DNA of 33,724 nt from Bacteroidota bacterium (GTDB lineage: Bacteria > Bacteroidota > Bacteroidia > J057 > JAJTIE01), in contig JAJTIE010000015.1 in the NCBI GenBank assembly GCA_021300195.1, forward strand, positions 1 to 33,724. Direction: 5' to 3'. Below the pieces are notes generated by a model. That model did not search any database. It was not told the origin of the DNA and saw only the letters and a list, made by a program, of their open reading frames with translations. Below are positions 1-33,724 of this stretch, one piece after another (within the stretch, counting starts at the first letter, position 1; each line of letters starts with the position of its first letter). A program made the position numbers and the translations under genes.

Positions 1-547
1 AATTCCCAAAATCCAGCCTGCCTACACGCCTGTTGTCTACCGAAACAAAGAATAGGTGTCGATTTCCTGTTATTTGGTCTATAACGGCATCACATCCTAC
101 CAAGGCAAATCCAATTGTTTGCGCATTGTATGTGGTTTGTGCAACGAAAGTATTTCCATCTGGGCCAAGAGTATAGCTAGTTATATTGTTTCCGCCTGTT
201 TGTGCTGTAAAAAACACATGTACGTTGCCTGTACTTTCTATAATTGCATCTGAGTCCATTGCTCTGATATTTATACTGGTAAGAACATTGTTGCTTGCGG
301 AGTTGGCCTCCATGTCCTGCAGGCAGAAGTCCCACTGATGTGAGCCAGCTACGGTGTTGTTGGTCACCTCAAGGCTGGAGCCACAGACGTACTCATTTAC
401 GTCCAGGTTTAGCACAGGTGCTTGCGCGCGCGTGTACAAGGGGGCCAGGCAATACAGGACACCAAGGAGTACTGTTAGTCGAGCAAGGGCAGATGCAAAG
501 GGCGGGCAATACCTGGGATTGAGACGGGAGTTCAGCGTCGCATTCAT
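1..547 (-). CDS. Secreted protein, N-terminal part (runs off the left edge)
   Basis: The frame is open from an ATG at 547 to the window edge, giving 182 residues with no stop. Residues 1 to about 41 look like a Sec signal peptide: a basic start, then a hydrophobic run (LTVLLGVLYCLAPLY) ending near TRAQA. The mature part begins APVLNLDVNEYVCGSS and is rich in Asn, Thr and Ser with a few Cys, as in large extracellular beta-sandwich proteins of Bacteroidota. I recognise no catalytic motif. A type IX secreted adhesin or PKD/IPT-repeat protein would fit, but the C-terminal sorting domain that would prove it lies outside the window. The DNA at 1-300 is visibly more AT-rich than the neighbouring genes. 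Confidence 0.75.
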   Translation of the reverse strand, partial: MNATLNSRLNPRYCPPFASALARLTVLLGVLYCLAPLYTRAQAPVLNLDVNEYVCGSSLEVTNNTVAGSHQWDFCLQDMEANSASNNVLTSINIRAMDSDAIIESTGNVHVFFTAQTGGNNITSYTLGPDGNTFVAQTTYNAQTIGFALVGCDAVIDQITGNRHLFFVSVDNRRVGRLDFGN

Positions 548-822
548 TTCGGTCCGGAGTAGGGGGTGCTGGTTTTTTCTCAAATTAGCGCATAAATTGA
601 TTCATAGTCTCCATATTGCCCGAATGGTAAGAATTGGTGCTTGAATGGTAGGGAGCCTGACTGTAGGTATGGGTACGCAATACCGGCTACTTAGGTTGGC
701 AGCACAGGGTAGCGTGGGAGTAGGCACATGGGCTTGGGTAGGAGCAAGCCTGAACACTGCTACGCCCTGAGCCTGGCAACGGAGATCATTGAGGCTTGGG
801 TGGCCGACTTGTAGTCGATTAG
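548..822. other. Intergenic stretch with no recognised gene
   Basis: No open frame with convincing coding character is seen on either strand. It should hold the promoter of the minus-strand secreted protein that starts at 547. A loose TAATTTGA element occurs about 30 bases upstream of that start, but it does not match the TAnnTTTG consensus. I see no hairpin with a T-run and no tRNA-like structure. Confidence 0.4.
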
Positions 823-1320
823 TTAGGCAATGGCCAGTAGTTTCTGGGCCTCCTGTACGTGCCTTCCCTTGGGAAAGAGGCGAATGTAGAGGTCAATACA
901 CTCGGACTTTTGGCGGTTGCTGGTCGACTTACTCAAGATGCCCGTGCAGGCATCCCAGATGTGGCGCTCACTCTCCTCCTCGTCTGCACCGTGTATTTTG
1001 GCTGCCAGAAAGTAGTCGAAGGCCTGTTTGTACTCTTCCTGCAGCAGCGAGATGATGCCGGAATTGATTTCGCAACAGCTGCGCCGCTCGGGGAAGCGCT
1101 GCTGTAGCAGCCGGTAAGCCTCTAGCGAGTCGGCATAATTCTTGATAGCCATCAGGCGTGCAGCACACCGGAAGGATTGCTCCCTATCGGCTTTTTTCTC
1201 GAGCACCTCTATAAAGTCGTGATAGAGTGGACTCTTTTCTGCTGCCATATCCCTGTGATGATTTTTCTCTGCATCGGCAGTACCAATCCCCAGTTGGGAC
1301 AGAATTTTTCCAAAACCCAT
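823..1320 (-). CDS. Hypothetical protein, TPR-like helical repeat
   Basis: This 165-residue soluble protein starts at the ATG at 1320. It has no signal peptide and no membrane segment. The sequence is almost entirely amphipathic helix, with alternating Ala, Leu, Tyr and charged residues (for example NYADSLEAYRLLQQRFPE and EEYKQAFDYFLAAKI). That is the pattern of tetratricopeptide or related helix-turn-helix repeats, roughly at residues 50-140. It carries several Cys (CCEI, two more near residues 126 and 141), with no clear metal-binding spacing. It has its own intergenic space on both sides, so it may be monocistronic. I do not recognise the family, and a scaffold or protein-binding role is only a guess from the fold. 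Confidence 0.7.
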   Translation of the reverse strand: MGFGKILSQLGIGTADAEKNHHRDMAAEKSPLYHDFIEVLEKKADREQSFRCAARLMAIKNYADSLEAYRLLQQRFPERRSCCEINSGIISLLQEEYKQAFDYFLAAKIHGADEEESERHIWDACTGILSKSTSNRQKSECIDLYIRLFPKGRHVQEAQKLLAIA

Positions 1321-1460
1321 GATGTCGACGTGGCCGTAGCGGCCGTATTGATTAGCTGTTAAATCTAGTTAAAAGAATAGCAGGTAGGCCGTATTGTGAA
1401 TAATATGTGTAAAGATAAGAAACTTTGCCCAGATGGGGGCAATACATCTCGCTTGTCCGA

Positions 1461-3569
1461 TCAGAACTTTAGCTGGTCCAGCTGGTGCTGGCGGATGTAG
1501 GTTTTGAGGAAGCTGGCGAGTGCCTGGTGCGCCTCCTGGCTTAGGTCCGGGTCTTGGGCTTGTAGGTCAAAGGCCGCCTTTCGTGCTTGTTTGAGTAGGG
1601 GTAGGTCCTCCGTCAGGTCCGCCAGCCTGAAGGTGGGCAGGCCACTCTGGCGGGTGCCAAGGAAGTCGCCGGGCCCTCGCTGCTTCAGGTCCAGCTCGGC
1701 TATGCGAAAGCCGTCCTGCGTGCTACAGAGTGCGTTTAGCCGATAGCGAGCCTCTTTGCCCAGCGGCCACCTGCCTGCCATGAGTATGCAGAAGCTCTGT
1801 GCGGCACCCCGCCCTACGCGTCCGCGTAGCTGGTGCAGCTGGCTGAGGCCAAAGCGCTCGGCATTCTCTATCACCATCAGGTTGGCATTGGGTACATCCA
1901 CCCCCACTTCTATTACGGTGGTGCTTACCAGCACCTGCGTACGATTGGCCTTGAACTTTTGCATTTCTTCTTCCTTGGTGCCGGCGGGTAGCCTGCCGTG
2001 CACCAGGCCCACGCGATAGTCCTTGAAGTACTGCTGCAGAAACGCATAGCCCTGCTCTGCGGCTAGCAGGTCGCTTTTTGCACTCTCATCCACCAGGGGG
2101 TATACCACATAGGCCTGTCGGCCTTCGGCCAGCTGCTCGTGTATGAAGCCCAGCATCCGCAGCCGGTTCTGGTTGTTCCTCAGTACGGTGGTAATGGGCT
2201 TTCGGCCTGGGGGGAGCTCATCTATCACACTCACCTCTATGTCTCCGTAGGCTGTCATGGCCAGGGTACGGGGGATGGGGGTGGCTGTTAGCGCCAGGTT
2301 GTGCGGTACATGCGGGGCCGCCCCCTTCTGCCACAGCTGGTTGCGCTGCTCTACCCCAAACTTGTGCTGCTCGTCTATGACCGTGAGGCCGAGCTGCCGG
2401 AAGCGCACACCGGTCTCGATCAGCGCATGGGTGCCAATAAGGACCTGGATGTGGCCCGCAGCCAGGTCTGCCAGCAGTACGCTGCGCTCGGCTGCTTTTA
2501 CGGATCCGCTCAGGAAGCCCACCCGAATGCCCAGTGGGGCTAGCCCCTGGGAGAAGCTGCGGTAGTGCTGCTCGGCCAGTATCTCGGTGGGGGCCATTAC
2601 CGCTACCTGATAGCCATTGTCTAGCGCCATCAGGCTGGCCATTAGGGCTACTATGGTTTTGCCACTGCCCACATCCCCCTGCACCAGGCGGTTCATCTGG
2701 ATAGGCCGCCCCACATCCCGTCGTATTTCCTTCAGCACCCGCTTTTGTGCGCCGGTTAGTTCGAAGGGTAAGTGCTGGGTGTAATAGGTGTTGAAGTAAG
2801 TGCCAATTTCTGAGAAGCACACCGCCTGTGCTTGCTGCTCTCGCAGCTGCTTGCGGTGGGCCAGTACCCATTCGAAGAGGAAGAGCTCTTCAAACTTGAG
2901 GCGATCCCGGGCCAGCTGTAGGGCCTGCGGACTGGGGGGGAAGTGCAGGCTGCGCAGGGCCTCGTTTCGGCTGCTCAGCTGCTGCCCCTGCACCAGCAGG
3001 GGTGGCAGGGGGTCTGGTATATCGGGCGCTTGCAGCAGCAGCTGATACACCAACCGCCGCAGGCCCCGGCTGTCCAGCCCCGCGCGCTTCAGCTTTTCTG
3101 TGCCTGGGTATATAGGCACAATCTTCAGCGTATTTAGCGTGCCGTGTTCTTCATCCTTTAGCGGCTCCATCTCCGGGTGCACCAGCTGGGGCTGACCCTT
3201 GTAGAAGGAAACCTTGCCAAATAGGGCTACTTCGTCTCCCAGTTTGTACCGCTGGCTCAGGTAGCGCACTCCCTCGAACCACGAGAGCTGGAGCCGCCCG
3301 CTGCCATCTGCCAGGGTGGCCTGTAGCCGCTTTCGGCCTGCTTGCACAATTTCCAGCTGCTCCAGGTGGCCTATCAGGCTTACAGCCTCGCCTTCCTCCT
3401 GCAGGCTAGCTATGCTGCGTACCTGGCTGCGGTCTACATGCCGGCGGGGGTAGTGCTGTAGCAGGTCCCAGTAGGTGCGGATGCCCAGCTCGGCAAACAG
3501 GAGCTCGGCACGCTTGGGGCCTACTCCTTTCAGGTACATGATATCGGTCTGCCAGTAGGCCTGCACCAC
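1461..3569 (-). CDS. recG: ATP-dependent DNA helicase RecG
   Basis: RecG remodels stalled replication forks and branch-migrates Holliday junctions. The 702-residue length is normal for the family. The N-terminal wedge/OB region covers about residues 60-160. Helicase motifs follow: Walker A GDVGSGKT at 298-305, DEQH at 399-402, TATPIPRTL at about 428, and QLRGRVGRG at about 590. I chose the GTG at 3569 because family members carry about eight residues (here QTDIM) ahead of the conserved YLKGVGP motif; the ATG at 3539 would remove them. The gene starts 9 bases after the stop of the upstream lipoprotein gene, so it is probably the last gene of the minus-strand transcription unit that begins near 6003. 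Confidence 0.97.
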   Translation of the reverse strand: MVQAYWQTDIMYLKGVGPKRAELLFAELGIRTYWDLLQHYPRRHVDRSQVRSIASLQEEGEAVSLIGHLEQLEIVQAGRKRLQATLADGSGRLQLSWFEGVRYLSQRYKLGDEVALFGKVSFYKGQPQLVHPEMEPLKDEEHGTLNTLKIVPIYPGTEKLKRAGLDSRGLRRLVYQLLLQAPDIPDPLPPLLVQGQQLSSRNEALRSLHFPPSPQALQLARDRLKFEELFLFEWVLAHRKQLREQQAQAVCFSEIGTYFNTYYTQHLPFELTGAQKRVLKEIRRDVGRPIQMNRLVQGDVGSGKTIVALMASLMALDNGYQVAVMAPTEILAEQHYRSFSQGLAPLGIRVGFLSGSVKAAERSVLLADLAAGHIQVLIGTHALIETGVRFRQLGLTVIDEQHKFGVEQRNQLWQKGAAPHVPHNLALTATPIPRTLAMTAYGDIEVSVIDELPPGRKPITTVLRNNQNRLRMLGFIHEQLAEGRQAYVVYPLVDESAKSDLLAAEQGYAFLQQYFKDYRVGLVHGRLPAGTKEEEMQKFKANRTQVLVSTTVIEVGVDVPNANLMVIENAERFGLSQLHQLRGRVGRGAAQSFCILMAGRWPLGKEARYRLNALCSTQDGFRIAELDLKQRGPGDFLGTRQSGLPTFRLADLTEDLPLLKQARKAAFDLQAQDPDLSQEAHQALASFLKTYIRQHQLDQLKF

Positions 3570-3578
3570 AACAGTTTA

Positions 3579-4139
3579 CTAGGGCACCAGGGTTATCTCG
3601 GTAGTTTCCACCGTATTGCTGCGGTGCCCGGCCCGATCGACCACATAGATACTGAAGCTAAGCTTCTCCTCGTTGGCCAGGGGGTCTAGTTTGAGCGGGA
3701 TGGCGGCAAACTCGATGGTGACTTCGCCCTGGATGCTAAGGTTTTTTGCGTCGGGTGTCAGGTTGGGCAGGTTGTACTCGAAGCGCCCGTCATATTCGGG
3801 GAAGTTTGCCACCTCTGGCCGCCTGTCTAGCAGGATAAGGTCTGCGCTATCTCGCTGTTCGGAAAATTTATCCTCATAGCCCAGGTCGCCATCCCCGTCG
3901 GTGTAGCGCAGGGTGATAAATAGGGGCGTAACGCCGTCTTGCACGGTGGCCGGGCTAATGGACACAAACTCGATGCGCGGCTCTACCGGAAACTTCGGGT
4001 CGGTGCTTACGCAGCCCGCTAGCAAGACGAGAATCGCCCCGCAGCACCCACCTATGGCTAGCCTCCACCCTGCTCGGAACAGGGCAGAACCCATACCGCA
4101 GGCCGACAGGCACATGGAGAGGAAGGCTGGGGCTGACAT
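3579..4139 (-). CDS. Lipoprotein, conserved Bacteroidota type
   Basis: A hydrophobic stretch ends in a lipobox (LVLLAGC), so the mature protein should start with a lipidated Cys followed by VSTDPKFPVEP. The rest is a beta-rich domain with the phrases IEFVSISPATV and YTDGDGDLGYED. These resemble a recurring Bacteroidota lipoprotein type whose DGDGD stretch may bind calcium or open an Ig-like fold. No enzyme motif is present. The ATG at 4139 is given as start; a later ATG at 4094 would leave a more usual signal peptide of about 27 residues and is equally plausible. The gene lies 9 bases upstream of recG, a link that looks positional rather than functional. Confidence 0.75.
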   Translation of the reverse strand: MSAPAFLSMCLSACGMGSALFRAGWRLAIGGCCGAILVLLAGCVSTDPKFPVEPRIEFVSISPATVQDGVTPLFITLRYTDGDGDLGYEDKFSEQRDSADLILLDRRPEVANFPEYDGRFEYNLPNLTPDAKNLSIQGEVTIEFAAIPLKLDPLANEEKLSFSIYVVDRAGHRSNTVETTEITLVP

Positions 4140-4217
4140 GGGGTGTGTACGGAGGTATAAATCTACCACTCCTAACGGGAAATACGAAAAAATGTTGAAT
4201 CTGTATGTCCGTAGACC

Positions 4218-5306
4218 CTAGCTCGCCATACACAGGGTTAGCAGCCGGTGGAAGTGGTGCGTGCAGGCCTCGCGGCTTGGGCTGTAGCGGCCCCGCTGAT
4301 AGATGCGGCTCTGTACGCCTTTTTGTACACACTCCACCACCTCTTCGTCCTCGCGCTCCACCCGGTCTAGCCCCGCTCCTGCTCCCAGCTCCATCAGCTC
4401 TTCTTTCCAGATATAGGTAAGGAAGCTCACCCGGGTGTAGCCCACACCCAGGGGTTTCACAATGTTGATACTGAGGCCCCATGGGTAGAAATTGAGCATG
4501 AGGTTGGGGAAGATCCAGAAATAGTAGCCCGCCACGCGCATACCTGCATCGGGGTGGCCCGCAGGTAGGTCAAAGGCCAGCTCGTTCCCCCGAGCTATAC
4601 CCAGCTGCAGGTTGGCGTATTCGTACAACTCGGTACGATAGCTGCCATAGTCCAGTGCCTGGCTTAGGGCCGGGTGTACAAAGGGTATGTGGAAGCCCTC
4701 CAGATAGTTGTCGCAGTACAGGGCCCAGTTGGCTTTTACCAGGTAATCCCGGCTGTGCTCGGGGCTGTGCTGAAACGCTGCCCAGGGTAGCCAGTACATG
4801 CGGTCTGCCACGGGCTGCAGCAGGGCCTCCAGTGGGGCCATGGGCGCAAGGGCTCCGAACAGGAAGCGGCCCCAATGTGCCAGGGGTAGTGCCCGCAGGT
4901 GGTCTCGCTCTGTGGGAAAATTCTCGGCTTCCTTAAACTCGGGCATGCTGGCAAACTGGCCGTCCAGTCGCCACTTGCGCCCATGGTAGCGGCACATCAG
5001 CTGTTTCAGGTTTCCGGCGTGCTCCACTACCAGGTTTCCCCGGTGGGTACACACGTTGCTTAGCAGGTGCAGCTTGTCATCTGCGTCTCGGCTCAGCAGC
5101 ACAGGCTCTTCCAGCATCCCCTCTAGCATGAGGCAGGGGTGCACGTCGCCCCCAACCCTTACCACCGCCTGGTCTGCCAGCCAGTGCCAGCTGCGGGCAA
5201 ACACGGTTTCGCGCTGATGGGCATAGTATCGGGGGTCGGTATACAGGCTGCTCGGTAGGGTTTCGGCCTGCCGGATGTCCGGATGGATCAAAGTGGCAAA
5301 ATCCAT
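4218..5306 (-). CDS. Rieske non-heme iron oxygenase, alpha-subunit type
   Basis: This 362-residue protein has the two halves of a ring-hydroxylating or choline-monooxygenase-like oxygenase. The Rieske [2Fe-2S] ligands are visible as CTH (residues 86-88) and CRYH (105-108). The mononuclear iron site is the block CDNYLEGFHIPFVH, with His206 and His211 and probably Asp320 from the ERED motif as third ligand. Asp199 is placed to bridge electrons from the Rieske centre. Enzymes of this class use O2 and electrons from a reductase. No reductase or ferredoxin gene lies nearby, so the electron donor is encoded elsewhere. The substrate cannot be read from the sequence; trimethylamine-type compounds such as choline or carnitine are possible by family resemblance only. 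Confidence 0.9.
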   Translation of the reverse strand: MDFATLIHPDIRQAETLPSSLYTDPRYYAHQRETVFARSWHWLADQAVVRVGGDVHPCLMLEGMLEEPVLLSRDADDKLHLLSNVCTHRGNLVVEHAGNLKQLMCRYHGRKWRLDGQFASMPEFKEAENFPTERDHLRALPLAHWGRFLFGALAPMAPLEALLQPVADRMYWLPWAAFQHSPEHSRDYLVKANWALYCDNYLEGFHIPFVHPALSQALDYGSYRTELYEYANLQLGIARGNELAFDLPAGHPDAGMRVAGYYFWIFPNLMLNFYPWGLSINIVKPLGVGYTRVSFLTYIWKEELMELGAGAGLDRVEREDEEVVECVQKGVQSRIYQRGRYSPSREACTHHFHRLLTLCMAS

Positions 5307-5360
5307 AATAGCACTGGAAAGGCGGGGAATAGAGTGAGTTGGCTTTCAGCTCGGCCGGGT

Positions 5361-5528
5361 CTATTTAGTCTTAAGGCCCGTACGTTTTTGCTGTTTGGCC
5401 CGCACCCAGGCCTCATGGTCCGGGTGGTTGCAGTTGGCTGCTGCAGGCCTACAGCTGCATAGCAGCAGGCAGGCTGCCTGGCAGCCCGCTAGTAGGGGTA
5501 GCAAGTAAAAGTGGGCACGCGTTTGCAT
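5361..5528 (-). CDS. Small Cys-rich lipoprotein-like protein (55 aa)
   Basis: A 55-residue frame starts at the ATG at 5528, one base after the TGA of the DUF6438 gene (TGATATG), which suggests translational coupling. The N-terminus is MQTRAHFYLLPLLAGC, followed by QAACLLLCSC, giving two overlapping possible lipoboxes. The exported part would be short and basic: ANCNHPDHEAWVRAK, then QQKRTGLKTK. Six Cys in 55 residues and the conserved-looking HPDH...W...KQQKRTGLK tail suggest a real small lipoprotein. I do not recognise a named family. The Rieske gene follows after 54 bases. Confidence 0.6.
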   Translation of the reverse strand: MQTRAHFYLLPLLAGCQAACLLLCSCRPAAANCNHPDHEAWVRAKQQKRTGLKTK

Positions 5529-5529
5529 A

Positions 5530-6003
5530 TCACTCTACCCGGTTGGTGGATTGGTAGTCTTCTTCGGTTACCGTTGCTTCCAGCTCTTGCACCAGCTTGA
5601 GAAAGGAAACAGGCCCCCCATACCGGAACAGCACCTTGTGGGTTTCGCCATAGGCGGTGTAGAGTACGATGATGCTGGGCAGGTCCGATATCATCTCATC
5701 GTTATACTCGGCTTCATAGCTAAAGAAATTGGCTTCTTTCATCAGCTGCACCAGCCGGTTCATCTGTTCGTTCGTCAGGTTTTTTTCCCACTTACCCGCC
5801 AGCCGGGTGTAGGCTAGGCCGTCGTAGCGGGCCTTCCCGCTGTGGTCAATACTGAGTGTGTATACCGGGCAGCTGCCATAGCAGGCGGTTCGCTGCACTG
5901 TCAGCTGGAAATCGGGCGGTATGGTGGCGCTTTTTTGTGTCTCCCGGCAGCCCATACTCAGTAGGGCTGCACAAAGCGCGAGGAATAGCAGGTGATTCTT
6001 CAT
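5530..6003 (-). CDS. DUF6438-family lipoprotein
   Basis: This 157-residue protein has a signal peptide with lipobox LLSMGC (Cys19), so it is probably anchored in an outer or inner membrane leaflet facing the periplasm. After it comes the hallmark of DUF6438: QRTACYGSCPVYTLSI, with a CxxxC pair (Cys41, Cys45), then a Gly/Tyr-rich sheet region (SGKARYDGLAYTRLAGKW). A helical segment and a second sheet follow. The function of the family is not known. It is the first gene of the tight minus-strand set that continues through the 55-residue lipoprotein, the Rieske oxygenase, the second lipoprotein and recG. Confidence 0.85.
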   Translation of the reverse strand: MKNHLLFLALCAALLSMGCRETQKSATIPPDFQLTVQRTACYGSCPVYTLSIDHSGKARYDGLAYTRLAGKWEKNLTNEQMNRLVQLMKEANFFSYEAEYNDEMISDLPSIIVLYTAYGETHKVLFRYGGPVSFLKLVQELEATVTEEDYQSTNRVE

Positions 6004-6137
6004 TGTAAACGTGTTTCACAAGTTAAAGAAAATTTTCTCGGCGAGGTACCGCCAGGGGATACGCAGTATTGTGCGTGCGCTGCTATATAAGTCGCAACTT
6101 GCAGGCAGAAAACCGGAATAAGTAACATAAAATAGAC

Positions 6138-7097
6138 GTGCCCAAGCTATACCGAGCCCACAGCCGCGAAAAATGGGGACACCTGGCCCTGGTGCTACAG
6201 ACGCTGATCATGGGGCCGGGCTACACCTTTGGCAAATATGCGGCCATGGGCATGCCCGCCGAGGTGCTTACCTGGCTGCGGATGGTGGTGATAACGGCGG
6301 CCCTGGGACTGTTCTTCCTGGCTACGGGTGGGCACCGGAAGATACCCCGCACCCGGCGTTTTTTTCTCTCCGTGCTGGGCCTGTGCCTGGTGGGCAGTAT
6401 TGGCAATATGTATTTTTTTATCCTGGGTGTGCGCTACACCACACCCGCCCAGAGCAGCATCCTGTATGCGCTAACGCCTCTGTGCGTGCTTATGCTATCG
6501 GCCTGGGTGTTACGTGCCGAGCGCTTTACCGGGCGAAAACTGCTGGCAGCCCTGGTGGCCCTGCTGGGTGTGCTTATTGTCATGTATCCGGGGATGATGC
6601 AGGCGGGGCGGGGTAGCGATGAGCTGAAGGGCAACCTGCTGAACCTACTTTCCGTCGCCTGCTGGTCTGTCTTTATCGTCCTGAGCGGCCGGGTGTTTAG
6701 GGCCATTCACCCCCTGCATAGTTCCGCCCTGCTGTGGGCGGCCGGTTTGCTCTGTTTCAGCCCGATTGGTCTGCCTGCCCTGGCTCATTTCGACCTTGCC
6801 ACGGTGCCCCGCACGGCCTGGTATGGCTTTGCCTACATTACCCTGGGCAATGCAGGCCTGAGCTACCTGCTCATTGTGTATGGCATGCAGCTGCTACGCC
6901 CCAGCCAGGTGGCCGTGTACCTGAATGTTCAGCCCATAGCGGCAGCCCTGTACAGCATCCTGCTGGGGGTGGAGGTTGTTACAACCTACCTGGTGGTGGG
7001 GGGGCTGCTCACCATAGCCGGCGTGTATGGCCTAAACCGGGTAAGCGCCCACGAGCGGCGTGTGCATGCCCCGCCTGCTGTGCCGCTAGAGGGATAA
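6138..7097 (+). CDS. EamA/DMT-family transporter
   Basis: This 319-residue integral membrane protein has about ten hydrophobic segments arranged as two EamA repeats (first about residues 15-150, second about 165-305). That is the usual layout of drug/metabolite transporters. Typical features are the early GPGYTFGKYAAMG, the RYTTPAQSSILYALTPL segment in repeat 1 and PSQVAVYLNVQPIAAAL in repeat 2. The substrate cannot be predicted. The first in-frame start after a stop is the GTG at 6138; the next ATG would cut into the first helix. The last 12 bases overlap the convergent membrane-protein gene. Confidence 0.88.
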   Translation: MPKLYRAHSREKWGHLALVLQTLIMGPGYTFGKYAAMGMPAEVLTWLRMVVITAALGLFFLATGGHRKIPRTRRFFLSVLGLCLVGSIGNMYFFILGVRYTTPAQSSILYALTPLCVLMLSAWVLRAERFTGRKLLAALVALLGVLIVMYPGMMQAGRGSDELKGNLLNLLSVACWSVFIVLSGRVFRAIHPLHSSALLWAAGLLCFSPIGLPALAHFDLATVPRTAWYGFAYITLGNAGLSYLLIVYGMQLLRPSQVAVYLNVQPIAAALYSILLGVEVVTTYLVVGGLLTIAGVYGLNRVSAHERRVHAPPAVPLEG

Positions 7098-8189
7098 ATC
7101 GCCTGTCGGTAGGTCTTCTTGTGTGCGCGCTGCTTTACGCGGTACTTGCGTCCAGTAGCACCAGGTGTGCAGCTGGTAGTACAGGGTACCTAGCAGGCCA
7201 CCGCTTAAACCGAGCATGCGGATAAGAATAAATAAGCCCATGAGTTTATTGCTTCCCAAATAGGCTGTGCTCATAAGTAAACTATACAGTGTTGGTAGAA
7301 TAAGTAACACGCTTGCAATGAACACCATTAAGGTTCCAAAGAATACAAACCACTTGTTTTTAGCAATTCGAAGATTACAGCTCAGCCAGCTGCTTCGGAC
7401 ATGCCTGCTAAGCAGGACAAGCTGAATCCCTGCCAGAATAATCCACGGTACAGAAAAGAGTAGGTGCGGCATAAATAGATCATGTACCGCAAATTCTAAT
7501 GCAAAAATTACGGTCATGACACACCCGGTGGCGCTTAATATGGCCGCCCATTTTAGTGCTTTGGGTATTTTTTCGGGTATTTCTGTCGGCGCGAGCAGGG
7601 TATGGATAGCGTGATTGTTGGTTGGTGCTGTACGTACATTCTTTTTTTCCTGTTCAAGCTCATTCCCATGCTTACTATCGGTTTTAGCTGGTACAGGCAG
7701 CTGCTCCTCCGTATCCTTCCGCAGGGCTCGCGTCCAGTAGCGCCAGGTGTGCAGCTGGTAGTATAGGGTGGTAAGCAAGCCCACGGCAATTGCGACTAAC
7801 AACAAAGCAAAAACTCCCCCGATGATTAGCATCATCATGAATGTGCCTAATATGAGTTTAGAGAATATAAAAGCGATTATTATGCTCGCAACGCTGGTCA
7901 ACAGTACTGGAATATTGCCAAAGAGCATAACCCATTTATTCTGCGCAATGCGTGCCAGGGGTTGTAGAAATTTCCAGGCAGCATGCCTGCTCAGGAGAAT
8001 AAGTTGCAGGCTTGCCACCAGCAGAATACCCAGGCCGAAAAGGGTGGTGTGTTTACCGAATAGATCTTCGCCAAAGACAAAGGGTGGTGTGATGAGTATG
8101 GATACAAATGCCCCGAGGGCACTCGCGCGCACGGCATATAGAATGTTTCGTGGGGTCTTGGGCTGCGGGCTTTTCGGGGGTGTATTCAT
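7086..8189 (-). CDS. Membrane protein with an internal duplication
   Basis: This 367-residue protein has eight or so hydrophobic segments. The two halves (about residues 20-165 and 210-355) repeat the same signature in order: a helix ending LQLILLSRHAAW or IQLVLLSRHVRSS, then RIAQNKWVMLFG or RIAKNKWFVFFG, then a helix leading into TTLYYQLHTWRYWT or GTLYYQLHTWCYWT. A hydrophilic, charged linker at about 166-205 joins the halves. I recognise no named family; the layout resembles a doubled four-helix unit. Its base composition is more AT-rich than its neighbours and its 3' end overlaps the EamA gene by 12 bases. Both facts would fit acquisition from elsewhere. Confidence 0.75.
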   Translation of the reverse strand: MNTPPKSPQPKTPRNILYAVRASALGAFVSILITPPFVFGEDLFGKHTTLFGLGILLVASLQLILLSRHAAWKFLQPLARIAQNKWVMLFGNIPVLLTSVASIIIAFIFSKLILGTFMMMLIIGGVFALLLVAIAVGLLTTLYYQLHTWRYWTRALRKDTEEQLPVPAKTDSKHGNELEQEKKNVRTAPTNNHAIHTLLAPTEIPEKIPKALKWAAILSATGCVMTVIFALEFAVHDLFMPHLLFSVPWIILAGIQLVLLSRHVRSSWLSCNLRIAKNKWFVFFGTLMVFIASVLLILPTLYSLLMSTAYLGSNKLMGLFILIRMLGLSGGLLGTLYYQLHTWCYWTQVPRKAARTQEDLPTGDLSL

Positions 8190-8291
8190 GATTACTCACT
8201 AGGTAGGCAAGCTGGATCCAGCAAGAATCGTGCCGGGCTGGTATTGTATAGGCACATTATGTGTGTGGCTTACGCCCCCAGTTAAACTACC

Positions 8292-8299
8292 TACCTTTG
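8292..8299 (+). promoter_or_regulatory. -7 promoter element TACCTTTG (SemiSWEET gene)
   Basis: It is an exact match to the Bacteroidota TAnnTTTG element, 20 bases before the ATG at 8320. No good TTTG -33 element is seen at the expected distance. Its position rules out the longer in-frame start at 8230. Confidence 0.55.
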
Positions 8300-8319
8300 C
8301 CCAACGCAACAGCTGCACC

Positions 8320-8589
8320 ATGCCCTCTCTCGAACCCTACATAGGCTATCTGGCCGCCCTGCTCACCACCCTGGCCTTTGTGCCGCAGGTGCTAAAAACC
8401 TGGCGTACACGCGCCGTGCGAGACCTGTCGCTCAGCATGACGCTGCTTTTTGCCCTGGGGGTGGCGCTGTGGCTGGTGTATGGCCTGCTGCGGCAGGATG
8501 TGCCCATTATTGGGGCAAACATCATCACGCTGGTGCTCGTGCTGGCCCTGCTGGCCATGAAGCTGCGCTGGGGCAGGCGTGGCCGCTAG
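8320..8589 (+). CDS. SemiSWEET sugar transporter (PQ-loop/MtN3 family)
   Basis: This 89-residue protein has three transmembrane helices (about residues 7-24, 38-57 and 62-82), the single triple-helix bundle of bacterial SemiSWEETs, which dimerise to carry small sugars. The PQ motif is at residues 22-23 (LAFVPQVLKTW), followed by the usual basic loop and S-L-S-M segment (TRAVRDLSLSM). Trp51 and Asn67 sit where family members line the sugar site. The start at 8320 is supported by the upstream TACCTTTG element and by the normal family length. The stop codon shares the palindrome CTAG with the convergent fabH gene. Confidence 0.9.
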   Translation: MPSLEPYIGYLAALLTTLAFVPQVLKTWRTRAVRDLSLSMTLLFALGVALWLVYGLLRQDVPIIGANIITLVLVLALLAMKLRWGRRGR

Positions 8590-9569
8590 TAGATAAGGGC
8601 CGCGCTACCCCAGGTAAAGCCTGAGCCAAAGGCTACGAGCATCACCCGGTCTCCGCGGCGGATGCGCCCGGCCTGCACGGCCTCGCAGAAGGCGATGGGG
8701 ATGCTGGCTGCAGTGGTATTTCCATACCGCTGTATGTTCATAAAAAACTTTTCAAAAGGCACGCCCAGGTCTTCGGCTATGGCCATGCCGATGCGCAGGT
8801 TTGCCTGGTGTGGCACCACGCAGTCCAGCTGGCCGGCGGTCCAGCCCTGCTGCCTCAGGCCCTCCTGTATGGCCTCGCTCATGTGGCGTACGGCGTGCTT
8901 GTATACCTCGCGGCCGTTCATGTGGGGCCATATACCATGGGGCAGTTTGCCAAACTTGCCGTGCACCAGGCTAGTGGGCTCCTGTATGGTCAGCTCCTCG
9001 GCATAGTTTCCGTCTGTGTGCAGGTGGCTGCTCAGTATGCCCCGTGGCTCGGTGCCCGCACTTAGCACAAAGGCCCCGGCCCCGTCGCCAAATATGACGC
9101 CCACCGCCCGCCCCTCGGGCTCAAAGTTGATGCTGGTGCTCTGCACCTCGGCCCCCACCACCAGCACATGCCGATATACACCCTGCTTGATGTACATCTC
9201 GGCAATGCTAAGGGCATAGATGAAGCCGCTGCACTGCATGCGGATATCCAGTGCGGGTATCTGCCGGAAAGGTAGGCGGCGCTGTAGCAGGCAGCCCGAA
9301 CCCGGGAAGTAGTATTCCGGGCTCAGGGTGGCAAACACGATCATGTCCACGTCCCGGGCTTCCAGCCCGGCCTCAGCCAGGGCCTGCTCTACGGCAGGCA
9401 CAGCCAGGTCTACCGGCCCCTGCCCCTCTGTCGCAAACCGACGCTCCTGTATGCCGCTCCGCTCGCGTATCCACGCATCGCTGGTATCGTAGTAGGCCCT
9501 CAGGTCTTCATTGGTTACCACCCTGGGCGGCACATGGTAGCCCGCACCGGCTATGTGGGGATAGAACAT
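8586..9569 (-). CDS. fabH: Beta-ketoacyl-ACP synthase III (FabH)
   Basis: This 327-residue protein is a normal-length KAS III. It condenses an acyl-CoA starter with malonyl-ACP to begin fatty acid synthesis. The catalytic triad is visible: Cys113 in MQCSGFIYAL, His254 in VVPHQANLRI and Asn284 in RYGNTTAAS. The glycine-rich GDGAGAFVLS and C-terminal GSGFTWGSA also match. Because no other fab gene is adjacent, this may be a second, specialised KAS III. It is divergent from the acyltransferase fusion at 9750, so the two may serve the same membrane-lipid pathway; this is inference from position. Confidence 0.95.
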   Translation of the reverse strand: MFYPHIAGAGYHVPPRVVTNEDLRAYYDTSDAWIRERSGIQERRFATEGQGPVDLAVPAVEQALAEAGLEARDVDMIVFATLSPEYYFPGSGCLLQRRLPFRQIPALDIRMQCSGFIYALSIAEMYIKQGVYRHVLVVGAEVQSTSINFEPEGRAVGVIFGDGAGAFVLSAGTEPRGILSSHLHTDGNYAEELTIQEPTSLVHGKFGKLPHGIWPHMNGREVYKHAVRHMSEAIQEGLRQQGWTAGQLDCVVPHQANLRIGMAIAEDLGVPFEKFFMNIQRYGNTTAASIPIAFCEAVQAGRIRRGDRVMLVAFGSGFTWGSAALIY

Positions 9570-9584
9570 AGGCTATTTTTGGTA

Positions 9585-9592
9585 GAAATCTA
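9585..9592 (-). promoter_or_regulatory. Possible -7 element TAGATTTC (fabH)
   Basis: It matches TAnnTTT with C in place of the final G and lies 15 bases before the fabH ATG. No -33 element is evident. Confidence 0.3.
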
Positions 9593-9721
9593 TCATAACC
9601 ACATCCGTGGCAGATTGGTTTAAGGAATGGTGGGCACAGGCGCACAGGGAGAGTAAAAATAGACAGTGCGCCGCTGCTGTGCAAGCCGAGCCCAGTTCCA
9701 TTCCGTCCCCGGGGTTTTTGC

Positions 9722-9729
9722 TATTTTTG
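9722..9729 (+). promoter_or_regulatory. -7 promoter element TATTTTTG (acyltransferase fusion)
   Basis: It is an exact TAnnTTTG match, 20 bases before the ATG at 9750. This spacing is the same as at the SemiSWEET gene and supports that start over the longer frame opening at 9666. Confidence 0.5.
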
Positions 9730-9749
9730 TATACTGCCCATACAGCAAT

Positions 9750-11645
9750 ATGACTAGTAAACGGAAAGCGCGGATTAACTCCCGCACGCGAAAGGAGCCG
9801 AAGCTGATCAACACAGCCGAGCTGTTTCAGCACCCGGTGAAGCGGAAGGTCTATTCCTTTTTGCTGAAGCCTGGCCTGGAAAAGGTGATGGGCATAGAGA
9901 AGCTGAATGCCGCCTACGAGGCCTCCAAGGTGTATATGAAGACACACCAGGTAACCTTTGTAGAAGCTGTTTTTGCGGTATGGGGCATCGAGTATGAAAT
10001 ACCCGAAGAATCGCTGACCAAGCTGCGCGAGCACGAGGGTCCGTTGGTCATTGTCTGCAATCACCCGTTTGGTGGGTTGGAGGCCATTTTCCTTATGATC
10101 CTGGCACACCGCATTCGCCCGGACCGCTACAAGGTGATGGCCAACTTTATGCTACAGATACCCGAGTTGGTAGACAAGTTCATTTTTGTAGACCCTTTTG
10201 AGAATGCCGAGAGCAAGCAGCGCAACATGTCGCCGCTGCGCGAGGTAATGCAGTATCTGAAGGATGGCGGCCTGCTGGGCATCTTTCCGGCGGGCGAGGT
10301 GGCAAGCTTCGACCTGAAGTCCAAGCGGGTGATGGAGCCGGAGTGGAATGCGAACATCTCCAAGATCATCCAGCGCACAGGGGCTGCCGTGGTGCCGGTG
10401 TACTTTCATGGGCACAATAGTTTTCTGTTTCAGATGGCGGGCGTTATCCATGCACGGCTGCGTACCACCCTGCTGGTGCGCGAGTTTGTAAACCCCCGCA
10501 GCAACCGCATTGTACACGCAATGGGCAACCTGATACCGCCCAGCAAGATCCAGTCTTTTGAAAACCCGGACACCCTTACCGCCTACCTGCGGCAGAAGAC
10601 CCTACTGCTGCGTGCCCGTGTAGACCGGGGCGAAAAGCAGCAGCACATCCGCCTGCGGCACCCGCTCCGCCGCCGTAGTGGAAGAGAGCTACAGCCCGTG
10701 GCCCCACCCGTGGATACGGCCATCCTGCGGGATGAGCTGGCCCGCATGCCCGAGTGCGTAATCAGCACGCACCGAAACCTGGATGTGGTAATTTTTGATG
10801 CAGACCAAGCCCCAGGCCTGCTGATGGAGGTGGGCCGCCTGCGCGAGCTTACCTTTCGCTCGGTAGGCGAGGGTACAGGCAAGGCCATTGACCTGGACAA
10901 GCACGACTACTACTACCACCACCTCATCGTGTGGGACCGCGAGGCGGGCAAGATCGTGGGGGGCTACCGCATGGGCGAGGTAGACACCATACTGCGAAAC
11001 CAGGGACCTACAGGCCTGTACATCAACAGCCTCTTCCACGTGGATAGCAAGCTGTTTGACGAAATTGGGCCCTCGCTGGAGTTGGGGCGGTCTTTTGTGG
11101 CCCAGGAGTACCAGCGTAATTTCTATAGCCTTTTCCTGCTTTGGGTGGGCATCGGCAACTTTATTGTACGCAATCCACGCTACAAAAACCTGATAGGCCC
11201 AGTTTCCATTAGCGACGACTACCACGTGGTGAGCAAAAACATGCTGGTCAATTTCCTGCTGGAGCACCACTACCATACCGACCTGAAAGACTACGTGCAG
11301 CCCAAGAAGCCTTTTCAGCAGAAACTAGACTACGAGCCCGCCTTCTACGATATGCTGAATGTGCAGAAGCTGCAGGACGTGCACGAGCTGATAACGGAAG
11401 TGGAAAAGCAGGATAAGGGTGTGCCCATCCTCATCAAGCACTATCTGCGCATGGGCAGCCGGATCCTGGCCTTCAATGTAGACCCCGAGTTTCAGAACTC
11501 GCTGGATGCCCTTACGCTGATAGACCTGACCAAGACCGACCCCAGCCTGCTGACCAAGTATATGGGCGAGGCTGGCTATGCCGCTTTTATGGCCTACCAC
11601 GGCCTACAGCCACCCGGCCCGGCATCTGCGGATGCACCGGTGTAG
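9750..11645 (+). CDS. Bifunctional lipid acyltransferase, OlsF-like (PlsC-type + OlsB/hemolysin-type GNAT)
   Basis: This 631-residue protein has two fused acyltransferase domains. The N-terminal PlsC-like domain (about residues 75-300) shows NHPFGGLEA at 104-112 and FPAGEVAS near 179, as in lysophosphatidate-type O-acyltransferases. The C-terminal domain (about 345-590) is the OlsB/hemolysin-type N-acyltransferase: RLRELTFRSVGEGTG, then YHHLIVWDREAGKIVGGYR, then ELGRSFVAQEYQRN. This order matches OlsF of Flavobacterium and Serratia, which makes ornithine lipids. Glycine-lipid synthesis in Bacteroides uses related separate proteins, so the head-group amino acid is uncertain. The start at 9750 fits the promoter element 20 bases upstream and omits an unlikely N-terminal extension. 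Confidence 0.88.
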   Translation: MTSKRKARINSRTRKEPKLINTAELFQHPVKRKVYSFLLKPGLEKVMGIEKLNAAYEASKVYMKTHQVTFVEAVFAVWGIEYEIPEESLTKLREHEGPLVIVCNHPFGGLEAIFLMILAHRIRPDRYKVMANFMLQIPELVDKFIFVDPFENAESKQRNMSPLREVMQYLKDGGLLGIFPAGEVASFDLKSKRVMEPEWNANISKIIQRTGAAVVPVYFHGHNSFLFQMAGVIHARLRTTLLVREFVNPRSNRIVHAMGNLIPPSKIQSFENPDTLTAYLRQKTLLLRARVDRGEKQQHIRLRHPLRRRSGRELQPVAPPVDTAILRDELARMPECVISTHRNLDVVIFDADQAPGLLMEVGRLRELTFRSVGEGTGKAIDLDKHDYYYHHLIVWDREAGKIVGGYRMGEVDTILRNQGPTGLYINSLFHVDSKLFDEIGPSLELGRSFVAQEYQRNFYSLFLLWVGIGNFIVRNPRYKNLIGPVSISDDYHVVSKNMLVNFLLEHHYHTDLKDYVQPKKPFQQKLDYEPAFYDMLNVQKLQDVHELITEVEKQDKGVPILIKHYLRMGSRILAFNVDPEFQNSLDALTLIDLTKTDPSLLTKYMGEAGYAAFMAYHGLQPPGPASADAPV

Positions 11646-11686
11646 CGGGGCTCTGCACGGATGTGTAGGCCTGGGCGCTACTGGCG

Positions 11687-12697
11687 CTACTGCTGGATTA
11701 TATTCACCTCCGGCTCCAGCTGCAGTCCGAAACGGCTAGCCACCGAGGCCTGTATGTCTTGCGCCAGCTGCCATACCTCGCTGCCGGTGGCCCCCCCATA
11801 GTTTACCAGCACCAGTGCCTGCCGGGCGTGCGCCCCGGTGTTGCCTACCTGCTTGCCCTTCCAGCCACAGGCCTCTATCAGCCAGCCTGCAGCCAGCTTC
11901 ACCCCGTCTGCCGCCGGGTAGGCGGGCATATCTGGATATTCTGCCGCCAGCCTGCTGTAGGTGTCGGCATCCACCACTGGGTTTTTGAAGAAGCTGCCGG
12001 CATTGCCCAGCACGGCAGGGTCGGGCAGCTTGCTGCGCCGGATGCGCATCACAGCCTCGGCCACCTGCCGGATGTCGTGCGGGCCAGGCCCCAGCTCGGC
12101 CTGCAGCGCCCCATAGGTGGTGTGCAGCACATGGGGGGCCTTGCTGAGCCGCAGCTGTACGCTCAGGATGAAGTAGGCGCCCTTCTGGCTGGTCTTGAAA
12201 ATACTACTGCGGTAGCCAAAGGCACAGTCGGCCGCCGAAAAGTCCTGCACCGCCCTGCCGGAAAGATGATAGGCCCGCAGGCTATGAAAGGCCGACTGTA
12301 GCTCTACGCCATATGCCCCAATGTTCTGCATAGGGGCGGCACCCACCGTGCCAGGTATCAGTGCCAGGTTTTCTATCCCGCCCCAGCCCTGGGCCACGGC
12401 CTCCAGCACGCAGTCGTGCCAGGCCTCGCCTGCCCCTAGCTCCCATATCACCTCTCGCTCATTCTCCACTACCACCCGCCTACCCATCAGCTGGTTGTGC
12501 AGTATGGTGCCCGGGTAGTGCGGGGTGGCAAATAGCACGTTGCTCCCTCCGCCCAGTATCAGGTAGGGCTGGGAGGGGTCGTGCCTGGCCTGCCAGGCCT
12601 CCAGCTCGGCCAGGCTGCGGATGGGCACAACAGCCTCCGCCGTGGTGGCCGTGCCAAATGTGTGCAGGCCCTGCAGGCTTATTGCATCGCGGCGCAT
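11687..12697 (-). CDS. murB: UDP-N-acetylenolpyruvoylglucosamine reductase (MurB)
   Basis: MurB reduces enolpyruvyl-UDP-GlcNAc to UDP-N-acetylmuramate with NADPH and FAD in peptidoglycan synthesis. From the ATG at 12697 the protein has 336 residues, the length of the E. coli-type (type I) enzyme. The FAD-binding YLILGGGSNVLF, the IPGTVGAAPMQNIGAYG stretch, FGYRSSIFK and the catalytic-serine motif NAGSFFKNP are all present, and the family-typical EPEVNII lies at the C-terminus. An earlier in-frame start would add 45 residues without family support. It is divergent from the lipoprotein gene at 12745, with only 47 bases between the two starts. Confidence 0.96.
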   Translation of the reverse strand: MRRDAISLQGLHTFGTATTAEAVVPIRSLAELEAWQARHDPSQPYLILGGGSNVLFATPHYPGTILHNQLMGRRVVVENEREVIWELGAGEAWHDCVLEAVAQGWGGIENLALIPGTVGAAPMQNIGAYGVELQSAFHSLRAYHLSGRAVQDFSAADCAFGYRSSIFKTSQKGAYFILSVQLRLSKAPHVLHTTYGALQAELGPGPHDIRQVAEAVMRIRRSKLPDPAVLGNAGSFFKNPVVDADTYSRLAAEYPDMPAYPAADGVKLAAGWLIEACGWKGKQVGNTGAHARQALVLVNYGGATGSEVWQLAQDIQASVASRFGLQLEPEVNIIQQ

Positions 12698-12725
12698 GTG
12701 GGCTGGGGCTTTGGCATAAGATTTG

Positions 12726-12733
12726 TACCTTTC
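12726..12733 (+). promoter_or_regulatory. Possible -7 element TACCTTTC (lipoprotein-xseB)
   Basis: It matches TAnnTTT with a final C and lies 11 bases before the ATG at 12745 and 17 before the ATG at 12751. It sits in the short gap shared with divergent murB. Confidence 0.3.
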
Positions 12734-12744
12734 TGCACAAATAT

Positions 12745-13173
12745 ATGCATATGAGAGCGCTAGTCTTATTCTCTGTGGTACTGCTGCTGGCTGGGGCCTA
12801 TGGCTGCCAGAATAACGACGACGACCCCCCACCCAGCAACAGCCAGTTTTTTGCCGATAGCACCGAGGACGCCGGCATCCTGCTGGTGCAGGTATCGCGC
12901 TGGAATGGGGCCAGCCTGCAGAACATTGCCAATGCCTACGTATCGGTGCACAATACCTTTGAGGACGCGAATAGCGACGGTAGGCTACCGCTCTTTTTTG
13001 GCTATACGGCCTCGGATGGCTTCGTAGACTTCAGCTATGTGAACAGGGGCAACTACTACCTGTATACCGAGGTGGTGGAGCCCAATGGTGCCCTGCGTGC
13101 CCAGGTGGACATTGTGCAGGTGCAGAGTGGCCGCGCAGAGCCGAGCGTGAAGCAGGTGATTCATAACTTCTGA
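12745..13173 (+). CDS. Small lipoprotein, carboxypeptidase-regulatory-like fold likely
   Basis: The 142-residue frame starts MHMRALVLFSVVLLLAGAYGC, a lipoprotein signal peptide, so the mature protein begins with Cys followed by QNNDDDPPPSN, an acidic spacer. The remaining domain of about 100 residues is beta-rich, with phrases such as NIANAYVSVHNTFED, SDGFVDFSYVNRGNYYLYTE and LRAQVDIVQVQSG. That pattern matches small transthyretin-like or CarboxypepD_reg-like surface domains (N...AYV...T...G...F...Y.L). The function is unknown. The second ATG at 12751 is an equally possible start. One base separates its stop from xseB, so the two are co-transcribed. Confidence 0.75.
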   Translation: MHMRALVLFSVVLLLAGAYGCQNNDDDPPPSNSQFFADSTEDAGILLVQVSRWNGASLQNIANAYVSVHNTFEDANSDGRLPLFFGYTASDGFVDFSYVNRGNYYLYTEVVEPNGALRAQVDIVQVQSGRAEPSVKQVIHNF

Positions 13174-13174
13174 T

Positions 13175-13390
13175 ATGGCGAAAAAGAACAACGACTTTGA
13201 TTATCCCACTGCCGTAGCCCGGCTGGGCGAGATTTTGCAGAAGATTCAGCAGGATGACACCCCCATCGAGGAGAGTTATCTGCTCTTCAAACAAGGCAAT
13301 GCGCTCATTGAGCAATGCCGTGCGTACCTGGACCAGACAGAGCTGAAGGTGCAGCAGCTGATAGATGGCCGCCTGGCCGACTTTGAGTAG
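13175..13390 (+). CDS. xseB: Exodeoxyribonuclease VII small subunit (XseB)
   Basis: This 71-residue helical protein has the family pattern DYPTAVARLGEILQKIQQ, then PIEESYLLFKQGNALIEQC, then LDQTELKVQQL. XseB binds the large subunit XseA, which degrades single-stranded DNA. The length is normal. xseA usually lies next to xseB but is not in this window; here the partner upstream is an unrelated lipoprotein gene, with stop and start arranged as TGATATG. A hairpin followed by a T-run lies about 40 bases downstream. Confidence 0.92.
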   Translation: MAKKNNDFDYPTAVARLGEILQKIQQDDTPIEESYLLFKQGNALIEQCRAYLDQTELKVQQLIDGRLADFE

Positions 13391-13430
13391 CAGCACGCAG
13401 AAGTTTTTTTTGACGATTTTCTGCAGTCGA

Positions 13431-13454
13431 GCACCCACAAGTGCCCGTTTTTTT
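13431..13454 (+). terminator. Weak intrinsic terminator candidate after xseB
   Basis: A short stem (GCAC / GTGC with a six-base loop) is followed within three bases by seven T. The stem is only four pairs, so termination would be weak. Confidence 0.3.
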
Positions 13455-13509
13455 CGTTCATACGATCTGTGCTTTTACCAGCGAAAGCATATTTGATGTA
13501 CATTTGAGT

Positions 13510-15777
13510 ATGCAGCAAGCGATCCGAACCCTTTCTCGGCCGTGGCTTTGGTGGGTGTGCATGCAGTGCGCCTGCGTGGCCTGTGGCCTGTGGGGGGCTG
13601 CCATGGGGCAGCAGCATGATTTTCATACGTATCCCCCGCTGCAGAGCCGGGCACCCATCCCGCAGAACTTTCTGCGGCCCACTGTGCCTCCACTGCCCGA
13701 CCCGGAGGCGACTAATGGGCAGGACAGCCTGCAGCAGGGAAGCCTGACACCCACGGATAACCATAGCCTGCTGGCAGAGATCAAGAGCAGCGGAGCCGTC
13801 CTGTTAAACGACCCCATTGCCCAGTATATTGGCCGCGTGGCCGATTTTATCCTGCGAGACGACCGCGCGCTGCGGAGCCGCCTCCGTTTTTATGTGGTAA
13901 AAAGTCCCGCCGTCAATGCCTTTACCACGCTTGAGGGAGATGTATTCCTGACGGTTGGGCTTTTCTGCCAACTGGAGACAGAGGCGGAGCTGGCCTACAT
14001 CCTGTGCCGGGAGTTTGCCAACTATGAGCTACAGCACGCCTGGAACAACTATAGCCAGCGCCTAACCCTGGGCGCTAACCAGGCCGAGCTGCAAAAGCCC
14101 CCACTGGAGGCACGTGTGTTCGACCATAGCCTGTATACTGCCGAGCAGGCCGCCGCCGCAGATGTGTATGGCTTCCAGTACTACAAGGACACGAAGTACC
14201 ACATGTTTGCCCCCAACTTTGTGTTCGACTATCTTCTGTACGCGCGCTATCCCTACGACGATATGTTCTTTGTAGCAGATCGCCTGCAAACAGATTATCT
14301 CCTTTTCCCCGCCGATTATGTCCTGCCCAAAACCCGCGGCATAACCGAGGAAGAGATATTTGACAACGAGCGCCTAAGCCCCCACCCAAACATCCTGCGC
14401 CGCCGGGCAGAGGTAAACCAGCTGGCGGGCCCCCTCTTTGGCCAGGGCACCCAGTGGTTTCAGGTAAGCGAGGAGGATTTTGCTGCCTGCCACCAGCTGT
14501 GCCGTTTTGAGCAGATACGCCTGCGCCTGCTGCAGCGCCAGTATGTGGCAGCCCTGTACGACACCTACATGCTGGAGTTCTTCTATCCCAACAATCTTTA
14601 CCTCACCAAAGCTCGGGTGAAGGCACTGTACGCCCTGGCACAGTACGCCAACGCCAACCAGAAGTATGTGGTGCTGCCCGACTGGAAGCAGCAAGAGGGC
14701 TACTGGCAGCGGCTACACCACCTGCTGTACCGGATGAGCCCGGGCGAACTAACCGGTGTAGCCTGCATCCATGCGTGGAATGCTCGAAAGGAATTTCCGC
14801 AGGACGAGGAACTGGCCGGGCTGAGCGATGCCCTGCTGAAGTCTCTGGTTAGTCAGCACATTCTTAGCCTGAATGAACTGTATGACCAGCCCGCCGCCCC
14901 CGAGGACCTGAGTGCTAACGCGGCACCCCGTGCCACTACCATAGACGGCATTACCTACACGAGCCCAAAAGTGCGCCAGAGCAGCTTTGTCCGATACGCT
15001 TTTGTAGACCTGAAGAAGGACCCTGCTTTTGTGGAAAGATTTGAGTTTTTCCGCCGAAACAGCGATTGGGTAGAGGTGCGCCTGGCAGAAGTATCCGGAT
15101 ATTCTGACCCGAACCAGGAAAAGCAGGCAAAAGAAGAGAAGGTGGAGCAGAGCCCGGAAGTGCGGCAGGCCGAGACAACGGCACGCATTGACCGCATCCT
15201 GCTAAATGAGCCGGAGTACCTGGTAGTGGATAAGCGCATAGAGGGCCAGCAGCAGCTGGCTACGGATGTGGCCGGCACAAGCACCGTGTGCAAGATACTG
15301 GCCGATACCACGGGGCAGGGCCCCATTGCCACCGCCGTGCTAGCCCCGAGCCTGTTTGAGGCAAATATGGCGACAGCCTATAATGACCTGAGCTACCTGA
15401 ATGAGTGGCTGGCCGAGCGGCAACAGCACCGGGGGGTAGAACTACTGCCCATGGACCCCGGGCGTTCACCCGAGATACAGGCCCGATACGGAACCGATTA
15501 TGTGGGGCACACCCGTGTGCTGCGCACGGTGGAGCGGCGCCAGAACAAGGGGGCCGTGCTGGCCGCCACCATCGTGGCCCTGCCTGCCCTGCCCTATGGC
15601 CTGTACTACAATGCTACACCCGACTATAACACCTCCTTCTCTACCGAGCTATATAACCTCTCTACCGGTCAGCTGGTGTATCAGGGCTACCATGTACGCA
15701 AGGCAAAAGACAAGCAAAGCACCCTGGAGAAGGCGATAGCGCGAGAACTGGAGGCTATAAACAAGCTGGAAAAGTAG
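13510..15777 (+). CDS. M48-type metalloprotease homologue with degenerate active site
   Basis: From the ATG at 13510 the protein has 755 residues with a signal peptide ending near GAAMGQQ. Residues about 95-325 follow the M48 peptidase fold: RLRFYVVKSPAVNAFTTLEG, then DVFLTVGLFCQLETEAELAY, and later LSPHPNILRRRAEV, which corresponds to the THPS...R motif. Where active members have HExxH, this has REFAN (about residues 167-171) before YELQH. The later E-x-x-A-D zinc ligand is A-A-A-A-D. All three zinc ligands are therefore absent, and protease activity is unlikely. The C-terminal 400 residues are of unknown function, with possible helical repeats at about 340-460. The protein is probably periplasmic. 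Confidence 0.8.
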   Translation: MQQAIRTLSRPWLWWVCMQCACVACGLWGAAMGQQHDFHTYPPLQSRAPIPQNFLRPTVPPLPDPEATNGQDSLQQGSLTPTDNHSLLAEIKSSGAVLLNDPIAQYIGRVADFILRDDRALRSRLRFYVVKSPAVNAFTTLEGDVFLTVGLFCQLETEAELAYILCREFANYELQHAWNNYSQRLTLGANQAELQKPPLEARVFDHSLYTAEQAAAADVYGFQYYKDTKYHMFAPNFVFDYLLYARYPYDDMFFVADRLQTDYLLFPADYVLPKTRGITEEEIFDNERLSPHPNILRRRAEVNQLAGPLFGQGTQWFQVSEEDFAACHQLCRFEQIRLRLLQRQYVAALYDTYMLEFFYPNNLYLTKARVKALYALAQYANANQKYVVLPDWKQQEGYWQRLHHLLYRMSPGELTGVACIHAWNARKEFPQDEELAGLSDALLKSLVSQHILSLNELYDQPAAPEDLSANAAPRATTIDGITYTSPKVRQSSFVRYAFVDLKKDPAFVERFEFFRRNSDWVEVRLAEVSGYSDPNQEKQAKEEKVEQSPEVRQAETTARIDRILLNEPEYLVVDKRIEGQQQLATDVAGTSTVCKILADTTGQGPIATAVLAPSLFEANMATAYNDLSYLNEWLAERQQHRGVELLPMDPGRSPEIQARYGTDYVGHTRVLRTVERRQNKGAVLAATIVALPALPYGLYYNATPDYNTSFSTELYNLSTGQLVYQGYHVRKAKDKQSTLEKAIARELEAINKLEK

Positions 15778-15805
15778 GCTTTATACTCCGCCCCTTACGG
15801 TCTTC

Positions 15806-16450
15806 ATGCAACTGCAGTCTTTTACCTTCAACATGTTTATGGAGAACACCTACCTGCTGTGGGATGAGGCGGGTGTGTGCGCCATTGTAGATCCCGGTTG
15901 CCTTTTCGAGCGGGAGCAGATGGTGCTGCAAGACTACATAAATCAGCATGGGCTACAGCCTACCTATCTGCTCAATACGCATTGCCATCTGGACCATGTG
16001 TTTGGCAATGCGTGGGCGGAGCGTACCTATGGCCTTAGGCCCTGGATACACGAGCAGGAGCAGGGTATTTTGCAGCGCCTGCCCGCTACAGCCGCCCACT
16101 GGGGGATAGACGGGGTAGAGGCCAGCCCACCCCCTGCGGGGCTGCTCCGGGCGGGTAGTACTTTTGGTGTAGGTAGCCTGGAGCTGGAGGTACGCTGGGC
16201 ACCCGGGCATTCGCCGGGATCGGTGCTTTTGTATCATGCTGAGTCGGGGCAGGCGCTGGTGGGCGACGTCATTTTTCAGCAGAGCATCGGACGCACAGAC
16301 CTACCTGGTGGTAGCCACGCACAGCTGATTGAGAGTATTCACAAGCAGGTGCTAAGTATGCCCGATGCCACCCGCCTGTACCCAGGCCATGGCCCAGATA
16401 CTACTGTAGGCCACGAGCGGGTGCACAACCCCTTTCTGATATCGAACTAA
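15806..16450 (+). CDS. MBL-fold hydrolase, glyoxalase II-like
   Basis: This 214-residue protein has the metallo-beta-lactamase fold of the glyoxalase II/YcbL group. The metal motif is THCHLDH at residues 58-64, with a later His in APGHSPGSV, an Asp in VGDVIFQQSIGR and a final His in YPGHGPDTTVGHE. The length and the compact C-terminus match small single-domain thioesterase-like members. The natural substrate, perhaps a glutathione- or bacillithiol-type thioester, cannot be decided from sequence. It starts 28 bases after the degenerate M48 gene and may be in the same transcript. Confidence 0.9.
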   Translation: MQLQSFTFNMFMENTYLLWDEAGVCAIVDPGCLFEREQMVLQDYINQHGLQPTYLLNTHCHLDHVFGNAWAERTYGLRPWIHEQEQGILQRLPATAAHWGIDGVEASPPPAGLLRAGSTFGVGSLELEVRWAPGHSPGSVLLYHAESGQALVGDVIFQQSIGRTDLPGGSHAQLIESIHKQVLSMPDATRLYPGHGPDTTVGHERVHNPFLISN

Positions 16451-16543
16451 GGTTTGTTGCCTATCTTGGTCAACCTTTTCATTGTGCTTTGCGCTATAAG
16501 GATCTATCGGAACCCCTAGTAATACTGTACATACTCTTGCCGG

Positions 16544-16960
16544 ATGCGTATATTGTTTGAGAACGAGCAGTTTGCCTGCTTGCTGGATGAAGAGATCCCC
16601 TGCGTAATGGTTCAGTACCGCAGTTTTCAGACTGTGGGAGAGATGGAGGCGAATGTAGACCGTGCCTCAGACTACTATGATGCGCTGCAGGACGTTTATC
16701 ATCCGCTGTACTGGCTTAGCGATAACCGAGACCAGCTAGAGTTGGACCCCGAGGTGATCCATTGGGCCAACGAAACCTGGCTGCCCCGTATGGTTCAGCT
16801 TGGGCTGAGCCGCATAGCACTGGTGTATCGGCGGCAGACAATGGCCGCCCTATCGCTCGATGAGTTTTCGAAGAACGCGATGCTCGACTTTCCGGGGGGG
16901 CGGCTGGAGGTAGCCTATTTTGCCAGCCTGGAGGATGCCCGGGAGTGGCTAGCCGGCTAG
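16544..16960 (+). CDS. Small cytosolic protein, possibly STAS/SpoIIAA-like
   Basis: This 138-residue soluble protein shows alternating strand and helix: FENEQFACLLDEEIPCVMVQY, then a helix around VDRASDYYDALQ, then YWLSDNRDQLELDPE, a helix WANETWLPRMVQLG, and IALVYRRQ. It ends LEVAYFASLEDAREWLAG. The final aspect, a strand, F-x-x-L-E-D-A and W-L, is common in STAS or SpoIIAA-like proteins of Bacteroidota. I am not sure of the family. Its last 12 bases overlap the convergent dehydrogenase gene in a perfect palindrome. Confidence 0.65.
   Translation: MRILFENEQFACLLDEEIPCVMVQYRSFQTVGEMEANVDRASDYYDALQDVYHPLYWLSDNRDQLELDPEVIHWANETWLPRMVQLGLSRIALVYRRQTMAALSLDEFSKNAMLDFPGGRLEVAYFASLEDAREWLAG
16949..16960. 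repeat. Perfect 12-bp palindrome CTAGCCGGCTAG at two overlapping stops
   Basis: Read on either strand, it is Leu-Ala-Gly-stop. It forms the last four codons of the convergent genes on both sides. Confidence 0.9.
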
Positions 16961-17890
16961 TTGCAGTTTCTTCATGTTTTCCAGCATGTCCGCCACCATG
17001 CGGTCCAGGTTGTACTCGTGCTGCCAGCCCCAGTCGGCCCGTGCGGCACTGTCGTCTATGCTCTGGGGCCAGCTGCTGGCTATCGCTTGCCTAAAGTCTG
17101 GCGCATAATCGATTTGGAACTCGGGTATATGGGCCTTTATAGCCGCGGCAATCTCAGCCGGGGTGAAGCTGATAGCAGCCAGGTTATAGCTTTGGCGCAC
17201 CCGTATAGCTTCGGCGGGGGCTTCCATCAGCTGTAGGGTAGCCCGTACGGCATCGGGCATGTACATCATCGGCAGGCGGCTATCGGCAGCCAGAAAGCTG
17301 GTGTAGGCAGCCCGTGCCAGCGCCTCGTAGAAGATGTGCACGGCATAGTCTGTAGTGCCGCCACCGGGCTGCACCTTGTAGCTAATGAGGCCCGGGTAGC
17401 GCAGGCTGCGTACATCCAGGCCATGCTTGCGGTGGTACCAGGCACACAGGCCCTCGCCTGCCTGCTTGGATATGCCGTAGATGGTGGCTGGCTCCATCAC
17501 CGTATGCTGGGGCGTAGCCGTGCTGGGGCTGCTGGGGCCGAAAACGGCGATGGAAGAGGGCCAAAACACTTTTTGGATTTGGTGCTTAACGCTCAGGTCC
17601 AGCACGTTCATCAGGCCATTCATATTCACCCTCCAGGCCAGGGCGGGCTGCTCCTCCCCCTTGGCAGACAGAAAGGCTGCCAGCAGGTAGATCTGCGAAA
17701 CCCCGTGCTGCCGGATAATGACCTCCAGGTTTTCCCGGTCTGTTACATCCAGCTGTACCTGGGTATAGGGTGTCTGTATGGGCTGCAGGTCTGCCGCTAC
17801 CACCTGTGTATCGCCATACTGGGCAGCCAGTGCAGGCAGCAGCTCCAGGCCTAGCTGGCCTCCGGCGCCTATTACGAGGATTTTTGACAT
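16949..17890 (-). CDS. NAD-dependent L-threonine 3-dehydrogenase, short-chain (epimerase-like) type
   Basis: From the ATG at 17890 the protein has 313 residues. The Rossmann motif GAGGQLG is at residues 8-14, the catalytic Tyr138 and Lys142 are in IYGISKQAGE, and a Ser pair lies in WPSSIAVFGP. The phrases LLAAFLSAKGEEQP, NMNGLMNVLDLSVK and YPGLISYKVQPGGGTTDYA are those of the extended-SDR threonine dehydrogenases known from Flavobacterium and Cytophaga relatives, which oxidise threonine to 2-amino-3-ketobutyrate. The start is set by the first ATG with a TACCTTTG element 30 bases upstream; an in-frame start at 17923 would lie on that element. No kbl (2-amino-3-ketobutyrate ligase) gene is near. 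Confidence 0.9.
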   Translation of the reverse strand: MSKILVIGAGGQLGLELLPALAAQYGDTQVVAADLQPIQTPYTQVQLDVTDRENLEVIIRQHGVSQIYLLAAFLSAKGEEQPALAWRVNMNGLMNVLDLSVKHQIQKVFWPSSIAVFGPSSPSTATPQHTVMEPATIYGISKQAGEGLCAWYHRKHGLDVRSLRYPGLISYKVQPGGGTTDYAVHIFYEALARAAYTSFLAADSRLPMMYMPDAVRATLQLMEAPAEAIRVRQSYNLAAISFTPAEIAAAIKAHIPEFQIDYAPDFRQAIASSWPQSIDDSAARADWGWQHEYNLDRMVADMLENMKKLQLAG

Positions 17891-17920
17891 GGTTTTCAGG
17901 AGGGTTGGAATGGTAGGATG

Positions 17921-17928
17921 CAAAGGTA
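17921..17928 (-). promoter_or_regulatory. -7 promoter element TACCTTTG (threonine dehydrogenase)
   Basis: It is an exact TAnnTTTG match on the minus strand, 30 bases before the ATG at 17890. No TTTG at the ideal -33 distance is seen. Confidence 0.5.
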
Positions 17929-18031
17929 CACAAAGCCACAGAGATGACCGACAACTATCAATGCCACCCGGATAAAATAGAAGGGGCAGGTGGCCATTCG
18001 GGTAGCTTATATGGGCACAGCGCGGGCGGGT

Positions 18032-18940
18032 CTACAGCGTGGCCCACTGCAGTACCGTTCGGTCGTCCGATGCGGAGATCAGGCTGCCGTCTGCCAGCCA
18101 CAGCAGCCTGTTTACGCTGCTACTGTGCCCCTGGCTGCGCGGGCGGTCTATCACCTTTAGCAGGGTCAGGGTCAGGGGGTCCCACAGCTTGATGGTTTTG
18201 TCCATGCTGGCCGATGCCATGCGGTCTATGTGCGGGTGGTAGGCCAGGTGGTTGATGGCAAACAGGTGGGCCGGCACGTCGTTTACCAGGCTGTAGTGGT
18301 GGTGGGGGTCCCAGCTTTTCAGGTGCGCATCTCGGCTGCCGCTGAATAGCAGGCTCCCGTCGCGGCTGTAGCACAGGCTGAAAACACTGATGCTATGTGC
18401 CTGCCACTGGCGTATGGGGCTTAGCCGCTGGCTGTGGTATACGCGTATCTGGCAGTCGCTACCCCCTATGGCAAACTCGGGCTGCTGTGGGTGGAAGGCC
18501 AGGCTGCGCAGGCTGGCCGAACTGAGGGTAAGCTGCAGGCTGGCCTTCAGCTGCACCAGGTCCCACAGGCACACGCGCCCCTCCTCGCTCAGGCTTAGGG
18601 CCATTAGCCCCTCGGGGTGCAGTTGCAGGTCGAAGATGGCCTTGCTGTGCGCCTTGGCACTCCGGAGCAGCTTGCGCCCCTGTACGTCTACAAAGTGTAG
18701 GCCCCCGTCTTGCTGCCCGGCCAGCAGCAGCTGGTGTGCGGGCACATACAGCAGGCTGTAGATGGGTGCCTGCGCCTGCAGGATGCCGCCCAGGCTCTCG
18801 CCGGTGCGTGCGTCCCACAGGGCCACTACACCATCGCTACCTGCGCTGAAAAACTGATGTGGTTCTGGCCCGGGGGCCAGGGCATACACACAGTCTCGGT
18901 GGCCCGAAAAACCATGTGTGCGGGCTACCTGGATGCGCAT
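18032..18940 (-). CDS. WD40 repeat protein
   Basis: This 302-residue protein fills one seven-bladed beta-propeller. Blades end in WD-like dipeptides: VALWDA, LHFVDV, VCLWDL, IRVYHS, LKSWDP, IKLWDP and VLQWAT. GH or HP dipeptides precede most blades (for example SGHRDCVYAL, AHSKAIFDLQLHPEG, AHSISVFSL). There is no signal peptide, so it should be cytoplasmic. Such propellers serve as protein-binding platforms, and nothing here indicates a partner. The start lies 15 bases after the TPR gene, so the pair is probably one transcript; an exported TPR protein with a cytosolic propeller does not suggest a direct complex. Confidence 0.9.
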   Translation of the reverse strand: MRIQVARTHGFSGHRDCVYALAPGPEPHQFFSAGSDGVVALWDARTGESLGGILQAQAPIYSLLYVPAHQLLLAGQQDGGLHFVDVQGRKLLRSAKAHSKAIFDLQLHPEGLMALSLSEEGRVCLWDLVQLKASLQLTLSSASLRSLAFHPQQPEFAIGGSDCQIRVYHSQRLSPIRQWQAHSISVFSLCYSRDGSLLFSGSRDAHLKSWDPHHHYSLVNDVPAHLFAINHLAYHPHIDRMASASMDKTIKLWDPLTLTLLKVIDRPRSQGHSSSVNRLLWLADGSLISASDDRTVLQWATL

Positions 18941-18955
18941 GGGGCGGGGGGTAGG

Positions 18956-20137
18956 TTAGTGCTCATAATATCCACGTACATAGTAGGCTTTGGGGCTAAG
19001 TACCAGGGGGTATTGGTTGAACCAGTTGAAAAAGTCTTCGTATTCCGCATAGTGGCCTAGCAGCCAAGCTTCGAACTCCTGGGGACGCGCCTGGCTGAAT
19101 AGCCAGTAGTGGTAGGCCTCCAGGTGGCCTGCCCGCTCCAGCTGCTGCCAGTAGGAGATCAGGACATTGGGATACGCCTTTTGGCTCTTCTCATCCCACA
19201 GCTGCAGGAAGCCCGCGCGCAACATCAGGAGATTGGCTATACTTAGCTGGTCGTCTGGTCCGGTTAGCAGCAGCGATACATCCGTCCCCCTTGCCAGCGC
19301 GAGTGCAAACTGAAAGGTAAAGGGGAGCACGGATTTCATTTTCATGTTTTCCAATTCTTTGTGGGGTATATCGAGTGGGTTTCCGCTCAGCGATACCCGC
19401 ATCGTCAGGCTGGCCCTATCTACCGTGATCGCCTTATTCCATCCCTGGTAGAGGGTTAGGCTCATGCTTTCGGTACGTCTGGTATTGCGCTCCAGGTTCA
19501 TAAACAGCTCGCCGTACAGCAGGCCATGCAGGCGCTGTGGCTCGCTATCCACCAGGATAGGGGTAGCGTAGAAATCACCTGGTTTCTGGATGTCGGCACC
19601 AAACGGCTCTATATCCACCAGGATAGGGGTCGCGCAGAAATAAGCCCCTGCATACTCGGGCTGTGCACGTATGCTGTTTTCGTATTCGCCTATGGCTTCA
19701 TCCCAGTTACCCTGCCGGCCCTGGGCTATGCCCCTGCCGGTGTATAGCCGTCCGCTTTTGGGGTATTTTTTTAGCCCCTGTGCATAGGTAGCCATGGCTT
19801 GGTCAAAAGCCCCGTTGTAGTCATACAGATCTCCCACAAACTGGTAGCTACCGTCGTCCGAGTCTTTGTAGGCTAGCATGCGCGGGGCATATACCCGTGC
19901 CTGTGCATAGTCCTTTTGCAGCATATAGCTATAGGCCAGCTCGTAGTCGTATACATAGCTATCCGGGTACAGGCTCCGCGCGCGCGCTAGCAGCACACGG
20001 CTCGAGTCGTACTGCTCGCGCTGCATCAGCGCTCTGGCTCTTTGCAGCAGGGCATTAGCCTGTTGCCGGGCTGTTTGTGCCTGGCTGCTGGCACACACCA
20101 GCAGCAGTGCCATCCAGGCTGTACGCAAGCGGGTCAT
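18956..20137 (-). CDS. Exported TPR-repeat protein
   Basis: This 393-residue protein opens with a signal peptide (MALLLVCASSQAQ). TPR-like helix pairs follow at about residues 24-180 (ALMQREQYDSSRVLLARARS, ELAYSYMLQKDYAQARVYA, AMATYAQGLKKYPKSGRLY, WDEAIGEYENSIRAQPEYA). The second half resembles Bacteroidota tetratricopeptide proteins with the segment LLYGELFMNLERNTRRTE and a final FEAWLLGHYAEYEDFFNW. At about residues 187-210 the sequence ATPILVDIEP is followed 22 residues later by ATPILVDSEP, which looks like an in-frame insertion between the TPR part and the second domain. The protein is periplasmic or secreted; its function is unknown. Confidence 0.85.
   Translation of the reverse strand: MTRLRTAWMALLLVCASSQAQTARQQANALLQRARALMQREQYDSSRVLLARARSLYPDSYVYDYELAYSYMLQKDYAQARVYAPRMLAYKDSDDGSYQFVGDLYDYNGAFDQAMATYAQGLKKYPKSGRLYTGRGIAQGRQGNWDEAIGEYENSIRAQPEYAGAYFCATPILVDIEPFGADIQKPGDFYATPILVDSEPQRLHGLLYGELFMNLERNTRRTESMSLTLYQGWNKAITVDRASLTMRVSLSGNPLDIPHKELENMKMKSVLPFTFQFALALARGTDVSLLLTGPDDQLSIANLLMLRAGFLQLWDEKSQKAYPNVLISYWQQLERAGHLEAYHYWLFSQARPQEFEAWLLGHYAEYEDFFNWFNQYPLVLSPKAYYVRGYYEH
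19546..19641. repeat. Two 30-bp direct repeats, 66-bp period, inside the TPR gene
   Basis: The copies at 19546-19575 and 19612-19641 match at 28 of 30 positions and enclose 36 unique bases. The 66-base period keeps the frame and encodes a repeated ATPILVD stretch. Confidence 0.85.
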
Positions 20138-20212
20138 TTGGGCAAGTTACCACTTTCGTGCTTGCTGCAGGCCGGTGGCAGGCGGGTAGTTTGCCCCTGG
20201 CAAGCGCGGGTG

Positions 20213-20872
20213 CTACTGCTGCCGGGGCCAGCCTGCTTCGCCGATGAGGGGTACAAACTGGTAGGCCTGCAGGCGCTTTTGCACCCACTTGTCTGGCGCG
20301 GTGCGGGTTATCACGGTCATGTACTGCTGGTCTCGGTCGCCCACGGGTATTACCAGGCGTCCGCCCACCTCCAGCTGCTCGCACAGGCTCTGTGGGATGG
20401 CCGGTGCCCCCGCCGTTACGATGATGCCGTCGTAGGGGGCGTAGGCGGGCCAGCCCTGGCTACCGTCGCCACACTTCTGGTGCACGCGGTACCCCAGGTC
20501 TTTCAGCCGCTTGCGGGCCTGCTTGTGCAGCGCCTCCAGTCGCTCTACCGAGAATACCGTGGCACCCAGCTGGGCCAGCACGGCTGCCTGGTAGCCACTG
20601 CCGGTGCCGATCTCCAGCACCCGGGGGTTCCGCTCGGGCAGCTGCAGCAGCTCTGTCTGCCGGGCCACAGTGTAGGGCTGGCTGATGGTTTGCGAGGCAT
20701 CTATCGGCAGGGCAATGTTTTCGTACGACTGCTCTGCCAGCGCCGTTTCTACAAAACAGTGGCGCGGCACCTGCCCCAGGGCTGCCAGCACCCGTGCATC
20801 CGTTATCCCCTCCTTCTCCAGGGTGCGTACCAGCCGCCGCCGCAGGCCTTGCATCTTCTCGTTGTCTTCCAT
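20213..20872 (-). CDS. pcm: Protein-L-isoaspartate O-methyltransferase
   Basis: This 219-residue protein transfers methyl from S-adenosylmethionine to L-isoaspartyl residues, starting repair of aged proteins. The family features are clear: the N-terminal helix region, VPRHCFVETALAEQSYENIA, the PIDASQTISQPYTVA segment, the SAM motif VLEIGTGSGYQAAVLAQ, and YDGIIVTAGAPAIPQSLCEQL. The end (WVQKRLQAYQFVPLIGEAGW) is also typical. The start at 20872 (MEDNEKMQGL) matches the usual length; the second Met seven codons on is possible. It begins 56 bases downstream of a good -7 element and may continue into the TPR and WD40 genes. Confidence 0.95.
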   Translation of the reverse strand: MEDNEKMQGLRRRLVRTLEKEGITDARVLAALGQVPRHCFVETALAEQSYENIALPIDASQTISQPYTVARQTELLQLPERNPRVLEIGTGSGYQAAVLAQLGATVFSVERLEALHKQARKRLKDLGYRVHQKCGDGSQGWPAYAPYDGIIVTAGAPAIPQSLCEQLEVGGRLVIPVGDRDQQYMTVITRTAPDKWVQKRLQAYQFVPLIGEAGWPRQQ

Positions 20873-20933
20873 GTAGTCTGTTTTTTTGTGGGCTACAAAA
20901 GCTATCCCCCAGGCGCAGTGGCAGCCTGTGGTG

Positions 20934-20941
20934 CAAAGATA
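20934..20941 (-). promoter_or_regulatory. -7 promoter element TATCTTTG (pcm)
   Basis: It is an exact TAnnTTTG match on the minus strand, giving a leader of about 55 bases before pcm. Confidence 0.45.
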
Positions 20942-21022
20942 GCAGGCAGGGGCTATGCCGGGGTGCTGTGGCAGAGCCGCGCAGGGCGGTGCAGCTGCGG
21001 GGTTCTTCTTATCTTTACCCAC

Positions 21023-21763
21023 ATGCTGAAGGCCCTGCACAACCTGGGCATCTATTTTTTGATGCTGCGCTCCCTCTTCACCACCCGGGAGAAGATCTCG
21101 ATCTATGTACGCGCCACCCTGGCCGAGATCCACTATATCGGGGTAGGCAGTGTGCCCATTGTGCTTATTACGGCCCTCTTCATCGGTGCGGTTACTACGG
21201 TAAATACCGCCTACCAGCTGGAGAGTGCCTACTTCCCCCTTAGCCTCATCGGCAGTGTGATGAGTACCACCAGCATCATGGAGTTTGCGCCTACCATCAC
21301 CAGCCTGGTGCTGGCGGGCAAGGTGGGCGGAAACATAGCCAGCCAGCTGGGCACCATGCGCGTTACCGAGCAGATAGATGCCCTGGATGTAATGGGTGTA
21401 AACAGCACCAGCTACCTGATCCTGCCCAAGCTGCTGGGGGCCCTGGTGGCTTTTCCCACCCTCATTATTTTTGCCGTCTTCCTGCAGCACCTGGGGGGCA
21501 TCATGGCTGGCGAGTTTACGGGCATCATTCCTGAGGCCATCTTTCATCAGGGTGTAATGAAGGTATTCGAGCCTTTTCAGATCACCTTTATGCTTACCAA
21601 GGCGCTTACATTTGGCTTCCTCATCACCAGCATCTCTGCCTACCAGGGCTACTATGTGCGGGGTGGCGCCTTTGAGGTAGGAGATGCCAGCAAGAAGGCC
21701 GTAGTGCGCGGCAGCATTGCCATCCTGTGTGCAGACTATGCACTGGCCGAGATGATGCTATAA
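21023..21763 (+). CDS. MlaE-family ABC transporter permease
   Basis: This 246-residue permease belongs to the MlaE/YrbE family that moves phospholipids or related lipids between membranes. It has the N-terminal amphipathic region (LFTTREKISIYVRATLAEI), five or so membrane helices, and the conserved segments SIMEFAPTITSLVLAGKVGG and EIHYIGVGSVPIVLI. A further signature is GTMRVTEQIDALDVMGVNS. The next gene encodes its ATPase. An MCE substrate-binding protein (MlaD-like) is not in the window. A TATCTTTA element ends five bases before the ATG, so the transcript may be almost leaderless. Confidence 0.93.
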   Translation: MLKALHNLGIYFLMLRSLFTTREKISIYVRATLAEIHYIGVGSVPIVLITALFIGAVTTVNTAYQLESAYFPLSLIGSVMSTTSIMEFAPTITSLVLAGKVGGNIASQLGTMRVTEQIDALDVMGVNSTSYLILPKLLGALVAFPTLIIFAVFLQHLGGIMAGEFTGIIPEAIFHQGVMKVFEPFQITFMLTKALTFGFLITSISAYQGYYVRGGAFEVGDASKKAVVRGSIAILCADYALAEMML

Positions 21764-21779
21764 TTGTAGCGAAAAAACC

Positions 21780-22532
21780 ATGAGCATCCGGATAGAAAAC
21801 ATATGCAAGTCCTTTGGCGACAAGGAGGTGCTAAGGGGCATCGACTTCCACTTTCGGGGTGGTGAGGTGAATATGATTATTGGTGGCAGCGGGGGCGGAA
21901 AGACCGTGCTGGTAAAAACCATTGTAGGCCTGCTGCGGCCGGACAAGGGGCGGGTGCTGTATGAAACAAAGACGGGTACACAGGACTACTGGAAGCTGCA
22001 TGCCGCTAGCCGCCGCGCCCTGCACCTGCGCATAGGCATGCTGTTCCAAGGCTCGGCCCTATTTGACAGTATGACGGTGGAAGAGAACGTGGCCTTCCCG
22101 CTGCACACCCTGGCCCACAAAACCAAGGGCGAGATAAAGGAGCGCGTAAACTACTGCCTGGAGCGGGTGCAGATGGCCGGATCGAACCCCCTGTATCCCA
22201 GCGAGCTGAGTGGGGGCATGAAAAAGCGCGTAGGCATAGCCCGCGCCATTGCGTTGGAGCCCGAGTTCCTCTTTTGCGACGAGCCCAACAGCGGGCTAGA
22301 CCCCCAAACAGCCCATGTGATAGACGCACTGATACAAGACATCACCCAGCTGCACGGAATGACCACCGTGGTGATTACACACGACATCAAAAGTGTGGTG
22401 CACATTGGCGACCATGTGCTCTTCCTCTATCAGGGAAAAAAGGCCTGGGAGGGCAGCCGCCACCAGCTGACAGAAAATACCAACGTGCCACTCCAGGCTT
22501 TTTTGGATACCTCTGGATTATTCGCCGGATAG
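21780..22532 (+). CDS. MlaF-family ABC transporter ATPase
   Basis: This 250-residue ATPase pairs with the permease 16 bases upstream. Walker A GGSGGGKT is at residues 35-42, the signature LSGG at 143-146, Walker B FLFCDEP at 163-169, and the switch His in VVITHDIKS. The E-P-N-S-G-L-D-P sequence after Walker B and the QGSALFDSMTVEENVAFPL stretch are those of lipid-transport Mla ATPases. Its C-terminus is the usual short tail ending LDTSGLFAG. Together the two genes form the cytoplasmic and membrane core of a lipid importer or exporter. Confidence 0.94.
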   Translation: MSIRIENICKSFGDKEVLRGIDFHFRGGEVNMIIGGSGGGKTVLVKTIVGLLRPDKGRVLYETKTGTQDYWKLHAASRRALHLRIGMLFQGSALFDSMTVEENVAFPLHTLAHKTKGEIKERVNYCLERVQMAGSNPLYPSELSGGMKKRVGIARAIALEPEFLFCDEPNSGLDPQTAHVIDALIQDITQLHGMTTVVITHDIKSVVHIGDHVLFLYQGKKAWEGSRHQLTENTNVPLQAFLDTSGLFAG

Positions 22533-22615
22533 AAAACACAACCACTCCGGTTCAAAAGCCCTATCTTGGTTTTCTTTTTTTTACACCCAACCGCGCGAAA
22601 AAAATCTGCATCCGC

Positions 22616-23173
22616 ATGGCTAGCGAAAAACCCCCCATCCTCATCGTAGAAGACGAGCCCACCTGGGCTGCCACCCTGACGGCCAAGCTCGGAAAACGCT
22701 TTTCGGTGCACCACTTTACCCGGGGCGAAGACTGCCTGGCCAAACTGAAAGAGATAAAGCCCGTGCTGGTGATACTGGACTACCACCTGGAGGGGCAGCT
22801 AACCGGCCTGGATACCCTGAAGGAGGTGCGCAAACAGAAGCCCGACCTGAAGGTAATCCTATTCTCGGCCCAGGACGATGTGCAGACTGCCATGGACATA
22901 CTAGATAATGGTGCCTACGAGTACATTGTGAAGGGCGAGAATGCCATGAACCGCCTGAACATTGTGCTGCGAAACATAGAGGAGGCAGACCGGCTGAAGC
23001 GCGAGGTAGTAGAACTCAAGCTGCGTTTTCGCCGCGAGAAGCTGGTGCTGATCCTGGTAATTGTAGGCATAGCCATAGGTAGCTTCCTTGTGTACCTAAA
23101 CACCTGCCCCCAGCAGCGCGTAGTGAACTGGGACCCCTTCGGCCTGGAAGAAACCCGGGCCTGCAATCCCTGA
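22616..23173 (+). CDS. Receiver-domain protein with a C-terminal membrane helix
   Basis: This 185-residue protein has a complete CheY-like receiver (about residues 6-122): acidic pocket Glu12 and Asp13, phospho-acceptor Asp55 in VILDYHLEG, Ser84 in LFSAQDD and Lys106 in YIVKGEN. A charged helix (DRLKREVVELKLRFRREK) leads to a single transmembrane segment at about 142-161 (LVLILVIVGIAIGSFLVYL). A short tail of about 24 residues follows. No DNA-binding or enzymatic output domain is present. It lies 83 bases after the Mla ATPase gene on the same strand; whether it controls that transporter is unknown. The start ATG at 22616 gives the normal receiver N-terminus. Confidence 0.88.
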   Translation: MASEKPPILIVEDEPTWAATLTAKLGKRFSVHHFTRGEDCLAKLKEIKPVLVILDYHLEGQLTGLDTLKEVRKQKPDLKVILFSAQDDVQTAMDILDNGAYEYIVKGENAMNRLNIVLRNIEEADRLKREVVELKLRFRREKLVLILVIVGIAIGSFLVYLNTCPQQRVVNWDPFGLEETRACNP

Positions 23174-23233
23174 TTCGTTCTTAGCCCCAGGTTCTGCTAG
23201 TCAGCCAGTCAGCCCACTGCGCTGCGCACCTAC

Positions 23234-23336
23234 TACTCAGCGGAGTGCTTTTCCAGCAGCTTCAGGCACACGGCCAGGTTTGGGCTGTGGGGGGCCTGTA
23301 TGCGCAGGTCGTCTCCGGTGCGGGGGTGCACCAGGC
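23234..23336. repeat. Left 103-bp direct repeat (remnant 3' end of RluA-type gene)
   Basis: It is identical to 25561-25663 except for one base. Read on the minus strand, it is the last 33-34 codons of the pseudouridine synthase, in frame up to a TAG stop just beyond its left end at 23233-23235. To its right the synthase sequence breaks off, so it is a dead fragment. Confidence 0.95.
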
Positions 23337-23364
23337 AATAACTGAATTGAATAACTAAACTAAT

Positions 23365-23477
23365 ATGAGTATCTTGCGGCTAATCACAGAGGCTTGCAGT
23401 AGCGCAAAACGTTCGTCATGAAGCCTAGCTGCAAAAATTCGTATTCTAAGAAGTTACTATTCGCAAAAAACCAATGA
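23365..23477 (+). other. Two tiny ATGA-linked frames ahead of the DUF262 gene
   Basis: An 18-codon frame (23365-23421) ends in TCATGA, and the next ATG (23418) starts a 19-codon frame whose stop (23475-23477) overlaps the ATG of the large gene (23474) in the same way. They could be leader peptides coupled to the main gene, or chance. Their encoded peptides (MSILRLITEACSSAKRSS and MKPSCKNSYSKKLLFAKNQ) have no recognisable family. Confidence 0.3.
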
Positions 23478-25531
23478 AAGCGGTAGAAACAAAAGTAGAG
23501 GAGTTTATCTCCAAGGCTAGGACTCAGTTCGTAATTCCTGTATACCAAAGAAACTACGACTGGTCCATTCAAGACTGCCGGCAATTATTTAACGACATTA
23601 TTAGTGCAGGGAAGAACAAAGATGTGTCTGCTCATTTTATTGGTAGCATCGTCTTTTTACATAATGATGTGTATACTCATTCGCAGATAACGAAACTTAC
23701 GATAATAGATGGTCAACAACGACTAACAACACTTACTCTTATCTACTTAGCCCTACGTCATCTTTTTAAGGATCTAAAAAAAGAGGAAAACATTCAAGAA
23801 ATAGACGAGACCTATTTGATAAATAAATTTGATAAAAATCCACAAGGAAAATTTAAATTAAAAGTTACCAAAAACAACGAACAATTTTTTAAGTATATCT
23901 ATGATTGTCGGGAATCAGAGCTTATCGGATACTCTAATTTTGTTAATAATTTTAAGTATTTTAGAAAGAACATAACAGAAGATAATTACAATGATGTTAG
24001 AAGAGGTCTTTCTAAGCTCATGTTTGTTGAGATTTCTTTAGAAAGAGGAAAAGATGATCCACAGAGAATTTTTGAGAGTTTAAACTCCACGGGATTGGCA
24101 TTGTCTCAGGCAGACCTTATAAGAAATTATATCTTGATGGAACTAAGTAGTCAAGATCAAGAAGTGATCTATGAAGAATTTTGGTTTCAAATAGAGGAGT
24201 CAGCTAGGAATGAGAAAAGAAATGAGAATTTAGTATCTGACTACATTCGAGACTATCTAACGCTAATAAACAGAAGAATACCCAACAAGAAAAATGTATA
24301 TGAAGAATTTAAACAAAAATATAAGGCCACTTCAATAGAGAAACTGAAGGAAGATTTATCAGATATAAAAAAACTGAGCAAACACTTTAATAAGCTGGTA
24401 AATCCGCATAAAGAAGAAGACAAGGAAATCAGGTTACGATTGATTTCTATAAAGCGACTAGAGGTAAATGTTGCATTTCCATTTTTAATGAAAGTATATG
24501 ATGACTATAGCAACCAGATAATTGATAAGCAGGTTTTACTAGAAATCTTTGATTTCATTGAGTCATTCATTGTAAGAAGATTCATCGTTTCTCTTCCAAC
24601 CAATGCTTTAAATAAAATATTTATGAACTTACACGAAAAAATAGATTCAGATGACTACTTAGCATCAATTCAACGGCATTTAATAAGTCGATCGGGCAAT
24701 CATAGATTTCCAGATGATGGTGAAGTTATAGATGCATTGAAATCGAAGGATATTTATAATTCTAAACAAATTAAGTTCTATTTATTAGAAAAACTTGAAA
24801 ATCACGAAAACAAAGAATTTGTTAAAATTGAAGACAACTCAGACATTACTATTGAACATATTTTTCCTCAAAATCCTGATAGCTCATGGCGTGATGATCT
24901 GGATGATGAGGAGTTTGAATTTATGAAGAAGCGACAGCACACAATCTCAAATCTTACTTTATCAGGCAACAACGGGAAGCTGGGTAATAAATCATTCAAG
25001 GAAAAGAGAGACCTGAATGGCTTAGGATATAGCGACAGTCGTCTTTGGATGAACAAGCATCTCTCCAAATTAGAGAGATGGGGTAAGGATGAGCTTGAAA
25101 AGCGTTTTGATATTATACGCGATCGTTTCCTAGAAATATGGAAATACCCTGATCTAAAATTAGGTGCGAAGCACTTGTCAGGAGTTAATGAAGAAATCAG
25201 TATATTTGACGCAGATGACCCTACTAATCAAAAGCTAGAATATGTTGTTTTTTTAAGCAATCGGATAGAAGTTACAAAGATAACCGATCTTTATAAAGCG
25301 GTATTTGAGAGGCTCTTTCTGGATCATCCTGAATCTTTCTTTACTAATTCATTCCGAACTAAGTTTGGTATTAGCCATGATTCTATCGGCTTGAGAATGC
25401 CTTATTCTATCAGCGATAACTGCTTTATTGAGGTGAACCTTTCCAGTTCTGAGAAATTCAAAAAAATAAAAGCTGCGCTTACTTTTTTTGAGTTAGAAGA
25501 TGAACTGACAATAAAATACGCAGATAGCTAG
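23474..25531 (+). CDS. DUF262-DUF1524 (GmrSD-like) protein, probable modification-dependent nuclease
   Basis: This 685-residue protein has the DUF262 (GmrS-type) N-terminal domain: IPVYQRNYDW at residues 21-30, the nucleotide-site motif IDGQQRLTTL at 78-87 and FESLNSTGLALSQADLI at about 200-216. A helical linker follows. The DUF1524 (GmrD, His-Me finger nuclease) domain shows TIEHIFPQNP around 459-468 and LSGNNGKLGNKSF ending at 508, then KRD. The last 80 or so residues form an extra domain of the DUF5655 kind, which often caps such proteins. Relatives restrict DNA carrying modified bases, usually as phage defence. The gene is AT-rich, uses A/T-ending codons unlike its neighbours, and is alone on an islet. 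Confidence 0.92.
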   Translation: MKAVETKVEEFISKARTQFVIPVYQRNYDWSIQDCRQLFNDIISAGKNKDVSAHFIGSIVFLHNDVYTHSQITKLTIIDGQQRLTTLTLIYLALRHLFKDLKKEENIQEIDETYLINKFDKNPQGKFKLKVTKNNEQFFKYIYDCRESELIGYSNFVNNFKYFRKNITEDNYNDVRRGLSKLMFVEISLERGKDDPQRIFESLNSTGLALSQADLIRNYILMELSSQDQEVIYEEFWFQIEESARNEKRNENLVSDYIRDYLTLINRRIPNKKNVYEEFKQKYKATSIEKLKEDLSDIKKLSKHFNKLVNPHKEEDKEIRLRLISIKRLEVNVAFPFLMKVYDDYSNQIIDKQVLLEIFDFIESFIVRRFIVSLPTNALNKIFMNLHEKIDSDDYLASIQRHLISRSGNHRFPDDGEVIDALKSKDIYNSKQIKFYLLEKLENHENKEFVKIEDNSDITIEHIFPQNPDSSWRDDLDDEEFEFMKKRQHTISNLTLSGNNGKLGNKSFKEKRDLNGLGYSDSRLWMNKHLSKLERWGKDELEKRFDIIRDRFLEIWKYPDLKLGAKHLSGVNEEISIFDADDPTNQKLEYVVFLSNRIEVTKITDLYKAVFERLFLDHPESFFTNSFRTKFGISHDSIGLRMPYSISDNCFIEVNLSSSEKFKKIKAALTFFELEDELTIKYADS

Positions 25532-25559
25532 CTTAGCGGGCAAAGCCTATTCCTCTTAC

Positions 25560-26318
25560 TTACTCAGCGGAGTGCTTTTCCAGCAGCTTCAGGCACACGG
25601 CCAGGTTTGGGCTGTGGGGGGCCTGTATACGCAGGTCGTCTCCGGTGCGGGGGTGCACCAGGCCCAGGCGCCAGGCGTGCAGCACATACTCGGTGTTTAT
25701 AGGCCAGGCTTCTTCCTCGGGCTTGTGGCGGTAGCCGCGCCGGATCAGCTCGCGGGTATACAGGTCGGTACCCCCATAGGCCGTGTCGCCCACAATGGGG
25801 CAGTGGATGCTGGCCAGGTGGATGCGGATCTGGTGCATGCGGCCCGTTACAGGCTCGGCCCGCAGCAGGGTAGCCTGCTGGTATAGCTTCTCGGTATAGA
25901 AGACGGTGAGGGCTGGCTTTCCTGCCCAGGCATCTATTTTCACCAGCCCGCGCTTGGCCGGGGCTATGGGGGCTTCCACCTCAAAGCCGTCAAACTCCCA
26001 TTGCCCCTTTACCAGGGCCAGGTAGGCCTTGTATACCCCCCGCTGCTGAAACTGGCGGCTCAGGTGGCTGTAGCTCTCGGCATGCTTGGCAAATACCAGC
26101 ACGCCCGTGGTCATCTTGTCTAGCCGGTGCACGGCCTTCAGGTCGGGGTTGTGCTGCTGGGCTATCTCTTCCAGGCTGCGCTGCGGGCTGGAGCGGCCGG
26201 GGGTGCTGGCTATACCCTGTGGCTTGTTCACCACCAGCAGGTCGTCATCCTCGTGCAGGATGAGGTCTGGCCACTTCCATTTGGCAAGCCGCCTCAGTCG
26301 TATATCCCGATCTTCCAT
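25560..26318 (-). CDS. RluA-family pseudouridine synthase (23S rRNA/tRNA)
   Basis: This 252-residue enzyme converts uridines to pseudouridine in rRNA or tRNA. It lacks an S4 domain. The start of the catalytic domain is DLLVVNKPQGIASTPGR, and the catalytic Asp67 sits in HRLDKMTTGVLVFAK. The motif QIRIHLASIHCPIVGDTAYG follows. The ATG at 26318 lies within the last codons of the upstream YgjP-type gene (25-base overlap), so translation is likely coupled. The last 34 codons are duplicated at 23234-23336 because an islet sits at its 3' end; the reading frame is nonetheless complete. The exact target nucleotide is unknown. Confidence 0.93.
   Translation of the reverse strand: MEDRDIRLRRLAKWKWPDLILHEDDDLLVVNKPQGIASTPGRSSPQRSLEEIAQQHNPDLKAVHRLDKMTTGVLVFAKHAESYSHLSRQFQQRGVYKAYLALVKGQWEFDGFEVEAPIAPAKRGLVKIDAWAGKPALTVFYTEKLYQQATLLRAEPVTGRMHQIRIHLASIHCPIVGDTAYGGTDLYTRELIRRGYRHKPEEEAWPINTEYVLHAWRLGLVHPRTGDDLRIQAPHSPNLAVCLKLLEKHSAE
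25561..25663. repeat. Right 103-bp direct repeat (functional 3' end of RluA-type gene)
   Basis: It is the partner of 23234-23336 with 102/103 identity. The difference (plus-strand A at 25629 against G at 23302) changes an Arg codon from CGC to CGT and is silent. Confidence 0.95.
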
Positions 26319-27001
26319 GTTTCTGCCTGCAAGATACGGATCGCTGCCTTGTAGTGGGGCATGTAGTGCGCCACATGGGCCCAGAAGCGCGGGCTGTGGT
26401 TCATTTCGCGCAGGTGCATCAGCTCGTGCAGGATCACGTAGTCGATCACCATTTTGTCAAACAGGATCAGGTGCCAGTTCAGGTTCAGGTTGCGCTTGCT
26501 GCTGCAGCTTCCCCATTTGCTGCTGTGGCTCTTTACCCGGATCTGGTTCGGCTGGTTGCCGGTGTGGGCAGCCAGCTCCTGGGTTCGCTGCTTCAGGTAG
26601 TTGTCGGCCAGGCGCCGCAGGGCGTAGCGCAGCAGGGGTTTGGGCTGGGCGTGGTAGTGTGCCGGTGCCCACACCTGTAGCACAGGTCCAGCCAGGCGGT
26701 AGCGGGGGCTGGGCGCATCTAGCAGCTGTATCTGGCGGGTGGTGCCCAGCAGGCTAGCCTGCTGGTGCAGCTGGGCCTGGTACTGCCGGGCTGCGGCCTG
26801 TGCCTGCTGCTGGCGGCCCGCGTGCCGCAGCACCCAGCGTGCTTTTTCTTGCAGAAAGGGCATGGCCTCATCCAGCCTGCCGGTGGGTGTATGCACCACC
26901 AGACTGCCCGCTTCATCAAAACTCAGGCGTATACGGCCCCCCTTGCTCTTTTTTACCACGCAGGATAGCGGCTGCCCGGCTAGCGTAATAGCCTGCTTCA
27001 T
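26294..27001 (-). CDS. YgjP-like (DUF45) zinc metallopeptidase
   Basis: From the ATG at 27001 the protein has 235 residues. The YgjP-like domain has the conserved VKSHSSKWGSCSSKRNLNLN stretch, then a zinc motif HELMH (His192, Glu193, His196) with a third ligand in MNHSPRFW (His202). The overall length and the order of these motifs match the family, often annotated as SprT- or M48-like. It is cytosolic, with no signal peptide. The biological target is unknown. The first gene of a two-gene unit with the pseudouridine synthase, it has a -7 element ending only four bases before the ATG, which suggests a leaderless transcript. Confidence 0.9.
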   Translation of the reverse strand: MKQAITLAGQPLSCVVKKSKGGRIRLSFDEAGSLVVHTPTGRLDEAMPFLQEKARWVLRHAGRQQQAQAAARQYQAQLHQQASLLGTTRQIQLLDAPSPRYRLAGPVLQVWAPAHYHAQPKPLLRYALRRLADNYLKQRTQELAAHTGNQPNQIRVKSHSSKWGSCSSKRNLNLNWHLILFDKMVIDYVILHELMHLREMNHSPRFWAHVAHYMPHYKAAIRILQAETWKIGIYD

Positions 27002-27005
27002 CCTG

Positions 27006-27013
27006 CAAAAGTA
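27006..27013 (-). promoter_or_regulatory. -7 promoter element TACTTTTG (YgjP gene)
   Basis: It is an exact TAnnTTTG match on the minus strand, ending four bases before the ATG at 27001, so the mRNA would be leaderless or nearly so. The alternative is an in-frame start further down. Confidence 0.4.
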
Positions 27014-27074
27014 CACACAAGCCAAGCGCGGACAATGCAGGCGCTTGTCCTCCAGCTGCCAGTAGGGTTTTTTA

Positions 27075-27106
27075 GATTAGGCTAAATATTTTTCGATTAG
27101 ACTAAA
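27075..27106. promoter_or_regulatory. Two DtxR/IdeR-like operator half-pairs (TTAGnCTAA), 20 bp apart
   Basis: GATTAGGCTAAA (27075-27086) and GATTAGACTAAA (27095-27106) are direct repeats whose cores, TTAGGCTAA (27077-27085) and TTAGACTAA (27097-27105), are odd-length palindromes. They match the centre of the DtxR/IdeR consensus TTAGGTTAGSCTAACCTAA. The second box lies between the expected -33 and the -7 element of the TonB receptor gene, so binding there would block transcription. Confidence 0.6.
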
Positions 27107-27114
27107 AAAGAAGC

Positions 27115-27122
27115 TAATTTTG
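27115..27122 (+). promoter_or_regulatory. -7 promoter element TAATTTTG (TonB receptor)
   Basis: It is an exact TAnnTTTG match, 24 bases before the ATG at 27147. A TTTCG at 27091-27095 lies near the -33 position. Confidence 0.55.
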
Positions 27123-27146
27123 CCGCCACTCTTGCTCACTCACCCT

Positions 27147-29378
27147 ATGCAGGTGCCGTTGTTTACCGCTTTGCCTATTTACCGGGTCCAGCTGACAGGG
27201 GCACTGCTGCTATTGTGCTGGGCAAGCCTGCCCCTGTGCGTAGCCGCCGCCCCGCAGGCAGGTGTGGCCCTACAGCAGGCAGCCCCCTGTGGCCGTGTGG
27301 TAGATGACAGTGGCCAGCCCCTGGCCGGTGCCAACATCCTCATTATAGGTACCCAGCAGGGGGTGTATGCCGATGCCGAAGGGCGCTTCTGCCTGCCAGC
27401 CGTGCCAGATGCTTCTGCCCGCATCCGCATTAGCTTTCCCGGCTATATGCCGCGCACCCTGGGGGTGGATGAGCTGCAGCAGGTGCAGCTGGAGCCGCTG
27501 GCAACTGATGCCGTAGTGGTAACGGGCAACCCCAGCCCCATGCGCCTGGCCGATTCTCCCATGAAGGTTGAGATCATTGAGGGCGAAGCCCTCCAGCAGT
27601 CGGGCAGCAGTACGCTGATGGAGTCGCTCTTTGCCACAAATGGCGTTACCGAGGGCGTTAGCTGCGGCGTATGTGGCACCAGCGACCTCCACATCAATGG
27701 CCTGGATGGGGCGGCTACCCTGTTTATGATAGACGGCATGCCGATTATGGGTAGCCTGGCCGCTGTGTATGGGTTAAACTCCCTGCCAGTCAGCCTGATC
27801 GACCGGGTAGAGATCGTGAAAGGCCCTGCCAGTACCCTGTATGGTGCCGAGGCAATAGGCGGGGTAGTGAATGTCATCACCCTACGGCCCGATGCCGCAC
27901 CCCGCCTGCGGGCGCGCTCCTGGGGAAACACACATGCCGAGGCCAACCTGGACCTTTTGCTCAAACCGAGGATAGCCGCAGGCCATAGCCTGCTACTTGC
28001 TGCCAATGGCTACCGCATGCAGCAGCGCCTGGATGACAACGGCGATGGCTTTACCGATGTGCCCCTGAACGACCGCGCTAGTGGCTTTGTAAAATGGCAG
28101 CTAAACCGCACGCTGCCGGCGGTACTTACGGCCCGGGGATACTACGAGGACCGCTTTGGTGGCGTGCTAGGCTGGAAGCCCACAGACCGGGGGAGTAGCA
28201 CCATATACGGCGAGAGCATCCGCACCCGGCGGATAGAACTGCTGGGCCGCTATGGCCTGGGCCAGCACTGGCAGCTGGATGCCAGCAGCGCCGGCCACTG
28301 GCAAAACAGCTACTATGGCGATCAATACTACAAGGCCTTGCAGTACATTGGCTTTGCCAACCTGCTGCACAACCGGCAGCTGGGTGCCCATCACCTTACC
28401 TTTGGCCTTGCCAACCGCTATCAGGTGTATGACGATAACACACCGGCCACCGCCCGTCAGGATAGTCAGTGGGTGCCCGGTCTGTTTGTAGAAGATAGGT
28501 GGCAGCTAGCCCCCCGCTGGGCCGCCCAGCTGGGCCTGCGGGCAGACCACCATGCGGCACACGGGCTGGTACCGGCTCCGCGCTTCAACCTGAAGTGGGA
28601 ACTAAGTGCCCTGAGTAGCCTTAGGCTAAACACGGGTACAGGCTTCCGTACCGTGCATGTGTTTACGGAGGACCACGCGGCCCTTACGGGTGCCCGCAGG
28701 CTGGAGTTTGCGGATAACCTGAAGCCCGAGCGATCCGTGAGTGCCAGCCTGGGCTACGCCACCTTTGTAGCCCTGGGCGATGGGGTGCTGGGCCTAACGG
28801 CAGATGCCTTCTATACCCGCTATGAGAACCGCCTGATACCGGACTATAGCGAGCCGGATGTGATCCGGTATGCCAACCGAGACGTGTATGCCATTACCCG
28901 CGGGCTGGCCCTGGGCGTGGACTGGCAGCTGCTGCCCAGCCTGCACCTAAACCTGGGCACCACGGTGCTGGATACCTATGAGCGTGCACGCGAGGGGGGT
29001 GCCGATACCCGCATGCCCATTCTGCTAGCGCCCCGCTATACGGCAAACTGGGCACTAAACTGGCAATACAAGGCGGCAGGCATCGAGCTCTCGTGGCAGG
29101 GCAAGGTCTTTGGCCCCATGCAACTACCCAGCTTCCCCGAGCCACATAGCCGCCCCAGCCGGTCTGAAGTATACAGCCTGCAGAGCCTACAGCTGGATAA
29201 AAGCCTGGGCAGGCAGCTAAGTCTGTTTATCGGGGTGCGCAATCTGCTGGACTACACCCAGCCCAGCCCACTGATAGACCCTCGAAATCCCTTCGGTCCA
29301 GACTTTGATACCGCCTATGCCTATGGCCCCACGCAGCGGCGCCGCTTTTTTGCAGGCCTAAACTGGACACTGCCCTAG
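27147..29378 (+). CDS. TonB-dependent outer-membrane receptor
   Basis: From the ATG at 27147 the protein has 743 residues. After a signal peptide comes a carboxypeptidase-regulatory-like domain at about residues 45-115 (GRVVDDSGQPLAGANILIIG). The plug domain follows (about 120-250), with GVSCGVCGTSDLHINGLDG, then MIDGMPI, and the typical VEIVKGPASTLYGAEAIGG box ahead of the 22-strand barrel. The barrel has long extracellular-loop motifs (DDNGDGFTDVPLN) and ends RRRFFAGLNWTLP. It takes up a substrate using energy from TonB/ExbBD. The promoter carries two iron-repressor-like boxes, so an iron-, heme- or other metal-related substrate is likely, but the sequence alone does not prove this. Confidence 0.93.
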   Translation: MQVPLFTALPIYRVQLTGALLLLCWASLPLCVAAAPQAGVALQQAAPCGRVVDDSGQPLAGANILIIGTQQGVYADAEGRFCLPAVPDASARIRISFPGYMPRTLGVDELQQVQLEPLATDAVVVTGNPSPMRLADSPMKVEIIEGEALQQSGSSTLMESLFATNGVTEGVSCGVCGTSDLHINGLDGAATLFMIDGMPIMGSLAAVYGLNSLPVSLIDRVEIVKGPASTLYGAEAIGGVVNVITLRPDAAPRLRARSWGNTHAEANLDLLLKPRIAAGHSLLLAANGYRMQQRLDDNGDGFTDVPLNDRASGFVKWQLNRTLPAVLTARGYYEDRFGGVLGWKPTDRGSSTIYGESIRTRRIELLGRYGLGQHWQLDASSAGHWQNSYYGDQYYKALQYIGFANLLHNRQLGAHHLTFGLANRYQVYDDNTPATARQDSQWVPGLFVEDRWQLAPRWAAQLGLRADHHAAHGLVPAPRFNLKWELSALSSLRLNTGTGFRTVHVFTEDHAALTGARRLEFADNLKPERSVSASLGYATFVALGDGVLGLTADAFYTRYENRLIPDYSEPDVIRYANRDVYAITRGLALGVDWQLLPSLHLNLGTTVLDTYERAREGGADTRMPILLAPRYTANWALNWQYKAAGIELSWQGKVFGPMQLPSFPEPHSRPSRSEVYSLQSLQLDKSLGRQLSLFIGVRNLLDYTQPSPLIDPRNPFGPDFDTAYAYGPTQRRRFFAGLNWTLP

Positions 29379-29409
29379 GCACCCGCTCCTGTATGGAGAG
29401 GCCACACTA

Positions 29410-29426
29410 TCCACAGTGGCTGTGGA
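29410..29426. other. Seven-pair hairpin in the intergenic gap
   Basis: TCCACAG and CTGTGGA flank a TGG loop between the receptor gene and the 89-residue gene. No T-run follows, so an intrinsic terminator is unlikely. Confidence 0.3.
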
Positions 29427-29470
29427 AACGCGGCCTTGTGTTTACGTGTTCTTTGTTCGAGTTTTAGCCT

Positions 29471-29740
29471 ATGAAGCTGACCAAAAAACTGCTGGAGCGA
29501 CTGGAAGACATACTGAAAGCCTGTGGGTATCGAGTTCGCTATGAGCGCGGTACTTTTTCCGGGGGCTTCTGTGTGCTGAAAAAAGAACGTATCGTGGTGC
29601 TCAACAAGATTTTTACCATAGAGGGCAGAATAAACCTACTGCTGGACCTGCTGCCGCAGCTAGAGCTGGATGAGACCATGCTGGAGGAAGACGACCGGCA
29701 GCTGTTACAAAAAATAAGAACACAGGCCCAGGCAGCCTAG
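29471..29740 (+). CDS. Small conserved hypothetical protein (89 aa)
   Basis: This short soluble protein starts at the ATG at 29471. It is helical at both ends, with a central beta-hairpin-like stretch: LLERLEDILKACGYRVRYER, then GTFSGGFCVLKKERIVVLN, then INLLLDLLPQLELDE. The GGFC motif and the following KKERIVVLNK are suggestive of a conserved family often seen in Bacteroidota beside the same hydrolase, but I cannot assign a function. It is 8 bases upstream of the MBL gene, so they are likely one transcript. Confidence 0.75.
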   Translation: MKLTKKLLERLEDILKACGYRVRYERGTFSGGFCVLKKERIVVLNKIFTIEGRINLLLDLLPQLELDETMLEEDDRQLLQKIRTQAQAA

Positions 29741-29748
29741 TAGAGCAG

Positions 29749-30519
29749 ATGAAGAAGGAGGTCGTTTTTCTGGGAACAGGTACCTCGCAGGGGGTGCCGG
29801 TGATAGCCTGCGGCTGCGCTGTGTGCCAGAGTACGGATTCCAGAGACAAGCGACTCCGCAGTTCGGTGCTTATCCGCTACGGTGCCCAGCAGGTGGTGAT
29901 AGATACCGGTCCGGATTTTAGGGAGCAGATGCTGCGCTTGGGCGTGCAAGACCTGCATGGTGTTGTATTTACCCACAGCCACAAGGACCATGTAGCCGGC
30001 CTGGACGATGTGCGCGCCTTCAACTACAAGTACCATACGCCCATGCCGATATGGGCAGATGCCTACACCCTGCAGCGGCTGGAGGGTGAGTTTCCCTACA
30101 TTTTTGATGGGACCAACTACCCGGGTATTCCTCAGATAGACCGATACGAGATAGACACAGCGCCCTTTGAGGCCGCCGGCGTGCCCTTTTTGCCTGTGCC
30201 GGTGCTGCACTACCGGATGCCCGTGCTGGGCTTCCGGATCGACAACCTGGCCTATGTAACGGATGCCAACTACATCTCGCCCGAGAGTAAGGCCCTGCTG
30301 GTGGGACTGGATGTGCTGGTGCTGAATGCCCTGCGGCGCGAGCCACACATCTCGCACTTCAACCTACAGGAGGCTCTGGCCCTGGTGGACGAGCTGAAGC
30401 CCCGCCAGGCGTACTTCACGCACATCTCGCACCTGCTGGGCACCCATGAAGAGGTGTCGGCAGAGCTGCCTGCTCGGGTACAGCTGGCGTACGATGGCCT
30501 CACCGTTGCCTTTGAGTAG
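29749..30519 (+). CDS. MBL-fold metal-dependent hydrolase, PhnP-like
   Basis: This 256-residue metallo-beta-lactamase-fold enzyme has the PhnP/RNase Z-like look: GTGTSQGVPVIACGCAVC near the N-terminus, with Cys typical of the group. The metal motif is THSHKDHVAGLDDVR and a later Asp is in YVTDANYISPE. The final histidine is in FTHISHLLGTH. The PhnP group cleaves cyclic phosphate diesters, and related proteins in Bacteroidota have no proven substrate. The preceding 89-residue gene appears to be its partner; no phosphonate genes are nearby. Confidence 0.9.
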   Translation: MKKEVVFLGTGTSQGVPVIACGCAVCQSTDSRDKRLRSSVLIRYGAQQVVIDTGPDFREQMLRLGVQDLHGVVFTHSHKDHVAGLDDVRAFNYKYHTPMPIWADAYTLQRLEGEFPYIFDGTNYPGIPQIDRYEIDTAPFEAAGVPFLPVPVLHYRMPVLGFRIDNLAYVTDANYISPESKALLVGLDVLVLNALRREPHISHFNLQEALALVDELKPRQAYFTHISHLLGTHEEVSAELPARVQLAYDGLTVAFE

Positions 30520-30614
30520 CCCTCTGGCACTTGGCTGCCAGTGTAGTACACACGCATTCTGTACGGCAGTGCGCCCCCAGAAGGCGTTACAGAAGGTAGC
30601 AGGGGGAGGGATAC

Positions 30615-31115
30615 CTAGAAGCCTATGCGCGCCCGGATGGGTGCTGCAGACTCCTCTTCTTCATCGCGCACAATGCCCAGTATGCCGCTTATCTTGCCCG
30701 AGCTGTTTTTTATCGGCAGGCGGTAGGTGCGGATCCAGCGCTCGGCCTCTCCATCCGCGCACTTTACAAATTCGTAGCTGGCATAGGGCAGGTCATTCTC
30801 TATTACATCCTGCTCCATCTCGGCAAAGGCCTCGGCCATTTCCTTTTGGCGTAGCAGCTCCTCGTCGGTTTTGCCTATAATCTCTGTCGGGTTCTCCAGC
30901 CCTATGGTGCGGGCAAAACCCACATTGCACCCCTGGTACACCCCATTCCGGTCTTTCCAGAAAACCAGGTCCTGGGTGTGATTCACAACGTAGGCCAGCA
31001 GATCCCGTTCAGACAGGGTCTGATCCTGTCTCTTGTCGCGAAAATTCATGACCCGCAGCTGGGCCAGCAAATCGCTTTCCTGAAGGGGATCGTTTGTCGG
31101 GTTTGTAGCCGCCAT
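30615..31115 (-). CDS. Stand-alone PAS-domain protein
   Basis: From the ATG at 31115 the protein has 166 residues. A short N-terminal helix region is followed by one PAS domain (about residues 38-155): LAYVVNHTQDLVFWKDRNGV, then NVGFARTIGLENPTEIIGKT, an acidic helix, and a final sheet with WIRTYRLPIKNSSGKISG and ILGIVRD. No kinase, receiver, cyclase or DNA-binding output domain is attached. It may work as a sensor subunit by binding a partner. The start is supported by a TATATTTG element 56 bases upstream and by lack of family support for the longer frame. Confidence 0.85.
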   Translation of the reverse strand: MAATNPTNDPLQESDLLAQLRVMNFRDKRQDQTLSERDLLAYVVNHTQDLVFWKDRNGVYQGCNVGFARTIGLENPTEIIGKTDEELLRQKEMAEAFAEMEQDVIENDLPYASYEFVKCADGEAERWIRTYRLPIKNSSGKISGILGIVRDEEEESAAPIRARIGF

Positions 31116-31171
31116 GTTTTGCAAATTTGATATTGTTTCGAGTCCGTTTTTGCAAGAAAAAAACGTCGGCA

Positions 31172-31179
31172 CAAATATA
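31172..31179 (-). promoter_or_regulatory. -7 promoter element TATATTTG (PAS gene)
   Basis: It is an exact TAnnTTTG match on the minus strand, 56 bases ahead of the PAS gene ATG. A TATG lies near the -33 position. Confidence 0.45.
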
Positions 31180-31291
31180 GCTAAAAATAGCCTTTGTCCC
31201 CATAAAATGGCCATTTGTCTGCTGTTTGTTCTATTTTATCCGGTTTTTATGAATGAATGGGGATTCTCCGTACCTGTTATTATCTTTCGGC

Positions 31292-31945
31292 ATGGCAAAT
31301 GAGTTACCCGACCGGCTGAAGCAGCGGCGCCAGCAGTGGGAGGCGCGTATGCAGCGGATGAGCCACCGGCAGCGCCCCGGGCGCCCAGGTGGTCGCTTTT
31401 CCCTGAGCAATCGGCGGATGCTATTCCTGCTTATTGTGGTGGTGGGCGTGTTCTACTTCTTCTTTATGCAGCAGGAGCCCAGGGTACGGCAGCCCATTCA
31501 GCCGGGCCCGGTCGTTACGCTAAACTACCAGAACTACACGGCCCTGGACCCCCGCTATGCGGGTAGGCAAGACGTGCGCAAGCTGCTGCTGGACCACAAT
31601 GCCTTTACGCAGCTGGATACCACCATCCTGGGTATGCCCGGGCTGGAGTACCTGGACCTGAGCGCCAACGAAATAGCCGCGCTGCCCGACCAAATGAGCA
31701 GGCTAGGGCAACTGCGGGTACTGCAGCTATCCAAAAACCGGCTGGATAGCCTGCCCCCCTCCTTTGCAGCACTACGGCGGCTACGGGTGCTGAATTTGAG
31801 CTACAATCGCTTCGGCCGGGTGCCCTATGTGCTTGGTCAGCTGGATAGCCTGCACATACTGGACCTGCGGGGCAATGCAACCCTACCCGCTGCCGGCATA
31901 GATTCGCTGCGCAGGCTACTGCCCCGCACCGAGCTCCTTTTCTAG
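31292..31945 (+). CDS. Leucine-rich-repeat protein with N-terminal membrane anchor
   Basis: From the ATG at 31292 the protein has 217 residues. The first 42 are basic and hydrophilic (rich in Arg and Gln), then a single transmembrane helix spans about residues 43-59 (MLFLLIVVVGVFYFFFM). The rest faces the periplasm and holds about five leucine-rich repeats: VRKLLLDHNAFTQLDTT, LEYLDLSANEIAALPDQ, LRVLQLSKNRLDSLPPS, LRVLNLSYNRFGRVPYV and LHILDLRGNATLPAAG. LRRs bind other proteins; no catalytic domain exists. A TATCTTTC element lies three bases before the ATG. Confidence 0.85.
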   Translation: MANELPDRLKQRRQQWEARMQRMSHRQRPGRPGGRFSLSNRRMLFLLIVVVGVFYFFFMQQEPRVRQPIQPGPVVTLNYQNYTALDPRYAGRQDVRKLLLDHNAFTQLDTTILGMPGLEYLDLSANEIAALPDQMSRLGQLRVLQLSKNRLDSLPPSFAALRRLRVLNLSYNRFGRVPYVLGQLDSLHILDLRGNATLPAAGIDSLRRLLPRTELLF

Positions 31946-31990
31946 CCGATACATACCCGGGCTGCCGTGCTACGTACAGGCAGCAGGCCC

Positions 31991-32911
31991 CTAGTAGTAC
32001 AGGCCATAGCCTACTATTTTTCCTTTCTCCAGGCCAAGGGCAGGTGCCGGGGTTTTCAGCATATTCATCAGGTAAAGCACCGTGCGCAGCAGGCCCGATC
32101 GGGTGGGGATACGTGTCCAGTCTACATCCACACTCAGCAGCCAGCGGCGGTATTCGCGGGCATCTATTACGGCGCGTGGCAGCTCGCCATAGCCCCCTAC
32201 CATGCCGCTGCCGCCGTAGCCCGCACTCAGGCTTAGCCAGGCGGGCAGCCACCGGGGCTTGTGGTGAAAGTAGGCCGAGATAGGGGTGCTGATCCAGTAG
32301 GTTTGTCCGTTGTAGTCCTTTATCACCTGGCTTAGGCCGCTGCCCAGCAGCTCCGTGTTTTGCCGGGCATAGGGGCTGGGCCAGAAGCTGAACTTGGGCT
32401 GCAGGCGCTGCTCGCGCCACAGCAGCTCATTCAGGATGGCCAGGCTGCTGCCGCTGGCGTTGGCCACCAGGTCCCAGCTGCTGGCACCATAGGTGGATAC
32501 GCTGCCATCCAGGATCTCGATCGGGCTTTGCAGAACGAAGCCCGTAAGGCCACCCAAGATAACCCGCGGGGTGCGGGCCAGGCCGGCCCAGTGCAGCAGG
32601 TCCATCATCATGCGGCTTTCCTGATAGGCCCAGTAGGCATGGCCCACCTTGTCCAGCTGCTGCCACTCGGCCCCGTCGTTGAACCAGCGCCAGGGCCCCC
32701 GGGGTTGATCCGCATACCACACGGTGGCCAGGCCCGCATAGAGCCCGGTAACTCCGGCTGCCGTACCGAGCACAATGGGCCGCAGCCGCCCGCGATTCAG
32801 GCTGCTATCCGGCTGCCAAAAGGATGGCTGCGCCTGCAGACAGGGCTGGGCTGCCAGCCAGCAGCCCAGCCAGAGTAATAGCAGGCCGAGGCGCGAAGCG
32901 CTACTTCTCAT
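31991..32911 (-). CDS. DUF2279-family exported protein
   Basis: This 306-residue protein starts with a signal peptide (MRSSASRLGLLLLWLGCWL, cleavage near LQAQ). The DUF2279 hallmark is WFNDGAEWQQLDKVGHAYW, followed by YQESRMMMDLLHW. Further conserved stretches are FVLQSPIEILDGSV and DLVANASGSSLAILNELLW. Family members are small periplasmic or outer-membrane-associated proteins without known function. The protein has several hydrophobic Gly/Trp-rich stretches. Its stop is 45 bases from the LRR gene's stop, tail to tail, with an imperfect GC-rich inverted repeat between them. Confidence 0.85.
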   Translation of the reverse strand: MRSSASRLGLLLLWLGCWLAAQPCLQAQPSFWQPDSSLNRGRLRPIVLGTAAGVTGLYAGLATVWYADQPRGPWRWFNDGAEWQQLDKVGHAYWAYQESRMMMDLLHWAGLARTPRVILGGLTGFVLQSPIEILDGSVSTYGASSWDLVANASGSSLAILNELLWREQRLQPKFSFWPSPYARQNTELLGSGLSQVIKDYNGQTYWISTPISAYFHHKPRWLPAWLSLSAGYGGSGMVGGYGELPRAVIDAREYRRWLLSVDVDWTRIPTRSGLLRTVLYLMNMLKTPAPALGLEKGKIVGYGLYY

Positions 32912-33001
32912 CCCGTGAACTTACCGCTTTTACCCAGCCGCAAGGCATTTGGCTGCCCAAAAAACAATAAACGGACAGGAGACGGCCCCGATGGCTGGAT
33001 T

Positions 33002-33724
33002 CTAGCGCACCAGCATCAGCGTGCGGATCAGCTCACGCGTGCCACCCTGGCAGTCGGGCACCTGGATGTGCACTACGTAGGTGCCCTCGGGCGCATCGGC
33101 ATTGCCGGTGCTGCCGTCGGTACCGCGCCAGGGCTGGCTGCCCGTGTACACCAGCTGGCCCCAGCGGTTGAAGACTTGCAGGCGGTAGGCGCCATCCAGG
33201 TAGCTGGCGGGCGGGTAGGTGTCGTGCAGGCCGTCGGCATTGGGGCTGAAGGCGGTGCCCCAGCGGTGTACGGCTGAGGCCTCGGGGTCGATGACCTCTA
33301 CCTGGGCTGTGGCACTACGCCCGCATCGGTCGCTGATCTCGAGGGTGAGGGTGCCGCCCAGGCCGCTCGGGGGCAGAAACACAGGCTTTTCGCTCAGCAG
33401 GCTGCCGTCTTCGTCCGTCCAGCGATAGCTAAGGCCGGGGGCTTCGGGGGCCTGTAGGGGGCGGCCCTGCTGGATGCAGCGGTCGTATAGGGGCGGCAGG
33501 TTGAGGCTCAGGGTGCTGGGGTCTGTCTGCCGGGTGATGACAACCGAGTCGCGGTAATAGTTGCCGCAGCTGTCGATGGCCGTCAGGCGGTAGCTGCCGG
33601 GTTGGGTGAGGGCAATCTGCCGGGTGGTGGCAATCACCTGGCTAAAGTCGGGGTTTCGGGTCCACTCCCAGGTGTAGGAAAAGTCGCCGCTGGGGCCTAC
33701 CCAGGTTTGGGTTTCGCCGGGGCA
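33002..33724 (-). CDS. Type IX secreted protein, C-terminal part with type B sorting domain
   Basis: The frame is open to the right edge, giving 240 visible residues. The last 85 or so form a type B (CHU/gliding-type) C-terminal signal: AFSPNADGLHDTYPP, then YRLQVFNRWGQLVYTG, then a W-x-G-T segment, APEGTYVVHIQVPDC, and the end RTLMLVR. In front are two Ig/PKD-like modules (SGDFSYTWEWTRNP; SYRWTDEDGSLLSEKP). Such proteins are exported by the type IX system and often act in adhesion or gliding. The N-terminus lies beyond the window. Confidence 0.9.
   Translation of the reverse strand, partial: CPGETQTWVGPSGDFSYTWEWTRNPDFSQVIATTRQIALTQPGSYRLTAIDSCGNYYRDSVVITRQTDPSTLSLNLPPLYDRCIQQGRPLQAPEAPGLSYRWTDEDGSLLSEKPVFLPPSGLGGTLTLEISDRCGRSATAQVEVIDPEASAVHRWGTAFSPNADGLHDTYPPASYLDGAYRLQVFNRWGQLVYTGSQPWRGTDGSTGNADAPEGTYVVHIQVPDCQGGTRELIRTLMLVR

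Follow-up and report, generated by a model that had tools for sequence, protein, structure and literature searches.

Specific loss of all three zinc ligands in an M48-type protein from a Bacteroidota family linked to predicted outer-membrane barrels

We found that a protein of the M48 peptidase family, encoded by a Bacteroidota bacterium, has lost all three zinc ligands of its former active site and has kept the catalytic glutamate, the active-site plug and the predicted fold around them. This ligand loss is real, specific and conserved. The gene lies in a stretch of 33,724 nucleotides (contig JAJTIE010000015.1) that was analysed as a whole and is called the window here. On balance, we lean towards reading its product as a secreted, metal-free pseudo-protease that would serve the envelope as a non-proteolytic, BepA-like binder or assembly factor.

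Results

The zinc ligands are lost and the surrounding site is kept

The window open reading frame, 13510-15777 on the + strand, encodes 755 aa. A longer frame with a GTG start spans 13441-15777, with its first ATG at 13510, and residues of the window protein are numbered here from the in-frame GTG at 13441. The gene, its parts and the frame upstream of it are the following:

13175-13390: XseB-like frame upstream of the window gene, named by eye from its sequence
13510-15777, + strand: pseudo-M48 protein of 755 aa, counted from the ATG start, with a signal peptide-like N terminus; orthologue L005
13753-14436, + strand: M48 domain, residues about 105-332 (AlphaFold model; VIA-align to BepA 6ait and to 3c37)
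14008-14022, + strand: degenerate HExxH, R190-E-F-A-N194 (alignments, codons)
14149-14163, + strand: degenerate third-ligand motif, A237-A-A-A-D241, Glu replaced by Ala (alignments, codons)
14383-14403, + strand: active-site plug motif H315-P-x4-R321, kept (sequence, conservation; motif described in an excerpt of PMC7950410)
14470-14856, + strand: helical domain (residues about 344-472) where BepA has its TPR domain (secondary structure of the model)
15184-15774, + strand: alpha/beta domain at the C terminus (residues about 582-778), with a putative PelC/PqiC/CsgG/TolB-N-like fold (model, fold matches, weak DUF4136 match in Pfam)

The original prediction had called this an M48-type protein without any of its three zinc ligands, and both parts were borne out. 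The protein is a member of Peptidase_M48 (PF01435, 31 bits over residues 148-322 in Pfam; cut-off 20.3), and its alignment with 46 further homologues revealed the changes H190R, H194N and E237A. The changes spared the catalytic glutamate E191, D241 and the plug H315-P316-x4-R321. Where an active zinc peptidase has HExxH and a third-ligand Glu, the window protein has REFAN and AAAAD, and scanning the whole sequence yielded no second HExxH. The motif is also correctly placed: phmmer set LCREFAN on LAHEINH of PDB 3c37 and on the motif of BepA, the family alignments concurred, and the AlphaFold2 model puts REFAN in helix 181-196 and AAAAD in helix 234-249, the two expected helices. REFAN thus sits inside the catalytic helix and not outside it. 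A sequencing or frame error as the source of the loss was rejected, since the orthologue L005 has the same three losses.

The loss is specific to a few members of the family

To see how common such losses are, we aligned 203 homologous frames from 243 loci and left out eight rows that were fragments missing the site. Among the 195 that remained, 188 carried the intact H-E-H-E-D set, so the clade-wide loss that the original prediction had asked about is rejected. In all seven exceptions the first histidine of the motif had become arginine:

Window: REFAN/AAAAD
L005: REAAN/AASAD
L037: RLVVH/QIYAD
L045: RLIAQ/QIYAD
L018: REIAH/ELAAD
L169: REIAH/QDQAD
L243: REITK/TYEYD

Of the intact members, 165 were 600 aa or longer, and in these 31 alignment columns were conserved at 90% or more. 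The window protein departed at four of the columns, G71, H190, H194 and E237, and the chance of finding three ligands among four departures is about 9e-4 (hypergeometric). One of the M48 landmarks named in the original prediction, SPHP...RRR, includes the plug histidine, which in structures of BepA serves as a fourth zinc ligand (excerpt of PMC7950410), and this histidine is kept. L005 departed at six of the 31 columns, the same three ligands included. In the intact members, H and P of the plug HPx4R were present in 161 and R in all 165, and the motif is retained in both the window protein and L005. The other five Arg-type copies have lost parts of it: L037, L045 and L243 lack both H and P, L169 lacks H and L018 lacks P.

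The former active site is the best conserved region of the window protein

L005, which comes from the only other genome sampled for the family of the window organism, is 52% identical to the window protein. Differences between the two genes were 0.35, 0.29 and 0.58 per site at codon positions 1, 2 and 3, and the NG86 method gave dN 0.43 and a dS of 1.86 that is near saturation, for a dN/dS of about 0.23. The active helix (181-200) was 80% identical between the two proteins, against 59% for the M48 domain, 54% for the helical domain and 49% for the C-terminal domain, so that no region compared is better conserved than the former active site. From these codon comparisons, the whole window protein is evidently under purifying selection.

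These data bear directly on gene decay, in which the protease function would have been dropped and the gene left to drift. Such drift would suit L045 and L243, which have diverged strongly, with departures at 13 and 17, respectively, of the 31 conserved columns. The window copy, however, has a full-length open frame in two genera, has changed at only four of these columns, and is most conserved where its active site used to be. Simple decay of this copy is largely refuted by its dN/dS and active-helix identity, and we regard it as very improbable.

A second alternative is that catalysis was altered and that metal is still bound through other residues (E191, H199, D241, H254 and H315). A relocated metal site is possible, given H254, a new histidine shared with L005 and found in 0.6% of intact relatives, together with the kept H199 and H315; E191 and D241 are kept as well. 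However, intact enzymes conserve H199 and H315 just as well, so these two do not compensate for the loss; both orthologues lack E237 and the two motif histidines; and an arginine in place of the first histidine should repel a cation. We consider altered catalysis improbable, and a protein that would no longer hydrolyse peptides is the reading we prefer.

Arginine may have replaced the first histidine repeatedly

Parsimony required at least four changes to arginine on each of three trees (a 195-row FastTree, a 60-row IQ-TREE and a 23-row tree), and well supported branches forced four, three and three of them, respectively. A single clade for all seven Arg-type copies was rejected on the 23-row tree (AU p 6e-129, for a group named post hoc and with long branches). 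The four pseudo copies of the window's family grouped together in the 195-row and 60-row trees (support 98 and 87), whereas the 23-row tree left their grouping without resolution; the two pseudo pairs of this family may stem from one event. Were four independent single-base losses all to end in arginine, the probability would be about 0.002-0.007 (kappa 2-4), and about 0.005-0.014 for all of them to end in any one same residue. With at least four parsimony events, the recurrence of arginine as the preferred replacement is suggestive only.

The predicted structure is that of a three-domain, BepA-like protein

We modelled the window protein with AlphaFold2, using the protein and 72 named-locus homologues as input, and obtained a model with a pLDDT of 82.8 and a pTM of 0.84. 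Its best Foldseek matches were BepA chains. The M48 domain aligned by VIA-align to 6ait with a Z of 16.6 (211 residues) and to 3c37 with a Z of 16.3 (194 residues). The Pfam scan of the window protein found no TPR family; the model has the helical domain 344-472 at that place, which VIA-align barely covered. Residues 582-778 matched PelC/PqiC/CsgG/TolB-N structures over 107-152 residues with 5-17% identity and a Z of about 7-10. Several members of this group reached a Z of 8-10, higher than the 7-8 that is typical for models without a clear match; these values were taken from the whole model and not from the domain folded alone. GNA1162 was likewise among the Foldseek matches for this domain. 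Two short hydrophobic helices lie within it (residues 703-725), and many relatives have a similar stretch. The long C-terminal region noticed in the original prediction therefore consists, in the model, of ordered domains, one helical and one putatively PelC/TolB-N-like.

This layout is shared by what we define here as the Bacteroidota long M48 family: an M48, a helical and a C-terminal alpha/beta domain in about 700-830 aa. The window protein fits this family in a full-length alignment with the 72 named-locus homologues (profile 678 bits), and scores 35.4 bits against a cut-off of 570 for the BepA equivalog NF052400 (NCBIfam). A phylum-wide draw of 395 genomes gave no relative beyond the window protein's own genome, so within this sample the family occurs in only a part of the class. 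Scanning genome contigs with the window protein alone as the query gave no relative.

The family is linked to a predicted outer-membrane barrel

In the named loci (Bacteroidota records titled Flavobacteriales, Saprospiraceae, Chitinophagales and others), long M48 genes had a recurrent neighbour encoding a secreted protein of about 265 aa. Its model (L086 copy; pLDDT 84.1, pTM 0.78) shows eight long strands following a signal-peptide-like helix and matches OmpA, NspA, OprF, OmpX and OmpW. Pfam offered no convincing family for this protein, and its alignment, used as a profile against solved structures, gave nothing significant. The gene lay at most 1.5 kb downstream of 60 of 74 named-locus family genes (>=600 aa, 1 kb of room) and downstream of 66 of 98 in a second locus set, which may overlap the named loci and hold repeats; both counts lean towards the barrel, whose profile was built from barrels adjoining M48 genes. 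The barrel cluster was present in 55 loci, and the next most frequent neighbour in 15.

A genome-wide count that is independent of position gave the same picture: the barrel family occurred in 78 of 99 genomes with the long M48 family versus 7 of 296 without it, in a comparison that ignores kinship and in which incomplete genomes may hide barrels. Of 116 barrel genes, 88 had a long-M48 match no more than 4 kb away. The two-gene cassette, long M48 then predicted eight-stranded barrel, is seen across L057-L136 (for example L086:8391-9206), and several barrels stand in a row at some loci (L111, L118). As a part of outer-membrane biology in Bacteroidota, this cassette has apparently gone undescribed. 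Of the seven Arg-type copies, four (L037, L045, L169 and L243) have kept the barrel gene downstream. In genome G129, a pseudo-M48 gene (L169), a barrel, an intact M48 paralogue (L192) and a second barrel follow one another (L192:1911-8547).

The window genome holds a second pseudo-M48 protein

Comparison of the flanking frames with the barrel family found no barrel gene adjoining the window gene or L005. An MBL-fold hydrolase is encoded downstream of the window gene, at 15806. The window also contains a GmrSD-type restriction endonuclease gene (23474-25528; Pfam N and C domains) and, at 9666-11642, an acyltransferase and GNAT fusion that resembles the ornithine/glycine-lipid synthases OlsF/GlsAB and scores below the equivalog cut-offs. 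A phage origin of the window gene was rejected, with no match in phage records.

Elsewhere in the genome, a second pseudo-M48 gene (L045:583-3422; G000:C18) has lost the catalytic Glu and the plug His too, and the sole barrel-family gene detected in this genome adjoins it. Both long-form M48 members found in the genome are therefore pseudo-enzymes; the intact M48 proteins that it also encodes are shorter forms of 506 aa (G000:C13) and 310 aa (G000:C3). These intact genes could be the partners of a regulatory pseudo-enzyme, one that handles no clients itself but pairs with the cell's active M48 proteases, or competes against them, and so adjusts their activity. The G129 tandem, in which an Arg-type copy and an intact paralogue are each followed by their own barrel gene, would fit such a role, and regulation of active relatives is one role listed for pseudo-metallopeptidases in an excerpt of a review (PMC11266112). 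However, with the intact proteins being the shorter forms, no close active partner was found in this genome, and hetero-oligomers found no support. We think a regulatory role unlikely, if less so than altered catalysis.

Discussion

Because three ligands are lost and the fold, the catalytic Glu, the plug and the sequence constraint are kept, the simplest reading of the window protein is a binder that no longer cuts. Because its family is tied to a barrel, outer-membrane proteins suggest themselves as clients. The protein would stem from a Bacteroidota M48 family, made of an M48, a helical and a PelC/TolB-N-like domain and normally encoded beside an outer-membrane barrel, and would act, presumably in the periplasm, like the non-proteolytic half of BepA. 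The kept substrate groove, Glu and plug may hold segments of outer-membrane proteins, which would be helped in assembly or held without cleavage. Arg190 may fill the vacated zinc site and keep pocket and plug together, a guess drawn solely from the recurrence of arginine.

What is described for BepA informs this reading on both sides. In excerpts of PMC7950410, the active site of BepA is closed by the plug, whose His246 is a fourth zinc ligand, and proteolysis requires the plug to move. On LptD, BepA also acts in a chaperone-like way and promotes maturation of this protein, an activity that the protease-dead E137Q mutant retains in part (excerpt of PMC8423444). This E. coli mutant is only weakly chaperone-active and is dominant negative (excerpts of PMC8423444 and PMC7950410); therefore, loss of catalysis alone does not give a good chaperone. 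It also counts against a binder that neither the window gene nor L005 has an adjoining barrel, and that the only barrel of this family detected in the genome sits by the other pseudo-M48 gene. The interpretation in the original prediction is supported in part: the fold is kept, the metal site is specifically removed and the family context points to outer-membrane proteins, but the window gene itself stands without a barrel neighbour. More tentatively, and with appreciable doubt, one may picture a Bacteroidota envelope system in which a BepA-like three-domain M48 protease with a barrel of its own was repeatedly made a zinc-free binder, an arginine for the histidine replacing the metal and holding the plug, as a natural chaperone-only BepA.

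The notion of inactive homologues within peptidase families is not new, and the window protein is ordinary in kind, as a pseudo-enzyme, and unusual in family and context. A literature search, with most subscription journals outside its scope, found no paper on bacterial M48 proteins without zinc ligands. A text search of the main text of the review PMC11266112 found no occurrence of M48, Ste24 or BepA. A link to known Bacteroidota BAM subunits was rejected, as neither PMC12611786 nor PMC12578637 mentions M48 or BepA in its main text. On stalled outer-membrane proteins BepA acts both as a protease and in a chaperone-like way, and mutation has separated these two roles in E. coli; natural copies that lack just the metal site, in a family with intact members and a gene-linked barrel, offer a test of whether the M48 fold can act on barrels without cutting. 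They also carry a warning for annotation, as the window protein passes the Pfam cut-off and automatic annotation would label such proteins M48 metalloproteases.

Among known systems, the pseudo-metallopeptidases (ADAMs, carboxypeptidases and others; excerpt of PMC11266112) share a kept fold, lost catalysis and binding roles, of which the last two would have presumed counterparts in the window protein. The Geobacter M48 peptidase Q74D82 (3c37) resembles its M48 domain (23% identity over the 194 aligned residues) but is a single-domain protein with an intact HExxH. The PelC/PqiC/GNA1162/CsgG/TolB-N fold resembles its C-terminal domain, which in the window protein is fused to M48 and has no lipobox assigned. 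The closest likeness is to BepA (YfgC; 6ait, 6sar), with its M48 fold, helical domain after M48, plug HPx4R, N-terminal signal-like segment and family link to barrels. Unlike BepA, the window protein is devoid of all three zinc ligands, has an extra, putatively PelC/TolB-N-like domain at its C terminus, and belongs to a family whose members have a barrel gene of their own.

Follow-up and report, generated by a model that had tools for sequence, protein, structure and literature searches.

A GmrSD-type gene inserted at the duplicated 3' end of an rluA-family gene in a Bacteroidota bacterium

The rluA-family locus

The stretch of DNA analysed here, termed the window, comprises 33,724 nucleotides and corresponds to contig G000:C15 of a draft genome of 2.67 Mb (71 contigs, 58% G+C) from a Bacteroidota bacterium. 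An AT-rich islet of ~2.2 kb is situated in it between a response-regulator gene and a gene for an RluA-family pseudouridine synthase. The features of the locus are as follows.

22616-23173, + strand: response-regulator gene (PF00072), the native left neighbour, convergent with the rluA-family gene
23234-23336, − strand: left repeat copy, the native rluA-family 3' end in its displaced position (34 codons and stop), adjoining native intergenic sequence
23337-25560, no strand: inserted AT-rich segment (~34% G+C), with a sharp inner junction at 23336/23337
23474-25531, + strand: intact GmrSD-type gene (DUF262 and DUF1524), 685 aa (Pfam PF03235, 3.5e-35; PF07510, 1.5e-20)
25561-25663, − strand: right repeat copy, belonging to the working rluA-family gene as its 3' end, with TAA at 25560-25562
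25560-26318, − strand: RluA-family pseudouridine synthase gene, 252 aa, the target of insertion (PF00849, PseudoU_synth_2, 3.6e-30; TIGR00005 above cut-off)

The initial annotation placed an AT-rich segment with one GmrSD-like gene exactly at the 3' end of the pseudouridine synthase gene. Its coordinates and description are exact, and the segment has the anatomy of an insertion at this 3' end. The claim that 103 bp of the target gene occur on both sides likewise agrees with the repeat comparison: the direct repeat occupies 23234-23336 and 25561-25663 with a spacing of 2327, and its copies are identical at 102 of 103 positions. The sole mismatch, at 23302, is a synonymous third codon position, and the exact-match runs are 68 and 34 bp. 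Just two copies of the repeat exist in the searched genome; a 40-bp match on G000:C29 was dismissed as a coincidence with a TPR protein.

The G+C content of the interval is about 32-37%, in contrast to 52-65% on both flanks. The borders of the insert coincide with the repeats when the two are compared, and the outer border is within the stop codon, which is TAG (23233-23235) in the left copy and TAA (25560-25562, one base of it outside the repeat) in the right copy. A distance of 60 bp separates the stop codon of the response-regulator gene from that of the left copy, and an imperfect GGTGC-N6-GCACC inverted repeat is located at the inner border of the islet. Joining of the flanks through one copy (23336 to 25664) yields an intact 252-codon rluA-family gene ending in TAG, a construct that represents a virtual empty site only. 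As the annotation had noted, no recombinase ORF was found between the repeat copies, where the GmrSD gene is the sole substantial ORF, and no tRNA was found in the window. We also note, elsewhere in the window, a 43-bp repeat (7145-7187 and 7727-7769, 93%) within one gene for a 367-aa membrane protein, which is an internal domain duplication.

The GmrSD gene and its relatives

The cargo had been described as a modification-dependent type, and this description holds at the level of sequence, since the GmrS (PF03235) and GmrD (PF07510) domains that characterize GmrSD type IV enzymes, matched as GmrSD_N and GmrSD_C, are present with their conserved motifs. YQRNYDW, IIDGQQR and the HNH-type motif HIFP..N..GNNG are invariant in an alignment of six proteins, namely the window protein and five relatives of 47-57% identity. 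PADLOC places the gene with Orf5/HEC-06/SspE-type models, and the related solved structures (9jfl and 6jiv) are remote only. The protein is likely to be active as a modification-dependent restriction enzyme.

Homologues at E<=1e-30 were detected in 27 of the 395 sampled genomes of the phylum (about 7%), and no second GmrSD was found in the host genome at the same threshold. Among plasmid and phage homologues, identity to the window protein does not exceed 49%, and one scan of viral contigs returned no relative. A long near-identical flanking repeat was present at one of 38 GmrSD loci, a set that includes the window locus and in which the flanks reach <=1.5 kb for most loci. The single case is that of the window itself, which indicates that the repeat belongs to the insertion and not to the GmrSD family.

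The genome collection contains no other species of the same genus. The nearest genome represents another genus of the family; its RluA protein is 55% identical, its neighbouring genes are different, and synteny is absent. Neither an empty site nor a donor genome was found in this collection, which lacks congeneric genomes, and duplicated 3' ends were seen at none of 29 loci of rluA relatives. Beside a GmrSD homologue in another genome (L072, G062:C87), a 101-bp duplication of the ftsW 3' end was observed (11020-11120 and 12873-12973), with a YhcG-type nuclease gene and intergenic repeats of ~90 bp between the copies. This duplication was rejected as a parallel to the GmrSD islet. A sister species (L156) contains both ftsW copies together with a RES-like gene in the GmrSD position, and lacks the YhcG-type nuclease gene, so that the ftsW duplication is older than the cargo. 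Repeats at a further locus (L077) were set aside as paralogous C-terminal domains of secreted proteins.

Duplicated gene ends elsewhere in the genome

The survey covered 2.24 Mb (84%) of the host genome, in stretches, and had three targets: AT-rich segments flanked by repeats, close direct repeats, and duplicated gene ends. Long near-identical flanking repeats of non-paralogous origin were found at two of 88 AT-rich segments, namely the window islet and a segment on G000:C37, and the scan of gene ends added a third islet on G000:C18 as well as older candidates. Comparable non-paralogous pairs amount to only a handful in 2.24 Mb, and on the wrong side of genes the gene-end scan returned nothing as strong, except an antisense echo of the metF pair. 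Taken together, these two observations exclude chance. The loci outside the window are the following; strands are omitted.

L132 (G000:C37), 12890-15144: second islet, a membrane-protein gene at the 5' end of a FAD-linked oxidase gene; repeat of 132-139 bp, 96-97%
L181 (G000:C18), 6083-8367: third islet, a DarTG pair at a type IIG restriction-methylase gene (3' end); repeat of 177-178 bp, 89%
L213 (G000:C30), 15734-17623: older candidate, TetR and SDR (short-chain dehydrogenase) genes downstream of metF; the 120-bp duplicate of the metF 3' end is decayed, 80%
L181 (G000:C18), 9938-11474: older candidate, a secreted-protein gene before a pstS-like gene; copies of ~150 bp, 89%

The anatomy thus recurs within the genome, and the survey suggests three clear cases, including the window, and two older candidates, with duplicates ranging from 99% to 80% identity.

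The cargo of the C37 islet is a gene for a 519-aa membrane protein with 36% G+C and without a Pfam match. The displaced 5' end of the oxidase gene persists as an orphan fragment, while the working oxidase gene begins with a different, AT-rich 5' end (41% versus 54% G+C) that encodes a homologous N-terminus in frame; the N-termini compared are ...FLKPEQCLSDEAALADYSHDWTED and ...ILRPEQMGLEEEVRADYAHDWTED. The DNA identity is ~97% inside the repeat, and outside it the sequences have diverged, yet remain in-frame homologues. The presence of a foreign, homologous but diverged gene 5' end on the cargo side argues that the gene-end sequence came with the cargo. By composition and position, the AT-rich 5' end is the likelier foreign one; the N-termini of relatives are not decisive, with slightly better scores against the islet-side version than against the displaced one. 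The cargo belongs to a family of ~520-aa membrane proteins without a Pfam match, which has four members in the host (G000:C17, 32607-34100; C36, 6441-9436; C37, 13182-14738), three of them in addition to the C37 gene, and is almost absent from the sampled relatives, with one weak match in 395 other genomes.

The C18 islet contains a DarT gene (PF14487, 3e-51) and a DarG gene (PADLOC, 2e-117). Each copy of its repeat ends one base past the stop codon, and a 1311-codon gene is restored when the flanks are joined. The copies differ at 6, 6 and 7 sites by codon position, without an indel. The displaced metF copy carries an 8-bp deletion, and its differences are distributed 6, 5 and 6 by codon position. 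This even distribution at both loci shows that the copies were near-identical at insertion and that one of them decayed neutrally thereafter. At the pstS-like gene the repeat comprises the gene 5' end and its upstream region, and the displaced copy has accumulated indels. The metF and pstS-like loci are probable further cases of greater age.

Several other matches were discarded. A TonB-like 5' fragment on G000:C23, flanked by two paralogous M16 peptidase genes, is better explained by their tandem duplication, a match on G000:C19 reflects tandem S8-type proteases, and those on G000:C12, C49 and C52 are arrays of paralogues. The names M16, S8-type and TonB-like were taken from reading of the sequences and not from a family search. 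Tandem arrays of about ten paralogous genes of ~240 aa, with well-conserved 3' ends, occur at L104 (G000:C12, 1-8000) and L145 (G000:C49, 1-7700).

Origin of the insertion and comparison with known systems

The initial annotation interpreted the islet as an insertion with long target duplication, a type described for restriction units (PMC3874152, PMC3031569, PMC1643837). In the sense of Nobusato and Kobayashi, both copies would derive from the recipient, through a transposition-like or repair process that acts on the islet itself, without a donor gene end. The target duplication of ~100 bp, the matching borders, the absence of a recombinase, and the restriction-type (modification-dependent) insert in the window all fit this description, as do near-identity at insertion and subsequent neutral decay. 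The tie to restriction cargo does not stand for the genome as a whole, where a membrane-protein gene and DarTG occupy other islets and the C37, C30 and pstS-like C18 loci contain non-restriction genes. Such a process also does not explain why, in C37, the side facing the cargo bears a homologous gene end of foreign origin, and a random duplication would seldom place the outer border at the stop codon, as is observed in both clear 3'-end cases. Duplication by the recipient is accordingly a doubtful account, but one that deserves a hearing. Integration by site-specific recombination, the alternative raised in the initial annotation, is unlikely. It would involve a small element bearing its own replacement gene end in attP and a tyrosine recombinase acting in trans, with the repeats as attL and attR. 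Gene 3' ends are classic targets of integrases; the targeting of a gene 3' end, the restoration of that end by the joined flanks, the inverted repeat at the inner border, and three phage-integrase-domain genes in the host genome are in line with it. However, an integrase gene is absent from every islet, the target genes are unrelated and are used at both 5' and 3' ends, and the divergence of the DarTG and metF copies is neutral rather than coding-constrained. The rluA and oxidase repeats, moreover, share no att core beyond that of shuffled sequences (fraction at or above the observed, 0.475).

An assembly or binning artefact is very improbable. The genome is a draft of 71 contigs and the change of composition is sharp, but the two copies differ and their exact runs of 68 and 34 bp are short compared with usual read lengths, which argues against assembly collapse; in addition, joining the flanks gives an in-frame gene, and the same anatomy occurs in decayed form at other loci. 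A local tandem duplication followed by deletion, which does explain the look-alike on C23, can hardly be credited at the rluA locus, where the cargo is single-copy at the E <= 1e-30 threshold and foreign in composition.

We give about an even chance to homology-anchored capture at the rluA-family gene, whose 3' end would have received a foreign AT-rich fragment with the GmrSD gene. The incoming molecule would have borne, beside the cargo, the terminal ~103 bp of this rluA-family gene. The fragment may have circularised, or entered by an equivalent one-ended event, and a single crossover in the short homology would then have kept the 3' end of the working gene intact and placed the cargo immediately after its stop codon, with the native 3' end stranded beyond the insert as an orphan. 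Homology between donor and recipient would have stopped at the outer border, in the stop codon, and the inner border (23336) would be the ligated end of the fragment. Long repeats would be lost through recombination, and short ones would be left. We infer both the donor and the circular or one-ended intermediate.

Homology-anchored capture accounts for six features: target-end repeats of 100-180 bp, a preserved target gene, a stop codon at the outer border of both clear 3'-end islets, the foreign end in C37, near-identity followed by neutral decay, and unrelated targets and cargo without a common core in the two repeats compared. Genes of the comEC and dprA families in the host genome count in its favour. 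No Ku gene was found in the host genome, which counts against it, and end joining would require another route. Also against capture are the need for a donor with ~99% identity over 103 bp followed by the islet directly behind the stop, the scores of relatives' N-termini at C37, the small number of cases, and the failure to find an empty site or a donor in the genomes searched. The interpretation in the initial annotation is partly supported: the islet is of the long-target-duplication type, but it is one of several with varied cargo in this genome, and homology-anchored capture at gene ends is the favoured reading.

By extension, we tentatively propose that the lineage gains genes in a recurrent and cargo-independent manner, in which foreign operons, GmrSD and DarTG among them, would be captured at the ends of housekeeping genes with a short homologous end, the decaying duplicate being a datable scar. 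If true, this would constitute a general recombinase-free route to defence islets that can be read from single genomes, and it touches on the movement of single defence genes that have no visible mobility genes. Duplicates of 99% to 80% identity across three clear and two older cases would make the process datable and searchable, and a neutrally decaying displaced gene end beside a foreign operon is a simple signature that could be scanned for in any genome.

The window protein shares with GmrSD type IV enzymes (PMC4619093, PMC4437046) and with SspE the combination of DUF262 and DUF1524 in one chain and the DGQQR and HNH motifs, and differs in an extra C-terminal region of ~120 aa. As for the insertion, PMC3874152 and PMC3031569, through which Nobusato et al. 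(2000) and Furuta et al. (2010) are cited, describe restriction-type cargo, a target repeat of ~100 bp and no recombinase, all of which the islet has in common with insertion with long target duplication. The islet departs from it in that the cargo is a GmrSD without a methylase, sister islets carry non-restriction genes, and the borders lie at gene ends or stop codons.

Capture of this kind has an experimental precedent. When linear DNA with homology at one end was introduced into E. coli, 56 of the 60 clones examined were insertions flanked by duplications; in the 14 sequenced, the duplications measured 109-950 bp and were explained by trimming, recircularisation and a single crossover (PMC3240628). 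The rluA islet resembles these products in having an insert flanked by a duplication of at least 100 bp of the homologous locus and an inner junction without homology; the E. coli case is a laboratory plasmid system, whereas the rluA islet would be a natural event deduced from sequence. Homology-facilitated illegitimate recombination, together with the orphan ends of Vibrio T6SS arrays and Rhs C-terminal displacement (PMC5361080), shares with the islet the homology anchor at one end and the old gene end left as an orphan. The typical products of that process carry deletions of recipient DNA of similar size, a loss that the intergenic flank of the islet, seen in one genome, may have undergone; in contrast, the rluA target is duplicated, and its gene is intact and unrelated to the cargo.
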